NCBI GenBank assembly: GCA_030145845.1
Contig: JAIXHJ010000016.1
Location: 1 to 64,000, forward strand
Direction of reading: 5' to 3'
Source of the DNA: Pseudomonadota bacterium
GTDB lineage: Bacteria > Pseudomonadota > Gammaproteobacteria > Pseudomonadales > Oceanobacteraceae
DNA length: 64,000 nt
The stretch's first letter is position 1. Every line of letters begins with the position of its first letter. Of this stretch, positions 1 through 64,000 are shown piece after piece. Both the position numbers and the translations under genes were made by a program. The notes beneath the pieces were generated by a model, which was not told where the DNA came from, ran no database searches, and saw only the letters and a program-made list of their open reading frames with translations.

Positions 1-187
1 GTCAGGGCTTTCGGGATTGATTGTGAAGCGCCGTCCGCGACCTGCAACGCCACGGACGGTGAAGATCTCAAAAACCCGCTATCCGGTAGATAGAAATGCT
101 GCTCCGCTTAAGTGAACAGCATTACGGTTCTGCCGGGCCTTTCTGTCTCTGCAGCACCGGCATGTCTGACACCGGCCACAGAGCAGA
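1..187. other. Left edge, no gene assigned
   Basis: No gene can be supported here. A short open frame on the plus strand runs from the window edge to a stop at 91-93 and could be the last 30 codons of a truncated gene, but another plus frame is open to 115, so the choice is not decidable. An inverted repeat (CCGTCCG...CGGACGG, 15-nt spacer) lies near 33-61 and a second (AATGCTG...CAGCATT) near 95-125; neither is followed by a T run. Confidence 0.3.
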
Positions 188-379
188 TTATTTGCGCCAG
201 ATACGCAGTTCGCGGAATTCTCCCGGCCCTGCTTCCATCCAGATGGCTTCTGATGGATCTGAAAATACAAACTTGTTGCCGACGAGGAAACCAGCCCGCC
301 GGCGCCCCGATACCGTTGCCGAAGCCTGACGCCCCTGCTTTTTGACGGTCCGGGCAAAGTCATCTGCCAAGACATCCAT
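188..379 (-). CDS. Small basic hypothetical protein (63 aa)
   Basis: I do not recognise this protein. It is 63 residues long, with a basic stretch in the middle (GRRRAG) and a hydrophobic/aromatic C-terminal half. It is listed as a gene because the ATG is preceded by a good ribosome binding site (GGAG, 8 nt upstream) and the composition is protein-like, whereas the overlapping 111-codon frame on the same strand is rich in Cys, Ser and Arg and looks like a shadow. It lies divergently from the ribosome-assembly GTPase downstream. No domain or function can be inferred. Confidence 0.45.
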   Translation of the reverse strand: MDVLADDFARTVKKQGRQASATVSGRRRAGFLVGNKFVFSDPSEAIWMEAGPGEFRELRIWRK

Positions 380-592
380 AGAATTGTCTCCAATCCGATT
401 GCCGCCCGAATCACAAGACAGAGACTACCCTACACCGCCATTGTGACAGCTCTGTGTCGGGCCGCCGCCCTCTGCAGCTGGCTGCAAACCGGAGTCCGGC
501 GCAGGCCTGGCAGAAGTGAGCGGTTGCTCTCCACTGGCCTTGCTTTACAATGTGCCGCCCTTTCTCTCAATCGTCAATTGGAAAGCGTCACT

Positions 593-1513
593 ATGGCCAT
601 TCAGTGGTTCCCGGGGCATATGAACAAAGCCCGCAAGAAAATCAGCGAGGCAATGCCTGAGATCGATCTGGTGATCGAAGTACTCGATGCCCGCCTGCCC
701 TGGTCGAGCATGAATCCCATGGTTGACGAATTACGCGGCGAGAAAACCTGCATCAAGGTGCTGAACAAAGCCGACCTCGCCGACCCTGCAGTCACCAACG
801 ACTGGGTGAACTACTTCAGCCAACAGCAGAACACCAAAGCGATTCCGTTAGTTGCGGAAGACCGCAATCAGGTGAAAAAACTGGTCGCCCTGTGTAAGCA
901 ACTCGGTCAGAAACGGCTGGAAAAGAAGCAGGCCGTGCGGATTATGATTATGGGGATTCCCAACGTCGGCAAATCCACCCTGATCAATGCACTGGCCGGA
1001 CGCTACGTGGCGAAAACCGGCAATGAACCGGCGGTGACCAAATCCAACCAGATGATCGACCTGAAAAACGGTCTGGTGCTGTCCGATACCCCGGGAATCC
1101 TGTGGCCCAAGTTCGAGAATGAACAGAGTGGCTACCGGCTGGCGGCCAGTGGTGCGGTGAAAGATACCGCCATGGAATACGAAGACGTTGCCCCGCATAC
1201 GCTGGGCTATCTGCTGCAGCATTATCCGCAGCCGCTGAGCCAGCGCTTCAAACTCAAAGAGTTACCGCCTTCCGGTAATGATGCCCTGCTGGCGATTGCT
1301 GCCAAACGGGGGTGTCTGAAGCCTGGCGGCATCGCCGATCTGCACAAGGCAGCCGAACTCTGCCTGCACGAACTGCGGGCCGGTAAAATCGGCCGTATTA
1401 CTCTGGAAACACCGGACGTGATAAAAGCTGAGCTGGAGGTGCTGGAAGCGCAGCGGCTGGCGGAAGAAGAAGCGCTCAGGGCTTCTTCTCAATCTCCTGA
1501 TGGATCTTCGTGA
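593..1513 (+). CDS. ylqF: Ribosome biogenesis GTPase YlqF/RbgA
   Basis: Circularly permuted GTPase that in characterised members binds the 50S precursor and uses GTP in late large-subunit assembly. The permutation is visible: the G4 motif NKAD (residues 58-61) precedes G1 GIPNVGKST (121-129), and G3 DTPG follows at 165-168. The N terminus MAIQWFPGHMNKA is the family hallmark, so I start at the ATG at 593 and not at the open frame 50 codons upstream, whose extra residues look like untranslated DNA. Length 306 aa is near the family's usual size, with the C-terminal RNA-binding part at about 200-290. The 3' end overlaps the convergent DUF695-like gene by 38 bp. Confidence 0.93.
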   Translation: MAIQWFPGHMNKARKKISEAMPEIDLVIEVLDARLPWSSMNPMVDELRGEKTCIKVLNKADLADPAVTNDWVNYFSQQQNTKAIPLVAEDRNQVKKLVALCKQLGQKRLEKKQAVRIMIMGIPNVGKSTLINALAGRYVAKTGNEPAVTKSNQMIDLKNGLVLSDTPGILWPKFENEQSGYRLAASGAVKDTAMEYEDVAPHTLGYLLQHYPQPLSQRFKLKELPPSGNDALLAIAAKRGCLKPGGIADLHKAAELCLHELRAGKIGRITLETPDVIKAELEVLEAQRLAEEEALRASSQSPDGSS

Positions 1514-1913
1514 AGATCCCCCACTGCGGATCATCATCGGCCACGATTTCAATCGGATAAAGGCCGCTTTCCGTCGGAATGCGGTCCAGACCGGCTTTCA
1601 GTTTTTCAATATCCTTACAGTAAATCACCCACTGATTAACGCCATCGTGGGTGATCATCATGCTGACCAGCGCATTTTCATCCGGCTCCAGCTCACGCTG
1701 CAGATACTCACTGAAAGTCAGGATACGGGTCTGTTCCTGCAGACTGGGGAAACCGGTGCTGTCATCCACACTTTCTGCATTCCAGGCAATCTGGACACAG
1801 ACCGGCAGCACATCAGCACTGCGCACCGCTTCCCAGTCCTCGCGGTACTGGATGCTGATCGGCTTATCGTTGAGGCTGCCGGATGCCCGGACCCAGCGGT
1901 TATTCGCCAGCAT
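1476..1913 (-). CDS. DUF695-like protein
   Basis: A soluble 145-residue acidic protein without signal peptide or membrane segment. Its pattern (an N-terminal beta-rich part, then VSMMITHDGVNQWVIYC and a C-terminal ExxKAGL segment) resembles the DUF695 family, whose function is unknown. The call is by recall of the family pattern. The gene reads toward ylqF, and its last codons overlap the ylqF 3' end by 38 bp. It lies upstream of the persulfide-dioxygenase-like gene's end, both on the minus strand but separated by a GC-rich hairpin, so they are probably separate units. Confidence 0.55.
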   Translation of the reverse strand: MLANNRWVRASGSLNDKPISIQYREDWEAVRSADVLPVCVQIAWNAESVDDSTGFPSLQEQTRILTFSEYLQRELEPDENALVSMMITHDGVNQWVIYCKDIEKLKAGLDRIPTESGLYPIEIVADDDPQWGIFTKIHQEIEKKP

Positions 1914-1978
1914 GGCCTTATTCCTTTTTGTTTGAATACGTTCAGATTAATAGAAATTCAGGCAAATGCAACGCGGTG

Positions 1979-1998
1979 CCCGGGCCGGACGGCCCGGG
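1979..1998 (-). terminator. GC-rich hairpin after the persulfide gene
   Basis: Perfect 8-bp inverted repeat (CCCGGGCC / GGCCCGGG, 4-nt loop) 11 bp past the stop of the MBL hydrolase. No strong T run follows on either strand, so it is a weak or Rho-assisted terminator at best. Confidence 0.4.
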
Positions 1999-2008
1999 AC
2001 TGGGAGGA

Positions 2009-2872
2009 TCAGAGCAGGTTCAGCGGCAGCTTGAGATAAGACACCCCGTTATCTTCTGCTTCCGGAAAATCACCGGCACGGATGTTCACCTGCAGGGAAG
2101 GCAGAATCAGACGCGGCATTTCCAGCGTCGCATCCCGCTCTTCACGCATGCGGATAAACTCTTCCCGGCTGACACCATCACGCACGTGAATATTGTCTGC
2201 CCGTTCTTCAGCCACGGTGACCGCCGATTTGACTGGACGGCCAGCCGGTGGGTAGTCATGGCACAGGTGCAGCACCACGTCATCCCCCAACGCCAGCAGG
2301 CGCTTCATGGAGTCGTACAGAGTACCGGCATCACCGCCGGGGAAGTCGCAGCGGGCCGAACCAACGTCCGGCGCGAAAATCGTGTCGCCGACAAACACGT
2401 CGGAATCATTCACCACCAGACTGTGACAGGCCGGCGTGTGCCCCGGTGTGGCCAGCGGACGGATGCGGGTTTCACCCAGCAGCAGTTGATCGCCTTCACT
2501 GATCAGCTGATCGAACTGATGACCATCAGCGGTGAAGCGTTCACCCTCATTGAAAATCTTTTTGAACGTACCCTGTACCGTGGTGATCGGATTACCGATA
2601 ACCACCTCTGCGCCGGTTTTTTCGCGGATATAAGATGCGGAAGTCAGGTGGTCGGCGTGGGCGTGGGTTTCCAGCACATACTTCAGGGTCAGCCCCTGCT
2701 GCCCGACCTGAGCAAGAATATTATCGATGGAGGTCGTCGCAGTTCTGCCCGACTTCTGATCGAAATCCATCACCGGGTCGACCAGCGCAGCCTGTCTGGT
2801 TGCTTCATCAACCAACAGATGGGTGAAGGTTGATGTGTCTTCGTGAAAGAAGCTCTGGATACTGTGACTCAT
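2009..2872 (-). CDS. blh: Persulfide dioxygenase-like MBL-fold hydrolase
   Basis: Metallo-beta-lactamase-fold protein of the ETHE1/Blh type, which oxidises glutathione persulfide to sulfite and GSH using one non-heme iron. Visible ligands are the THAHADH motif (residues 69-75), GHTPAC with His145, and Asp163 in GDTIF; His202/His205 lie in HLCHDYPP. Length 287 aa and the LARVDFPGGDA-like segment near 172-182 fit the bacterial Blh group rather than glyoxalase II. It is transcribed divergently from a BigR-type ArsR repressor, and the 106-bp gap between them holds a dyad operator, which supports sulfide/persulfide control. It is cytoplasmic, with no signal peptide. Symbol by homology only; substrate not proven. 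Confidence 0.85.
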   Translation of the reverse strand: MSHSIQSFFHEDTSTFTHLLVDEATRQAALVDPVMDFDQKSGRTATTSIDNILAQVGQQGLTLKYVLETHAHADHLTSASYIREKTGAEVVIGNPITTVQGTFKKIFNEGERFTADGHQFDQLISEGDQLLLGETRIRPLATPGHTPACHSLVVNDSDVFVGDTIFAPDVGSARCDFPGGDAGTLYDSMKRLLALGDDVVLHLCHDYPPAGRPVKSAVTVAEERADNIHVRDGVSREEFIRMREERDATLEMPRLILPSLQVNIRAGDFPEAEDNGVSYLKLPLNLL

Positions 2873-2909
2873 AAGATGCTCTCCTGCAAAACCAGACCTG
2901 ATTATATTA

Positions 2910-2933
2910 GTATATTCTTATTTAGCAATATAC
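2910..2933. promoter_or_regulatory. Candidate BigR/SqrR operator
   Basis: AT-rich perfect inverted repeat GTATATT-N10-AATATAC in the divergent 106-bp region between the persulfide dioxygenase-like gene and the ArsR regulator. BigR-type repressors are known to bind AT-rich dyads overlapping the -10 region; the site could control both directions. Confidence 0.6.
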
Positions 2934-2978
2934 GATATACTCAGACTATAAAACCGATAGCGCAGAAGAGTTTTCCCT

Positions 2979-3308
2979 ATGTCAGAACCCTCACCCGACA
3001 GCATCGAAGCCCTGGAGCAGCACCGCCTTGAAGCTGTGCGGCTGCTGAAGGCACTGGCGAACGAACACCGGCTGAATATTCTCTGCTGCCTGCGTAACGG
3101 CGAGGTCTCGGTCAGCGAACTGACCAACTGTCTGCCGCTCAGTCAGTCCGCCCTGTCCCAGCACCTCGCCTGGCTGAGGGCCGAACATCTGGTACATACC
3201 CGTCGCTGCGCGCAGAATGTATATTATCAGCTGAGTGACGATAAAGCGGACCGTATTATCCGCGTACTCAACAGTCTCTATTGTGAAAGCCCCGCTAGCG
3301 GCGCATAA
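2979..3308 (+). CDS. bigR: ArsR-family persulfide-sensing repressor (BigR/SqrR-like)
   Basis: Small winged-helix repressor of 109 aa. The recognition helix is in LPLSQSALSQHLAWLR (residues 52-67). Characterised BigR/SqrR proteins sense sulfane sulfur through two cysteines, one in the NILCxL segment and one in the last helix; here Cys36/Cys37 (NILCCL) and Cys102 (LYC) are in those positions. Extra cysteines are Cys51 and Cys77. The neighbour is the divergent persulfide dioxygenase-like gene with a shared AT-rich dyad, so autoregulation plus repression of that gene is the likely job. It is followed 31 bp later by a small Cys-containing gene, probably in the same transcript. Confidence 0.85.
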   Translation: MSEPSPDSIEALEQHRLEAVRLLKALANEHRLNILCCLRNGEVSVSELTNCLPLSQSALSQHLAWLRAEHLVHTRRCAQNVYYQLSDDKADRIIRVLNSLYCESPASGA

Positions 3309-3339
3309 CAGAGATTGTGAGCACAGGAGGAACACACTG

Positions 3340-3534
3340 ATGAGCACACAAAACACAGCGGCGGAAAACACAACCGCAGAAAACCCGGCGCCGGGTACAG
3401 ACAATCACACCTGCAGCACAGCAGCGGACGCACGTCCGGCACGTTATGAAATTGTGCCGCAGCGTGGTGGGGCCCGCATCCGTGTCCGTTACCGTGAAGG
3501 CTCTGCCAGTAACGACTGCCGTCTCTGCCGCTGA
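3340..3534 (+). CDS. Small Cys-containing hypothetical protein after bigR
   Basis: A 64-residue protein I do not recognise. The start is the ATG at 3340, which has an excellent Shine-Dalgarno (AGGAGG at 3325-3330, 9 nt away); the open frame upstream overlaps bigR and is not used. The N-terminal half is Thr/Ala/Asn-rich and probably disordered. The C-terminal half (RYEIVPQRGGARIRVRYREG) looks like a short beta hairpin, ending in DCRLCR, a CxxC pair at the very C terminus. Co-transcription with a persulfide sensor suggests a thiol or persulfide role, but that is inference from position alone. Confidence 0.6.
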   Translation: MSTQNTAAENTTAENPAPGTDNHTCSTAADARPARYEIVPQRGGARIRVRYREGSASNDCRLCR

Positions 3535-3619
3535 CACCTGAACTTAGCCCTGCAAACTGCGGGTTAATTTCCCCGCCCTGCCCCGCTATTATGTCGCCGG
3601 TTATGCACCGGAGTCACTG

Positions 3620-4105
3620 ATGAACATCACTTATGCCGTTTTACTGATTACTGCCATTGTCATTGTTGCTGCGCTGGCCGGCTATGCCTGGCACCTCACC
3701 CGCAAAGTGAAAGCCATGCAGCAGCGGGCGCAGGAAGAACAGGCCCGTGCTGAACTGCAGCTGCGTGAACGGCAGCAGACTCTGCTGCAGGATATCCGTT
3801 TTATCGCCCGCTCAGTGCTGGAAGAACAATGTGAAATTACCGAAGGCGTACTGCGCCTTGGCTACCTGATCAACGCCCTTGATCCTGTTGCCTGGGAACT
3901 CGATGAATTGAGCGCGGTCCGCAGACATCATGAACTGACGTCGTCCATGCCGATTCTGGACGCCTACAAGAATCTGACCCGGAAGGAACAGTTCCGGCTG
4001 GATAAAGAGCGCTTTGCGCTGGAAGAAGAACATAAACCGTCGATAGAACGGGAACTCAGGTGGCTGGTCACGTACCACTTTCCGGCGGTGACCCTGCTGC
4101 AATAA
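3620..4105 (+). CDS. DUF2489 membrane-anchored protein
   Basis: 161 residues: one N-terminal membrane helix (about 5-25), then a charged coiled-coil stretch (about 28-60) and a helical cytoplasmic domain of the DUF2489 type (RSVLEEQCEITEGVLRLGYLIN, about 63-85; YKNLTRKEQFRLDKERFALEEEH further on). Function of the family is unknown. A ribosome binding site (CCGGAG) sits 7 nt before the ATG. It is followed 31 bp later by the YceI-like gene on the same strand. Confidence 0.75.
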   Translation: MNITYAVLLITAIVIVAALAGYAWHLTRKVKAMQQRAQEEQARAELQLRERQQTLLQDIRFIARSVLEEQCEITEGVLRLGYLINALDPVAWELDELSAVRRHHELTSSMPILDAYKNLTRKEQFRLDKERFALEEEHKPSIERELRWLVTYHFPAVTLLQ

Positions 4106-4136
4106 TCATCAGACCATTTATCACGAGGATGTACTT

Positions 4137-4706
4137 ATGCGTTACTGGATTCTGTGCTCACTGCTGGCGGCTTCTGTCAGTCACGCTGACTGGGCACTGA
4201 CAGCAGACTCTGCCCTGACCTTTCTCAGCACCAAAAATACCAACCTGACCGAAGTGCATCATTTCCGCAGCCTGAGCGGCAGCCTGAGCGATCAGGGACA
4301 GGCAGAGCTGACCATTGATCTGGCCAGCATCGATTCCGGCATCCCCATCCGGGATGAACGGATGCAGAAGTTCCTGTTCGATACCAGCCGTTTCACCAAC
4401 GCCACCCTGACCACGGATATCAGCGCCGATGTTCTGGCCAAAGCAGCTGCCGGCAGCATCCAGCAATATGATCTGAGCGGTAAACTGGCCCTGCACGGCA
4501 GTGAAGAAGAAGTCCGGGTTCCGGTACTGATTGTGCCGGCAGCGGATGGCAGCCTGGTGGTGACCAGCCTGCGTCCGGTACTGATTCATGCCGACGCCTA
4601 TGGCATGGCCGCCGGTATTCATAAACTGCGCGATATTGCCAAACTGCAGAGCATCGGCGAGACCGTTCCCGTGAGCTTCAGCCTGGTCTTTGCGCCACAG
4701 CAGTAA
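4137..4706 (+). CDS. YceI-family periplasmic protein
   Basis: 189-residue secreted protein of the YceI (lipid-binding, lipocalin-like beta barrel) family. The signal peptide is residues 1-17, with probable cleavage after SHA. Family features seen are STKNTNLTEVHHFRSLSGSL (about 31-50), the Asp/Ile-rich strand with IPIRDERMQKFLFD (about 70-84), and a C-terminal strand ending VPVSFSLVF. Characterised YceI relatives bind isoprenoid-type lipids; the ligand here is unknown. A GAGG ribosome binding site precedes the start. Confidence 0.85.
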   Translation: MRYWILCSLLAASVSHADWALTADSALTFLSTKNTNLTEVHHFRSLSGSLSDQGQAELTIDLASIDSGIPIRDERMQKFLFDTSRFTNATLTTDISADVLAKAAAGSIQQYDLSGKLALHGSEEEVRVPVLIVPAADGSLVVTSLRPVLIHADAYGMAAGIHKLRDIAKLQSIGETVPVSFSLVFAPQQ

Positions 4707-4708
4707 TG

Positions 4709-4930
4709 TCAATGTCCGGCGTGCCGGCGGGTACGCTCCAGCAGACCTTCAATATCAGTGATGGTGTCGTTTACCGCCGTCATCACACTGGTATTGATGG
4801 CAGATTCAATCAGCACCGCCAGGGTGCCAAAGTGATAATCGCCGATCTGCCGGCACAGCTCGTCGCCCAGTTCGGAACGGAAGTGTTCGACGATCTGCTC
4901 AGCATGTTTACGGTGAAGTCGTTCCTGCAT
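4709..4930 (-). CDS. Small helical hypothetical protein after ppk2
   Basis: 73 residues, predicted almost entirely helical and soluble, with an acidic/His-containing N terminus (ERLHRKHAEQIVEHF) and an amphipathic C-terminal helix. I do not know a named family. It starts 10 nt after the ppk2 stop on the same strand, so it is almost certainly co-transcribed and may be translationally coupled; a role linked to polyphosphate metabolism is only inference. It ends 2 bp from the convergent yceI-like gene. Confidence 0.65.
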   Translation of the reverse strand: MQERLHRKHAEQIVEHFRSELGDELCRQIGDYHFGTLAVLIESAINTSVMTAVNDTITDIEGLLERTRRHAGH

Positions 4931-4940
4931 AATGCTCCTC

Positions 4941-5780
4941 TCAGCAGTCCATGGACTGGGTAGCAGGCTGAATAATTAACGGGTCCGGGGTCAGATCCAG
5001 TGAGGTGGATTTATTGGAATAATCCAGCTGACTGAGCACATGACGCATGGCGTTCAGACGGGCACGTTTTTTATCGTCGGAACGGACCACCGTCCAGGGC
5101 GCATCCATGTGATTGGTGTAATAAAACATGGCTTCCTTGGCCTCCGTGTAATCGTCCCATTTATCCAGCGACGCCAGATCAATCGGGCTCAGTTTCCACT
5201 GTTTCAGCGGATCAACCTGACGGCTCTGAAAACGCCGTAACTGTTCCTGCCGGCTGACTGAAAACCACAGTTTGAACAGCCGCACACCGGAACGTACGAA
5301 CATACGCTCCAGCTCCGGCACCTCGCGCATGAACTCCAGATAATCATTATTACTGCAGAAGCCCATCACACGCTCAACGCCGGCGCGGTTATACCAGGAG
5401 CGGTCAAATAACACGATTTCCCCGGCAGACGGCAGATGCTTGATATAACGCTGGAAATACCACTGGGTACGCTCGGTTTCACTGGGTTTTTCCAGTGCCA
5501 CCACCCGTGCGCCCCGGGGGTTCAGGTGTTCCATAAAGCGCTTGATGGTGCCGCCCTTACCGGCCGCATCACGACCCTCAAACAGAATCACCACTTTCTG
5601 GCCGGTCTCTTTCACCCAACCCTGCATTTTCAGCAGCTCAATCTGCAGACTCTGTTTTTCCTGCTCGTAACGGCTGCGGCTCATACGTCCGCCATAAGGC
5701 AGGTGGGGCGTTTTTTCGTTTTCCGCGTCGTCTGCCTTCGGCACAATCAAAGGCAGATGCCGGCTTTCCTGTTCAGCCAT
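4941..5780 (-). CDS. ppk2: Polyphosphate kinase 2
   Basis: Cytoplasmic kinase that transfers phosphate between polyphosphate and nucleoside diphosphates (class I) or monophosphates. Seen: Walker A GRDAAGKG (residues 69-76), the second P-loop element DRSWYNRAGVERVMG (126-140), and a lid segment with FQSRQVDPLKQWKLSPID near 205-222. The 279-aa single-domain length fits class I PPK2. Good Shine-Dalgarno (GGAGG) before the ATG. It heads a two-gene unit with the small helical protein. Confidence 0.92.
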   Translation of the reverse strand: MAEQESRHLPLIVPKADDAENEKTPHLPYGGRMSRSRYEQEKQSLQIELLKMQGWVKETGQKVVILFEGRDAAGKGGTIKRFMEHLNPRGARVVALEKPSETERTQWYFQRYIKHLPSAGEIVLFDRSWYNRAGVERVMGFCSNNDYLEFMREVPELERMFVRSGVRLFKLWFSVSRQEQLRRFQSRQVDPLKQWKLSPIDLASLDKWDDYTEAKEAMFYYTNHMDAPWTVVRSDDKKRARLNAMRHVLSQLDYSNKSTSLDLTPDPLIIQPATQSMDC

Positions 5781-5842
5781 GAAACCTCCTCATTTATTTT
5801 CTTACTTTAATCCCCTCAGCCGTGAAGCGTGGCTGATCTGGA

Positions 5843-6838
5843 TCATTCACCGGCAAAAATAAAACGGTCCCGACCCTGCCGTTTGGCCTGGTACAGAAAA
5901 CCATCCAGATGATCAATCAGCTGTTCCAGCCCGAGCTGATGATGAGGCCGTGGCGTCACCGTCACATAACTGCCGGAGGCCGTCAGAGCCACCGGCCTGC
6001 CCTGATCATCGGCTACCTGCATGCCACGCACAGACTGCTGAATGCGGTTAACCACCGCCGCCAGCTGATCGGGCTGACAGCCGGGTAACAGAACAGCGAA
6101 CTCCTCCCCGCCCAGGCGGCCGAGGTGGTCGGTGGGACGCATAATACTTTTCAGGGTGCGGCACAGGGTTTTCAGTGCCCGGTCGCCGGTGCCGTGCCCA
6201 TGCACATCGTTGATTTTTTTGAAGTGATCAAGATCCAGCAGAATCATGGCAAACACATGGTACTGACGCTGACCACGGGCCCATTCACGGCGGAAAGCAC
6301 GCTGGAAACCACGGCGGTTTTCAGCACCGGTCAGCGGATCGGTCAGCGCCAGCCGGGCCTGTTCTTCGGACTGGCGCACCATCACCAGACAGGCAGCAAT
6401 AACCGCCGCCAGGTGCTGCATAAAATCGGTTGCCATGCCGGCACGGAAGCGGGCATCACTGGCAGAATACAGACGCAGCTGACCGAAATAATCCTGGTTA
6501 CGCAGCAAGGGCAGCACCAGTCCTGAGCGCCAGGGCGGTGGCGGGTCCACGGCGGTTACTTCGGTAAGCGGCACCCGGCTCTGGAACTCAATCTGATTCA
6601 GCAGCACGCCCTGATCGAGATCCAGCGACTGCAGCATGGACGATTTCAGTTCGCCCTCCGGATCGCAGATTTTCACCGTCACCGCATCCAGTTCAAACTG
6701 CTGCGGCAGTCCTTCCAGCACCAGCGTGAGGAAGTCCGACCAGGTCTGGCAGGACAACAGCTGTAACTCGAACGCCTGCAGCCGCTTCAGCAGAGCTTCA
6801 TTGCGGCGGGCATTATCCAGCAGCTCCTGTAAATCCAC
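5843..6838 (-). CDS. Diguanylate cyclase with GAF-like (DUF484-like) sensor
   Basis: 331 residues. The N-terminal part (about 1-155) resembles DUF484/GAF proteins (LLDNARRNEALLKRLQAFELQLL). The C-terminal GGDEF domain (about 160-328) has an intact active site GGEEF (243-247) and an RxxD inhibitory site (RPTD, 234-237) placed five residues before it, so it should make c-di-GMP and be subject to product inhibition. No membrane helix, so it is a cytosolic sensor. The gene is divergent from murI across a 171-bp gap and is not in an obvious operon. Confidence 0.88.
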   Translation of the reverse strand: MDLQELLDNARRNEALLKRLQAFELQLLSCQTWSDFLTLVLEGLPQQFELDAVTVKICDPEGELKSSMLQSLDLDQGVLLNQIEFQSRVPLTEVTAVDPPPPWRSGLVLPLLRNQDYFGQLRLYSASDARFRAGMATDFMQHLAAVIAACLVMVRQSEEQARLALTDPLTGAENRRGFQRAFRREWARGQRQYHVFAMILLDLDHFKKINDVHGHGTGDRALKTLCRTLKSIMRPTDHLGRLGGEEFAVLLPGCQPDQLAAVVNRIQQSVRGMQVADDQGRPVALTASGSYVTVTPRPHHQLGLEQLIDHLDGFLYQAKRQGRDRFIFAGE

Positions 6839-7009
6839 GCAGTAAAAACTCCCCTGAGCACGAAAGCAGACGATGAAACAGTCAGAGAGCCCTGCAGGCC
6901 CTGTTCATAGAAGCATTAAGTATAGATGCTCACCGGAAATGCGCAGTCGGACAGGCAGAAAATGCTTTTATTTGCTAAAATCCAGCGCTTTCAACCAGTC
7001 TGACTGCGC

Positions 7010-7825
7010 ATGAACCCATCCGTACTGATCTTTGACTCCGGCGTCGGCGGCCTGAGTATTCTCAGTGAAATCCGGCAACTGCTGCCCGGACTGTCGCTGC
7101 ATTACCTGATGGACAGCGCGGCATTTCCTTACGGGCTGAAAGCTGATGATGTACTGATGCAGCGCATTCCTGAGGTCTGCGTGCAGGCGGTGCGCGAGCT
7201 GCAACCCCAGATTCTGGTCATCGCCTGTAACACTGCCAGTACCCTGGCGCTGCCACTGCTGCGTCAGCAGCTGGATATTCCCGTGGTCGGGGTGGTGCCG
7301 GCCATCAAGACCGCTGCCGCCCAGGCCGGCGGTGGCCGCATCGGTCTGCTCGCCACACCGGCCACCATCAACCGTCCTTATGTTGATCAGCTGCAACAGG
7401 ATTTCGCTGCCGGCTGTGAACTGTCGCGCTTCGGCAGCAGTAAACTGGTGGAGTGGGCAGAAAATTATCTGGCCGACGGCCACTGCCCGGACGGCCTGTA
7501 CGGGCACCTGGCTCCCTGGCTGAATGCCACTGATGCGCCTGCCCATGTGGTGCTCGGCTGCACCCATTTTCCGCTGTTGCGCGCTGAACTGAGCCGCCTC
7601 TGGCCTGAAGTCCGCTGGATCGATTCCGGTGCCGCCATTGCCCGCCGGGTGGCGACGCTGAGCCGGAATGTGCCGCAGGACGGCGGCACCCTGTCCTGCT
7701 TCTGGACCGGAACACAACAGCCGGCGCCAGAGGCAGCACTGAAATATCTGCAAAATTTCGGGCCGGTGAGCCGCAGCGGTTGCCTTGGCGCGGATTTTCT
7801 TATACAAGCCTCTGAGTCTGTATAA
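7010..7825 (+). CDS. murI: Glutamate racemase
   Basis: Makes D-glutamate for peptidoglycan by interconverting L- and D-Glu without cofactor. The two catalytic cysteines are Cys73 (ACNTAST) and Cys184 (GCTHFPLL); the DSGVGG (9-14) and PYG (40-42) substrate loops are present. 271 aa is the normal length. It is followed 54 bp later by folE on the same strand; a short dyad lies in the gap. Confidence 0.95.
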   Translation: MNPSVLIFDSGVGGLSILSEIRQLLPGLSLHYLMDSAAFPYGLKADDVLMQRIPEVCVQAVRELQPQILVIACNTASTLALPLLRQQLDIPVVGVVPAIKTAAAQAGGGRIGLLATPATINRPYVDQLQQDFAAGCELSRFGSSKLVEWAENYLADGHCPDGLYGHLAPWLNATDAPAHVVLGCTHFPLLRAELSRLWPEVRWIDSGAAIARRVATLSRNVPQDGGTLSCFWTGTQQPAPEAALKYLQNFGPVSRSGCLGADFLIQASESV

Positions 7826-7836
7826 CACCACTGAAT

Positions 7837-7851
7837 TGAGTAAAATACTCA
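7837..7851. promoter_or_regulatory. Small dyad before folE
   Basis: TGAGTA-AAA-TACTCA inverted repeat in the 54-bp murI-folE gap, flanked by a further GAAT...ATTC match. Could be an operator or simply a small hairpin; no known regulator matches. Confidence 0.3.
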
Positions 7852-7879
7852 GGTATTCAATCTTTAAAACGGTAAACAA

Positions 7880-8431
7880 ATGTCTGAACTTCAATCCCTG
7901 TACCGTCAGGTACTGTCTGAACTGGGTGAAGATGTCGAGCGGGAAGGCCTGCTTGACACCCCGAAACGTGCGGCCAAAGCCATGCAGTTCCTGACCAGCG
8001 GCTATCGCACCGATATCGATGAAATCGTGAACAACGCCGTATTCAGCAGTGATAACGATGAAATGGTTGTGGTACAGGGAATCGAATTCTACTCACTGTG
8101 TGAACACCATATCCTGCCGTTTATCGGCCGCTGCCACATCGGCTACCTGCCTGACGGCAAAGTGCTGGGGCTGTCCAAATTCGCCCGCATCGTGGATATG
8201 TTTGCCCGCCGTCTGCAGATTCAGGAAAACATGACCAAACAGATCGCGGAAGCGGTACAGGAAGTGACCGGCTGCCGTGGCGTCGGTGTGGTGATGGAAG
8301 CGCAGCATATGTGCATGATGATGCGCGGGGTGCAGAAACAGAATTCCATGATGCGTACCTCTGTGATGCTCGGCGACTTCCGCGCCAATCCGGCAACCCG
8401 TGAGGAATTCATGCGTCTGGCCGGAGTCTGA
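7880..8431 (+). CDS. folE: GTP cyclohydrolase I
   Basis: Converts GTP to 7,8-dihydroneopterin triphosphate, the entry to folate (and queuosine/tetrahydropterin) synthesis. The zinc ligands of the type I enzyme are visible: Cys74 and His77 in CEHH, and Cys145 in [29 protein letters not shown] (97-117) is the family core. 183 aa, complete. The ribosome binding site is weak (AAACGGTAA). Located between murI and cls, all on the plus strand. Confidence 0.96.
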
Positions 8432-8460
8432 TTATCCCCGGACACTGACCTGAGGACAGT

Positions 8461-9852
8461 ATGGCAAATCCCGACTGGTGGCTGTGGACCTTTATTCTCT
8501 ACGCGTCCGGAGCTGCCGCCGCCATCGACGCCCTGTGGCAGGGCCGTACCGCCCAGGGCACCATTGCCTGGGTGATGGGCCTGCTGCTGATTCCGCCCCT
8601 CGCCCTCCCCCTGTATGCCTTTTTTGGCAGCCGCCGCTTTTACGGTTACCTGCGTGCCCGCCGCCACGGTGATCATAAGCTGAATCACATTGCCGACCAG
8701 CTGCTGAGTGCACTGGAACCCGTCAGCCAGCCAGCAGACAGTGTTACTGAACCTCTCTATAACCTGTTCCGACTGCCATTGGTCAGTGGTAACCGCTGCC
8801 GTCTGCTGACCGACGGTGAAGAAACCTACGACACCATGTTCGGCCGTATCCGGCTGGCTGAACACTACGTATTTGTGCAGTTTTATATTCTGCGCGACGA
8901 CCGCATCGGTCAGCGGCTGGCCGATGTACTGTGCGAACGTGCCGCGGCCGGCGTCAGTGTCTGCCTGCTGTACGACGAAATCGGCAGCCATGGCCTGAGC
9001 CGGCACTATCTGCAGCGGCTGACGGCAGCCGGGGTAAGTGTCAGCCGCTTCAATCCGCTGAAACTGCGTAACCGCATGCAGCTGAACTTCCGCAATCACC
9101 GCAAACTGGTGATCTGCGACGGCGAATATGCTTACGTCGGCGGCTATAACGTCGGTGAAGAACACATCAGCCATGCGGACTATTGCTGGCGTGACACCCA
9201 TATTGAAATTCATGGCCCGGCGGTGATCAGTTTCCAGCTGGCCTTTGCCGAAGACTGGTACTGGGCAACCCACGACCTGCCGGAAGTAAGCTGGAAAACA
9301 GCGCCGGTCAGTGGCGATTGCGGCGTTCTGTGTGTACACAGTGGTCCGGCGGATGAAACCGAAAGCGCCAGCCTGCTGTTTACTCACCTGATTCACCGCG
9401 CGCAGAAACGTTGCTGGCTGGTCAGCCCCTATTTTGTGCCCGACCAGTCACTGATCAGCGCCCTGCAGCTGGCCGGACTGCGTGGCATTGATATCCGCAT
9501 CCTGATTCCGGAAAAAAGTGACAGCTGGCTGGTGCAGCAGGCGACCCGCGGTTATATCGAACCACTGTCACGCTGCAATGTCCGCTTTATGCGCTATCAG
9601 CGCGGTATTCTGCATCAGAAAGTTCTGCTGATTGACGATGACTGGAGTTATGTCGGCAGCGCCAATCTGGATAACCGCTCACTGCGCATCAATTTTGAAA
9701 TCGGCGCTCTGGTCAGGGACCAGCCGCTGGCCGCGGAAGTTGAACAGATGCTGCTGCAGGATTTCGCCGACTCTGAACCGGTGCAGGGCAACCAGCACTG
9801 GTGGCCGGATTTTCTTTCCCGCACCGCACGCCTGCTGGCACCACTGCTGTAA
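8461..9852 (+). CDS. cls: Cardiolipin synthase (ClsA type)
   Basis: Membrane phospholipase-D-superfamily enzyme that condenses phosphatidylglycerol to cardiolipin. Two N-terminal membrane helices (about 7-24 and 36-56) precede two HKD catalytic motifs: H213-K215-D220 (NHRKLVICD) and H385-K387-D392 (LHQKVLLID). 463 aa is normal for ClsA. It follows folE by 29 bp with a GAGGA ribosome binding site and ends at a strong bidirectional terminator. Confidence 0.94.
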   Translation: MANPDWWLWTFILYASGAAAAIDALWQGRTAQGTIAWVMGLLLIPPLALPLYAFFGSRRFYGYLRARRHGDHKLNHIADQLLSALEPVSQPADSVTEPLYNLFRLPLVSGNRCRLLTDGEETYDTMFGRIRLAEHYVFVQFYILRDDRIGQRLADVLCERAAAGVSVCLLYDEIGSHGLSRHYLQRLTAAGVSVSRFNPLKLRNRMQLNFRNHRKLVICDGEYAYVGGYNVGEEHISHADYCWRDTHIEIHGPAVISFQLAFAEDWYWATHDLPEVSWKTAPVSGDCGVLCVHSGPADETESASLLFTHLIHRAQKRCWLVSPYFVPDQSLISALQLAGLRGIDIRILIPEKSDSWLVQQATRGYIEPLSRCNVRFMRYQRGILHQKVLLIDDDWSYVGSANLDNRSLRINFEIGALVRDQPLAAEVEQMLLQDFADSEPVQGNQHWWPDFLSRTARLLAPLL

Positions 9853-9866
9853 ACTAACGCCATAAA

Positions 9867-9899
9867 GCAGAAAAGCCACGCTCAGCGTGGCTTTTCTGC
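9867..9899. terminator. Bidirectional terminator between cls and ompW
   Basis: Perfect 16-bp inverted repeat (arms 9867-9882 and 9884-9899), with AAAA on the left arm and TTTT on the right, so it can stop transcription from both the plus-strand cls unit and the minus-strand ompW. Confidence 0.9.
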
Positions 9900-9923
9900 A
9901 ATCTGTGACAAGGTATCAGCGGA

Positions 9924-10538
9924 TCAGAATTTGTAACCCGCGCCCACCATAAACACCAGCGGATCGATTTCCACATCAATTCCGTCCAATGTACCACCTT
10001 CAATTTCACTGTCGATATCCATTTTCCACAGCGCAGCGTTAGCCATGAAGTGATCATCAATGTTGTAGTTCACACCAACAGAGTACGCCAGACCCCAGCT
10101 TTTTTTCAGGTGTTTGGTACCCAGACCTGCAGTATCTTCTTCGTCATAGAAAAATGTATGGTTTACGCCCAGACCGACATACGGCTGAATGGCTGAGTCA
10201 GGGTTCATCGGGTAGTACTGAGCAGATACGGTTGGTGGCAGATGCTTGGTCTCTGCAACACGGTCACCGTTCAGAGTGACTGCGTGTTTGAATGGAGTAG
10301 CCGCCAGCACTTCAACACCCACCTGTGGCATAACCATATAAGTCAGGGTCAGACCCAGCTGAGTATCGTCAGCAACCTGAGCATCGCTCAGCCCCAGACC
10401 ACCAAGATCAATATTATCTTCCTTAGGATTAACATTGATAATACCCGCTTTGATCATGAAATCGCCTGCTTCATAAGCCAGTGCCGGCATTGCAGAAACC
10501 GCGACAGCGCTTGCCAACAGAGTTTTCAACAGTTTCAT
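9924..10538 (-). CDS. ompW: OmpW-family outer membrane protein
   Basis: Eight-stranded outer membrane barrel of the OmpW family, thought to pass small hydrophobic molecules. 204 aa with a clear signal peptide (residues 1-21, cleavage after PALA). Family features: GDFMIKAGIINVNP after the signal, IQPYVGLGVNHTFFY near 117-131, and a C-terminal strand ending in Phe (VGAGYKF), the outer-membrane insertion signal. An FNR/Anr box about 70 bp upstream of the start predicts induction at low oxygen, as known for ompW in other gammaproteobacteria. Confidence 0.92.
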   Translation of the reverse strand: MKLLKTLLASAVAVSAMPALAYEAGDFMIKAGIINVNPKEDNIDLGGLGLSDAQVADDTQLGLTLTYMVMPQVGVEVLAATPFKHAVTLNGDRVAETKHLPPTVSAQYYPMNPDSAIQPYVGLGVNHTFFYDEEDTAGLGTKHLKKSWGLAYSVGVNYNIDDHFMANAALWKMDIDSEIEGGTLDGIDVEIDPLVFMVGAGYKF

Positions 10539-10601
10539 CTCGCACTCCTCATCTGTGCTGGAAAAGATGAGTGCAGGTTACCCCAGGCTGAGGACGCCGA
10601 T

Positions 10602-10615
10602 TTGATGCAAATCAA
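10602..10615 (-). promoter_or_regulatory. FNR/Anr box upstream of ompW
   Basis: Exact consensus TTGAT-GCAA-ATCAA. If it acts as a class II site (centred at -41.5) the start of transcription would be near 10567 and a -10-like TAACCT sits at 10575-10580 on the minus strand, which fits. This predicts anaerobic activation of ompW. Confidence 0.75.
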
Positions 10616-10794
10616 GAATTAAAAACGGCATTTTTTATACCCCGGATAAACTTGTGCCATGTCAATTTGTGCACACATCAGGAGCAGGTACGCACACTTA
10701 TGGCACAAGTATTTCATTCATCCCCCGGCAGGTGGCCGTAAACGGCAATTTAAGGCTATAGTTTCACTACCAGTCAGGGAGCTATTGCAGGGTT

Positions 10795-12552
10795 ATGCTT
10801 AAATATTCAACAGCCATCGGACGGAAGCTGCTTTCCTACATACTGGCCTTCAGTTTTGTCACAACCCTGGCCGCATTCCTGTATATCCTGCTTGCTGATT
10901 ACCAGCGGGGCATCAGCAGCTATGACAAAGGCCTGCAACAGATCCGCAACAGCTACCAGCAGAGTGTCAGTTACAGCCTGTGGAATTTTGATTCCGGCCA
11001 GATTGAAGCCCAGCTGCTCGGCATTCTGAACTTCCCTGGCGTGGTCTACGTCTACATCGAAAACAACGGTGAGATGCTGCACAGCGCCGGCAATATCTAC
11101 GCCCGCTCAGACCGCCGCTTCCAGTTCGATCTGGCATACGACAGTGCCGGCAGAAATTATGAACTCGGAACCCTGCACCTCAGCCTCAATTACACCGGCC
11201 TTTATGATGAAATCCGCGACAAGGCCATCAATATACTGCTGACTCAGTTTATAAAGACCTTTTCGGTGTCCGTTTTTCTGCTGTTTATTGTCCACCAGCT
11301 GGTCACCCGGCGCCTGGCACGCATGGCTGACTGGGCGGGAAACTTTTCCCTGCGCAATCTCAGTACCCCACTGACCATTCAGGACAGCAGTGACCGCCAT
11401 GACGAACTGACCACCGTCGCTGACGCCATTAATCAGATGCGCGAAACCCTGCAGCAGGACATCAGCGATCAGGAAACATCCCGCCGCGAGCTGGAAAACC
11501 TGAAAGAAAAACTGAGCATCGCCATCAATAATGCCGCGATAGGTTTCTGCACCTATCACTCCGATGAAGACACCATTCACTGCAATTCACACTTTGCCTC
11601 CTGCCTGTCAACGACCGAATATGAACTGGAAGCAATGCAACACCCGATGGAATACCTCACCGGACGGATTACCGGTGCACAGGCGGTGCAACAGAAAGAA
11701 CGGCTGAATCAGTTGCTGCAGGGCCGTCTCGGGCGGGTCCACGATACCCTGTGGCTGAAAAATTTTGCCGGTGAGGAACGCTATCTGGAAATGACCTTTC
11801 AGATCACCCGCTACCGCGACACCCGGCCACAGGAGATTCTGATCTGCATTGTTGACCGCACCCAGGAACAGAATGCCCTCAGCCAGGCCCGTGAGCTGAC
11901 CATGGCACTGGAAAACAAGGTGACCCAGCGTACCGAAGAACTGTACAACGAGCAGCTGCGCAGCCGTGCCACCATCGAATATCTGGAGCAGGAACTGCAG
12001 CGGGTTCATTCAGAACGCAGTCAGGAACAGCAGCGCGGCATCAATGAACTGCTGCTGTCTCAGCTGCAGCGCATGAATCAGCTGGTCAGTGTCAGTCAGG
12101 CCCCGGCACTGCCGGTTTTTCTGGAATACCTGAAAATTTCGGTCAGGGATGAACCCGGCACCATCAATCTTACCCGCTGCGTACAGGACTGGCTGGCAGA
12201 AGATCCGGCGCTGGCCGCACACATCAATGCCAGTCTGCCCTTCTCACTGATCATTGAAGAAGACCCGGCCGTGATCCGCTTTTTATTCCGTAATCTGATT
12301 CTGCGTGACCCGGCGATGAACGCTGACAGTGAATGTGAATTAACCCTGCGTCTGAATCAGGATCAGGTCGAATTTACGGCCAGCTATCAGCCCGCTGACA
12401 ATCAGCTACCGGCACTGAACGCGGATGAAGAGGACGTTTTCCGTCTGTGTGAATACATTATCTCCCTGCGCCTGCACGGCAGCCTGAGCCGCACCAGCAG
12501 TCCGGGTGGCCGGATACTGGTGCGCTTCACACTGTCGATGACACACCCCTGA
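10795..12552 (+). CDS. Degenerate membrane sensor histidine kinase (HAMP-PAS-HATPase-like)
   Basis: 585 residues. Order: membrane helix (about 12-34), periplasmic sensor domain (35-145), second helix (146-170), HAMP (171-225), PAS-like domain (240-358), long coiled coil (360-435), and a C-terminal region (480-583) that follows the HATPase fold: an N-box-like FLFRNLILRD (497-505) and an ending RLCEYIISLRLHG...SSPGGRILVRFTL that mimics the G2/C-terminal part of kinases. No phosphoacceptor H-box and no DxGxG G1 motif are seen, so it is probably a pseudokinase that signals by protein contact. No response regulator is adjacent. Start ATG at 10795 has a CAGGG ribosome binding site. Confidence 0.72.
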   Translation: MLKYSTAIGRKLLSYILAFSFVTTLAAFLYILLADYQRGISSYDKGLQQIRNSYQQSVSYSLWNFDSGQIEAQLLGILNFPGVVYVYIENNGEMLHSAGNIYARSDRRFQFDLAYDSAGRNYELGTLHLSLNYTGLYDEIRDKAINILLTQFIKTFSVSVFLLFIVHQLVTRRLARMADWAGNFSLRNLSTPLTIQDSSDRHDELTTVADAINQMRETLQQDISDQETSRRELENLKEKLSIAINNAAIGFCTYHSDEDTIHCNSHFASCLSTTEYELEAMQHPMEYLTGRITGAQAVQQKERLNQLLQGRLGRVHDTLWLKNFAGEERYLEMTFQITRYRDTRPQEILICIVDRTQEQNALSQARELTMALENKVTQRTEELYNEQLRSRATIEYLEQELQRVHSERSQEQQRGINELLLSQLQRMNQLVSVSQAPALPVFLEYLKISVRDEPGTINLTRCVQDWLAEDPALAAHINASLPFSLIIEEDPAVIRFLFRNLILRDPAMNADSECELTLRLNQDQVEFTASYQPADNQLPALNADEEDVFRLCEYIISLRLHGSLSRTSSPGGRILVRFTLSMTHP

Positions 12553-12556
12553 GCCC

Positions 12557-12656
12557 GGGAACCTCTGAGCCACTCTGCACAGCTCTGCGCGACTCTTTCC
12601 GGACTGCAGAGCTTGCCTGCCACCCGGAACGGGCACCGGGTTATTCCGAGGTTCCC
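12557..12656. other. Three-way-junction-like folded element
   Basis: An outer 9-bp stem GGGAACCTC (12557-12565) / GAGGTTCCC (12648-12656) encloses two further perfect hairpins, CTCTGCA/TGCAGAG (12573-12579, 12605-12611) and ACCCGG/CCGGGT (12622-12627, 12636-12641). It fills the whole gap between the convergent sensor gene and the acyl-CoA dehydrogenase. It may act as a terminator for both genes or as a structured RNA; neither strand shows a good T run directly after it. Confidence 0.5.
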
Positions 12657-14461
12657 TAAAAAGCGAAATGCCCGTCTTTCATTGCCATCAGGGAATCCGG
12701 GCTTTTCAGCATCATTTTTCCATGAGCCCTGGCCCGGGGCAGCATCCGTTCGAAATAAAAATTCGCGGTCTGTAGCTTGGCCCGATAAAAGTCCCTGTTT
12801 TTGCCGTCGGCCTGCAGTGCCGTGAACGCCTTGTCAGCCATCTGCGCCCAGAAAAACGCCATAATCACGTAGCCTGAAAACATCAGATAATCATACGATG
12901 CGGCGCCGACCATATCGCGGTCACGGGATGCTTTGAACGCGATACGGAACGTCCCGATACGCCAGCGCAGCATATAGCGCTTCAGCTGACGGATAAATGG
13001 CTTCATTTCTGCACGGTTTTCATGACGACGGATAAAGCGGTTGACGTCGTCGCGGAAGGCATTAAACGATTTCATCCGCCCCAGCAGAATTTTCCGCCCC
13101 AGCAGGTCCAGCGCCTGCACGCCGGTGGTGCCTTCATACAGTTTGGCAATCTGGGTATCACGGACAATCTGCTCCATGCCCCACTCCCTGATAAAGCCAT
13201 GTCCACCATAAACCTGTACACCATGATTGGCGGCTTCATAACCCAGTTCGGTGAGAAATGCTTTCAGTACCGGGGTCAGAAAGCCCAGTTTATCGTCATA
13301 GTCTTCATACCCTTGCTGATCGCCACGGGCATGGCAGGCCATCATAAAATCGGCCAGACGTGCAGCGTGATAAAGCATGGCCCGGCCACCTTCCGCAATG
13401 GCTTTCTGGGTCAGCAGCATGCGGCGCACATCCGGGTGCACAATCAGTGCATCCGCAACCTGATCCGGCTGCTTGCTGCCACTGAGTGAGCGCATGGAAC
13501 GCCGCTCACGGGCATAAGGGAGCGCCCCCTGAAATGACAGTTCGGCCGCACCGATGCCCTGAATGGATGTGCCGATACGGGCGGTGTTCATAAAGGTGAA
13601 CATGCACGTCAGCCCTTTGTGTTCCGGCCCGATCAGAAACCCCTCAGCACCATCAAAATTCATCACACAGGTGGAAGAACCATGAATGCCCATTTTGTCT
13701 TCAATCGAGCCACAGCTGACCTGATTACGGTCACCCGGCGAACCGTCCTCACGCAGCCTGAATTTCGGCACAATAAACAGCGAAATACCTTTGGTACCCT
13801 GCGGCGCATCGGGTAAACGGGCCAGTACGATATGAATAATCTGCTCGGTGAGGTCGTGTTCACCGGACGAAATGAAAATTTTCGTGCCGCTGATACGGTA
13901 ACTGCCGTCACCCGCCGGTATGGCACGGGTTTTTACCTGACCAAGGTCGGTTCCACACTGTGGCTCTGTGAGACACATGGTGCCGGTCCAGCGGCCTTCT
14001 GTCATCGGTGGCAGATAGGTATTTTTCTGTTCCTCACTGCCATGCAGATAAATGGTATTCATCGCCCCCAGTGATAACCCCGGATACATGCCCCAGGCCC
14101 AGTTGGCCGTGCCGATCATTTCGGATTTGATAACACCAAGGGACAGCGGTAATCCCTGACCACCGTATTCCACCGGTGCCGACATTCCCTGCCAGCCACC
14201 CTCCACATACTGACCATAAGCCGCGCGGAAACCGGCCGGGGTCTTTACCTCTCCGTCAGTAAATACACAGCCTTTATCACCGGCCTGATACAGAGGTGCA
14301 ATCACTTCTTCGCTGAATCTGGCCGCTTCGTTCAGAATCGCATCGACCATGTCTTCAGACGCCTCACTGCCACCGGGAATGGTTTTATAGTGAGCCTGAA
14401 AATCAAATACTTCGTTGATCAGGAAACGGATATCCTGCAGCGGTGCTTTGTACTCAATCAT
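12656..14461 (-). CDS. Acyl-CoA dehydrogenase (long, DmdC/FadE-like)
   Basis: FAD enzyme for alpha,beta-oxidation of acyl-CoA thioesters. Start taken at 14461 (MIEYKAPLQDIRF, a typical family beginning) with GGGGAAA upstream; the longer open frame adds 34 atypical residues. 601 aa matches the group with a C-terminal extension that includes 3-methylmercaptopropionyl-CoA dehydrogenases. Seen: LTEPQCGTDLG (164-174) flavin-binding segment and YGGHGFIREWGMEQIVRDTQIAKLYEGTTGVQ near 430 (shown here only as a region marker), typical of the fold's active-site side. The gene lies 185 bp downstream of the acyl-CoA ligase on the same strand. Chain-length preference unknown. Confidence 0.9.
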   Translation of the reverse strand: MIEYKAPLQDIRFLINEVFDFQAHYKTIPGGSEASEDMVDAILNEAARFSEEVIAPLYQAGDKGCVFTDGEVKTPAGFRAAYGQYVEGGWQGMSAPVEYGGQGLPLSLGVIKSEMIGTANWAWGMYPGLSLGAMNTIYLHGSEEQKNTYLPPMTEGRWTGTMCLTEPQCGTDLGQVKTRAIPAGDGSYRISGTKIFISSGEHDLTEQIIHIVLARLPDAPQGTKGISLFIVPKFRLREDGSPGDRNQVSCGSIEDKMGIHGSSTCVMNFDGAEGFLIGPEHKGLTCMFTFMNTARIGTSIQGIGAAELSFQGALPYARERRSMRSLSGSKQPDQVADALIVHPDVRRMLLTQKAIAEGGRAMLYHAARLADFMMACHARGDQQGYEDYDDKLGFLTPVLKAFLTELGYEAANHGVQVYGGHGFIREWGMEQIVRDTQIAKLYEGTTGVQALDLLGRKILLGRMKSFNAFRDDVNRFIRRHENRAEMKPFIRQLKRYMLRWRIGTFRIAFKASRDRDMVGAASYDYLMFSGYVIMAFFWAQMADKAFTALQADGKNRDFYRAKLQTANFYFERMLPRARAHGKMMLKSPDSLMAMKDGHFAF

Positions 14462-14601
14462 TGTTTTCCCCAGACCACGGTCAGGCGCAGACAGCATTCC
14501 ACTGACCGGAAAATTAAACGGAAAACAATTGTGGCAAGCACAGACAGCAGCGCCATTGGCCACTGGGCCTGAGTAAAAACGTCAGTTGGGTAAGTCAGCA
14601 G

Positions 14602-14632
14602 CAACGGACGCCGGTGGTTACCGGCGTCGTTG
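14602..14632 (-). terminator. Hairpin between acyl-CoA ligase and dehydrogenase
   Basis: GACGCCGGT / ACCGGCGTC 9-bp stem with a 4-nt loop, extended by CAAC/GTTG after one bulge, just past the fadD-like stop. There is no T run, so it may only attenuate transcription into the dehydrogenase. Confidence 0.4.
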
Positions 14633-14646
14633 AACGGTGCATAGTA

Positions 14647-16371
14647 TCAGGCCGGTTGTGGCTGTTTTTGCGCTTCTTCGTCTTTCAGTTCCCGGCGCAG
14701 AATTTTGCCCACCGGCGACATCGGCAGTTCATCGCGGAATTCCACATAACGTGGCACTTTGTAAGCCGTCAGATTATTGCGGCAATGTTCGCGGATTTCT
14801 TCCACCGTCACATTGGGGTCGGTGGCCACGATAAAGAGTTTGACGGCTTCACCGGTTTTATCATCCGCCACCCCGATGGCGGCGCAGTTTTCCACCGCCG
14901 GATGCTGGGCGACAACGTCTTCAATTTCGTTCGGGTAGACGTTGAAGCCGGACACCAGGATCATGTCTTTAATACGGTCGACGATTTTTACAAAACCATC
15001 GTCGTCAATCACCGCCACATCACCGGTACGCAGCCAGCGGCCATCCGCAGTAAAACTGTCAGCCGTGGCCTGTGGCCGGTTCCAGTAACCTTTCATGACC
15101 TGCGGGCCTTCAACACAAAGCTCGCCCCGCTCCCCCACGGCCACTTCATTGCCTTCATCATCAATGCATTTCAGTGCCGTCCCCGGTACAGCCTGACCCA
15201 CCGTGCCCATACGCTCCAGGCCACCGGTCGGGTTCATACATACCGCCGGGGAACATTCCGTCAGGCCATAGGCTTCGGCAATGCCACAGCCGGTCATGTC
15301 TTTCCAGCGTCTGGCGGTATCGTCCACCAGCGCGGTGCCACCCGATAAGGTCAGTCGCAGATTACTGAAGTCACACTTCCTGAATTCAGGGTGATTCAGC
15401 AGCGACACAAACAGCGTATTCAGGCCAATAAAACCGGTCAGTTTGTGCGGCCGGATCATGCGCACAAACATATCCGTATCCCGCGGGTTGGCGATCAGAA
15501 TACTGTGATCCCCGGCTTCGAACAGCGCCATCAGGTGCACGGTAAAAGAGTAAATGTGATACAGCGGCAGCGGTGCCACGACCTTAACGCCGGTATCCGG
15601 CTTGATCTTCTGCCCGCTGGCGGGATCCACCTGACTGAGCGTCGCCCGTGACTGCATCATATTGGCAACCAGATTGCGGTTGGTCAGTTCCGCGCCTTTG
15701 GCCACTCCGGTGGTGCCGCCGGTGTACTGCAGAATAATCGTGTCATGCGGGTTACGCATATAATTGGGCACAAAACCGCCCACTTTTTCGCCCAGCGCCA
15801 GTGCACGACGGAAAGGTACCGCATCCGGCAGGCTGTAGGCCGGCACCATTTTTTTGATATGGCGCGCCGCGCCATTGATCAGGGTACGCCGGACCAGTGG
15901 CAGCATATCGGCGAGGCTGGTGACAATAACGTGCTTCAGTCCGGTCTGCTCGCGGATGTTCTGCACCGAACGGGCAAACACATCCATGCACACCAGGGCT
16001 TTGGCGCCGGAATCGTTAAACTGATGCAGCATTTCGCGCTCGGTATACAGCGGGTTGGTGTTCACCACCACCATGCCGGCACGTAACGCGCCATACATCG
16101 CAATCGGAAACTGCAGCAGATTGGGCATCTGCACAGCAATCCGGTCACCCGGCTGCAGGCTGGTATGGTTCTGCAGATAGGCTGCAAAAGCAGCGCTGTA
16201 CTGATCGATCTGACGGAAGGTAAGAGTATGATTAATGCCGGTAAACGCCGGCCGTTCAGCGTAGCGGCGGAAGGCATGTTCAATCACTTCGACTACCGCA
16301 TTGTACTGATCAAGGTCGATTTGATCAGGCACGCCGGGCGCGCGCTTGCCATCCCAGAAAGATACGTCCAC
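14647..16371 (-). CDS. fadD: Long-chain fatty-acid-CoA ligase (FadD-like)
   Basis: Activates fatty acids to acyl-CoA through an acyl-AMP intermediate. AMP-binding P-loop YTGGTTGVAKGAELT (residues 216-230); A5-type motif YGLTECSP near 370; hinge and A8 region DRIKDMILVSGFNVYPNEIE near 470-490; final catalytic Lys context VGKILRRELK near 555. 574 aa, complete. It is followed by an acyl-CoA dehydrogenase on the same strand and divergent from an AraC regulator, which may control it. The exact chain-length range cannot be read from sequence. Confidence 0.9.
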   Translation of the reverse strand: MDVSFWDGKRAPGVPDQIDLDQYNAVVEVIEHAFRRYAERPAFTGINHTLTFRQIDQYSAAFAAYLQNHTSLQPGDRIAVQMPNLLQFPIAMYGALRAGMVVVNTNPLYTEREMLHQFNDSGAKALVCMDVFARSVQNIREQTGLKHVIVTSLADMLPLVRRTLINGAARHIKKMVPAYSLPDAVPFRRALALGEKVGGFVPNYMRNPHDTIILQYTGGTTGVAKGAELTNRNLVANMMQSRATLSQVDPASGQKIKPDTGVKVVAPLPLYHIYSFTVHLMALFEAGDHSILIANPRDTDMFVRMIRPHKLTGFIGLNTLFVSLLNHPEFRKCDFSNLRLTLSGGTALVDDTARRWKDMTGCGIAEAYGLTECSPAVCMNPTGGLERMGTVGQAVPGTALKCIDDEGNEVAVGERGELCVEGPQVMKGYWNRPQATADSFTADGRWLRTGDVAVIDDDGFVKIVDRIKDMILVSGFNVYPNEIEDVVAQHPAVENCAAIGVADDKTGEAVKLFIVATDPNVTVEEIREHCRNNLTAYKVPRYVEFRDELPMSPVGKILRRELKDEEAQKQPQPA

Positions 16372-16414
16372 AGGATACCTCGTTGTTATTGCTTCTTGTT
16401 TTTATCAGTATTGA

Positions 16415-16472
16415 CTATGACGGATCGGGACATTGAGCAACAGTGGAAAACGTGACATGCTTCCGGTCATAG
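16415..16472. promoter_or_regulatory. Interrupted dyad between fadD and araC
   Basis: CTATGACGGA (16415-16424) and TCCGGTCATAG (16462-16472) are inverted copies differing by one inserted base and lie 37 bp apart in the 135-bp divergent region. The spacing suits a dimer bridging two half sites, so this is a candidate operator for the neighbouring AraC protein. Confidence 0.4.
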
Positions 16473-16506
16473 CGCGCCATCAGAGAGTTATCCGGAGAGA
16501 CAGGGA

Positions 16507-17574
16507 ATGCCAAACCGTCACGGCGGGCGCAGTCATCAGACATCCGCAGCCAACCGCGCCTTTATCGGCACCGAGTACCTGGCCCAGCTGATTGAAATGC
16601 TGGCGCCACAGGGAATATCCACCGCTCAGCTGGCCCAGGGAACCGGACTGCCGGCGCGGACCCTGTCATCGCCACAGGAATTTATCTCCCCGCTGCAGTA
16701 TCACAAGGTTATTGAGAATGCGCTGGCACTGTCCGGTGACCCGCTGCTGGGGCTGGAACATGGCCGGCGGATGAACATCTCCAGCCATGGGTTTCTCGGC
16801 TTCGCCATTCTCGCCAGCGACAACCTCGGGCAGGCGCTGTCACTGGCAATCCGTTTTGCCCGCACCCGCACTCTGCTGGCCGATATCCGCTTTATGCAGG
16901 ATCAGGATACGGCGGTTATCCAGATCAACCGTCTGGCCGCCATGCCCAGCACCTTTGCCTTTGTGGTGCAGAACATCATTTCCACCTTCGTGACGATTGC
17001 GCGCTTTCTGACCCAGAACAGCGAAGAGCTGGCCGCGGTGGCCAAATTCACCGACGGACCCGCCTGTCCGCCACGCAGCTACGAACATGTGCTCGGTATT
17101 CCGGTGATGTTCAATCAGCCCCACAATCAGCTGTGCATCCCGGCCTGGCTGCTGGATACCCCGGTATCCACGGCCAATACCACGGCCCGCCGCATGGCCG
17201 AAGCGGAATGCGAAAAACTGCTCGCAGACCTCGACCGCGGCCAGGACCTGGTCACCCGTATACGGCGCAATATCGACCGCATGCAGGCCTTCCCCACGCT
17301 GACGGTCATGGCCACAACACTGGACTCCAGCCCCCGCACCATTAACCGCCAGCTGGCGCAGCTGAACACCACCTATCAGAATATTATTGACGAAGCACGG
17401 CGCGAACAGGCCCTGCATCTGCTGCTGGAAACGACCACTGGGGTAGAGGAAATATCCCAGCAGCTGGGCTACAACGACCCATCCAATTTCGGCCGCGCCT
17501 TCCGCCGCTGGATGGGCATGTCACCCCGCGATTTCCGTAAACAGATCAGAGAACAGCAACAGCAGGCCGGCTGA
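16507..17574 (+). CDS. AraC-family regulator (arabinose-binding-like domain)
   Basis: 355-residue transcription regulator. The N-terminal half (about 20-230) is the Arabinose_bd-type ligand domain (EHGRRMNISSHGFLGFAILAS near 85-105), the C-terminal half (about 250-350) carries two helix-turn-helix motifs ending NYNDPSNFGRAFRRWMG-like (LGYNDPSNFGRAFRRWMGM, about 320-338). It is divergent from fadD, so control of fatty-acid activation or related ester metabolism is a reasonable inference; the inducer is unknown. GGAGAGACAGGGA ribosome binding region precedes the start. Confidence 0.88.
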   Translation: MPNRHGGRSHQTSAANRAFIGTEYLAQLIEMLAPQGISTAQLAQGTGLPARTLSSPQEFISPLQYHKVIENALALSGDPLLGLEHGRRMNISSHGFLGFAILASDNLGQALSLAIRFARTRTLLADIRFMQDQDTAVIQINRLAAMPSTFAFVVQNIISTFVTIARFLTQNSEELAAVAKFTDGPACPPRSYEHVLGIPVMFNQPHNQLCIPAWLLDTPVSTANTTARRMAEAECEKLLADLDRGQDLVTRIRRNIDRMQAFPTLTVMATTLDSSPRTINRQLAQLNTTYQNIIDEARREQALHLLLETTTGVEEISQQLGYNDPSNFGRAFRRWMGMSPRDFRKQIREQQQQAG

Positions 17575-17665
17575 TAGTCTGCACCGCCGCAATGGTCGCC
17601 ACACCGGAACCTTAGGCGCATAATCGTATTCTCAGTGCCACCGTCAGCAGAAAGAGGACGACATC

Positions 17666-17920
17666 ATGGAACAACCGGTTCATACCCTGAATGGTCTGTT
17701 TGCCCAGCTCGGGCTGCCTGACAGCGATGAAGACATCGCTGTGTTTGTCGAACGCCACAAGCCGGTTGCCGCCGGCACCTATCTGTACCAGCTGGATATT
17801 TTCACCCCGTCACAGCAGGCCTTCCTGCAGGAAGCGCTGGAGGCGGATGCCGACTGGGCGGAAGTCATCGATGTGCTGGACGGAATGCTGCGCCACGAGG
17901 CGGATATACGCCCGGCCTGA
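17666..17920 (+). CDS. DUF2789 family protein
   Basis: 84-residue acidic soluble protein. It matches the DUF2789 pattern I recall: HTLNGLFAQLGLPDSDEDI (residues 7-25), HKPV in the middle, SQQAFLQEALEADADWAEVIDVLDGMLR toward the end. Function unknown. A strong AAAGAGGA ribosome binding site precedes the start. The next gene begins 81 bp later on the same strand. Confidence 0.8.
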   Translation: MEQPVHTLNGLFAQLGLPDSDEDIAVFVERHKPVAAGTYLYQLDIFTPSQQAFLQEALEADADWAEVIDVLDGMLRHEADIRPA

Positions 17921-18000
17921 ACCGTTACCGCGCCGGGCTTGCCTTCGCGCAGGTGCGGGAGTAGATTGCCGGCGACAACAGCCGGCCAGACAGGTTTCTT

Positions 18001-18456
18001 ATGCAGTATCCACATTTTATCGCCATTGATGGCAGCTCGTGGGAGCCCCACGCCCATCCGGTCGCCATTGCCTGGTCAATGGCCGATGGTCAGATCAAGA
18101 CCACCCTGATTCAGCCGGAAGACGACTGGGATGACTGGGATATCACGCTGCAGGATGTGCACGGTATTAACCCGGATACTCTATATCAGCTGGGGGAAAC
18201 CGTCTGGTCCGTAATCCGGGAACTGGAAAACGACCTCGAGCAGTCGTATCTGTTCAGCGATGATGCAGAGCGCTCCACCGATCTGCTGGATAAGCTTTAC
18301 GACGCCTGCCGCCGTGACCTGTCGCTGGAAATCATCCACTGCAGTGACGCCATTGATGGTGAACTGCCGGACAGCAGCGACATGCATTATCAGCCCTGTG
18401 ATGAACGGGTACGGCTGATGCTGCTGGCCTGGGCCGCCGCCAATAACGGTGACTGA
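18001..18456 (+). CDS. Putative DEDD exonuclease-fold protein
   Basis: 151-residue soluble acidic protein. The start FIAIDGSSWEPHAHPVAIAWSMADG resembles the ExoI strand of DnaQ/RNase-T-like 3'-5' exonucleases, followed by a segment like IQPEDDWDDWDITLQDVHGINPDTL (an alternative to the usual ...HGI... region), SDDAERSTDLLDKLYDA (about 81-97) in the ExoII place, and DERVRLMLLAWAA at the end. The second acid of the DxE motif is replaced (D-G-S-S), so catalysis is doubtful. Call is from pattern only. Confidence 0.5.
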   Translation: MQYPHFIAIDGSSWEPHAHPVAIAWSMADGQIKTTLIQPEDDWDDWDITLQDVHGINPDTLYQLGETVWSVIRELENDLEQSYLFSDDAERSTDLLDKLYDACRRDLSLEIIHCSDAIDGELPDSSDMHYQPCDERVRLMLLAWAAANNGD

Positions 18457-18564
18457 GCGTCATTTCTGTGGGGTTATTCGCTGACCCTTTGTTAACTGAT
18501 TGGCAGTATTGCGGCTCCGGGGCAGATTACACTGTGATGGTGTTTGTTCAGCCGGGGTCCGTCT

Positions 18565-19512
18565 ATGTCACCAGCATCTGCATTGTCTTTATTCAGTCAC
18601 GAAGAGCACAGCCAGGCCCTGCTCAGCGCCATCATTGATGACGCCATCTGCCAGCGGCAGCTGTTTCCTTCCGCCCGCGAACTGCGGGGCTTTACCCGTC
18701 ACAGCAACCGTAACCAGCAGCAGTTCAGCGTGCAGACGGATGCCGGCGCATTGTTTATCAAATGTCAGGACAGCAGTTACCTGCCGCATTTTGAGGCAGA
18801 GCAGGCGTGTCTGCTGCGCATGATGGAAACCCAGACGATTGCCGTCTGTGCCCCTCTGGCACTGGGGTGTACCCGGCTGGCGGACGCAGAATCCGTCTCC
18901 TATCTGATTCTGCAGCATATCCCGCTGGCCGTGCATGGCGACTGGTTCTCAGCCGGACAGCAGCTGGCACAGATGCACGCTCACACCAGTGCCGGTCAGT
19001 ATGGTTTTGAATGTACCACCTGGTGTGGGGAAACCGCACAGGACAACCGCTGGCAGGATAGCTGGTGCGGATTCTTTACCAATCAGCGGCTGCAGCCACT
19101 GTTGCGCCAGCTGGAAGAGAACGGCACTCCGGTTCCCCGCAGCGCACCTTTACTGGATTACAGCCGCCAGCGGCTACAGGGCCATCAGCCACCGGCTGCG
19201 CTGCTGCACGGCGATCTGTGGTCAGGCAATATCGGTTTTAATCCGGACCGCCAGCTGTCTTATCCGGTGCTGTATGATCCATCCTGCTACTACGGTGATG
19301 CGGAAACCGACCTCGCCATGTCCGAACTGTTCGGCCGCTTTCCGCGCAGATTTTACGATGGCTATGAAAGTGTGTGTAAGATTGACGCAGGCTATGAGCA
19401 ACGGCGCGACCTGTATCAGTTGTATCACCTGCTCAATCATGCGCTGCTGTTCGGCGGCAGTTATCTGGCTCAGGCCGGTGATCTGATTGATGCTATCCTG
19501 CAGCAGCAGTAA
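18565..19512 (+). CDS. Fructosamine/ketosamine-3-kinase family protein
   Basis: Small aminoglycoside-phosphotransferase-like kinase; family members phosphorylate the sugar of glycated proteins or amines so that it is released. 315 aa from the ATG at 18565 (a TTG seven codons upstream is less likely). Seen: nucleotide-binding Lys in LFIKC (about 64-68), catalytic loop LLHGDLWSGNIGF (about 214-226) with Asp and Asn, and the metal-binding DPSCYYGDAETDLAMSELFG (starting near 238), all diagnostic for the fructosamine kinase group. Not in an obvious operon. Confidence 0.88.
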   Translation: MSPASALSLFSHEEHSQALLSAIIDDAICQRQLFPSARELRGFTRHSNRNQQQFSVQTDAGALFIKCQDSSYLPHFEAEQACLLRMMETQTIAVCAPLALGCTRLADAESVSYLILQHIPLAVHGDWFSAGQQLAQMHAHTSAGQYGFECTTWCGETAQDNRWQDSWCGFFTNQRLQPLLRQLEENGTPVPRSAPLLDYSRQRLQGHQPPAALLHGDLWSGNIGFNPDRQLSYPVLYDPSCYYGDAETDLAMSELFGRFPRRFYDGYESVCKIDAGYEQRRDLYQLYHLLNHALLFGGSYLAQAGDLIDAILQQQ

Positions 19513-19559
19513 CGGCACGACCAGCGGAGACGGCAATCCCGCCTCCGGCAAGCGCTGGG

Positions 19560-20198
19560 TTATGGATTCAGGCGTTGTTTGTGCCAGCCATCCGCCGCCC
19601 GGAGAAACTCCACCCGGTCATGCAGACGGTGTTCACCGCCCTGCCAGAACTCCATCCGTTGTGGCCGCAGGCGGTATCCCCCCCAGTAATCCGGCAGCGG
19701 CACTTCACCCTGCCCATAACGGGTATTGACCTCGGCAAAACGGCCTTCCAGCGCCTCACGATCGGCAACCGGCCGGCTCTGGGCTGAGGCCCAGGCTCCC
19801 AGCTGACTTTCGCGCGGACGGGAATGAAAGTATTCGGCACTGGCTGCGCGGCTGATTTTTTCCACGCTGCCCTGTATCTCGACCTGACGTTCCAGATTCA
19901 TCCAGAAAAAATGCAGGCTGGCTTTGCCGTTGGCAGCAAAATGCTGGCCTTTGTGGCTGTCATAATTGGTGAAAAAGACAAAGCCGTCTTCGTCATAAGC
20001 TTTCAGCAGCAGCACCCGCTGCCAGGGCTGACCGCTCTCATCCACACTGGCAACCGTCATGATGGTCGGCTCCAGCGGGTCGGTACCACGGTATTGCTCA
20101 AACCACGCATGAAACTGTGTCATCGGATCGTCGGCACAGGTTTTTTCATCCAGCCGGCCCTGTGTGTACTGACGGCGGATATCGCCCAGATTTACCAT
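19560..20198 (-). CDS. pdxH: Pyridoxine/pyridoxamine 5'-phosphate oxidase
   Basis: FMN enzyme that makes pyridoxal 5'-phosphate, using oxygen. Start at 20198 (MVNLGDIRRQYTQG) chosen because GGAG lies 7 nt upstream and homologues begin with this segment; the longer frame adds 21 residues. Seen: QRVLLLKAYDEDGFVFFTNYDSHKG (FMN binding), RPRESQLGAWASAQS (about 127-141), YWGGYRLRP and the ending RLNP typical of PdxH. 212 aa, full length. It is divergent from the RDD protein. Confidence 0.95.
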   Translation of the reverse strand: MVNLGDIRRQYTQGRLDEKTCADDPMTQFHAWFEQYRGTDPLEPTIMTVASVDESGQPWQRVLLLKAYDEDGFVFFTNYDSHKGQHFAANGKASLHFFWMNLERQVEIQGSVEKISRAASAEYFHSRPRESQLGAWASAQSRPVADREALEGRFAEVNTRYGQGEVPLPDYWGGYRLRPQRMEFWQGGEHRLHDRVEFLRAADGWHKQRLNP

Positions 20199-20360
20199 AA
20201 CTAACTCCTGCCAGCCCGGAGGCTGCTGTTCATTTATTTCAATTATGCCCGCTCGCCGCACCTGGCGGATTGATCTGCGCCGTCCTGCCCTCAGGTGCTG
20301 TCAGCGTGCGGCTTCTGGTATGATCCGCGCCGGAACAGCGCGAAATACTCCGGAGAGCCC

Positions 20361-20816
20361 ATGCCATCTGATCAGAACTACCCGACAGCCCCCCTCACCC
20401 GCCGCCTGGCTGCACTGGCGTATGACGGCCTTATTCTGGTTGCGCTTTATATTATCCTCGGCGGACTGCTGGTGACCCTGATCTCAAAACTGGCCGAGGG
20501 TGGCGATGATATGCTGCGCCTGTCACCGGCCACAGCGGCATCACTGTTTTATATCATCTGCTTTCTGTATTACAGCCATTCATGGCGCCGTGGCGGTCAG
20601 ACCGTGGGGATGAAATCCTGGCGTATTAAAGTCATCAGTGAATACAAGCCTGAGGTCACCCTGAGCCAGTGTATGCTGCGCAGCGCCATCGGCTTTTTTT
20701 CCATTCTCGCCGCCGGTCTGGGCTTTCTGTGGATGCTGTTCGATAAAAAACAGCAGACCTGGCATGACAAGGCTTCCATGACCCGGGTGATTTATCTGCC
20801 GAAAAATATGGACTGA
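20361..20816 (+). CDS. RDD-family membrane protein
   Basis: 151-residue inner membrane protein with the RDD domain: R at 17 and D at about 23 in the first helix (RRLAALAYDGLILVALYIIL), a second helix (about 57-72) and a third (about 112-130). Start at 20361 with CGGAGAG in front. The middle holds TVGMKSWRIKV, the usual second signature. Family members have been linked to ion or small molecule transport, but function is not settled. Ends in a terminator shared with lptG. Confidence 0.88.
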   Translation: MPSDQNYPTAPLTRRLAALAYDGLILVALYIILGGLLVTLISKLAEGGDDMLRLSPATAASLFYIICFLYYSHSWRRGGQTVGMKSWRIKVISEYKPEVTLSQCMLRSAIGFFSILAAGLGFLWMLFDKKQQTWHDKASMTRVIYLPKNMD

Positions 20817-20834
20817 AGCCGGCTCAGCCGGCTT
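20816..20834. terminator. Shared terminator of RDD gene and lptG
   Basis: AAGCCGGC-tca-GCCGGCTT, then TT. The 8-bp stem begins at the RDD stop codon and its loop contains the lptG stop, so the two convergent genes share one compact hairpin. Confidence 0.7.
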
Positions 20835-21888
20835 TTCTCATCAGCAGCACACCCGCAGCAAAACAGCCTCCGATCGGAATGATGCTGGCCCAGATCGGGG
20901 CAAAGCCGAACACAATAGAAGCCGGTGCCAGCAGTTCCTCGGCGTATTTATACACCAGTCCTACCAGAATGCCGGAAAAGATCCGATAGCCCGGAGTCAC
21001 CGCCCGCAGCGGCCCGAAAATAAAGGAAATACCCAGCACCACCAGCGCGAATGTCCCCAGCGGCTGGGTCACCTTACGCCAGAAAGACAGCAGGTAATTA
21101 TCTGCGTTGAGGCCCTGTTTCTGCAGATAGCCGGCGTAACTGAACAGGCCGGAAATCGACATATCACGCGGCTCCACCATCACCACACTGAGACTGTCCG
21201 GCGACAGTTCAGTTTTCCAGTTGATGTTATCCAGATGGCTGACACGGGTGCTGTCTGCAGCGAGAAAAACATCGTTAACGTCTTCCATCTGCCAGTGTGA
21301 ACGCTGATAGATGGCACGCCGGGCAGTCCGCACGCGCTGCAGTTCGTGTTCATCATCAAACTGGTAAAGAGTAACCCCGTGCAGTACGCCGCCCGGTTCC
21401 ACCGCGGTAAAGCGCATAAAGTCATTGCCTTCCCGGTGCCAGTAACCCTTACCTTTATTGGACAACAGATCTCCCCGCCCCTGAGCGACCGCTTTCTGTG
21501 ACTGGGCAATACGCTCCAGCGCCGGAATGGCAAACTCAGCCACCAGCAGGCTGAGAATCATCAGCAACGCCATCGGCTTCAGCACGGCCATGCTGATGCG
21601 TGCCACCGACACGCCGGCCGCCCGCATCACCGTCAGCTCACTGTTGGCGGCCATACTGCCGAGGCCGGCAAGGCAGCCGATCAGGCACGCCATCGGCATA
21701 TATTCATAGGCACGGCGGGGCAGACGCAGCCCCATAAATTCCAGTGCCTGCAGAAACTGATAGTCACCCTTCAGCTGGTCCAGTTCATCGACCAGGGTAA
21801 AAATCGCATCCAGCCCGACGATCACCACAATGACCACCAGCGTGGCCATAAAAACATTACGCGCGATGTAAGAATCGAGTTGTCTCAT
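20824..21888 (-). CDS. lptG: LPS export permease LptG
   Basis: One of the two inner membrane subunits of the LptB2FG transporter that lifts lipopolysaccharide out of the inner membrane. 354 aa from the ATG at 21888: helices at about 12-32, 60-80 and 98-120, a periplasmic jellyroll in the middle, then three C-terminal helices (about 270-345). MRQLDSYIARNVF is the usual LptG start. Its ATG shares one base with the lptF stop (TGATG), so the two are translationally coupled. Confidence 0.93.
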   Translation of the reverse strand: MRQLDSYIARNVFMATLVVIVVIVGLDAIFTLVDELDQLKGDYQFLQALEFMGLRLPRRAYEYMPMACLIGCLAGLGSMAANSELTVMRAAGVSVARISMAVLKPMALLMILSLLVAEFAIPALERIAQSQKAVAQGRGDLLSNKGKGYWHREGNDFMRFTAVEPGGVLHGVTLYQFDDEHELQRVRTARRAIYQRSHWQMEDVNDVFLAADSTRVSHLDNINWKTELSPDSLSVVMVEPRDMSISGLFSYAGYLQKQGLNADNYLLSFWRKVTQPLGTFALVVLGISFIFGPLRAVTPGYRIFSGILVGLVYKYAEELLAPASIVFGFAPIWASIIPIGGCFAAGVLLMRKAG

Positions 21889-22958
21889 CAGAGTTTTTTC
21901 ACCTTGCGCCGGCGCAGATATTCCGGCAACAGCAGTAATCCGGCGCCAATCAGCAGATAAACAATATGCAGACTCCACAGACCGATCACCGGGCTGAGGG
22001 TCCGTTTTTCAATCATGCCGGTCATGGCAATCAACAGTGAGATATACACCATAAACAGCACAATGGCCGGAAACAGCCGGGCAAAACGCCCCTGCCGCGG
22101 ATTAACCTTCGACAGCGGGAAAGCAATCAGCGTCAGAATAGGCACCATCAGAATCAGGGAAATTCGCCACTGCAGCTGCGCCTGATGTTTGGGATCGGAG
22201 GAACCGATCAGATCCAGTGTCGGCACCGCTTCCTTACGCAGCTTGCGACGCTCTTCCGGCTCTTCGGCAATTTTTACCCCGTAAAGACCGAAATCCAGTA
22301 CCTGCAGTTCCGGGGAATTCGGAGTCAGATCATAGCGGCGGCCATTGTGCAGCTCGAGAAAACGCGATCCGGTTTCATCACTGACATACTGGGTACCGGT
22401 TTCAGCCAGTAACAGCGTATTGCCGTCAGCAATAAACACCTGATGCATCTGCGTTTTATCATCCGACAGAGCTTCGGTATAGGTCACACGGGTACCTTTG
22501 GCTGCACTCTGAAAACGCCCCGGCGCCAGCAGTTCAAACTCCGACATCTGCGCCTGTTTTTTGTACAGGCTTTCCATTTTCTGTGCGCCCCAGGGGCTCA
22601 GTATCAGGGTAAAGCTGGCCACCAGCGCCATCAGGAAAGCGGCCGGAATCAGGGTGTACCCCAACAGCTTACGGTCTGAAAAACCGGTGGCGGTCAGCAC
22701 CGTCATTTCGCTTTCCGCGTACAGGCGCCCGTAAGTCAGCAGAATCGAGATAAACAGCGCCAGCGGCAGAATCATTTCCAGAAACGATGGCAGGCGCAGC
22801 AGCAGTGTGAAAAACACAATCTCAAGCGACACTTCACCGGCCGCCGCCGCTGCCAGCTGCTGAATCAGACGTCCGCTCATCAGGATCATCAGCAGCACCG
22901 TCGTAACGGCGACCAGGGAACCGGCCAGTTCCCGGGCCAGATAACGGAAAAGAATCAA
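21888..22958 (-). CDS. lptF: LPS export permease LptF
   Basis: Partner of LptG in the LPS exporter. No ATG fits the conserved start; I choose TTG at 22958 because LILFRYLARELAG corresponds to the usual family start (IIxRYLxRE) and AAGG lies 8 nt upstream. The open frame upstream (40 codons) is not protein-like. 356 aa: helices near 15-35, 55-80 and 100-120, periplasmic beta domain, three C-terminal helices near 265-345. Divergent from pepA with a 152-bp gap, a common arrangement in gammaproteobacteria. Confidence 0.92.
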   Translation of the reverse strand: MILFRYLARELAGSLVAVTTVLLMILMSGRLIQQLAAAAAGEVSLEIVFFTLLLRLPSFLEMILPLALFISILLTYGRLYAESEMTVLTATGFSDRKLLGYTLIPAAFLMALVASFTLILSPWGAQKMESLYKKQAQMSEFELLAPGRFQSAAKGTRVTYTEALSDDKTQMHQVFIADGNTLLLAETGTQYVSDETGSRFLELHNGRRYDLTPNSPELQVLDFGLYGVKIAEEPEERRKLRKEAVPTLDLIGSSDPKHQAQLQWRISLILMVPILTLIAFPLSKVNPRQGRFARLFPAIVLFMVYISLLIAMTGMIEKRTLSPVIGLWSLHIVYLLIGAGLLLLPEYLRRRKVKKL

Positions 22959-23110
22959 ATTGACTACCTTAATAAATGCAAACAGATGTGTTCCGGCCTT
23001 GATTTTCGTACACTTGAACACATCTTTTATGACTGATCGCCGGCTTTCGTCCTGAACTCTGACCGGTGACAGCCTCATCTTATCCCGACGAATGTCCTCC
23101 AGGAGCCAGC

Positions 23111-24574
23111 ATGCAATACCAGATTTCCCAGAATTCTGCCGCCGAAGTTCAAGCCAGCTGTATTGTGGTCACTCTCGACCAGTCAGGCAAGCTGTCAGAC
23201 GCTGCCCGTGTCATTGATCAGGCCTCAGCCGGCTTCCTCAGCGCCCGCGTCGACGCCAGAGATATCGAAGGCAAAAAAGCCCAGACCCTGCTGCTGCCGG
23301 CAGTGCCTGGTATTCAGGCACAGCGCGTCCTGCTGGCCGGTATTGGCAAGGACACCCCGGACGCCACCGGCGCCATAAAAGTTCTGCAGGCGATTGCTGC
23401 CGCCACCAAAAACATTGACGGCGGCATTGTACTGGCTCTGGGCGAACTGGCCAGTACCGATCTGCCGGAAAGCTGGTGGGCGGAACAGGCAGCCATCGCC
23501 TTCGGGAACGCCCAGTACCGCTTCAGCGAAACCAAAAGCAAAGCCGGTGATGAGGAACCAGCCCGCCAGCCGCAGAGCCTGACCTGGCTGGGCAGCGATG
23601 TATCCGCCGCCCTCAGCCGGGGCGATGCCATCGCTCAGGGCGTCAGCTTCGCCCGTGAACTGGGCAATATGCCGCCAAATATCTGCACCCCGACGTATCT
23701 TGCTGTGCAGGCAGAAATGCTGGCCGCCGATGGCCTGGAAGTCACTGTCCTGGATGAGGAAGAACTGGAAAAAATGGGCGCCGGCGCCTTTGTTTCCGTC
23801 GCCAAAGGTTCGTCTGAGCCGGGCAAAATGATCGTGATGAAATACAACGGCGCCGGCAGTAACGCCCCGGCGCATATGATTCTCGGCAAAGGCATCACCT
23901 TTGATACCGGTGGTATCAGCCTCAAGCCCGGCGCCAAAATGGACGAAATGAAATACGATATGTGTGGTGCCGCGTCGGTCTTCGGCACCATGAAAACCCT
24001 GCTGGCCCTGAAGCCGGCGATCAACGTCATCGGCATGGTCACCAGTGCGGAAAACATGCCGGCCGGCAACGCCAGCAAACCCGGCGACGTGGTGACGTCC
24101 CTGTCCGGCAAAACCATCGAAATCCTCAACACCGATGCGGAAGGCCGTCTGGTGCTGTGTGATGCCCTCACCTACGGCATCGATCACTTCAAACCGGCCT
24201 CTGTCGTCGATATCGCCACCCTCACCGGTGCCTGTATGGCCGCGCTGGGCGAAGTGAACTCCGGACTGTTTACCCAGGACGAAGCACTGGCTGCCGAACT
24301 GCAGAATGCCGCAGAATACTCCTGTGACAAAGTCTGGCGCCTGCCGCTGGAAGACGACTATCAGGAACTGCTGGATTCCAATTTCGCGGACATGGCAAAC
24401 ATTGGTGGTCCGCTGGCGGGGGCCACCACCGCGGCCTGTTTCCTGTCACGCTTCACCGAAGGCACCCCATGGGCGCATCTGGATATTGCCGGCACGGCCT
24501 GGACCGGCGGTAAAGCCAAAGGCGCAACCGGACGCCCGGTGCCTCTGCTGGTGAACTATCTGCTGGCTAAATAA
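23111..24574 (+). CDS. pepA: Leucyl aminopeptidase PepA
   Basis: Two-metal M17 aminopeptidase, hexameric in the family, removing N-terminal Leu and other residues. Metal and catalytic residues are visible: Lys260 and Asp265 in GKGITFDTGG, Asp283 in KYDMCGA, and NTDAEGRL (340-347) with the Asp/Glu pair and catalytic Arg. 487 aa from the ATG at 23111, with CAGGAG 6 nt in front. In E. coli PepA also binds DNA; nothing here shows this. Ends in a strong terminator. Confidence 0.96.
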   Translation: MQYQISQNSAAEVQASCIVVTLDQSGKLSDAARVIDQASAGFLSARVDARDIEGKKAQTLLLPAVPGIQAQRVLLAGIGKDTPDATGAIKVLQAIAAATKNIDGGIVLALGELASTDLPESWWAEQAAIAFGNAQYRFSETKSKAGDEEPARQPQSLTWLGSDVSAALSRGDAIAQGVSFARELGNMPPNICTPTYLAVQAEMLAADGLEVTVLDEEELEKMGAGAFVSVAKGSSEPGKMIVMKYNGAGSNAPAHMILGKGITFDTGGISLKPGAKMDEMKYDMCGAASVFGTMKTLLALKPAINVIGMVTSAENMPAGNASKPGDVVTSLSGKTIEILNTDAEGRLVLCDALTYGIDHFKPASVVDIATLTGACMAALGEVNSGLFTQDEALAAELQNAAEYSCDKVWRLPLEDDYQELLDSNFADMANIGGPLAGATTAACFLSRFTEGTPWAHLDIAGTAWTGGKAKGATGRPVPLLVNYLLAK

Positions 24575-24596
24575 CACGTCATTCAGCCGCTGCATA

Positions 24597-24627
24597 ACAG
24601 CCCCTGAAACTCAGTTTCAGGGGCTGT
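24597..24627 (+). terminator. Terminator after pepA
   Basis: Perfect 15-bp stem (24597-24611 / 24613-24627) followed by TTGTTTCT, 22 bp past the pepA stop. Confidence 0.9.
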
Positions 24628-24742
24628 TTGTTTCTGTATTCCCTGCTTTGTGGCACATCCGGCCTGATTTCTGCGGCCGGGCACTGCTAACATCCTGCTG
24701 TCCCGCTCAGATATAACGACAACAACCATAACGGAAACGCTT

Positions 24743-25405
24743 ATGTCACTGACCGATATTCTCAATAACCGCTACTCAGTCCGGGCATTCAGAAAAGACC
24801 CTGTCGACCAGGCCATGCTGGAAACGATTTTCAGCGCTGCCCAGCGCGCGCCGTCGAACTGTAACGTCCAGCCCTGGCAGACCTACGTCGTGTCCGGCAG
24901 TCAAAAAGATGAACTGAAAAATCTGCTGGTTGCGACCGTGATGAAGCAGCAGCAACCGGCACCGGATTTTAACTGGCAGGTTGCCTACCAGGGCATTCAC
25001 CGCGAACGCCAGTTTGGTTCCGCTGCAGCCCTGTACAGTGCCATGGGCATTGAGCGTGACGATAAAATGAAGCGCAATATGGCGATGCTGCGTAACTGGG
25101 CCTTCTTTGATGCCCCGCACGTTGCCTTTTTCACCATGGATAAATATCTGGATATCATGGGCGCCGTGGATATTGGTATTTACGCCCAGACGCTGACGCT
25201 GCTGCTGAAAGAACAGGGAATCGACAGCTGTATGCAGGGCGCGCTGGGACAGTTCCCGCAGCCGCTGCATGACTTCCTGCAACTGCCGGAAGGCCGCGGT
25301 ATTCTGTTTGGCATGTCGTTCGGCTATGCCGATGATAGCGCCGACGCCAACAAATGCCGCACAGAGCGCGCGGCACTGGAAGACGCGGTGACCTTTATCG
25401 GCTGA
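24743..25405 (+). CDS. Nitroreductase-family flavoprotein
   Basis: FMN-dependent NAD(P)H oxidoreductase of about the usual length (220 aa). Family features: NRYSVRAFRKDPVD (residues 8-21) with the FMN-phosphate contact RxSxR, AAQRAPSNCNVQPWQTYVV (about 32-50), and a C-terminal GMSFGYADDSADANKCRTERAALED with the conserved final flavin-contact region. Substrate unknown (nitroaromatics, quinones or flavin). Single gene, after the pepA terminator; it nearly touches the convergent HEPN-like gene (6 bp). Confidence 0.88.
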   Translation: MSLTDILNNRYSVRAFRKDPVDQAMLETIFSAAQRAPSNCNVQPWQTYVVSGSQKDELKNLLVATVMKQQQPAPDFNWQVAYQGIHRERQFGSAAALYSAMGIERDDKMKRNMAMLRNWAFFDAPHVAFFTMDKYLDIMGAVDIGIYAQTLTLLLKEQGIDSCMQGALGQFPQPLHDFLQLPEGRGILFGMSFGYADDSADANKCRTERAALEDAVTFIG

Positions 25406-25411
25406 TCACCC

Positions 25412-26068
25412 TCAGCGGATAACCGGATACGCCAGCTCACCCCAGTCGTGATCACTGTGGGTGAGCATAATATCGATGACCACCGGCATTAATGCCATCA
25501 GCAGATCACCACCATCGCTCACCTGTTCACGGTTGACCCGGCTCTGATAAGTGGCCCCACCCCGCACCACCTGATTGCGCAGGACATACAGCCGGTCGAG
25601 CACAATGCTCAGCAGCTGCGGGACTTTTCTGCGGCTGAGAAAATTCAGTGCCGCCACCGAAGACTGATCAAATGCCACCCGCCAGCTGTCATCAGCGGCA
25701 CGCTGCGACCACCAGAACGGTGCAAAGACATAAGGATTTTTAATCAGCGCCTTTACCGGCCCGGAAAACTGATGCCACAGGCAATCGTAGATACGCTCAT
25801 CCTGATCCAGTGACACCAGCTGCTGAGTAAAACGCTGAAATGCCTGCTGCTCTTCCAGCGGGGAATCCCCCTCTTCTTCGACATAACAGCAGGCATTGAA
25901 GCTGATCCAGCCACAGACAAAGCGCAGATCGGCATCATCGCCGTGCTGTTCAGCCGCTGCCAGCCAGCTTAACGCCCGGTGTAAACGGGTGGACTGCAGT
26001 TCATTCAGCAGATCACGCTGGTCACGCAGGCGCTGTTTAAGATCCGCGATCTGAGCGGGTTCAGCCAT
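25412..26068 (-). CDS. HEPN-like protein with altered motif
   Basis: 218-residue helical protein. The C-terminal part (IVLDRLYVLRNQVVRGGATYQSRVNRE, about 155-181) follows the pattern I recall for ApeA-like HEPN proteins, in which RNxxxH is the RNase motif. Here it is R164-N165-Q-V-V-R169, i.e. the His is an Arg, so nuclease activity is doubtful. Start at 26068 (MAEPAQIADL). It follows 11 bp after a small protein gene on the same strand, and both lie downstream of an SDR. A toxin-like or RNA-binding role is inference only. Confidence 0.6.
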   Translation of the reverse strand: MAEPAQIADLKQRLRDQRDLLNELQSTRLHRALSWLAAAEQHGDDADLRFVCGWISFNACCYVEEEGDSPLEEQQAFQRFTQQLVSLDQDERIYDCLWHQFSGPVKALIKNPYVFAPFWWSQRAADDSWRVAFDQSSVAALNFLSRRKVPQLLSIVLDRLYVLRNQVVRGGATYQSRVNREQVSDGGDLLMALMPVVIDIMLTHSDHDWGELAYPVIR

Positions 26069-26079
26069 GACCGGCTCCG

Positions 26080-26448
26080 TTAATGATCTGCGCAGCAGTC
26101 GCTGTGATCGCCATGAAAGTCGATCGCCATATAAATGGAAGACTGCGGAAACTGTGCCGGATACGCCATATAATAATGGGTGTGCTGATCCAGCGGCCAC
26201 CAGCAGGATGCTTCACGCGGGATATCCTCGTACTCAACCCGCTCAATGCAGTAATTCAGGTTCAGCGCCTGCGTTTCCGGAAACCAGGTCAGAAACTCAG
26301 CCGGAAAACCGCTGTCAGCAGTATCCAGTTTGTCTTCAATCTGCAGTGCCTGCAGTTTCTTTTCCCACTCCGGATCCTGACTGACTTCAACAAAGAAATC
26401 CGGCAGATAACGGGTATGCTGTTTTTTGATAATGCGAAGGTTCGACAT
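26080..26448 (-). CDS. Hypothetical protein with His/Cys-rich tail
   Basis: 122 residues, soluble, not recognised. The end (DFHGDHSDCCADH) packs three His, two Cys and several Asp in 13 residues, which could bind a metal. The middle is rich in aromatic residues (WWPLDQHTHYYMAYPAQF). It is sandwiched tightly between an SDR gene (15-bp gap) and the HEPN-like gene (11-bp gap), all on the minus strand, so the three are likely one transcript. Confidence 0.6.
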   Translation of the reverse strand: MSNLRIIKKQHTRYLPDFFVEVSQDPEWEKKLQALQIEDKLDTADSGFPAEFLTWFPETQALNLNYCIERVEYEDIPREASCWWPLDQHTHYYMAYPAQFPQSSIYMAIDFHGDHSDCCADH

Positions 26449-26463
26449 AAAAAGTATCCGTAA

Positions 26464-27135
26464 TTACCAGGGTAAAGGCTGACCATTGGAGTGCCAGAAA
26501 CCACCTGTATTTTCCAGCGTCAGTTCATCAATACGGGCGGCCAGACCAGCGGCAGCTTCGGCCGGGGAAATATCTCCGTTAAATCCCACCATACGTGTCT
26601 GCACATAGCCCGGGTGCAGCTGGGCAACGGCAATGCCCGACGGCTTGAGATCCATCGCCAGCGATTTACCGAACGCGTTTAACGCTGCCTTGGAGGCACG
26701 GTAGCCGTAATAACTGCCGGACGTATTATCGGCAATGGAGCCCATCCGGCTGGTGATATTGGCGATTTTGCTGCCCTCAGCCATCAGCGGCAGCAGAGCC
26801 CAGGTCAGTTTCAGCGGAACGATGGCATTGATATCAAACTGACGCTGAATCGCGTCGAAGTCCATGGCGTCCAGGGTTTCGTTGGTAAACAGGCCGGCAT
26901 TATTGATGAGAATATCCAGCGGGCCTTCCAGCAATTCTTCCAGCAATGCCGCCACCGCCGGGATGCTTTCATCCGCAGTCAGATCAAGACCACTGATCAC
27001 CTGATCGGCAATCTCTTCGATGTCATCGCTGCTTTCGCGGCATACCGCTGTTACTGCGTCACCACGGCCGGCAAACAGCCGCACCAGTTCAAGTCCGATT
27101 CCCCGGTTGGCACCGGTAATTACGACATTTGCCAT
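26464..27135 (-). CDS. Short-chain dehydrogenase/reductase
   Basis: Classical SDR of 223 aa. Cofactor motif TGANRGIG (residues 7-14), NNAG (78-81), catalytic Ser129, Tyr145 and Lys149 (YxxxK in YRASK), then PGYVQTRM for the substrate loop. The short length and lineage resemble cytosolic carbonyl-reductase/sniffer-type SDRs. The substrate is unknown. It is the first gene of a probable three-gene unit running down to 25412. Confidence 0.92.
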   Translation of the reverse strand: MANVVITGANRGIGLELVRLFAGRGDAVTAVCRESSDDIEEIADQVISGLDLTADESIPAVAALLEELLEGPLDILINNAGLFTNETLDAMDFDAIQRQFDINAIVPLKLTWALLPLMAEGSKIANITSRMGSIADNTSGSYYGYRASKAALNAFGKSLAMDLKPSGIAVAQLHPGYVQTRMVGFNGDISPAEAAAGLAARIDELTLENTGGFWHSNGQPLPW

Positions 27136-27247
27136 GTCCGTCTCCGCTCATAATTCTGCGGCCATACTAACTGCTTTTGGCGTCTGCGCACACCCGCCGC
27201 AGCCATTTCGGTGATGGTCAGGGTGACAGGAAAAGATTACCGCGGAA

Positions 27248-28507
27248 TTAACGGACCAGTGTTTTTTTATCGGTAAAGCTGACATCCCGCCCCTGCAGAC
27301 GACTGCTGACAATATAACGCTGGCCACGGCGGCCGTAGCTCTGCAGCCAGCGGTCAAACACCGGGATCCGGCGTGCCGCCACATCCGCCAGCCGCAGCAC
27401 AGGGAACTGCAGCAGTGGCAGCCAGCTGAGCAGCGGAGCCGGCGGTATTTTCAGTGCCCGGCGTACGTCGGCAGGAATAAACCAGTTGGCATAGGCCCGG
27501 TGCAGCCAGTAAACAAACGCCTGATACAGACGATTGCCCGGCACCTGCAGGAAATTATCAAGATACGAGCGTGCCAGCTCCAGGCTGTCAGCATCCGGAT
27601 TAATCCGGTTACCGAGCGCGACCATATACAGCCAGTCGACGCCCTGCTGCCGGTTCTGCGGCAACAGGGATTCATCGTCCCCCATCAGCCAGGCCACGTA
27701 GCGCCAGAGGTGCAGTACGGCTGCACAATCGCGGTCGTCTGCACGCCAGCCAAGCATGGACACGCCAGTGATCATGAACATGGAAAACGCGACATTAGTG
27801 GCCAGCGCGTCCGCCTGATTAATCGGCAGTCCCCACTCATCACTGTCCCACTGCGGATGCTGCAGCAGCCGCTGACGTACCAGTGCGTGCATGACCCGCA
27901 CCTTGACCGCAGCCCGGAACCCGTCGGCTCCCGGACGTAGTCCGCCGGGTTCCGTCACATCGAACCAGAAGGACGTGGTTTCCGACACCCGGTCAAAGGA
28001 AGAATTGCCACTGAGGGCACCGGTAAACGCCAGCGGCTTAGTGATATCGCTGTTGGCATAGCCACCCAATAAAGCAAAGTCACCGAGTGCGTACATGGCA
28101 AAGCGGCCCCAGCGGTGAATCACGGCACAGGCATGCATCAGCTGCTGTTCATCCAGCCAGGCCGGTGCCGTCTCAGCCTGCAGCAGCATGGCTTTCAGCG
28201 CCGGCGTACGCTCATCCAACGCCTCACTGCCCTGCTCCAGCCCCAGCTGTAACAGCTGATAACCAGTCACACCCTGCTCTTTCAGTGTCGGGCTGACGAA
28301 GAGTTCTGCCGCCACCTGATCACCGAGATCGTCCGCCCGCTGATAGGCCGCTGCCATAGCATCCGTTAATTCCGGTGGCGGTGCCGGCCGTTTCCCCAGC
28401 AGCAGCCGCAGGCCGGCCGCAGTTTTCCGTGCCCGCCAGCTGTGCAACTGGCTGAGGTAAGTAAAGCGGCGGGGATGTGGGCGGCTGGCAGACGATGTAG
28501 CGTTCAT
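27248..28507 (-). CDS. MpaB/rubber-oxygenase-like protein (DUF2236)
   Basis: 419 residues. The middle region (FDRVSETTSFWFDVTEPGG then AVKVRVMHALVRQRLLQHP, about 180-220 from the chosen start) matches the DUF2236/MpaB group, whose characterised members are heme-b oxygenases such as the latex clearing protein and fungal MpaB. The VRxxHALVR stretch carries the His expected for heme binding. I start at the ATG at 28507; a TTG six codons upstream is possible and no clear ribosome binding site separates them. No signal peptide. Substrate unknown; neighbours (desaturase, SDR) suggest lipid-type substrates only loosely. Confidence 0.75.
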   Translation of the reverse strand: MNATSSASRPHPRRFTYLSQLHSWRARKTAAGLRLLLGKRPAPPPELTDAMAAAYQRADDLGDQVAAELFVSPTLKEQGVTGYQLLQLGLEQGSEALDERTPALKAMLLQAETAPAWLDEQQLMHACAVIHRWGRFAMYALGDFALLGGYANSDITKPLAFTGALSGNSSFDRVSETTSFWFDVTEPGGLRPGADGFRAAVKVRVMHALVRQRLLQHPQWDSDEWGLPINQADALATNVAFSMFMITGVSMLGWRADDRDCAAVLHLWRYVAWLMGDDESLLPQNRQQGVDWLYMVALGNRINPDADSLELARSYLDNFLQVPGNRLYQAFVYWLHRAYANWFIPADVRRALKIPPAPLLSWLPLLQFPVLRLADVAARRIPVFDRWLQSYGRRGQRYIVSSRLQGRDVSFTDKKTLVR

Positions 28508-28597
28508 AAGGCGGTATCCGGTCAATGCTTAGCGGCAGTATCTCAGCTATGCGCGGACAGGCGAAATGACATTCGAGCGTATCTGTCAGGCATAAAA

Positions 28598-28620
28598 AAG
28601 CCCCGCAGTGGGCGGGGCTT
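28598..28620 (-). terminator. Terminator after the desaturase
   Basis: AAGCCCCGC / GCGGGGCTT 9-bp stem, followed on the minus strand by TTTTTTAT; a classic intrinsic terminator for the desaturase transcript. Confidence 0.92.
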
Positions 28621-28635
28621 CGGGGAGCAGCACAA

Positions 28636-29775
28636 TCAGCTGTGGGCGAACTGAGCAACCATCAGTTTGAGGCGCTTCTGCTGCATCTGCAGCGAATATT
28701 CCAGTTCTTTTACCCGGGTGCGCAGCGCGGCACCTTCCCATTTTTCCTGCAGGGTGCGGCGTGTTTCCTGATAACGCTGTCCCTGCAGCTCAGTCCAGTG
28801 GGCCAGCATGGTTCTGAATTCTTCGTATTCTTTCTCCAGCATCGCTGACCACTTGTCGTGGGAACCGGATTTCTCCAGCTTTTCCTGCGCACGCTTGAAC
28901 TGCATTTTCAGTTTGGCACGCTGGATCTTGAACTCCGGCACCACTTTCAGATCACGGGCCAGTCCCAGCCAGGAACAGGTTTTGATAAACCACTTGGTGG
29001 GGTCCCACTGATACCAGCGGATACCGTTACGGTAGTCCGTCTGAAAGATATGGTGATAGTTGTGATAGCCCTCACCATGGGTCAGGATGGCGAAGAAGGC
29101 ATTATCACGGGCAGTATTTTCATCCGTGTAAGGCTGAGAACCCCACTTGTGCACAATGGAGTTGATGAAGAAGGTGAAATGATGGGTTGCGACAATGCGC
29201 AGGAAACCGGCCATCAGCAGCATACCCCAGACATCACCGAAGATCAGACCCAGCATGACCGGAATCAGGATGTTCATACCCAGCGCAATCGGCAGGTAAT
29301 ACTTGTACTGCCACATCACAAGCGGATCTTTGGTCAGGTTCTTCACGTTATCAAAGTTCACCTCACCGCTGGGATACTTACGCAGCATCCAGCCCATGTG
29401 GGAGAACCACAGGCCACGTTTGGCGGAATACGGGTCTTTCTCAACATCATCGACATGACGGTGGTGAACCCGGTGACCCGAGGCCCAGTGCAGCACAGTA
29501 TTCTGCAGTGCCATCGCGCCAAACAGGGCGTAATACAGACGCAGTGACCAGTGTGCCTGATAGGCATTATGTGACCACAGACGATGATAGCCGGCGGTAA
29601 TCGCCAGTTCAGTCATCCACGTCAGCAGCACAAAAGCCACCACCGCTGACCAGCTGTAGCCATGGGACAGACCGTACCAGGGCACTGCTGTCACCGCGAC
29701 CAGGTTGGTCACCGCAAACATAATCGCCGGGGTCCAGTTAATGGGGGCCTTTTCTTTATTATCAGTGTTGCTCAT
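28636..29775 (-). CDS. Acyl-CoA/acyl-lipid desaturase (delta-9 type)
   Basis: Membrane-bound di-iron desaturase that introduces a cis double bond in saturated acyl chains. Histidine boxes HRLWSH (64-69), HRVHH (101-105) and HNYHH (238-242) give the three-box pattern; helices around 14-34, 43-65, 160-180 and 183-205. 379 aa from the ATG at 29775 (the frame further upstream is not used). An unusual C-terminal 90 residues form a charged coiled coil, a feature seen in some gammaproteobacterial desaturases. Probably oxygen-dependent unsaturated fatty acid supply. Downstream terminator marks a single-gene unit. Confidence 0.9.
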   Translation of the reverse strand: MSNTDNKEKAPINWTPAIMFAVTNLVAVTAVPWYGLSHGYSWSAVVAFVLLTWMTELAITAGYHRLWSHNAYQAHWSLRLYYALFGAMALQNTVLHWASGHRVHHRHVDDVEKDPYSAKRGLWFSHMGWMLRKYPSGEVNFDNVKNLTKDPLVMWQYKYYLPIALGMNILIPVMLGLIFGDVWGMLLMAGFLRIVATHHFTFFINSIVHKWGSQPYTDENTARDNAFFAILTHGEGYHNYHHIFQTDYRNGIRWYQWDPTKWFIKTCSWLGLARDLKVVPEFKIQRAKLKMQFKRAQEKLEKSGSHDKWSAMLEKEYEEFRTMLAHWTELQGQRYQETRRTLQEKWEGAALRTRVKELEYSLQMQQKRLKLMVAQFAHS

Positions 29776-30004
29776 ATAGTTCTTTCTTTGATGCGTAAGA
29801 GGACCGGAACCTTCCGGGCCATAAATCCTCTTACATAATAAACCACGCCGCACGTTTCTGACATCAGAGCCGCCTGTGCACTTGCTCTGGATCACTGAAC
29901 AGCCCGCCATTCCCTCGCCGGTACAGTTATAGTGGGGACTGCAGGGCATTTCCTCAAGAGAAAAGCATAGATTACTTTTGCTACATAATTGCGACAGGCA
30001 CAAA

Positions 30005-30028
30005 AAAACCGCGCCGGAGCGCGGTTTT
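30005..30028 (-). terminator. Terminator of the nqr operon
   Basis: AAAACCGCGC / GCGCGGTTTT 10-bp stem, 4-nt loop, followed on the minus strand by TTT, 15 bp past the nqrF stop. Confidence 0.92.
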
Positions 30029-30042
30029 CCTGTGCTGACAGA

Positions 30043-31266
30043 TCAGCCGCCAAAGTCATCAAGCATGATATTTTCAGGCTCAACACCCAGGCTCAGCAGC
30101 ATATTGATCACTGACTGGTTCATGATCGGCGGCCCACACATATAGAACTCACAGTCTTCCGGCGCCGGATGGTCCTTCAGATACTGGTCGTACAGTACGT
30201 TATGGATAAAGCCGGTCAGGCCTGTCCAGTTATCTTCCGGCTGCGGATCCGACATGGCCACGTGCCATTCGAAGTTGTCGTTCTCTGCTGCCAGCTGATC
30301 GTACTCATCCTGGTAGAACAGTTCACGCAGGGAGCGCGCACCGTACCAGAAGCTGATCTTACGCTTGCTCTTCAGACGCTTCAGCTGATCGAAGATATGG
30401 GAACGCATCGGCGCCATACCGGCACCACCACCGATGAATACCATCTCAGCATCAGTGTCTTTGGCAAAGAATTCACCGAACGGACCGTATACAGTCACCT
30501 TGTCACCCGGTTTCAGGTTAAAGACGAAGGTCGACATAATGCCCGGCGGGATACCATTAGAGCCCGGCGGTGGCGTTGCAATACGGATATTGAACTTAAC
30601 CACACCCTTCTCTTCCGGGTAGTTCGCCATGGAATACGCACGGATAGTGGTTTCTTTGTTCACCGCTTTAATATCGAAGAAACCAAACCGTTCCCAGTCG
30701 CCGCGGTATTCTTCTTCAATATCAAAATCGGAGAAGTTGATTTCGTACGGCGGACATTCCAGCTGTACGTAACCACCGGCGCGGAAGTTCACGCTTTCAC
30801 CTTCCGGCAGAGCCAGTGTCAGCTCTTTAATGAAGGTAGCCATGTTCGGATTGGAAACCACGGTGGTTTCCCATTTCTTCACACCAAACACTTCTTCCGG
30901 CACTTCCACGACCATATCCTGCTTAACAGGAGTCTGGCACGAAAGACGCCAGCCTTCACGGGCTTCACCCTTGGTGAAGTGAGAAGCTTCGGTCGGCAGC
31001 ATCTCGCCGCCACCGCTTTTCACCACACACTTACACTGTGCACAGGTACCGCCACCACCACAGGCCGATGACAGGAAGATGTTATTGGCTGCCAGCGTCT
31101 GCAGCAGCTTACCGCCGGCTTCCGTTTCAACTTCACGTTCGCCGTTGATCAGAATTTTTACGTTACCAGAGCTGACCAGCTTGGCACGGGCGCCGAGAAT
31201 GATGAATACCAGTGCCAGTACGATCACGGTAAACATCACAACGCCGAGAATAATTTCCAGTTCCAC
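30043..31266 (-). CDS. nqrF: Na+-NQR subunit F
   Basis: NADH dehydrogenase subunit of the sodium-pumping NADH:ubiquinone oxidoreductase. One N-terminal helix (about 5-25), then a 2Fe-2S domain with Cys69, Cys75, Cys78 and Cys110, a flavin domain with [11 protein letters not shown] near 210 for FAD, and an NADH domain with [12 protein letters not shown] near 280. 407 aa, normal length. Last gene of nqrABCDEF, 10 bp after nqrE. In many species apbE and nqrM follow; here a terminator follows instead. Confidence 0.97.
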
Positions 31267-31276
31267 AACCTACTCC

Positions 31277-31891
31277 TTACAGTTGCACGCCAGAGAAGGA
31301 CATGAAGCCCAGAGACATCAGGCCAACGGTCATAAAGGTAATACCCAGACCCTGCAGTCCCGCCGGCACATCGCTGTAACGCAGCTTTTCACGGATACCC
31401 GCCAGCGCGGTAATCGCCAGTGCCCAGCCCAGACCGGAGCCCAGACCGTATACGGTACTTTCAGCAAAGTTGTAATCACGCTCAACCATGAACAGCGAAC
31501 CACCCATGATGGCGCAGTTCACAGTGATCAGCGGCAGGAATACACCCAACGCGTTGTACAGGGACGGTACGTACTTATCCAGTACCATTTCCATGATCTG
31601 TACGATAGCAGCGATCACACCGATATAGGTCAGCAGACCGAGGAAGCTCAGATCAACGCTTGCCAGGTCTTCGCTGATCCACACCAGAGCACCTTCTTTC
31701 AGCAGGTAGGTATAAATCAGGTTGTTGGCCGGTACCGTGATGGTCTGAACCACAACCACGGCAATCCCCAGACCAATCGCCGTCTGAATTTTCTTGGAGA
31801 TCGCCAGGAAGGTACACATCCCCAGAAAGAACGCCAGCGCCATGTTCTCAACGAACACCGCCTTAACAAACAGGCTGATGTAATGTTCCAT
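31277..31891 (-). CDS. nqrE: Na+-NQR subunit E
   Basis: Integral membrane subunit related to RnfA, with six helices; contributes to the sodium channel. 204 aa, normal. Starts [26 protein letters not shown], the conserved beginning; the Cys in the first helices is the cysteine that ligates the membrane 2Fe-2S cluster with NqrD. One-base overlap with the nqrD stop. Confidence 0.97.
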
Positions 31892-32553
31892 TAGTGACCT
31901 CCTGAGTTTTCAGTATTCGGCAGGATCTTGAATTCAGGTTTTTCCACCTGATCTTTCTTCCAGGTACGCAGTACCCAGATGAAACCGCCGATAATGAAGA
32001 AGGCTGACGGTGGCAGCAGCAGCAGACCGTTGGACTGATACCAGCCACCATTCTGGATCAGCGGCAGGATTTCAAAACCGAACAGGCTGCCGGAACCAAA
32101 CAGTTCACGCACCGTGCCCACAGTAATCAGCACCACGGAATAACCGAGACCGTTACCGATACCATCAAAGAAGCTCAGCACCGGACCATTTTTCATGGCA
32201 AAGGCTTCAGCACGGCCCATAACGATACAGTTGGTAATAATCAGACCAACGAATACCGACAGCTGTTTGCTGATGTCATAGGCGTAGGCTTTCAGAATCT
32301 GATCCACCACGATTACCAGCGACGCAATAATGATCATCTGCACGATAATCCGGATATTGTTCGGAATGTGGTTACGGATCAGCGCGATACCGAAGTTCGA
32401 AAATGCAGTTACCGAGGTCAGTGCGATACACATTACCAGGGTCACTTTCAGACTGGTGGTAACCGCCAGCGCAGAACAGATACCCAGAATCTGAACCGCA
32501 ATCGGGTTCTTACTGAATAACGGTTCGGTAAGGACTTTTTTCAGTTCAGACAT
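31891..32553 (-). CDS. nqrD: Na+-NQR subunit D
   Basis: Six-helix membrane subunit, partner of NqrE and homologous to it. 220 aa; starts [32 protein letters not shown], the family beginning, with the Cys in the first helix and a second Cys-containing helix (LVMCIALTS). The [18 protein letters not shown]-like segment follows (here [16 protein letters not shown]). Two bp after nqrC. Confidence 0.97.
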
Positions 32554-32555
32554 AA

Positions 32556-33353
32556 TCAGGCCCCCTGTTCTTGCATATGAGTCAGGAATTTACCGAAGCC
32601 CATGTCGCCAACCCAGAAACGGACCAGATTGTTAACACCACGGCTGGTCAGGGTCGCACCGGACAGTGCATCCACCTGATTCAGATTGCCGGCCTCAGCG
32701 CCGCCTTTAACCACAGAGATCGCCAGATCACCGTCGTTATCATGCAGTTTTTTGCCGTTCCACTTGGCTTTCCAGACCGGGTTATCAACTTCGCCACCCA
32801 GTCCCGGGGTTTCAGCGTGGGAATAGAAGCCCAGACCAATAATGGTTTCCATGTCACCCTGCAGGGCCAGGAAGCCATACAGTGTGGACCACAGACCATA
32901 ACCGTGAACCGGCAGGATCATTTTTTCGATCGCGCCATCTTTCTCCACGATATAAACCGGAGCGAAATCCGCCTGACGCTTGATGCTGGCGATGTCGTCT
33001 TCCGCCGGCAGAGCCGCAGAAATCGCTGCTTTTTTCGAGGCTTTTTTCTGGTCGTAGTTTTTCGGATCCAGACCAGCAGCCTTGATTTCAGCCAGCTCAG
33101 CATCGGTCGCAAAACGGCCTTCTTTCAGGTTCACAATACGGGTTGTGATCTGTTTGAACTGCTCTTCAACACTCACGCCCGGCTGCAGGATGCCTGCCGC
33201 CGCCAGAATGTTCTGTCTCATATCCTTGGCCTTGTTGGCCTGCTGCAGCGGTTTCAGTGATACCGCGGCACCGGCCACGATCACGGAACACACCAGACAC
33301 AGCAGAATGGCAACCAACAGGGTTTTTTTGATGCTGTCGTTATTCGCTGACAC
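32556..33353 (-). CDS. nqrC: Na+-NQR subunit C
   Basis: Subunit with one membrane helix (about 10-32) and a periplasmic domain carrying covalent FMN. The FMN attachment motif SGAT is at 231-234, with the Thr as acceptor. Start is GTG at 33353, with GGAGG 8 nt upstream and the coding tail of nqrB overlapping by 14 bp; the longer open frame is the nqrB end. 265 aa. FMN attachment needs an ApbE-type flavin transferase, not found in this window. Confidence 0.94.
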
Positions 33354-34554
33354 GTGCAACCCTCCGCTTGATGTTTGCCTGAACGACGAAATGGTCAATC
33401 AGCGGCGCAAACAGGTTAGCGAACAGAATGGCGAGCATCATGCCTTCCGGGAACGCCGGATTCACAACACGGATCATCACCACCATAAAGCCAATCAGAG
33501 CACCGAAGAACCACTTACCTTTGTTGGTCATGGAAGCCGATACCGGGTCAGTCGCCATAAAGATCATACCGAAGGCAAAACCACCCAGAACCAGATGCCA
33601 GTACCACGGCATGGCAAACATCAGGTTCGTCTCAGAACCCACACCGTTCAGCAGCAGTGAGGTTGCCACCATACCGACCATCACACCGGCCACGATACGG
33701 AACGAAGCAATACCCATCACCATCAGCACAACACCACCGATCAGGATCGCCAGCGTACTGGTTTCACCCATGGAGCCCTGAATGGTGCCAAGGAAAGCAT
33801 CCGCCCAGCTGACACCGTTCTGTACGATACTGTTCACACCACCTTCTGCCGCATTACCCAGTGCAGTTGCACCGGTAAAGCCGTCTGCGGCAGTCCATAC
33901 CGCATTACCGGACATATCAGCCGGATAAGCAAAGAACAGGAAAGCACGGCCGGTCAGCGCCGGGTTGAGGAAGTTTTTACCGGTACCACCGAAAATTTCC
34001 TTACCGATCACCACACCGAACGAAATACCCAGAGCAACCTGCCACAGAGGAATCGTCGGTGGCAGAATCAGGGCGAACAGAATGGAAGTAACAAAGAAGC
34101 CTTCATTGACTTCGTGTTTACGGATGGTGGCAAACAGGACTTCCCAGAAACCACCCACGATAAAGGTCACGGCGTACACCGGCAGGAAATAAGCTGCACC
34201 GAAGGCGAAGTTATCCCAGAAACTGGCGGCATTGTGACCACCGCCGCCCAGCAGCGCGATCAGTACTTCACGCCAGCCTTCAATCACAGCGCCGTTACCG
34301 GCGTCAATCGCCAGGTTAGCCTGCAGGCCGATGTTGTACATACCGAAGAACATGGCCGGGAAAGTACACAGCCAGACAGTAATCATAATACGCTTGAGGT
34401 CGATGCCATCGCGTACGTGTGCCGTGTTATTGGTCACACTCGGCGGACGGTAAAGACCGGTATCCACCGCTTCATACAGCGGATACATTTTTTCGTACTT
34501 GCCACCCTTCTCAAACGCGGGTGCCATGTTATCGAGCAGACTACGCAAGCCCAT
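33340..34554 (-). CDS. nqrB: Na+-NQR subunit B
   Basis: Largest membrane subunit, carrying covalent FMN and taking part in ubiquinone binding and sodium transfer. The FMN-acceptor Thr is in TGAT (227-230), and GKEIFGGTG (184-192) is the conserved loop. About nine helices through 404 aa. Starts 2 bp after nqrA and overlaps nqrC by 14 bp. Confidence 0.97.
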
Positions 34555-34556
34555 AA

Positions 34557-35891
34557 TTAACCCTCCGCCTGAATTCGGGTGAGATTTTTACGCAGGATCG
34601 GGCCGTATTCGTACTTGCCCGGACATACGAAGCTGCACAGAGCGAGGTCTTCTTCGTCCAGTTCCAGCGCACCAAGGTTGATGGCGGTATCCATGTCTTC
34701 AACAATCAGCGCACGCAGCAGCTGAGTCGGCAGGATATCCAGCGGCATCACCTTCTCATAAGCACCAACCGGCACCATGGCACGTTCACTGCCGTTGGTG
34801 GAGGAGGTAAAGGCAAAGGTTTTGCTCAGCAGCTTCGACAGATAAACCGGCATCACCGAGAAGTTGTTCACACCCGCGCGCAGATAGTGCAGGAACGGGC
34901 GGTCACGGCCTTCCAGAATCACAGACACCTGGTTGTGGAAACGGCCCAGATACTGGTGGTTTTCATCAGCGGTACGGCCGCCGAACACAGAACCGGAAAT
35001 AATACGGTTTTCACCATCAGCCAGTTCACCCGCGGTCAGCTGAGACAGATCAGCACCAATCCGGGTACGTACCAGACGGGGCTTACTGACCTGAGGACCA
35101 GCCAGGGCAATGACACGGTCGGTAAACAGCGTGCCACTGGTGAACAGATGACCGACAGCAATCACATCCTGATAACCAATGGTCCACACAGTACGGCTTT
35201 CACTGACCGGATGCAGGAAGTGAATGTGGGTACCCGGCAGACCCGCCGGGTGGGGACCGGCAAATTCTTCTGCGCTCTCAACCCCGGCGGAAGGAATATC
35301 AGCACCGGCTGCCTTGCAGACGTACAGTTTGCCTTCGGTCAGTTGTTTCAGAGCGGTCAGGCCGTTTTTGAACGCATCAGCCTGCTCGCGAATCACCAGG
35401 GATGGGTCTGCCGCCAGCGGATGGGTATCCATGGCGTTGACGAAGATCGCCTGCGGACGTGAGCCTGGCTCAGGAACGCGGGAGAACGGACGGGTACGCA
35501 GCGCAGTCCACAGACCGGATGCCACCAGATTGTCCTGAACTTCATCCGCAGACAGTGACGTCAGCTGTTCGGGCGTATAACTCTTGAATGTTTCTTCTTC
35601 ATCGCCATCCAGTTCGATCACAATCGACAGGAACACGCGACGTTCACCACGGTTGATGGCTTTCACCACACCCGCAGCTGGAGAAGTGTATTGCACACCT
35701 TCCGTTTTTTTATCGGTGAATAACACCTGGCCTTTCTTGACTCGATCACCTTCCTGCACAGCCATTGTCGGCTTCATGCCGACATAGTCAGGACCAATCA
35801 ACGCAATTTGCGTTACCGATTGCCCTTCCGTAATAACCTGTTCAGGATTACCGGTGATTGGTAAGTCGAGACCCTTGCTGATATTGATCAT
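34557..35891 (-). CDS. nqrA: Na+-NQR subunit A
   Basis: First gene of the operon. A soluble cytoplasmic subunit that binds ubiquinone and has a folded barrel-sandwich (biotin/lipoyl-like) N terminus, [27 protein letters not shown]. 444 aa, normal length. GAGG ribosome binding site 5 nt before the ATG. Upstream lie a -10-like element and a dyad in the 336-bp region to the GAPDH terminator. Confidence 0.97.
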
Positions 35892-36194
35892 ACGCCTCGC
35901 CTAATCACAGTTGATTCCAAGCGCCTGATCCAGCGGCAAAAAAACACGCAGGCCATTCTCCCCTCTCAGTGAAGAAGCCTGTCGCACGGGGTCTTTTTGC
36001 TCTGGAAACAAGAACTTGGGCCCATTTTCCAAGTTTAAAATCGCGCTAAGTATAATGACCAGCCGCCGATTAATCCACAGAAGTTCCGGAAAACAGCGTC
36101 CGCCTTTGGGCGTAAATTCCTCTGCCGGGCAGATTTGTGCAGATTTCAGACAGCCGGCGGAATCCGCCTCCGGACATGCCGCGCCGGTCAAAAA
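35892..36194. other. nqr leader region without gene
   Basis: No gene fits here; the open frames are short and not protein-like. On the minus strand a -10-like TATACT lies at 36049-36054 with a weak TGGATT 17 bp upstream, so the nqr transcript may begin near 36042. A dyad (AACTTGG-N9-CCAAGTT, 36013-36035) follows immediately downstream of that point. The rest of the region is an approximately 150-bp leader before nqrA. Confidence 0.45.
36013..36035. promoter_or_regulatory. Dyad in the nqr leader
   Basis: Perfect 7-bp inverted repeat AACTTGG-N9-CCAAGTT about 15-40 bp downstream of the candidate nqr -10. May be an operator or a leader RNA hairpin. Confidence 0.4.
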
Positions 36195-36220
36195 AAAGCC
36201 GCTGTCAGAGCAGCGGCTTT
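36195..36220 (-). terminator. Terminator of the GAPDH gene
   Basis: AAAGCCGCTG / CAGCGGCTTT 10-bp stem, followed on the minus strand by TTTTT, 8 bp past the GAPDH stop. Confidence 0.92.
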
Positions 36221-36227
36221 CGTTTCA

Positions 36228-37673
36228 TCAGGCCAGTTTCGGGAAGGTTGGATACTCAACCCCGCAGACCTGTTGAGCAATACGGACAACCTGACGGCTG
36301 TAGCCATATTCGTTATCGTACCAGACATACAGGTTAACGTGACTGCCGTTAACAATGGTTGCCTGCGCATCAACGATGCCGGCGTGGCTGTTGCCAACGA
36401 AGTCCGTGGATACCACTTCCGGCGAGTTCACCCAGTCAATCTGCTTCTGTACTGCAGAATGCAGGGACTGCTCACGCAGGAAGTTATTCACTTCTTCCAC
36501 GGAAGTTTCTTTTTTCAGATTCAGCGACAGAATCGCCATGGACACGTTCGGCGTCGGTACACGGATGGCGTTACCGGTCAGCAGACCTTTCAGCTCCGGC
36601 AGCGCCTTGGCAACGGCTTTGGCTGCACCGGTCTCAGTAATCACCATATTCAGCGGCGCAGAACGGCCACGACGGTCACCTTTGTGGTAGTTGTCGATCA
36701 GGTTCTGGTCGTTGGTGTAAGAGTGAACGGTTTCAACGTGACCGTTAGCAATGCCGAACGCATCGTTCATTACCTTCAGGACCGGAGTAATCGCATTGGT
36801 GGTACAGGAAGCCGCAGACAGAATCTTGTCTGATGCTTCGATATCGCCATTGTTGATACCGTATACGATGTTTTTCAGATCGCCTTTACCCGGCGCAGTC
36901 AGCAGTACACGGGCAGTGCCTTTGGCCTGCAGGTGCTGGGACAGACCATCTTCGTCACGCCATACACCAGTGTTATCAATCACCAGTGCATTGTTAATAC
37001 CGTACTGGGTGTAATCCACTTCCGCCGGATTGCTGGCGTAGATCACTTTGATGTAGTTACCGTTGGCGATAATGGCTTCATTTTCCGCATCCACGGTCAG
37101 TGTGCCGCGGAAAGTACCGTGTACTGAGTCACGACGCAGCAGCGAGGCACGCTTCACCAGGTCATCACCTTTACCACGACGGACCACGATGGCGCGCAGA
37201 CGCAGGGAACCGGAACCGGCTTTTTCAATCATGATACGGGCCAGCAGACGACCGATACGGCCGAAACCGTACAGAACCACATCGCGGTTTTCACTGTCAC
37301 CAGCGCTCTGACCTACCACATCGGCCAGTTCTTCAGCGAGGAAATCCGTCAGCTCACGGCCTTCGCCCTGATTGCGGTATTTAACCGCCAGTTTACCGAT
37401 ATCGACATGAGCACGGCACACGTCCATTTCATTCAGCGCGTTCAGGATCGGGAAGGTGTCATGTACTGACAGTTCCTGTTTTTCCATATGGCGCACAAAA
37501 CGGTGTGCTTTCAGGATTTCAATCACAGAACGGTTAATCACCGGACGACCGTAAATTGAAGTCACGATGTTCTTGTGACGGTACAGTTTTCCGATCACAG
37601 GGATCATAGATTCAGCGATGGCTTCACGGTCCATCCAGTCCTGCAAGCAGGCTTCGCGCATGTCTTGGCTCAC
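36228..37673 (-). CDS. gap2: Glyceraldehyde-3-phosphate dehydrogenase, long form
   Basis: NAD(P)-dependent oxidation of glyceraldehyde 3-phosphate, or the reverse in gluconeogenesis. Catalytic Cys is in SAASCTTNAITPVL, at residue 290; Rossmann motif YGFGRIGR (135-142). A roughly 130-residue N-terminal extension (helical, DWMDREAIAESMIPVIGKLYR...) sets it apart from standard 330-aa GAPDH; total 481 aa. Start at GTG 37673 with GAAGG upstream; the ATG 12 bp later is possible. Position and length match the gap2-type gene I recall from P. aeruginosa (PA3001). Divergent from mfd. Confidence 0.9.
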   Translation of the reverse strand: MSQDMREACLQDWMDREAIAESMIPVIGKLYRHKNIVTSIYGRPVINRSVIEILKAHRFVRHMEKQELSVHDTFPILNALNEMDVCRAHVDIGKLAVKYRNQGEGRELTDFLAEELADVVGQSAGDSENRDVVLYGFGRIGRLLARIMIEKAGSGSLRLRAIVVRRGKGDDLVKRASLLRRDSVHGTFRGTLTVDAENEAIIANGNYIKVIYASNPAEVDYTQYGINNALVIDNTGVWRDEDGLSQHLQAKGTARVLLTAPGKGDLKNIVYGINNGDIEASDKILSAASCTTNAITPVLKVMNDAFGIANGHVETVHSYTNDQNLIDNYHKGDRRGRSAPLNMVITETGAAKAVAKALPELKGLLTGNAIRVPTPNVSMAILSLNLKKETSVEEVNNFLREQSLHSAVQKQIDWVNSPEVVSTDFVGNSHAGIVDAQATIVNGSHVNLYVWYDNEYGYSRQVVRIAQQVCGVEYPTFPKLA

Positions 37674-37917
37674 GGGTTCACCTTCCGTAAATAAAGTTAA
37701 AAACTTTCGGGCAAATTCGGGGCGCATATTATGCCTGCATGGCAATGATTGCACAAATTTAACAATCCCCCGCTACCGGACTTTCATTACCCCCATTACT
37801 GCCACCCGCCTGATAATCTGTGACCACCTTCTCACACCGCCTTCCTTAACACCCCCCCTCCCTTCCGCTAAACTGAGCGCCTTTTTTTGTCAGCACAGAT
37901 CACGGTCAGGAGTCAGC

Positions 37918-41372
<3,455 letters not shown>

Positions 41373-41376
<4 letters not shown>

Positions 41377-42167
41377 GATTACCACCAGTTACCGCCCTGC
41401 TTTTCTGCAGCCTGCTATCAGCAGCCGGTCACGCTGCACCCTGGTACCGGGTAGAGATGATGCTGGTCGCCTATGAAAACGAGACCGCCATCGACGAAGA
41501 ACGCTGGGCCGATGCTCTGGCATCCCCCCTGCTGACGGCGGACGATTTCTCCTACCCCGATTACCAGTGGTGGCAGGCACCGGCCATGTACCGGCAACTG
41601 TATACCTCGCTGTGGGCCGGCTATGGTTTCAGCGCCCCGCCTCAGTCTGAACTGCCACCGCCGTTCACACCGCTGGAAGATCTGGCACTGGCCGGACAGG
41701 CAGAACGCATCAACAAACGCAGTGATATGAAAGTGGTCTGGCATCAGGCCTGGATTGAGCCGATTCAGGAAGCCGGCGCTGAAATCCGTCATCCGGTCAG
41801 CATCAGTCTTCAGGATAAACTGGACATCCAGATTACCGGCACCTTCTGGCTGCAACGCAGCCGTTACCTGCATCTCAATACCGACCTGCTGGTGCAGCAT
41901 TATGTGCTGCCGGAAACCGGTATTCTGCAGCAGTCGCTGACCCTGCCGGAAAGTGTGGTCAGCCCGGATTACCGCACCGATCTGCTGGCCCGGTCCGGCA
42001 TGGATGCCTCCGCGTCTGAACCATTCCCACTGCCGGTAAGGGCGGCTGAAATCCGCCAGACCCGGCGCATGCGCAGTGGTGAGCTGCATTATATTGACCA
42101 TCCAATGCTGGGCATTGTGATTAAAATTATCCCGCTGGAAGATCAGGCATCCGCTGACGCAGAATAA
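41373..42167 (+). CDS. csiV: CsiV-like secreted protein
   Basis: 264-residue exported protein with a signal peptide (1-21, cleavage near GHA). Resembles the CsiV family found downstream of mfd in gammaproteobacteria; in Vibrio CsiV binds peptidoglycan/muramidase partners during cell separation. WYRVEMMLVAYE (24-35) and RSGELHYIDHPMLGIVIKI near the C terminus are recognisable. Starts at GTG overlapping the mfd stop by 4 bp, so it is translationally coupled. Role here inferred. Confidence 0.72.
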
Positions 42168-42188
42168 TGTGCGCCGGAAAAGCAGCAT

Positions 42189-42216
42189 AAAAAAACGCAG
42201 CCTGGCTGCGTTTTTT
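42189..42216. terminator. Bidirectional terminator after csiV
   Basis: AAAAACGCAGCC / GGCTGCGTTTTT stem with a single-base loop and T runs on both sides. Serves csiV (plus) and the phosphorylase gene (minus). Confidence 0.92.
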
Positions 42217-42245
42217 TATGCGTCATGCCCTGCAACCGGTCAAAC

Positions 42246-42995
<750 letters not shown>

Positions 42996-43011
42996 TTACC
43001 GTATGAGAAAA

Positions 43012-44031
43012 TCAGGAATACAGGGCAAGACCCAGCGCTGCCCGTTGCGCAGCAATCTGCTGCTCAACAGCAGCACCAGGCAGGTCACCCTGCAGGAAAC
43101 TGAGGTCCAGCGGCTGATGCTGACCGGCTTCATGTTCCCGGCGGACCGCATCCACCACCTGCTGTGCGCCGGCCGGATTATTACAGACAACCAGCGCATT
43201 GGCACCGGCTCTGGCCGCGGCCACCGCACGCGCCGCATACCCACCGGCACTGGCCGCACCGGCCATGGTCAGGTCATCACTGAAAATAATGCCGCCAAAA
43301 CCCAGCTGGCGGCGCAGAATATCCTGCAGCCAGTGCGCCGAAAAGCCAGCGGTATTCTGTGCATCCACCGCATCATAAATCACATGTGCCGGCATAATAC
43401 CGGCCAGCAGACCGGCATCCATCAGCTCACGGAACGGCCGCATATCGTATTCCAGCTCAGCTAACGGGCGCGGGTCACGTGGCAGATCAACATGAGAGTC
43501 TGCCACCACCGCCCCATGGCCGGGAAAATGTTTGCCCACCGCCGCCATGCCGGCAGACTGCATACCACGCACGAACGCCCCCGCCAGACGGATAACCGTT
43601 GCCGCATCGTGAGCGAAGGCGCGGTCGCCGATCACCCGCGACCGGTCACGTTCAATATCCAGCACCGGCGCAAAACTCAGGTGCACCCCCTGGGCGCGGA
43701 CTTCCGCCGCCATCAGCCAGCCGAGCTGCTCAGCTCTCTGCTCAGCGGCAGACGCGTCATCACGGTAAGCGGCTTCCAGTGCCATCATCGCCGGCAGCCG
43801 GCTGAAGCCGGTTTTGAAACGCTGTACCCGACCACCTTCCTGATCGACGCACAACAGCAGATCAGGCCGCAGCGCACGGATCTCTGCACTCAGCTGGCGC
43901 AGCTGCTGCGGCGACTCGTAATTACGGGAAAAAAGGATCAGACCACTGAGCTCCGGCTGCAGCAGGAAGTCACGGTCAGCAGCGCTCAGAACGGTACCTT
44001 CGATATCGGCAATCACGCCCAGCGCGGACAT
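43012..44031 (-). CDS. nagZ: Beta-N-acetylhexosaminidase NagZ
   Basis: GH3 enzyme of peptidoglycan recycling, removing GlcNAc from 1,6-anhydroMurNAc peptides in the cytoplasm. 339 aa from the ATG at 44031, which overlaps the upstream L,D-transpeptidase stop by one base (TAATG). KHFPGHGAVVADSHVDLP (about 165-182) holds the family His/Asp acid-base loop; DDLTMAGA contains the Asp nucleophile. No signal peptide, as expected. Confidence 0.94.
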   Translation of the reverse strand: MSALGVIADIEGTVLSAADRDFLLQPELSGLILFSRNYESPQQLRQLSAEIRALRPDLLLCVDQEGGRVQRFKTGFSRLPAMMALEAAYRDDASAAEQRAEQLGWLMAAEVRAQGVHLSFAPVLDIERDRSRVIGDRAFAHDAATVIRLAGAFVRGMQSAGMAAVGKHFPGHGAVVADSHVDLPRDPRPLAELEYDMRPFRELMDAGLLAGIMPAHVIYDAVDAQNTAGFSAHWLQDILRRQLGFGGIIFSDDLTMAGAASAGGYAARAVAAARAGANALVVCNNPAGAQQVVDAVRREHEAGQHQPLDLSFLQGDLPGAAVEQQIAAQRAALGLALYS

Positions 44032-44591
44032 TACAGAACCCGGCATGGAATCCTCGACAGACTGTGTTCCTGAATCCAGACCTTAGTATCCGGAGCAACC
44101 AGCTCTGACAGCTCAATGACGTCACGGTTACGCATGCGGATACAGCCGTGCGACAGAGGCTGCCCCACCGGCTCAGAATCCGGCGTACCGTGGATATAAA
44201 TATAGCGGCGCATGGAATCGACATTGCCCATGCGGTTAAAACCGATTTCCATCCCCTGCAGCCACAGGATACGGCTCAGAATCCAGTCACGTCCGGGGCA
44301 GGCCTGAGCCAGCCCGGCAGAATAAATTTCCCCGGTGGGGCGGCGCCCGGCAAACACCGTATTTTCAGCCAGACCACGCCCGATGCAGGCGCGGATGCGG
44401 TGCCAGCCCCGAGGGGTTTTGCCCGAACCATTCTGCTCACCGGCACCATTCAGTGCCGTTGAAACCGGGTATTGCCGGCAGTCACCGGCCATTGAAATCC
44501 TGAGCACCTGATCACTGATGGATATTTCAATCAGGGGAGTCTCAGCTATGGCATGCATCTGACCCTGCGGCCGCGCTGTCGCCTGCGACAT
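44031..44591 (-). CDS. L,D-transpeptidase (YkuD domain), no signal peptide
   Basis: 186-residue YkuD-type enzyme: HGTPDSEPVGQPLSHGCIRMRN near 135-155 contains the active-site His and Cys (SHGCIRM). The family cross-links peptidoglycan or attaches proteins in the periplasm, but here I see no signal peptide or membrane helix (MSQATARPQGQMHAIAETPL), so export or a cytosolic job is unclear. It is transcriptionally and translationally coupled to nagZ (shared base at TAATG), which argues for peptidoglycan turnover or recycling. Confidence 0.85.
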   Translation of the reverse strand: MSQATARPQGQMHAIAETPLIEISISDQVLRISMAGDCRQYPVSTALNGAGEQNGSGKTPRGWHRIRACIGRGLAENTVFAGRRPTGEIYSAGLAQACPGRDWILSRILWLQGMEIGFNRMGNVDSMRRYIYIHGTPDSEPVGQPLSHGCIRMRNRDVIELSELVAPDTKVWIQEHSLSRIPCRVL

Positions 44592-44642
44592 AAAATTCCG
44601 TCCACTGTTTACACTCTATGCCGGTAACCGATCATTCCGGCT

Positions 44643-45287
44643 TCAGTCGTCCTGGTGCGGTGCATTCAGGCCCGAGGCCAGGAACGGAATCAGTTTACCA
44701 ATAACCTGAGTAATATCAGAGCCCTTACCAAGGTCGTGTTCCGCCATGGCCGTCAGGGAATCGGCGGTCGATAAGGTAAAGACCGTGGCGCCGAGCATAA
44801 AGTGGATGCGCCAGAAACGGTCTTCGTCTGACAGTTCCGGCGTCGCCGCGGACATCAGACGCATATAGCTTTTGAACACATCACCGTATTCACGCTGCAG
44901 GAAGCGGCGCAGATGCCCCTGCCCCTGGGTGTAAGCCAGGCCCAGCAGACGCATAAAAATGCCCAGCCGGCGCGGACTGTCACGCCCGGCCAGCAGCGCC
45001 GTCTGCGACAGAATCATCAGCAAGGTCTGCAGATCCGGTACCTTACCCGGCAGGCCGGTTTCCAGTTGTTCCAGCTGCTGCTTCAGACTTTCGCTGAACG
45101 GGCCGAGAAAACGCGCAAATACCGCCTGAATCAGTTCCTTTTTGGAACCAAAGTGATAATTCACAGCCGCCAGGTTTACCCCGGCTTTAGTGGTAATATT
45201 CCGCAGCGAGGTTTCCGCAAAGCCCTTTTCTGAAAACAGCTCCTCCGCTGCATTAAGGATGCTTTTCGCCGTATCTTTCTGTGCCAT
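44643..45287 (-). CDS. psrA: TetR regulator PsrA-like
   Basis: 214-residue TetR-family regulator, start at 45287 (MAQKDTAKSILNAAEELF). HTH at about 28-50 (TSLRNITTKAGVNLAAVNYHFGSKKE). Matches PsrA, which in Pseudomonas responds to long-chain fatty acids and controls beta-oxidation, rpoS and its own gene. Supporting context is the lexA neighbour, as in Pseudomonas, and a PsrA-like operator 60 bp upstream. The transcript probably runs on through the transpeptidase, nagZ and the phosphorylase. Confidence 0.85.
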   Translation of the reverse strand: MAQKDTAKSILNAAEELFSEKGFAETSLRNITTKAGVNLAAVNYHFGSKKELIQAVFARFLGPFSESLKQQLEQLETGLPGKVPDLQTLLMILSQTALLAGRDSPRRLGIFMRLLGLAYTQGQGHLRRFLQREYGDVFKSYMRLMSAATPELSDEDRFWRIHFMLGATVFTLSTADSLTAMAEHDLGKGSDITQVIGKLIPFLASGLNAPHQDD

Positions 45288-45347
45288 AAACTCCGGATAT
45301 CCAGCCACATGGCGACCCTTGGGCCAGCCATACCAAAACAAGTGTTT

Positions 45348-45361
45348 CAAACATACGTTTA
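45348..45361. promoter_or_regulatory. PsrA-like operator
   Basis: CAAAC-ATAC-GTTTA, matching the published PsrA pattern of (G/C)AAAC-N2-4-GTTT(G/C) but for the last base; 61 bp upstream of the psrA start. Suggests autoregulation. Confidence 0.55.
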
Positions 45362-45465
45362 AAACGAACTGAAGGCAACCTTCACACTGCACTCAGCTCC
45401 CTTCTGACCGCTTTGGTCCTGTATTCCTGAACATTCCTTCATAAATTTGTCGCAGACAAAAAAGG

Positions 45466-45518
45466 TTTACACCAGAAAAAATACTGTATACATTTACAGC
45501 CACTGTATGGATTAACAG
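45466..45518 (+). promoter_or_regulatory. lexA promoter with tandem SOS boxes
   Basis: Two exact LexA boxes of the CTGT-N8-ACAG form, at 45484-45499 and 45503-45518 (19 bp apart, about two helical turns). A -35-like TTTACA at 45466-45471 places the -10 region over the first box. This arrangement autoregulates lexA, as in E. coli. Confidence 0.9.
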
Positions 45519-45532
45519 ACTGGATAAGCATC

Positions 45533-46132
45533 ATGATCAAGCTCACCGCCCGCCAGCAGCAGGTACTCGACTTCATCCGCACCGCGCTGGATGAAACCGG
45601 TTTTCCGCCGACCCGGGCAGAAATTGCCGCCGAGCTCGGCTTCCGCTCACCGAATGCCGCCGAAGAACATCTGAAGGCGCTGGCGCGTAAGGGAGCCATT
45701 GAAATTATGCCGGGTGCTTCCCGTGGTCTGCGTATCATTGAAGAAGAACAGCCTGGCCTGCCGATTATTGGCCGCGTCGCCGCCGGTGAGCCCATCCTTG
45801 CTCAGGAACATATCGAAGATTATCTGCAGATCCCGGTCAGTTTTTTCCGTCCGGCTGCCGACTTCCTGCTTGAAGTACACGGCGACAGTATGAAGAAAAT
45901 CGGCATTATGGATGGCGACTATATCGCTGTGCACAAGGCGGACACCGCCCGCAATGGCGAGATCGTCGTTGCCCGGGTTGATGATGAAGTCACCGTCAAA
46001 CGCTATGAGAAAAAACGCAGCCAGATCGTCCTGTGGCCGGAGAACGATGACTTCCAGCCCATTGAAGTCGACCTGCGTGAACATGAATTTGCTATCGAAG
46101 GTCTCTACGTCGGCGTCATCCGCCGCAGCTGA
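45533..46132 (+). CDS. lexA: SOS repressor LexA
   Basis: Represses the SOS regulon and is cut by itself when RecA filaments form. 199 aa: winged HTH at about 26-50 ([24 protein letters not shown]), cleavage site Ala84-Gly85 in RVAAGEP, catalytic Ser119 (GDSM) and Lys156 (VKRYEK). Behind two SOS boxes and followed 21 bp later by sulA. Divergent from psrA. Confidence 0.97.
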
Positions 46133-46153
46133 GACACCACCGGGGGGATCGTT

Positions 46154-46606
46154 ATGCGTCAGTTAGCACTTGGAATGGAAGAACCCGGCCTGTCGCTGGC
46201 CAGCCAGCCGATGACCACCACCAGCACCAGACCCTTCGCACCGGCCGCCGCTTCCGGCAGCCTCACCGAAGTGATCGTCAGTGACGAAGGTGCTATCCAG
46301 CCGCTGCAACTTTTACCGCTGTTGGCTCACTGCAGCGCTCAGGAGCGCTGGCTGATGTGGCTCAGCCCCAACCGGCCGATGAACAAACACTGGCTGGCAA
46401 GCATGGGACTGGCTCATTCCCCGGTTATTCATCTGGACCTGTGCCAGGACACCCAGCTGGCACTGTGCTGCAAGGTACTGGCCGCCGCTAACAGCCATAT
46501 GATCATTGAATGGCAGGGCCCCCTGAGCCGTGGACAGCGTCAGCAGATCCGCCAGCAGGCCAGACAGAGTGGCAGCCATGTGGTACTGATTCAGCGCGAC
46601 TACTGA
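46154..46606 (+). CDS. sulA: SOS cell division inhibitor SulA
   Basis: 150-residue protein that blocks FtsZ assembly during DNA damage. The RWLMWLSPNRPMNKHWLASMGL segment (about 65-86) is the conserved FtsZ-contact region of SulA; the C terminus (GSHVVLIQRDY) is shorter than in enterobacteria. It is 21 bp after lexA in the same transcript, so it needs no box of its own. A stem and T run end the unit. Confidence 0.88.
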   Translation: MRQLALGMEEPGLSLASQPMTTTSTRPFAPAAASGSLTEVIVSDEGAIQPLQLLPLLAHCSAQERWLMWLSPNRPMNKHWLASMGLAHSPVIHLDLCQDTQLALCCKVLAAANSHMIIEWQGPLSRGQRQQIRQQARQSGSHVVLIQRDY

Positions 46607-46620
46607 TCCTCCTCAAACAA

Positions 46621-46650
46621 AAAAGCCCTGACACAGTCAGGGCTTTTTTT
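46621..46650 (+). terminator. Terminator after sulA
   Basis: AAAAGCCCTGAC / GTCAGGGCTTTT 12-bp stem, 3-nt loop, followed by TTT. Likely also works for the minus-strand gene that ends 19 bp on. Confidence 0.92.
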
Positions 46651-46665
46651 ATCCACCAGCGGCCA

Positions 46666-46917
46666 TCAGTGCAGACGCTGCTCATATTCCGGGGTATCAA
46701 AATCGTCCCGTTCCACTTCCATCCCGGATAACTCACCGACCTTACGCACGCCCGCTTCCAGCATGACCCGTGCGACGTCCATATGATGCGCCTGCAGACT
46801 GGCTTTGGCGTCATCTGAAAAGTGAATGGACACCAGCGCATCGCCGTCTTCGTCATCCGCGCGACGCAGTGCAATGTCACCGTTGGAAAGTTCTACGATC
46901 TCAAAAAAGCGTGCCAT
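46666..46917 (-). CDS. Small acidic conserved hypothetical protein
   Basis: 83-residue acidic protein (MARFFEIVELSNGDIALRR), mixed beta-alpha, unnamed. A similar small gene sits by the DUF6586 gene near lexA-sulA in pseudomonads by recall. Ends facing the sulA terminator, with 120 bp to the DUF6586 gene upstream. Confidence 0.7.
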   Translation of the reverse strand: MARFFEIVELSNGDIALRRADDEDGDALVSIHFSDDAKASLQAHHMDVARVMLEAGVRKVGELSGMEVERDDFDTPEYEQRLH

Positions 46918-47037
46918 ATCCGCCTCTCAAAACTGGGCGCGCGAGTGTATCACAGTCAGTCTGCAATATCTCAGGGCTCACACAGAACAGTTGGGAATAA
47001 AAAGTGAATTTATAGAACTTGCTGCGGGAAATGAAAA

Positions 47038-47499
47038 TCAGCTTTCCTGCCGGTTTTCACGCTGTGCATCAATCAGCCGGCTCAGTTCCTGCCACCACTG
47101 AATAACCGGGGAAGAAGAAGATTCCTGCGCCAGACTGATACGGCCGGGCTGCGCCGTTACCGCTGCATTCACGGCATCCGGCTGTTGCTGTGCCGGCACG
47201 GCAGCCAGCATCTGTGTCAACCAGGAAAAGGGCTTGTCAGCCAGCTGGCTGAGTTCGCGCATTTCGCCGGTCACCATCGGCGCCCGCTGCAGCAGATCCT
47301 GCAGCGAAGTCACAGGTTCACGGAAGGACACCATATCGCCCAGCTCCTGCAGATAAGAGCGCCAGGCGTCAGCCAGCTGATACAGGGCACTTTCCTCCAG
47401 CGCACGGCCGAGCACGGCATCAGCAGCCTGCTCACGCTGCGTGAGCAGCAGGCGGCACTGATACAGCTTCTGATTGGTGAATCCGATCCACTGTGACAT
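47038..47499 (-). CDS. DUF6586 family protein
   Basis: 153-residue soluble helical protein that resembles the PA3009 protein by position and its N terminus (MSQWIGFTNQKLYQCRLLL). Gln/Ala-rich loop in the C-terminal half. Function unknown. Lies 10 bp after the yfaZ-like gene start region (its ATG at 47499, yfaZ stop at 47510), so both may share a transcript. Confidence 0.65.
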   Translation of the reverse strand: MSQWIGFTNQKLYQCRLLLTQREQAADAVLGRALEESALYQLADAWRSYLQELGDMVSFREPVTSLQDLLQRAPMVTGEMRELSQLADKPFSWLTQMLAAVPAQQQPDAVNAAVTAQPGRISLAQESSSSPVIQWWQELSRLIDAQRENRQES

Positions 47500-47509
47500 A
47501 CAGACAACC

Positions 47510-48100
47510 TCAGAAGTCGATGGTCACACCAACATGACCACCATCACCCAGCTTGTAGCGCTTGTCGACGTCTTCAAACCGGATACCGTTGTAACGGTAG
47601 CCGGCATAAATACGCGCGGTCGGCAGCAATGCAAACTGGAAACGCAGATCGGAGGCGATCATGTTCTCGGCATCGGCAAAGGAAATCACCGGTGGTGCAT
47701 AGTAACCATAACCAGCCACACTCAGATCCGGCGCGGCCGGGAAGCTGTAACGGAAGAAACCACCGACACCCAGCGCAACACCGCTGTAATCGTCATAGCG
47801 GTCGGAATTATCCGTGGTAAAAGCGAATAATTTAGCCCCCACACCAATGTACAGGTTGCTGGTTGACGGACGCACGTCCACCACATGCAGACCAGCCGAT
47901 ACCATTTCACCTTTGTCGTCATCGTACAGACCAGCCAGGCTGATATGCAGGCCACTGCCCATCTGGGTGGCGTCATAGCCGATCCGGGCAACATCGTTGG
48001 ACAGGCTGATATCGAGAGAACCACCGGCCAGTGCCGAAGGTGTCAGAGAAACAAGAGCGGAAGTCAGAGTGCCCAGAATAACAGCACGGGTCGTTTTCAT
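47510..48100 (-). CDS. YfaZ-family outer membrane protein
   Basis: 196-residue beta-barrel with signal peptide (about 1-25, ending SALA). DISLSNDVARIGYDA and a repeating aromatic/glycine strand pattern (FFRYSFPAAPDLSVAGYGYYAPPV) fit the YfaZ family; the C-terminal strand ends in Phe (VGVTIDF). Start at 48100 with GGGGA upstream. Function unknown; possibly a small porin-like barrel. Confidence 0.8.
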   Translation of the reverse strand: MKTTRAVILGTLTSALVSLTPSALAGGSLDISLSNDVARIGYDATQMGSGLHISLAGLYDDDKGEMVSAGLHVVDVRPSTSNLYIGVGAKLFAFTTDNSDRYDDYSGVALGVGGFFRYSFPAAPDLSVAGYGYYAPPVISFADAENMIASDLRFQFALLPTARIYAGYRYNGIRFEDVDKRYKLGDGGHVGVTIDF

Positions 48101-48173
48101 ATGAGTCCCCAATTGCAGATACGGAATACGACAGAACACCATCGCGCAATAAATTCGCAGCGATAATAACAGC

Positions 48174-48204
48174 ACGGCGGCAGCGGTGAAACCGCTGCCG
48201 CCGT
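48174..48204 (-). terminator. Hairpin after htpG
   Basis: Perfect 14-bp stem ACGGCGGCAGCGGT / ACCGCTGCCGCCGT with a 3-nt loop, 35 bp past the htpG stop. The run of T on the minus strand is only GCTGTTATTAT, so termination strength is moderate. Confidence 0.6.
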
Positions 48205-48238
48205 TACCTCTGCGTATTGTGACAGCAGAGCCGGGGAA

Positions 48239-50140
48239 TTAACTCATCAGGTCCAGCAACAGTTTGTTCAGTCGTGCAACATACTGTGCCGGATCTTTCA
48301 GCTGACTGCCTTCGGCCAGACGCGCCTGGGCATAAATTACCTGACCCAGTTCGGCGAAGCGGTCTTCACTCTGCTCTTTATCGAGCCGCTCAATCAGCGG
48401 GTGCGACGGATTAATTTCCAGCGTGTTCTCCGGCTCCGGCAGAGGCTGACCGGCCGCTTCCATCAGCCGGCGCATATGTCCGCCCATATCGTACTGGCCA
48501 ACCACCATACAGGCCGGTGAATCGGTCAGACGGGAGCTGACGCGGACGTGTTTGACCTCCGCTTCCAGTACCTTCTGCAGACGTTCAACCAGATCTTTAT
48601 GGCTTTCTTCCAGCGCTTTCTGCTGTTCTTTTTCGGACTCATCCGCCAGCTCATCCAGATCCAGTTCACCCTTGGTAACATCCTGGAAAACCTTGCCATC
48701 AAAATCGGTCAGATGACCAACCATCCACTCATCCACGCGATCAGTCAGCAGCAGAACTTCCACGCCCTTGGTGCGGAAATATTCCAGATGCGGACTACTG
48801 GCCACGGCCGCGTAGCTGTCGCCGGTGATGTAGTAAATCTTCTTCTGCCCTTCACGCATACGGGCAATATAATCGTCGAGGCTGACGTTCTGCGTCTCAC
48901 CATCGCTTTGGGTGGTGGCAAAACGGAACAGCTTCGCGACTTTTTCGCGGTTGGCAAAATCTTCCGCCGGACCTTCTTTCAGGACTTCACCGAATTCATC
49001 CCAGAAGGTCTGGTATTTTTCCGGCTCGTTCTTCGCCAGTTTTTCCAGCGAGTCCAGTACCCGCTTCACCAGCGCACTGCGCAGACTGTCGACCTGCTTG
49101 TCTTTCTGCAGGATTTCACGCGACACGTTCAGTGACAGATCGTTGGAATCCAGCACACCTTTGACGAAACGCAGATAGAGCGGCAGGAACTGTTCGGCGT
49201 CATCCATGATAAAGACACGCTGCACATACAGTTTCAGACCGCGGGTTGCATCACGGTTCCAGATATCGAACGGTGCCTTGGACGGGATATACAGCAGGCT
49301 GGTGTAATCCAGTTTGCCTTCCACCCGGTTATGCATCCACAGCAGCGGATCATTCCAGTCATGAGAGACGTGTTTGTAGAACTCTTTATATTCGTCGTCG
49401 TTCAGATCACTTTTTGCCCGGGTCCACAGTGCTTTGGCTTCGTTGACGGCTTCCGGGATTTTTTTCTTGTCCCCTTCCGCATCATCTTCGCTGACTTCCT
49501 GTGGCAGATACACAGGGACAGCAATATGATCTGAATACTTTTTAATCAGCGAACGCAGACGGAAGTTATCGGCAAATTCTTCTTCACCGTCTTTCAGGTG
49601 CAGCGTAATACGGGTACCACGGCTGGCTTTGTCGATATTTTCCAGAGTGAACTCACCTTCACCGGCTGATTGCCAGCGCACACCGGCAGCCGCATCATCA
49701 CCGGCACGGCGGGTTTCCACCGTGACATTATCCGCGACGATAAAGGCGGAATAGAAACCGACACCAAACTGACCGATCAGCTGCGAGTCTTTTTTATCGT
49801 CGCCGCTCAGTTTGCTCAGGAATTCAGCCGTACCGGATTTGGCAATGGTACCCAGATGATTGATCACCTCATCACGGTTCATACCGATGCCGTTATCTTC
49901 AATGGTTACGGTGCGGGCTTCACTGTCAAAATCGATGTGAACGCCAAGATCCGTATCACCTTCAAACAGAGCATCATTTTTCAGTGCCTCGAAGCGCAGC
50001 TTATCGCAGGCATCGGAGGCATTGGAAATCAGCTCCCGCAGAAAGATCTCTTTGTTGGAATACAAAGAGTGAATCATCAGATGCAGCAGTTGCTTGACTT
50101 CGGTCTTGAAGCCGAGGGTTTCTTTGCTGGCTGCGGTCAT
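48239..50140 (-). CDS. htpG: Hsp90-family chaperone HtpG
   Basis: ATP-dependent chaperone of 633 aa from the ATG at 50140, behind AGGAGA. The N-terminal ATPase carries [20 protein letters not shown] and GRIDDNGIGMN (as IEDNGIGMN), then [15 protein letters not shown]; middle and C-terminal domains complete. Heat-shock sigma-32 promoter upstream (50181-50210). Single-gene unit. Confidence 0.97.
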
Positions 50141-50180
50141 CTTCTTCTCCTTTACAACGCGCCATAAACAACAGTGTTGC

Positions 50181-50210
50181 TTAATGGGGGACGGCGGAAT
50201 TGTTTTCAAG
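50181..50210 (-). promoter_or_regulatory. Sigma-32 heat-shock promoter of htpG
   Basis: On the minus strand: CTTGAAA (-35) with a 14-nt spacer and CCCCATTAA (-10), which is the sigma-32 consensus and spacing. 40 bp upstream of the htpG ATG. Confidence 0.88.
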
Positions 50211-50233
50211 GGCTGGCACAGCAAGTGTGCACA

Positions 50234-50252
50234 GCGGACCACAACGGTCCGC
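50234..50252. terminator. Weak hairpin after the thioesterase genes
   Basis: GCGGACC / GGTCCGC 7-bp stem, 5-nt loop, in the 138-bp region between htpG and the thioesterase pair; no T run. Confidence 0.3.
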
Positions 50253-50278
50253 CGGAAGATAACGGTATAAAGGAGTGA

Positions 50279-50713
50279 TCAGCGCAACAGCAGGAAATGT
50301 GCGCGGGCGGTGGCGATCGGACTGCTGCGCTCGGTCTGCCAGGCCGTGATCGCCACATTGGCCACCCGCGAGCCCTGGCGCCAGACCTGGCATTCCGCAA
50401 AGGTATCCTGATGACGCCCGGCGCGCAGATAGTCGAGGGAGAAATCAATCATTTTCGGCAGCGCCGCGGTATCCATGGTCATCATCAGATGCAGTGAAGC
50501 CGACAGTTCCATAAAGCCGCCGATCACCCCACCGTGGATAGCCGGCAGAATCGGGTTGCCGATGTTGTCTTCGTTCTTCGGCAGCTGAAACAGCACATCC
50601 TGACCAAAACGCTGGAACTGCAGGCCGATCAGACCGGCATAAGGAATACTGTCCACCAGCGGCTGGAAATTACCGCTCTGCTGCGCCTGCTGCAGTACCT
50701 TTTCAAAACTCAT
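50279..50713 (-). CDS. PaaI-like thioesterase
   Basis: 144-residue hotdog-fold thioesterase, likely hydrolysing acyl- or aryl-CoA. PAIHGGVIGGFMELSASLHLMM (residues 57-78) is the HGG motif region with the catalytic acid (E) in the following helix. It overlaps the upstream gene by 4 bp (ATGA-type), so the two are translationally coupled. Substrate unknown. Confidence 0.85.
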   Translation of the reverse strand: MSFEKVLQQAQQSGNFQPLVDSIPYAGLIGLQFQRFGQDVLFQLPKNEDNIGNPILPAIHGGVIGGFMELSASLHLMMTMDTAALPKMIDFSLDYLRAGRHQDTFAECQVWRQGSRVANVAITAWQTERSSPIATARAHFLLLR

Positions 50714-51195
50714 GCTTCACCCCCTTCAGCATCACCCTGCTCAATACGTGCCCGGAACTCCGGCGGCGTCATATTCTCGCCGATGCGCATAAAGGTGGCC
50801 GAGCATTTGGCCACCAGATCCCGGTCACTCTGCTGGTACACCAGGCATTCGGTAAATACCACGCTGGAAGCAATGCGTACCACGGTCGCTTCTGCCAGCA
50901 GATCCTCACCCGGTTCTGCGGCTTTCATGTAATCCATGCGCAGATCCAGTGTCGGGCACAGTTCAAACCCCGGCAGGACGGAAAACACAGCGGTGCCGCA
51001 GGCAGTATCCATCAGCGTGGTCAGGCTGCCGCCATGGAACACGCCGGTGGCCGGATTGCCGACCGCCTGCTGCTGATAAGGCAGCTTCATAATCAGCGTA
51101 TTGCCTTCGGCGCTGACCACGCTCAGCCCCAGAACCTGGCAATGGCGCAGAGTGGCAACGAAGCGCTCTGCCCGTGTTTTCAGTGATAAGCTCAT
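50710..51195 (-). CDS. PaaI-like thioesterase (upstream partner)
   Basis: 161-residue hotdog-fold protein. GVFHGGSLTTLMDTACGTAVF (residues 52-72) is the catalytic region with an Asp in the helix; C-terminal tail is acidic. The two adjacent paralogues may form a heteromer, as tandem hotdog proteins sometimes do. Transcribed away from the TesB-like gene. Confidence 0.85.
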   Translation of the reverse strand: MSLSLKTRAERFVATLRHCQVLGLSVVSAEGNTLIMKLPYQQQAVGNPATGVFHGGSLTTLMDTACGTAVFSVLPGFELCPTLDLRMDYMKAAEPGEDLLAEATVVRIASSVVFTECLVYQQSDRDLVAKCSATFMRIGENMTPPEFRARIEQGDAEGGEA

Positions 51196-51378
51196 GATAT
51201 CGGTACTCTGTTAACCGCTGTTCAGTGCAGAAAGGCGCCGTTATACCGGATACGGACGATTTGGCAATGGCCTGTTCGCACCTGTCTGTTGATTTTTATG
51301 TTCACCATCAGGGAAAAGCTGTGCGCTTTTTCCTCAACCAGTGATAAGGTCCGGCTTTATTTTGCGCAGGGAAACCCG

Positions 51379-52173
51379 ATGACCTTCGACGATTATATGC
51401 AGCAGATCCGCACCCGCGATACTGCCGGCGTGTCTCCGGACTGGGGACAGGGACGTACCACATTCGGTGGCCTGACCACGGCCATGGCTCTGACCCGTGC
51501 CCGTCTGCAGGCCGGCCAGCAGCCATTGCGCTCTGCCGCCGTCAGTTTCTGTGCACCGCTGATAACCGCTGACCCGTTCAGTTTCTCCGAACAGGTGTTG
51601 CAGAGCGGTCGTTCGGTAACCCATATTGAAAGCAGTGTACGGCAGAAGGATCAGCTGGCGATACGTATTCAGGCCTGTTACGGCCAGCAGCGTGAATCGT
51701 CGGTGGCTGTCAGCCAGCCGGCCGGCATCCACAGCGAACCCGGTGCCGGCCGCCTGCTGCCGTTTATTCCCGGTATCACCCCGGATTTTACCCAGCATGT
51801 GGAACTGGCCTTCGTCGCCGGCGGACTGCCATTCAGCAACAGCAGCGACAACCACCTGCAGGGCTGGATGCGTTTCCGCGATGGTAACGGCCCGCTGACC
51901 AGTGCTCATGCCGTTGCCCTCACCGATGCCTGGCCGCCGACGCCTCTGCAGAAACTGAGTACCCCGTCCCCCTGTGCCACCGTGACCTGGAATCTGGAAA
52001 TGGTAACCCCACCGGAGCAGCTGTCCGCCCCGCTGCGCAGCACGGACTGGCTGTGGTACGAAGCAGAAATCCGCCACGCCCATGACGGCTATGGTCATAC
52101 CGAAGCCCGGGTTTTCAGCCCCGATGGCACTCTGCTGCTGCTCAGCCGCCAGCTGGTTGTGATTTACGGCTGA
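51379..52173 (+). CDS. TesB-like acyl-CoA thioesterase
   Basis: 264-residue double-hotdog protein, start at 51379 (MTFDDYMQQ), not the longer frame. GRTTFGGLTTAMALTRAR near 24-41 and the C-terminal FGY-like GYGHTEARVFSPDGTLLLLSRQLVVI show two fused hotdog units. Family cleaves medium/long acyl-CoA. Divergent from the PaaI pair, so three thioesterases lie together. Confidence 0.8.
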   Translation: MTFDDYMQQIRTRDTAGVSPDWGQGRTTFGGLTTAMALTRARLQAGQQPLRSAAVSFCAPLITADPFSFSEQVLQSGRSVTHIESSVRQKDQLAIRIQACYGQQRESSVAVSQPAGIHSEPGAGRLLPFIPGITPDFTQHVELAFVAGGLPFSNSSDNHLQGWMRFRDGNGPLTSAHAVALTDAWPPTPLQKLSTPSPCATVTWNLEMVTPPEQLSAPLRSTDWLWYEAEIRHAHDGYGHTEARVFSPDGTLLLLSRQLVVIYG

Positions 52174-52210
52174 AGCGCGATGCCGGCATTGCCGCATAGT
52201 CTTTAAGAAT

Positions 52211-52239
52211 TTGCTCAACAGCCGCCCGGCATCTATTAC
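52211..52239 (+). promoter_or_regulatory. Possible promoter of the cheY-cheC-GGDEF operon
   Basis: TTGCTC, 17-bp spacer, TATTAC, 30 bp upstream of the response regulator start. Only about half of the consensus bases match, so this is weak. Confidence 0.25.
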
Positions 52240-52270
52240 TTAGTCATACTCTTATGACTGACGACAGGCT

Positions 52271-52645
52271 ATGGCAACCAACGTACTCATCTGTGACGAC
52301 TCCAGTTTTGCCCGCAAACAGATGGCGCGGGCCCTTCCATCCGGCTGGCAGGTCGACGTCCATTTTGCCGGTGACGGCCTCGAAGGGCTGGACGCCATCC
52401 GCGCCGGTAAAGGCGAAGTGGTGTTCCTTGATCTGACCATGCCCAATCTGGATGGTTATGGCGTACTGGAAGCCATCCGCCGCGAAGATCTGCCGGCCAT
52501 GGTAATTGTGGTCTCCGGTGACATTCAGCCGGACGCGCAGGACCGGGTGAAAAAACTCGGCGCCATGGCCTTTATCAAAAAACCGGTGGATGCCGAAAAA
52601 GCCCGCAGTGTGCTGGCTGAATACGGCATTCTGACGGGGGCCTGA
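52271..52645 (+). CDS. CheY-like single-domain response regulator
   Basis: 124 residues, receiver domain only. Acidic pocket Asp9/Asp10, phospho-acceptor Asp54 (VFLDLTMP), switch Ser82 (VVSGD) and Lys104 (FIKKP) are all present, so it should be phosphorylated. Lacks an output domain, so it works by protein contact. First of three tightly packed genes with cheC-like and PAS-GGDEF genes. No histidine kinase adjacent. Confidence 0.9.
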   Translation: MATNVLICDDSSFARKQMARALPSGWQVDVHFAGDGLEGLDAIRAGKGEVVFLDLTMPNLDGYGVLEAIRREDLPAMVIVVSGDIQPDAQDRVKKLGAMAFIKKPVDAEKARSVLAEYGILTGA

Positions 52646-52650
52646 CACGC

Positions 52651-53277
52651 ATGACAGCATCTGCACAGGCGGTATCCGTCTCACTCAATGAAGAGCAGCG
52701 CGACTGCTATCAGGAACTGACCAACGTTGCCATGGGTCAGGCCGCCGACCGCCTTGCCCGCCTGCTCGACGTGTATGTGGTTCTGCCGATTCCGAAAGTG
52801 AACCTGATCGAAGCCAGTGATCTGCGTATGGCCATTCAGGATGCAGAAACCGACAAAGCCATGTCGGCGGTCTGCCAGGGCTTTATCGGTTCCGGCATCG
52901 CCGGTGAGGCACTGCTGCTATTCAACGACACCAGTTTTAACGATCTGGCATCCCTGATGAATTACAGCGGCGAACTCGACCGTTATGGCGAACTGGAACT
53001 GCTGATGGATGTCAGCTCACTGCTGATCGGCGCCTGCATTCAGGGCATCGGCGAACAGCTTGAGATTCACTTTAATCAGGGCCACCCGGTAGTGCTGGGT
53101 CAGCACTGCAAACCCGGAGACCTGCTGAAGGCAGGCAATCATCAGTGGACGCAGACCCTGGCCATCGAAATCCACTACACCATTGAGCACGTCAACATCG
53201 ACTGTGACCTGCTGCTGCTGTTCACCGAAGATTCGGTGGTGCGGCTGAACAACAAAATCAATTACCTGCTGGACTGA
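52651..53277 (+). CDS. CheC/CheX-like phosphatase
   Basis: 208 residues of the CheC fold, which dephosphorylates CheY-type receivers. The first active site has E22 and N25 (QELTNVAMGQAADRL), matching ExxN. The second site has D120-V-S-S123 in the same position, so it is degenerate and one site is likely active. It starts 5 bp after the CheY-like gene and 2 bp before the GGDEF gene, which makes a shared pathway likely. Confidence 0.8.
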   Translation: MTASAQAVSVSLNEEQRDCYQELTNVAMGQAADRLARLLDVYVVLPIPKVNLIEASDLRMAIQDAETDKAMSAVCQGFIGSGIAGEALLLFNDTSFNDLASLMNYSGELDRYGELELLMDVSSLLIGACIQGIGEQLEIHFNQGHPVVLGQHCKPGDLLKAGNHQWTQTLAIEIHYTIEHVNIDCDLLLLFTEDSVVRLNNKINYLLD

Positions 53278-53279
53278 TT

Positions 53280-54260
53280 ATGACAGACGCCAATATTGAG
53301 TTAGGTGACATCCACTGGCTGATGGATATTCTGCAGAATATCGACGTGGGCCTGGTGGTACTGGACCGGGACTACAATATCCAGCTGTGGAACGGTTTTA
53401 TGGAAAGCCACAGTGGTCTCAGTCCCCAGAAAACCCGCGGTGAAAATCTGTTTGAACTGTTCAGTGAAATTCCGCGCGACTGGTTTATGAAAAAAGCCGA
53501 GCCGGTTTTTCAGCTGAAAACCCGCACCTTCACTATCTGGGAGCAACGGCCTTATTTATTCCGCTTCAAAAATTACCGCCCGATTACCGGCCGTGCGTCC
53601 GTGATGTATCAGAACACCAGCATTATTCCGCTGGAATCCATCGACCGCAGCGTCAACCATATCTGTGTGATTATTTATGATGTCACCGACACCGCAGTCA
53701 GTCAGGCCGATGCCGAATCCGCGCGCGAATCACTCAGTGAACGCAACCGTACCGACCTGCTCACCGGTCTTAACAACCGCAATTTCTGGCTCAGCGAAAT
53801 GGAACGGGAATTCAACCGCTGCCAGCGCTCCGTGCTGCCCAGCAGTCTGGTGCTGTTCGATATTGATGGCTTCCGCCGCATAAACCTGAACCATGGTCAC
53901 CAGACCGGTGATCAGCTGCTGCGCAGCATTGCCGCCAGCCTGCAGCAGATGCTGCGGCAGACCGATATCATCTGCCGCTACAGTGGTGAAATGTTTGCGG
54001 CCCTGCTGGTGGATACCGATGAAGAAGAAGCCGCGGTGTTTGCTGAGCGTATCCGGGTGATGGTCAGCAACCTGCAGGACAGCCATCTGCCCACCGACAG
54101 CCCGGTCAGCGTCAGTCTGGGCATTGCCCGTTTCCAGAACGACTTCCCGCTGGCCCAGGACTGGCTGCAGGCGGCGGATAAAGCCCTTTACCACGCCAAA
54201 CAGAGCGGTGGAAACCAATACAGCATCTATCAGCCGGAACACACCCCCGGTCAGGATTGA
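53280..54260 (+). CDS. PAS-GGDEF protein with degenerate active site
   Basis: 326 residues, cytosolic. PAS domain (about 12-140; NIQLWNGFMESHSGLSP). GGDEF domain (about 150-320): the active-site motif is SGEMF (235-239) instead of GG(D/E)EF, so synthesis of c-di-GMP is doubtful. The inhibitory-site motif RxxD is kept (RQTD, 226-229), five residues before, so c-di-GMP binding is plausible. Third gene of the operon with CheY and CheC proteins, 2 bp after the latter. Confidence 0.85.
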   Translation: MTDANIELGDIHWLMDILQNIDVGLVVLDRDYNIQLWNGFMESHSGLSPQKTRGENLFELFSEIPRDWFMKKAEPVFQLKTRTFTIWEQRPYLFRFKNYRPITGRASVMYQNTSIIPLESIDRSVNHICVIIYDVTDTAVSQADAESARESLSERNRTDLLTGLNNRNFWLSEMEREFNRCQRSVLPSSLVLFDIDGFRRINLNHGHQTGDQLLRSIAASLQQMLRQTDIICRYSGEMFAALLVDTDEEEAAVFAERIRVMVSNLQDSHLPTDSPVSVSLGIARFQNDFPLAQDWLQAADKALYHAKQSGGNQYSIYQPEHTPGQD

Positions 54261-54306
54261 TTCCGCACGCCCATGACATAAATGCTCACAGATAATTGCC
54301 AGCAAC

Positions 54307-54347
54307 GATCTCTCAGGTCAAAATCAATCAAAATGACCACAGAGATC
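54307..54347. promoter_or_regulatory. 41-bp dyad before the AraC gene
   Basis: Left arm 54307-54320 (GATCTCTCAGGTCA) and right arm 54334-54347 (TGACCACAGAGATC) match in 12 of 14 positions, with a 13-bp AT-rich spacer. It ends 4 bp before the ATG and covers the ribosome binding site, so it is a candidate autorepressor operator or RBS-sequestering hairpin. Confidence 0.65.
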
Positions 54348-54351
54348 TGCC

Positions 54352-55398
54352 ATGGCCGACCATCTGATCCCCCGCCCTTTTATCGATGCCCCACTGCGTG
54401 GCGTGGCTCGTGCCGGCCTTGATCCGCAGCAGATATGGCAACAGGCCGGGCTGCCCCAGGCCGTGCTCGACAGTCCCACGGCCAGTCTGGGCAGCAGCGA
54501 CTATGCCCGCCTGATGGGCGCGCTGTGGCAGCAGTCGGATGATGAGTTTATGGGGCTCGCGCCGGTGCGCAGTCACTACGGCACCTTCGCCATGATGTGC
54601 AAAGCCATTATCAGCTGCTCATCTCTCGAACACGCCCTGCACCGCGCCCGCCACTTCTACGCACTGTTTGATAATACCCCCAGTATCCGCCTGACCCGGC
54701 ACGAGCAGATCACGCGGCTGGAAATCGTGCAGGATACCCGCTGTGATCCGGACCATTTTCTCAGCGAATCCCTGCTGGTGATCTGGCACCGTCTGAGCAG
54801 CTGGCTGGTTGGCCAGGGGATTCCGCTGCTGTCGGTCAGTTGTGCGTATCCGCCACCGCCGCATGCCGCCCTGTATCAGAGTCTGTTTGCCACACCGGTG
54901 CGTTTTTCCGACACAGTCACCAGCCTGATGATTCCCAGCCGTGTTCTGTCGCTGCCTATCAGCCAGACACCGGCCTCACTGCGCGCCTTCCTCAACCACT
55001 CACCAGCCGATTTCCTTGCCCGCCCCAATCCACACGAAAGCACGACCGGTAAGCTGCGTCAGCTGTTCCGCCGCTACGACATCAGTGAACTGCCGGATCT
55101 GTCCACCAGCGCCCGCCTGCTCAGTATTTCCGGCGCCACCCTGCGCCGCCGCCTGCATGACGAACAGACCTCGTTCCAGAAACTGAAAGATGAATGCCGG
55201 CTGGAAGAAGCCAGCCTGCGGCTGACCCAGCAGGACACCAGCATCCGCGACATTGCCGACTACCTCGGCTACACCGAAACCAGCACCTTTCACCGTGCCT
55301 TCCGTAAATGGATGGGGGTGACGCCGGGCGAATACCGCCGCCGGCAGCGGAAAGAAACGCACACCCTGTCACCGCCGGACCCTGACATCTCCGACTGA
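54352..55398 (+). CDS. AraC-family regulator
   Basis: 348 residues. Arabinose_bd-type N-terminal domain (about 15-205; SHYGTFAMMCKAIISCSSLEHALHRARHFYALF), C-terminal HTH pair (about 245-340; ADYLGYTETSTFHRAFRKWMGVTPGEYRR). A related regulator lies at 16507. The 5' dyad suggests autoregulation. Downstream is a GH13 alpha-glucosidase gene on the same strand after 81 bp, so regulation of alpha-glucoside use is a guess. Confidence 0.85.
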   Translation: MADHLIPRPFIDAPLRGVARAGLDPQQIWQQAGLPQAVLDSPTASLGSSDYARLMGALWQQSDDEFMGLAPVRSHYGTFAMMCKAIISCSSLEHALHRARHFYALFDNTPSIRLTRHEQITRLEIVQDTRCDPDHFLSESLLVIWHRLSSWLVGQGIPLLSVSCAYPPPPHAALYQSLFATPVRFSDTVTSLMIPSRVLSLPISQTPASLRAFLNHSPADFLARPNPHESTTGKLRQLFRRYDISELPDLSTSARLLSISGATLRRRLHDEQTSFQKLKDECRLEEASLRLTQQDTSIRDIADYLGYTETSTFHRAFRKWMGVTPGEYRRRQRKETHTLSPPDPDISD

Positions 55399-55479
55399 CC
55401 AACACAAACCGTCGCTGTCATGACCCTGTCATCAGTGGCTTCTGATAATCGCCCGGCGTACATAAGCAGGAGCCGCATT

Positions 55480-57069
55480 ATGTGGTGGAAACAGGGCGTT
55501 ATTTATCAGATTTATCCGCGCAGCTTTCAGGACAGTAATCACGATGGCATCGGTGATATTCCCGGCCTGATCAGCCGGCTGGATTATCTGAATGACGGCA
55601 CTGAGCAGTCACTGGGCGTTGATGCTCTGTGGCTGTCGCCTTTTTTTCCATCGCCGATGCATGATTTCGGTTATGACATCAGTGACTACCGCGCCATTGA
55701 TCCGGTATTCGGCAGCATGGCCGATTTCACCCGCCTGGTGGAGGAAGCCCACCAGCGTCATATCCGCATCATTCTGGACCTGGTGGTTAACCATACCTCC
55801 GACCAGCATCCGTGGTTTATTGACAGCTGCCATCCGGATTCTGACAAGGCTGACTGGTACCTTTGGCATCAGGGGCCCAGACCACCGAATAACTGGCTTG
55901 GCTGCCTCGGTGGTGCCGGCTGGACATTCCACCCCGGCCGTCAGGCCTGGTACTACCATTCGTTTCTGCCCCAGCAGCCGGACCTTAACTGGCGCCACCC
56001 GGCAGTCAAACAGGCCGTGAAAGATATTATGGCGTTCTGGTTTGATAAAGGGGTGGATGGTTTCCGGCTGGATGTGGTGAACCTGTTTTTCAAGGATAAG
56101 CGGCTGCGTAATAACCCGCTGCACCGCTTCCGTATCGGCCGCCCCTACGACCGTCAGCATCATATTTATGACCGCGACCAGCCGGAGATGCATGAGCTGC
56201 TGCGGGAGTTACGTCAGTGGACCGATCAATGGCCACAACGCATGCTGGTCGGTGAAATTATGCTGGAGAACGGCCGCCACAGCGATCTGCCGGCCAGCTA
56301 CTGCGGCGATAATGATGAACTGCATCTGGCCTTTAATTTTGAATTTTTTCACAGCCGTTTTTCTGCCCCGCGCTTTCACCACATTATCGCCCGCTGGAGC
56401 CAGCGGCTGGGAACGGATAACTGGCCCAACTACACGCTGTCGAATCACGATTTCAGGCGTCATGCCAGCCGCTATGGTGGCCGCAACGGCGGACAGAAGC
56501 TGCGCCTGCTGGCACTCATGCTGCTGACCCTGCGCGGCACACCCTTTCTGTATTACGGCGAAGAAACCGGTATGCCGGAACAGCCGGTACGACCGGATAA
56601 AATGCAGGACCCGGTGGGTAAACGCTACTGGCCGTTGCACCCCGGCCGTGATGGCTGCCGGCGGCCGATGATGTGGTCGGCGCCACAGTCAGATTTCAGC
56701 AGTGCCAGAGCCTGGTTACCGGATGAGCCGCTGGAACAATTCACGGTGCAATATCAGAATCAGCAGGCGGACAGCCTGCTCAACTGGTACCGGCAACTGA
56801 TTCATTGCCGGCGCCGGACGGTGGCGCTGCACAGCGGTGATCAGACTCTGCTGCCTGCTCACCGTCATATTCTGGGCTGGACACGCACAGCCGCGGACCA
56901 GGAATGCCTGGTGCTGCTGAATTTTTCCTGCCGCAGCCGCTCCCTGCCGCTGCAACAGGCTGACTGGCAACTGCTGCTGAACAGTCAGCCACAAACGCCA
57001 GAGTGGCAGGGGCAACGCATCACCCTGGCCGGCCATCAGGCGCTGGTGCTGAGCCGTCAGATCCGGTAA
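55480..57069 (+). CDS. GH13 alpha-glucosidase / oligo-1,6-glucosidase
   Basis: 529-residue TIM-barrel enzyme starting MWWKQGVIYQIYPRSF at 55480 with CAGGAG in front. Catalytic residues: nucleophile Asp198 (DGFRLDV), acid Glu259 (VGEI), transition-state Asp324 (SNHD). DVVNL following the nucleophile is typical of alpha-1,4/1,6-glucosidases. No signal peptide, so it acts on imported oligosaccharides. Its last 13 bp overlap the convergent prephenate dehydratase gene. Confidence 0.9.
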   Translation: MWWKQGVIYQIYPRSFQDSNHDGIGDIPGLISRLDYLNDGTEQSLGVDALWLSPFFPSPMHDFGYDISDYRAIDPVFGSMADFTRLVEEAHQRHIRIILDLVVNHTSDQHPWFIDSCHPDSDKADWYLWHQGPRPPNNWLGCLGGAGWTFHPGRQAWYYHSFLPQQPDLNWRHPAVKQAVKDIMAFWFDKGVDGFRLDVVNLFFKDKRLRNNPLHRFRIGRPYDRQHHIYDRDQPEMHELLRELRQWTDQWPQRMLVGEIMLENGRHSDLPASYCGDNDELHLAFNFEFFHSRFSAPRFHHIIARWSQRLGTDNWPNYTLSNHDFRRHASRYGGRNGGQKLRLLALMLLTLRGTPFLYYGEETGMPEQPVRPDKMQDPVGKRYWPLHPGRDGCRRPMMWSAPQSDFSSARAWLPDEPLEQFTVQYQNQQADSLLNWYRQLIHCRRRTVALHSGDQTLLPAHRHILGWTRTAADQECLVLLNFSCRSRSLPLQQADWQLLLNSQPQTPEWQGQRITLAGHQALVLSRQIR

Positions 57070-57893
57070 TCGTGCGCCGGATAAGAGCCCAGCATACGTA
57101 CATCGCGGGCAAAATATTCCAGTTCTTCCAGCGCCAGTATCATATTGTGCTGCTGCGGATGACCGTGAATATCGACATGAAAATGGCTCGCTTCCATGGT
57201 CGCTCCGTCCATGTAACTTTCCAGCTTGGCCAGGTTAATGCCGTTGGTGGCAAAACCGCCCAGCGCTTTATACAGCGCTGCCGGAATATTGCGCACCGAA
57301 AACAACAGGCTGGTGATGTAATCCATCCCCGGCTCACATTCCTGATGCTGAGGCTCACGGCTGAATACCAGAAAACGGGTGGTATTGCCGATGACATCCT
57401 GAAAGTTCTCGTGCAACACCTGCAGTCCGTACAACTCAGCCGCCAACTTCGAAGCAATTGCGCCGCGCTGCACATCCCCGCTTTCGCTGACCGCCCTGGC
57501 TTCCATCGCAGTATCCACCGCAGCCACCGGTTTCATGCCCAGATTGATAATACGCTGGTGACACTGTGCCAGCGCCTGCGGATGGGACGCCACCTCGCGG
57601 ATATCCGTCATGCGTGCACCGGCAACCCCGAGCAGGCAATGGTTAATCGGTTCAAAGTGTTCCGCCACCACATACAGAGCGGTACGCGGAATCAGGCGGT
57701 AAATTTCCTCAACCCGGCCGGCGGAGGAGTTTTCCAGGGGAATCATCGCCCGGTCGGCAAAGCCATTGGCGACCAGATCCAGTGCACTGAGAAAATCATC
57801 GCAGGCAACGGCTTCCCAGTCCGGAAACACCTTACGGCAGGCCAGATGTGAATAAGCGCCTGCGGTCCCCTGATAAGCCACCCGTTGCTGCAT
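57057..57893 (-). CDS. pheA: Prephenate dehydratase, monofunctional
   Basis: Makes phenylpyruvate from prephenate in phenylalanine synthesis. 278 aa, PDT domain (about 4-180) with the catalytic TTRF (171-174), ACT regulatory domain (193-270) with GFATNGINLAKLE (213-225) then SYM. The common GALV...ESRP motif for phenylalanine binding is ESYM here (225-228), as in alphaproteobacterial-type enzymes. No chorismate mutase part is fused. Divergent from the glucosylglycerate operon. Confidence 0.92.
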   Translation of the reverse strand: MQQRVAYQGTAGAYSHLACRKVFPDWEAVACDDFLSALDLVANGFADRAMIPLENSSAGRVEEIYRLIPRTALYVVAEHFEPINHCLLGVAGARMTDIREVASHPQALAQCHQRIINLGMKPVAAVDTAMEARAVSESGDVQRGAIASKLAAELYGLQVLHENFQDVIGNTTRFLVFSREPQHQECEPGMDYITSLLFSVRNIPAALYKALGGFATNGINLAKLESYMDGATMEASHFHVDIHGHPQQHNMILALEELEYFARDVRMLGSYPAHDYRI

Positions 57894-57940
57894 ACCCTCT
57901 CCTGTTCATTCATTCTGCGCCAATACGGCACACATCATCC

Positions 57941-57994
57941 GCACCAAAAAAGTGCATCATTATTAAGACGGGATTATTCGCACCAAAATGCGCC
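57941..57994. promoter_or_regulatory. Two NtrC-like enhancer sites
   Basis: Site 1 at 57941-57955 is GCAC-N7-GTGC (GCACCAAAAAAGTGC), the exact NtrC half-site architecture. Site 2 at 57980-57994 (GCACCAAAATGCGCC) matches in the left half and partly in the right. Centres are 39 bp apart and lie about 120 and 160 bp upstream of the predicted sigma-54 start. Confidence 0.6.
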
Positions 57995-58081
57995 ACATCA
58001 AAGCCCTATGATGCCAGAATCCCTTATTCTGTGCCCGGAGTTATCACTGAGGGCCGGATGGAATGATGGCTTTGTCCGAAC

Positions 58082-58097
58082 TGGCACAATGTCTGCT
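58082..58097 (+). promoter_or_regulatory. Sigma-54 promoter of the glucosylglycerate operon
   Basis: TGGCACAATGTCTGCT, matching the -24/-12 consensus TGGCAC-N5-TTGC at all but one base and with the required GG-GC spacing. 60 bp upstream of the glycerate kinase start; transcription would begin near 58109. Confidence 0.65.
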
Positions 58098-58156
58098 GAC
58101 ACTCATTTAACGACAACAACCCGTGGCGCAGGACGCGCCGCAACGGAGTAAAGGTT

Positions 58157-59119
58157 ATGACCGCCGCCTGGCCTGCAACAAGTCCGCTCAGCAACGATTG
58201 TCTCCGGCCGCTGCTGGACGCTGAGCCAACCATCAGCACCCTGTCACTGCCCGCCGCCTGGACAGAACAGTGGACCGATGTGTGGGCACCGGTCGCTGCC
58301 CGTCTGGCCATGCTGAAGCAGCAGATGGAGGGCAGTAAACAGGCGCCGGTGATCGGCATTCATGGTGGTCAGGGGTCCGGTAAGTCCACACTCAGCCGCG
58401 CTCTGGCCGGCGTTTACCGTGCCGTATTCGGCTGGAACACCGTCGTCCTTTCCATTGATGACCTGTATCTGCCGCACGCAGACCGGGTCGCCCTGGCCGA
58501 ACAGCAGCATCCGCTGTTACTGACCCGCGGGGTTCCCGGCACCCATGATGCTGCACTGGGCATTAACCTGATTCACCGTATGCAGAACCTGTCTGAAGGT
58601 GACACCCTGAGTATTCCGGCTTTCGATAAACCCAGCGATGACCGTCTGCCGTCATCACAGTGGCATCAGGTCAGCGGTCCGGTTGACCTGATTCTGTTTG
58701 AAGGCTGGTGTGTCGGATGCCGGCCGGTCAGTGATGAAGAGCTGGAAGTACCGCTCAATCCGCTGGAGGCCCTGGAAGACATGGATGGCAGCTGGCGGCA
58801 CTGGGTTAATGCACAACTGGCCGGCCCTTACGCCAGCTGGTTTGCAGAAATTGATTTTCTGCTGATGCTGAAGGTACCGGATATGCAAGCCGTACTGAGC
58901 TGGCGCACGCAACAGGAAACGGAAAACCGGCAGCAGGCTCAGGCCGGCGCTCCCGACCGCAGTCTGGATGCCGCCCGTCTGCAGCGCTTTATTCAGCATT
59001 ATCAGCGCCTCACGGAACAGGCACTGAAATATATGCCACAACAGGCCGATCTGGTGTTAACCCTGAATCCGCAGCATCAGGTGGCCGCCATCAGCGATGG
59101 CCAGGGAGGACTGCAATGA
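58157..59119 (+). CDS. D-glycerate 3-kinase (GLYK type)
   Basis: Phosphorylates D-glycerate to 3-phosphoglycerate using ATP. 320 aa of the plant/fungal GLYK group: Walker A GGQGSGKST (70-78), LSIDDLYLPHADR (about 98-110), FEGWCVG (near 180). First gene of the operon; the phosphatase starts 4 bp before its stop. Its product 3-phosphoglycerate is the acceptor of the GpgS reaction two genes on, and glycerate is what glucosylglycerate hydrolysis or phosphorolysis yields, so it fits both synthesis and recycling. Confidence 0.85.
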   Translation: MTAAWPATSPLSNDCLRPLLDAEPTISTLSLPAAWTEQWTDVWAPVAARLAMLKQQMEGSKQAPVIGIHGGQGSGKSTLSRALAGVYRAVFGWNTVVLSIDDLYLPHADRVALAEQQHPLLLTRGVPGTHDAALGINLIHRMQNLSEGDTLSIPAFDKPSDDRLPSSQWHQVSGPVDLILFEGWCVGCRPVSDEELEVPLNPLEALEDMDGSWRHWVNAQLAGPYASWFAEIDFLLMLKVPDMQAVLSWRTQQETENRQQAQAGAPDRSLDAARLQRFIQHYQRLTEQALKYMPQQADLVLTLNPQHQVAAISDGQGGLQ

Positions 59120-59925
59120 AAAAGCCCGCACTGCCTTTACTGGTCGTCACGGATCTCGACGGAAGCCTGCTGGATCACGATACCTACAGTTTCCGCCCGG
59201 CGATGCCCGCCCTCGCCTGTCTGCGCCAGCTGGGTATTCCCTGCATTCTCAACAGCAGCAAAACGTTTGATGAAATGCTGCTGCTGCGCGACAAACTCAA
59301 TAACACCGATCCCTTTGTCTGTGAAAATGGCGGAGCGGTGTTTATTCCGCGCGAAAATGGCAAAGGCTTTAACAGTGAAATGACCGGCAGCAGTTACAAC
59401 AGTATTCTGAAAACCCTGAATGAACTGCGTCAGTACGGTTATCACTTCCGCGGTTTCAACGATATGACAGCCACCGAGGTGGCGGCGGTCACCGGCCTGA
59501 CCAGCGACGATGCCCTGATGGCCAAACACCGTCACGCCTCAGAACCGATTCTGTGGCAGGATAACGATGAACGGCTGGATGAATTTATGAGTGCCCTGGC
59601 CTGCCATAACCTGCGTTTGCTGCGCGGCGGGCGTTTTCTGCATGTGATGGGGATGAATGATAAATCCGAAGCGGTTACATTTTTTAAAGATTACTATGAA
59701 AAACTCTGGGATGAGAGCCTGGATGTGGTCGCCCTGGGAGACGGCGACAACGACCTGAGCATGCTGGAAGCGGCCGATTACCCGATCGTCATTCCAGGTG
59801 CCAGCCAGACCCTCAGCCCGGAAAACCCGGCGACCCGAACCGCCGACAAGCACGGACCGGCCGGCTGGAATGACACCCTGCTGGCCTTACTGAATGAGCT
59901 CACCAAGGAGGCTACCCGTGTCTGA
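59116..59925 (+). CDS. gpgP: Glucosyl-3-phosphoglycerate phosphatase (HAD-IIB)
   Basis: Removes the phosphate from glucosyl- (or mannosyl-) 3-phosphoglycerate. 269-residue HAD-IIB enzyme of the MPGP group: DLDGSLLD (13-20, nucleophile Asp13 and Asp15), LNSSKTF near 50, LGDGDNDLSMLEAADYPIV (about 205-223). The GpgS gene starts within its last 8 bp. Glucosyl substrate is inferred from the GpgS neighbour, since the family includes mannosyl enzymes. Confidence 0.88.
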   Translation: MKKPALPLLVVTDLDGSLLDHDTYSFRPAMPALACLRQLGIPCILNSSKTFDEMLLLRDKLNNTDPFVCENGGAVFIPRENGKGFNSEMTGSSYNSILKTLNELRQYGYHFRGFNDMTATEVAAVTGLTSDDALMAKHRHASEPILWQDNDERLDEFMSALACHNLRLLRGGRFLHVMGMNDKSEAVTFFKDYYEKLWDESLDVVALGDGDNDLSMLEAADYPIVIPGASQTLSPENPATRTADKHGPAGWNDTLLALLNELTKEATRV

Positions 59926-61132
59926 TTTCTACCAGAACGGTATAATTACAACATTGCACAACCTGACTGACCGTCCACTGGAAGATCTGGAAAAAGAACT
60001 GATGAGTTTTTCCAGAATCCGTCCCATGTCACTGGTACTGCCATCGCTCTACTCTGAGCTGACCGGCCCGGCGCTGAACAATATCATCGATGACGTTGCC
60101 AGAGTGCCCTACCTGAATGAAATTGTGATCGGCCTCGACCGCGCCAGCGAAGCAGAATACGCCCACGCCAGGGAGTTTTTCAGCCGCCTGCCACAGCACC
60201 ACCGTATTCTCTGGAATGACGGCCCACGCCTGCGCAAAATCGACGCCCTGCTGGAACAGGAAGGCCTGGCGCCGAAGGAAATGGGCAAAGGCCGTAACGT
60301 CTGGTACTGCTATGGCTATGTCCTGGCCTCCGGCCGGGCTGAAGCCGTGGCCCTGCATGACTGTGATATCGTCACCTACAACCGTGGCATGCTGGCACGC
60401 CTGATTTATCCGGTGGCCAACCCGGCTTTCAACTACGAATTTGCCAAGGGGTATTACTCCCGTATTGCCGACGGCAAACTGAACGGTCGTGTCAGCCGCC
60501 TGCTGGTAACCCCGCTGATCCGTGCACTGAAAAAAGTGTATGGCTCACTCGATTATCTGGAATACCTCGACAGCTTCCGTTACCCGCTGTCCGGCGAATT
60601 TTCCATGCGCGCCGATGTGCTCAACGATATCCGTATCCCCTCCGACTGGGGACTGGAAATCGGTGTACTGTCAGAAATGAAACGCAACTACTCCACCAAC
60701 CGTCTGTGTCAGGTGGATATTGCGGATGTCTACGATCATAAACACCAGCCATTGTCCGAAGATGATGTCAGCCGTGGCCTGTCGAAAATGAGTACCGACA
60801 TCTGTAAGGCTATTTTCCGCAAACTGGCAACTCAGGGCGAAGTCTTCACCACCGAAACCTTCCGCTCGATCAAGGCCACCTATTTCCGTATCGCCCTCGA
60901 CTTTATCGAGACCTACTACAACGATGCGCGCATGAATGGTCTGACACTGGACCGCCATGCGGAAGAAAAAGCGGTGGAACTGTTTGCCGAAAATATCATG
61001 GGAGCCGGTGAACATTTCCTCGCCAATCCGATGGAAACACCCTTTATTCCCAGCTGGAACCGGGTTATTTCAGCCATTCCCGATATTCTTGACCGCCTCT
61101 ACGAAGCGGTGGAAGAAGATAACGCCAGCTGA
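59918..61132 (+). CDS. gpgS: Glucosyl-3-phosphoglycerate synthase
   Basis: GT81 glycosyltransferase that adds glucose from NDP-glucose to 3-phosphoglycerate, giving the precursor of glucosylglycerate. 404 aa from GTG at 59918, chosen because an AAGGAGG ribosome binding site (59905-59911) lies right before it, inside the gpgP 3' end. GKG (123-125) and HDCDIVTY (147-154), with Asp148 and Asp150 as the DxD metal motif, are visible. Last gene of the three-gene operon, followed by a terminator. Confidence 0.92.
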   Translation: MSDFYQNGIITTLHNLTDRPLEDLEKELMSFSRIRPMSLVLPSLYSELTGPALNNIIDDVARVPYLNEIVIGLDRASEAEYAHAREFFSRLPQHHRILWNDGPRLRKIDALLEQEGLAPKEMGKGRNVWYCYGYVLASGRAEAVALHDCDIVTYNRGMLARLIYPVANPAFNYEFAKGYYSRIADGKLNGRVSRLLVTPLIRALKKVYGSLDYLEYLDSFRYPLSGEFSMRADVLNDIRIPSDWGLEIGVLSEMKRNYSTNRLCQVDIADVYDHKHQPLSEDDVSRGLSKMSTDICKAIFRKLATQGEVFTTETFRSIKATYFRIALDFIETYYNDARMNGLTLDRHAEEKAVELFAENIMGAGEHFLANPMETPFIPSWNRVISAIPDILDRLYEAVEEDNAS

Positions 61133-61149
61133 ACACCCCAACCAAAAAC

Positions 61150-61171
61150 GCCCGCAACCGCGGGCATTTTT
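61150..61171 (+). terminator. Terminator of the glucosylglycerate operon
   Basis: GCCCGC / GCGGGC 6-bp stem, 4-nt loop, followed by ATTTTTAT, 18 bp past the gpgS stop. Confidence 0.85.
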
Positions 61172-61184
61172 ATATCTCCGCTAT

Positions 61185-62003
61185 TCAGTCTCTGAGAAAC
61201 ACCTCTATGGCTGCAGCCAGTTCTTCCGGCTTTTCTTCAATCACCAGATGGCCAGCCTGCGGGACAGTCACCAGACGCGCACCCGGAATCTTACTCTGCA
61301 GCCGTTCAGCCTGAACCAGGGGAATCCACTGATCCTCCTCGCCCCACAGAATCAGCACCGGTGCTGACACTTCCGTAAAGCGGTGCTGAAATTCATCGGT
61401 ATAAGCAGAATCCGCCTGAGCAATCTGCCGGTAAAAAGCAGCCTTCCCGTCATCTCCCATCCAGGGGGCCAGAATCCCGTCCAGAGTTGCCTGATCCAGA
61501 GAGTTATATGCCGCCGTTTTTACATAGGCTTCAACCACCGCGCGGTGAATATAATCCGGCAGGCCGGAAAAGGCTTCTTCATATTGTTCAACATGGCGGA
61601 AAAACGGGGATCCCCAGGGCGACAGAGCAACCGGATCAATCAGTACTATTTTTCTGAAATGGTGCTGATCCAGAATATGATTACGCAGCACCGTGGTGCC
61701 GCCGAAATCGTGGCCGATAATACAGGGCGACTCCAGCTGCCAGTGCTGCAGCAACGCCTGCAACAGCCTGTTCTGTACCGCCAGCGAGACATCCCCATCG
61801 CGTTTATCCGACGCGCCATACCCCAGCAGATCAAAATAATAAACCTGATAATGCTGCGCCAGCCGGCGGATCAGGTGCCTGAGATTAAAGGAAGACCACG
61901 GCGTACCATGCACCAGTACCAGAGGTTCCCCCTCCCCTGCCACGCCGTACCTGACCTCCCGGCCGTCGAAATTAAACTGGTAAGGAAGATTCCAGTCAGC
62001 CAT
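61185..62003 (-). CDS. Alpha/beta hydrolase with Asp nucleophile
   Basis: 272 residues. Oxyanion HGTPW (32-36); nucleophile elbow GHDFGG with Asp99; acid Asp224 (WGEEDQW) and His252 (AGHLVIEE). An Asp nucleophile is typical of haloalkane dehalogenases, fluoroacetate dehalogenases and epoxide hydrolases. The exact substrate cannot be told. No signal peptide. Convergent to the glucosylglycerate operon. Confidence 0.8.
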   Translation of the reverse strand: MADWNLPYQFNFDGREVRYGVAGEGEPLVLVHGTPWSSFNLRHLIRRLAQHYQVYYFDLLGYGASDKRDGDVSLAVQNRLLQALLQHWQLESPCIIGHDFGGTTVLRNHILDQHHFRKIVLIDPVALSPWGSPFFRHVEQYEEAFSGLPDYIHRAVVEAYVKTAAYNSLDQATLDGILAPWMGDDGKAAFYRQIAQADSAYTDEFQHRFTEVSAPVLILWGEEDQWIPLVQAERLQSKIPGARLVTVPQAGHLVIEEKPEELAAAIEVFLRD

Positions 62004-62136
62004 CGCCGTTCCCTTGCTGCGGTGAATTGGGTAAATACCTTGCAGTATTCACCTGACAGAATCCTCACACTAACAACCTCAGTGCATTATTCAAGCTCGC
62101 GCATTGCCGCCAGGGAAATACGGCAAAGCGGCAGCC

Positions 62137-62424
62137 TCAGGACAGTGGCAGCGGCATTCTGCTGTGCTGTGCCGCATCCGCATTATTGATCATTTCATCG
62201 TAGGGAGAAGTGCTGACCATCCAGGCGTAATCGATACCAAGACTGGACAGCTTCCGGGAGCATTCAGCCAGGCTGTGGAAGCACATGGCGGCCCCGCCAT
62301 GGGTTAACAGGCTGGTGCCCCCCGGATAACGGATCTGAACCAGATACAGATCCCCTTCACTGGTAATAATTTCCACGTCGGCAAAGTTATCGGCTACCAG
62401 AAGCCGGAGTTCAGCTGGCGTCAT
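62137..62424 (-). CDS. DUF6482 family protein
   Basis: 95-residue soluble protein beginning MTPAELRLLVADNFADVEIITSE at 62424, with GGGAG 9 nt upstream; an upstream GTG/ATG frame of six more codons is not used. The pattern (YLVQIRYPGGTSLLTHGG and FHSLAECSRKLSSLGI) fits the DUF6482 group of gammaproteobacterial proteins by recall. Function unknown. Confidence 0.6.
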   Translation of the reverse strand: MTPAELRLLVADNFADVEIITSEGDLYLVQIRYPGGTSLLTHGGAAMCFHSLAECSRKLSSLGIDYAWMVSTSPYDEMINNADAAQHSRMPLPLS

Positions 62425-62581
62425 AAGACTGCTCCCATTCACGCGATGATTTCAGTGTTGGTGAATATGACCGGAAGCGCCAGCATAACCCTGATGGAAT
62501 TTTGTTGTTGCCGATTGTTACTGTCTGTCGGTTTATTACCGCAGGTAACGGGATGAACGCAGCACCCCGTTACCCGGCAGT

Positions 62582-64000
62582 TTACGGCGCCGTCAGCCAG
62601 ACCGTCTGATACGGCGACAGCACCAGCTCTTCCGTCACCACTGACGCTTCATAAGCCAGCAGATCTGACAGTCCGTCCGGCAGGAAACCCAGCGAGGCCA
62701 GTGGCAGCTTCAGCATCCGCTCCGTCACATTGGAGATGGCGAACAGCGTCTGCTCTGCGTGACTGCGACGGTTAATAAAGAGGTCGGTATTGATACGCAC
62801 GATGTCCTGCCGGGCATCCGGGTGGAAGGCCTTCTGCCCGCTGCGTATGCGCAGCATACGCCGCAGTTCCTTAAAAACTTCCGCCTGCGGTGTGACCGGA
62901 TTATTCAGCAGACATTCAAGTTCCGTCTTGTCCCAGATCTTACGGTTGATGGAACGGGTACGGCCGGTTTTCTCCACATGCTCCAGATCATTCGGCGTGG
63001 CCAGCAGGCTGTGAATATACACCGCCGGAATTCCCTGCATGGCGAGCATGATAGCCTGCGAACAAAGGAAACGCTGAACCTGAAAATGATCCGTCCCCCG
63101 GCGGGTGCCCATACAGGCATCAAACAGGGTGATGTTGATTTCATACGGGCTCTGACTGCCGTCCGGATTGGCTTTCATACTGACGAAGCCACCGAAACGG
63201 TGCATACAGTCAATCAGGTCCTGCACTTCCCGCTCAGGCAGTAATCCCTCTACCGGACGCACACCGATGCCGTCATGTGAGGCGGTAAAGTTCAGATAGC
63301 TGCAGCCTTCCGGCAGCGGCGGAATTTTATCCGCCCAATCAGTCAGGAAGCTGGCATTTCCGCGGTTCAGGGCATGCAGAACCAGAGGCGGCAGACCAAA
63401 CTGATACACCATGTGCGCTTCATCGGCGTTACCGAAATAACTCAGGTTTTCCGCCACCGGTACATTGGTCTCGGTGAGCAGAATGGTACGCGGCGCACAG
63501 AAATCGAGTACATCACGCATGAGTTTGACCACTTCATGCGTCTGCGGCAGGTGAATGCAGTTAGTGCCCAGCTGTTTCCACAGATAAGCAATGGCATCCA
63601 GACGGATAAAGCGTGCGCCCCGTTCCACATACAGCAGCAGAATCTGAATAAATTCCACCAGCACCGCCGGATTGGCAAAATTCAGATCAATCTGATCTTC
63701 ACTGAACGTTGCCCAGACATGACGCACGCCACGGTGAGTATGGACCGGTGTCAGCAGCGGCGTATTACGCGGCCGGGTAACCTGAGACACGTCGGTTTCC
63801 GGATCCACTTCAACAAAATAATCACTGTAGGGTTCGTTATTGGCGATGTAATCGAAAAACCACAGGTTTTCGCGCGAGCAATGGTTGATGACCAGATCAA
63901 TCATCAGATGGAAATGTTCTTCGATGCTGGCAATATCATTCCAGTCACCCCAGTCGGCGTTGACCTGACGGTAATCAATCACCGAAAAGCCATCGTCCGA
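62582..64000 (-). CDS. GH13_18 phosphorylase (probable glucosylglycerate phosphorylase), 5' truncated
   Basis: Partial: the gene enters from the right edge, so the N terminus is missing; 472 codons are in the window. The motifs of the sucrose-phosphorylase-like GH13_18 group are visible: DLVINHCSREN, FIRLDAIAYLWK (nucleophile Asp), LLTETNVP (acid Glu) and ASHDGIGV. In this group glucosylglycerate phosphorylase splits glucosylglycerate with phosphate into glucose 1-phosphate and glycerate. I prefer that role because gpgS, gpgP and glycerate kinase are only 1.5 kb away, but sucrose phosphorylase cannot be ruled out without the acceptor-site loop. Confidence 0.78.
   Translation of the reverse strand, partial: SDDGFSVIDYRQVNADWGDWNDIASIEEHFHLMIDLVINHCSRENLWFFDYIANNEPYSDYFVEVDPETDVSQVTRPRNTPLLTPVHTHRGVRHVWATFSEDQIDLNFANPAVLVEFIQILLLYVERGARFIRLDAIAYLWKQLGTNCIHLPQTHEVVKLMRDVLDFCAPRTILLTETNVPVAENLSYFGNADEAHMVYQFGLPPLVLHALNRGNASFLTDWADKIPPLPEGCSYLNFTASHDGIGVRPVEGLLPEREVQDLIDCMHRFGGFVSMKANPDGSQSPYEINITLFDACMGTRRGTDHFQVQRFLCSQAIMLAMQGIPAVYIHSLLATPNDLEHVEKTGRTRSINRKIWDKTELECLLNNPVTPQAEVFKELRRMLRIRSGQKAFHPDARQDIVRINTDLFINRRSHAEQTLFAISNVTERMLKLPLASLGFLPDGLSDLLAYEASVVTEELVLSPYQTVWLTAP

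Follow-up and report, generated by a model that had tools for sequence, protein, structure and literature searches.

Does nitrogen status directly switch the synthesis of the osmolyte glucosylglycerate through RpoN, as the first-pass annotation of a glycerate kinase-gpgP-gpgS operon had proposed? That glucosylglycerate builds up under nitrogen limitation and can substitute for glutamate, which the annotation had taken as known, is stated in a passage of PMC11009771. Mycobacterial accumulation under nitrogen limitation is described in a passage of PMC6608630, and excerpts of these two papers, citing Klahn 2010, Goude 2004, and Behrends 2012, report accumulation in cyanobacteria, mycobacteria, and Erwinia chrysanthemi. 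The solute and the trigger are the same as those considered here, but no promoter or activator of the synthesis genes is given in those excerpts. The operon is located in a window comprising the first 64,000 bases of contig JAIXHJ010000016.1, which belongs to a 4.08-Mb genome of 24 contigs.

The gene order glycerate kinase-gpgP-gpgS proved to be correct. The first gene (58157-59119, plus strand) encodes a D-glycerate 3-kinase of the GLYK type, identified by phmmer matches to PDB entries 7xpc (E 1.7e-22) and 6ckg (E 1.4e-20); no Pfam family matched. The product of gpgP (59116-59925, plus strand) is a member of the mannosyl-3-phosphoglycerate phosphatase family (TIGR01486, 224.2 bits at a cut-off of 164.75) and is assigned as glucosyl-3-phosphoglycerate phosphatase, the glucosyl substrate being probable because gpgS adjoins. 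Glucosyl-3-phosphoglycerate synthase is encoded by gpgS (59918-61132, plus strand), most likely starting with GTG at 59918. Its match to NF040724 (E 8.6e-110, 367.3 bits) is below the curated 700-bit cut-off, and its sugar donor is therefore assigned by homology only. The protein matches mycobacterial GpgS structures with E values of 1e-5 to 2e-4 and is 93% identical to GpgS of the Thalassolituus genomes L002-L004, which places the genome among the marine gammaproteobacteria of that group. The gpgS and gpgP genes are encoded together, as expected for glucosylglycerate biosynthesis. The same intergenic region precedes a divergent prephenate dehydratase gene (57057-57893, minus strand; NF008866, over the cut-off). 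This gene lies beside the operon in all 18 named family loci L002-L019 and in 26 of the 27 loci L082-L108, and this linkage identifies the operon as orthologous across the family. Downstream of the operon, a GH13 phosphorylase-like gene on the minus strand spans 62582 to the end of the window at 64000 and continues in the contig to about 64315. Its nearest solved structure is sucrose phosphorylase 7qqj, glucosylglycerol phosphorylase 7xdq being another match, and it could serve the recycling of some glucosyl solute.

Direct reading confirmed three control sites in front of the operon. The upstream predicted NtrC-type enhancer site (57941-57955), GCACCAAAAAAGTGC, is a perfect GCAC-N7-GTGC palindrome that scores 16.6 of 19.5 bits with an NtrC consensus matrix and 20.6 of 24.8 bits with a matrix of the glnA and torF-glnK sites of the family. 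The candidate downstream enhancer site (57980-57994), GCACCAAAATGCGCC, is offset from it by 39 bp, has one good and one degenerate half-site, and scores 2.0 bits alone; it is backed mainly by relatives, since their 39-bp register often has a better match. These sites, of the GCACC-N5-GGTGC type, precede the -24 element of a predicted sigma-54 promoter (58082-58097, plus strand) by 142 and 103 bp. The promoter, TGGCACAATGTCTGCT, has the GG-N10-GC spacing, agrees with the RpoN consensus TGGCAYR-N4-YTGCW, scores 16.7 of 20.0 bits with a sigma-54 consensus matrix, and would place the transcription start near 58108. No strict match to the IHF motif WATCARNNNNTTR was found between enhancer and promoter (57941-58110), and no Rfam family reached the gathering score in 57700-58400. 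A sigma-70 scan of 57400-58500 yielded one promoter-like site, on the minus strand and facing the divergent gene (0.5 expected from shuffles), and none facing the operon.

The conservation of these sites was analyzed in relatives. The kinase search covered 93 genomes, 44 of which, including the window's own, belong to the window's family. The kinase was present in 40 of these 44 genomes, with 27 copies (own included) at 52-100% identity and 13 at 39-44%. A sigma-54 site preceded the kinase in all 27 close copies (L082-L108), scoring 13.6-18.7 bits out of a maximum of 20.0, and its core was kept in every one although the surrounding DNA had strongly diverged. The 18 named family loci, mostly from the same species as L082-L108, gave the same result. 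For motif statistics, 24 distinct regions were used. Exact duplicates had been removed, and L010, L089, and L090 were left out for their likeness to L009, L004, and L015 (94%, 83%, and 100% identity over 400 bp, respectively). The 24 regions share ancestry and do not represent 24 independent events. The best NtrC-matrix score averaged 12.3 bits over the 24 regions, compared with a mean of 4.3 bits in 100 rounds of dinucleotide shuffling (highest round, 6.2), and 22 regions contained an NtrC-like site of at least 9 bits by the NtrC consensus matrix. Among the 43 spacings between 18 and 60 bp, the best for a site pair was 39 bp (score 10.9), followed by 52 bp (5.9) and 26 bp (4.8), while no shuffle round reached -2 at any spacing. 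Both members of the 39-bp pair scored above zero in 13 of the 24 regions. Depending on the lineage, the best enhancer lay about 80 to 230 bp from the promoter, a variation that enhancers tolerate.

Of the 13 genomes of the family in which the kinase has diverged, four contained a sigma-54 site of at least 13.5 bits and eight an NtrC-type site of at least 11.5 bits, some of the NtrC-type sites lying within or near the coding start. Both sites in the expected order were found in one of these genomes (L213, where the sigma-54 site reached only 11.9 bits). Of 21 order-level relatives, seven had a sigma-54 site of at least 13.5 bits, three an NtrC-type site, and one (L238) both. In three loci from another genus of the family (L212, L216, and L222), a sigma-54-like site of the TGGTTC type (12.2-13.5 bits) comes first and an NtrC-type site follows 61-73 bp downstream of it; with this order, the enhancer would sit downstream of the promoter.

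The enhancer sites resemble those of the family's own nitrogen genes. The glnA and torF-glnK loci of the family supplied 51 distinct sites for a nitrogen-gene matrix (torF is the name we take for genes of Pfam Gcw_chp); these sites were chosen with the NtrC consensus, so the matrix is not wholly independent. A sigma-54 site in the set range was present in 28 of 30 torF-glnK loci (L210 and L211 were dropped) and in all 30 glnA loci. Absence of the sites from close relatives had been set beforehand as a refuting result; instead, the sigma-54 site was present in 27 of 27 genomes, and with the nitrogen-gene matrix every one of the 24 gpg regions exceeded the 95% level of single-base-shuffled regions, 23 of them also exceeding the 99% level. 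A score of at least 12.9 bits (rounded) was found in 22 of the 24 gpg regions versus 10 of 991 random 260-bp pieces taken from 18 of the gpg loci and 2 of 44 further intergenic gaps. The five central site positions, left free in the starting matrix, had an A/T fraction of 0.86 at gpg, 0.86 at glnA, and 0.81 at torF-glnK, compared with 0.49 in the 50 listed of the 80 genome-wide GCAC-N7-GTGC matches; the regions overall were 51%-58% A/T.

The first-pass annotation had described both the order of the sites and their distances as those of NtrC-controlled genes. The architecture holds, being common to glnA and torF-glnK-amtB, but the 39-bp spacing does not. At torF-glnK the favored spacing was 33 bp, and 39 bp scored -3.6; at glnA, 52 bp scored best with 31 and 30 bp close behind, and 39 bp scored 6.2. 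The gpg promoter is like the family glnA and torF-glnK-amtB promoters in its -24/-12 element (TGGCACAATGTCTGCT, compared with TGGCACACCCACTGCT at the genome's own torF), in the enhancer motif with its A/T-rich center, and in the location of enhancers roughly 80-200 bp upstream, but its target makes an osmolyte and does not serve nitrogen uptake or assimilation. In enteric promoters of the glnAp2 type, two NtrC dimer sites lie upstream of a sigma-54 promoter at a spacing of about 32 bp, or three helical turns. Two sites and a sigma-54 promoter are also present at gpg, but the sites are 39 bp apart and one of them is degenerate. An NtrC-like site of at least 9 bits occurred in 29 of the 30 glnA regions of the family; the glnA of the window's genome has a sigma-54 site and no NtrC-like site of even 8 bits.

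Motif patterns were counted over both strands of the 4.08-Mb genome. The pattern TGGCAYR-N5-TGCW had 34 matches (17 for the reversed-pattern control) and GCAC-N7-GTGC had 80 (control, 41). Since these counts are low, the occurrence of both patterns in the right order within one 260-bp gap is unlikely by chance; at the same time, the matches are only about twice as numerous as in controls, so many single matches are due to chance. Thirty of the 34 sigma-54-type matches were taken as loci. An NtrC-like site of at least 10 bits within 300 bp upstream was found in 7 of the 30 loci versus 9 of 207 control windows located elsewhere in the same loci, and one of at least 14 bits in 5 of the 30 versus 1 of the 207. 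The seven loci with both sites were gpg and six others. Five of the six are nitrogen or likely nitrogen genes: those of an ammonium transporter, a transporter of the formate/nitrite family (its score fell short of the curated cut-off), and an ABC binding protein of the NMT1 type, as well as torF-glnK-amtB and a second member of the glutamine synthetase family. The sixth encodes a 2OG-Fe(II) oxygenase, and its NtrC-like site was the weakest of the seven (11.5 bits). The upstream gpg site (16.6 bits) was outscored only by the site of the formate/nitrite transporter (17.1 bits). A perfect NtrC-type palindrome, TGCACCATATTGGTGCA, was also observed at C3:358333-358347 (about position 2333 of L176). 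It lies close to where a minus-strand gene starts and precedes a gene that, judging from its sequence, we take to be purL-like; no sigma-54 site of at least 13.5 bits was found near it in the 5-kb stretch.

The genome encodes the regulators needed for such a promoter. RpoN was represented by one match over the cut-off (E 7.7e-71), and a single NtrC exceeded its family cut-off (761.8 bits); its gene is preceded by one for NtrB (407.3 bits, over the cut-off). GlnK and a second PII-type protein were also encoded. The C-terminal domain of NtrC aligns to the NtrC DNA-binding domain 1ntc, and its recognition helix, GWGRNTLTRK, contains R, N, and R at positions that are alanine in 1ntc; these three residues are presumably the DNA-contacting ones. 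A nifH gene over the cut-off was found at C1:178441-179265, with a sigma-54-type site upstream (C1:178292-178307). Among 43 family genomes, 10 had nifH over the cut-off, and every one of these belongs to the 27 genomes in which the sigma-54 promoter precedes the kinase. In the remaining 17 of the 27, no nifH match exceeded the cut-off, so the gpg promoter is not bound to nitrogen fixation.

What the DNA shows, namely the conserved sites, their likeness to those of nitrogen promoters, and genes for RpoN, NtrB, NtrC, and GlnK, makes it very probable that an RpoN-dependent, NtrC-activated promoter drives glycerate kinase-gpgP-gpgS directly under nitrogen shortage. The proposal that nitrogen status directly switches synthesis through RpoN is supported as the best reading of the sequence, from which we infer direct control. 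According to general knowledge of NtrC and RpoN, NtrB would phosphorylate NtrC when nitrogen is short, and NtrC would then bind both enhancer sites and oligomerize. Through DNA looping, it would drive sigma-54 RNA polymerase at 58082-58097 into the open complex, so that transcription would start near 58108. The kinase would convert glycerate to 3-phosphoglycerate, GpgS would join glucose to it, and GpgP would remove the phosphate to yield glucosylglycerate, a nitrogen-free anion that could replace glutamate as counter-ion and osmolyte. Binding and activation, as well as induction by nitrogen shortage and a physiological benefit, would follow from this scheme, and gpg would be a physiologically sensible NtrC target.

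An alternative is that the promoter is sigma-54-dependent but served by another enhancer-binding protein recognizing a similar palindrome, for instance a sensor of osmotic or carbon stress, with the 39-bp spacing as its signature. The disfavor of 39 bp at torF-glnK and glnA agrees with this, but the gpg sites fit the nitrogen-gene matrix, including its A/T-rich center. Moreover, of nine activator-type genes in the genome, the C-terminus was read in eight, and the NtrC recognition helix was found only in NtrC; the ninth, L165, was outside this comparison and could be counted in favor of another activator. No dedicated activator gene was found next to gpg: an activator AAA+ domain was detected neither in the 80 gpg loci nor in the window. 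The gpg operons of Marinobacter and Endozoicomonas have sigma-54 sites without convincing NtrC sites, and another activator may act there. For the window's family, we consider a different activator unlikely.

The 80 gpg loci were the best of 540 GpgS relatives, and 78 regions were scored (L066 and L080 were too short). A sigma-54 site of at least 14 bits within 1,500 bp before gpgP was found in 41 of the 78 regions versus 6 of 317 control windows; 15 of the 41 were from the window's family, 13 from Marinobacter, six had galU-headed operons, and seven were others. The Marinobacter block TGGTACGAATTCTGCT or its variant (for example, around position 5134 in L039) was present in 21 of 28 loci and not found in 7. 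In six loci (L021, L022, L025, L026, L030, and L042; five Endozoicomonas records and one titled Salinisphaera), a sigma-54 site of 15.6-18.1 bits was located immediately before a gene whose sequence we take to be that of galU. Within 400 bp upstream in these six loci, the best nitrogen-gene-matrix score was only 5.3. In the seven Marinobacter loci examined for NtrC sites, scores above 6 came only from the palindrome GGCACCTGAAAGGTGC, about 355 bp upstream. This palindrome was set aside, as by eye it lies inside the divergent gene, with GGCGC replacing GGTGC in several species. Likewise, TGGCAC-N5-TTGAA in Alteromonas, Paraglaciecola, and Moritella loci was rejected as a sigma-54 site, being without the GC of the -12 element. 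Strong NtrC-type sites with no sigma-54 site of 11.5 bits preceded the gpg genes in L024, L050, L052, and L057 from other gammaproteobacteria. One of them, L052 (uncultured gammaproteobacterium), has twin CGCACCATTTTGGTG sites located 78 and 38 bp ahead of the gpgP start as extrapolated, with no sigma-54 site detected beside them; their 40-bp spacing is similar to the 39 bp seen in the window's family. In L045, L068, and L069 (Malonomonas, Desulfuromonadales), the sigma-54-like sequence TGGCACCTGCCTTGCA and its variants (14.3-16.3 bits) were observed between the kinase and gpgP genes, 53-56 bp before gpgP. These data suggest RpoN control with another activator in gpg operons of the Marinobacter and Endozoicomonas type. 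NtrC control is supported for the window's family, and sigma-54 control seems to be wider.

Returning to the window, it is quite improbable that the NtrC-type sites act on the divergent prephenate dehydratase gene, or in repression of both genes, and do not activate gpg. The upstream site does begin only 48 bp from the prephenate dehydratase start codon, but the sigma-54 promoter faces gpg, and no sigma-54 site of at least 9 bits faces the divergent gene in 57850-58160. Besides, NtrC-like sites precede the kinase in the gammaproteobacterial loci L020, L024, and L050, where no such neighbor was detected, although only L020 has a sigma-54 site there (weak, 11.6 bits). Least probable of all, with very little chance of being right, is that the matches are fortuitous and that transcription comes from a sigma-70 or sigma-S promoter which escaped detection. 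In favor of this, a match to a consensus is weak evidence by itself, the downstream enhancer site is degenerate, and a CTATACT-like -10 sequence can be seen by eye just upstream of the sigma-54-like block in Marinobacter. Against it, the core is invariably kept in otherwise diverged DNA, the sites are enriched relative to shuffles, random pieces, and other gaps, and the scan revealed no forward sigma-70 site.

Searches of the open full-text literature yielded no account of an action of NtrC or RpoN on gpg genes, and among the matches listed none was, by title or start of abstract, a paper on the promoter of the synthesis genes in gammaproteobacteria. Term searches found glucosylglycerate only among the references, and gpgS absent, in a paper on the M. 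smegmatis GlnR regulon (PMC3662644), a reference entry as the sole mention in an E. coli NtrC paper (PMC3870243), and no word beginning with "glycerate" or "phosphoglycerate" in a sigma-54 regulon survey (PMC12316311). Passages of PMC3308980 present Chromohalobacter salexigens as a gammaproteobacterial producer and describe no nitrogen-regulated promoter. Osmolyte genes, with no glucosyl solute among them, were altered in a Sinorhizobium GlnD/GlnBK transcriptome according to sections of PMC3596328, and sigma-38 was proposed as coordinator of osmolytes, including glucosylglycerate, in parts of a computational osmoregulation model of Synechococcus WH8102 (PMC2874817). Accumulation under nitrogen limitation is thus already known, and the transcriptional link from the nitrogen regulator to gpg would be a new target of a known regulator.

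The NtrC-activated promoter proposed here bears on the known accumulation of glucosylglycerate in nitrogen-lacking cells that are salt-stressed or starved, for which the passages of the papers give no transcriptional cause. The gpg promoter is a concrete candidate for this cause, in which the nitrogen regulator itself would command the choice of osmolyte. The window's genome also carries nifH, so a cell that possibly saves nitrogen by means of glucosylglycerate also has a marker gene of nitrogen fixation. Operons headed by glycerate kinase in Thalassolituus relatives and Marinobacter and by galU in Endozoicomonas raise a broader idea, which we advance tentatively and regard as somewhat doubtful: RpoN control of glucosylglycerate synthesis may be a recurrent rule in marine gammaproteobacteria, with differing operon heads and partly differing activators, NtrC acting in the Thalassolituus family. 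If true, a general genetic switch would exchange nitrogen-rich osmolytes for nitrogen-free ones.
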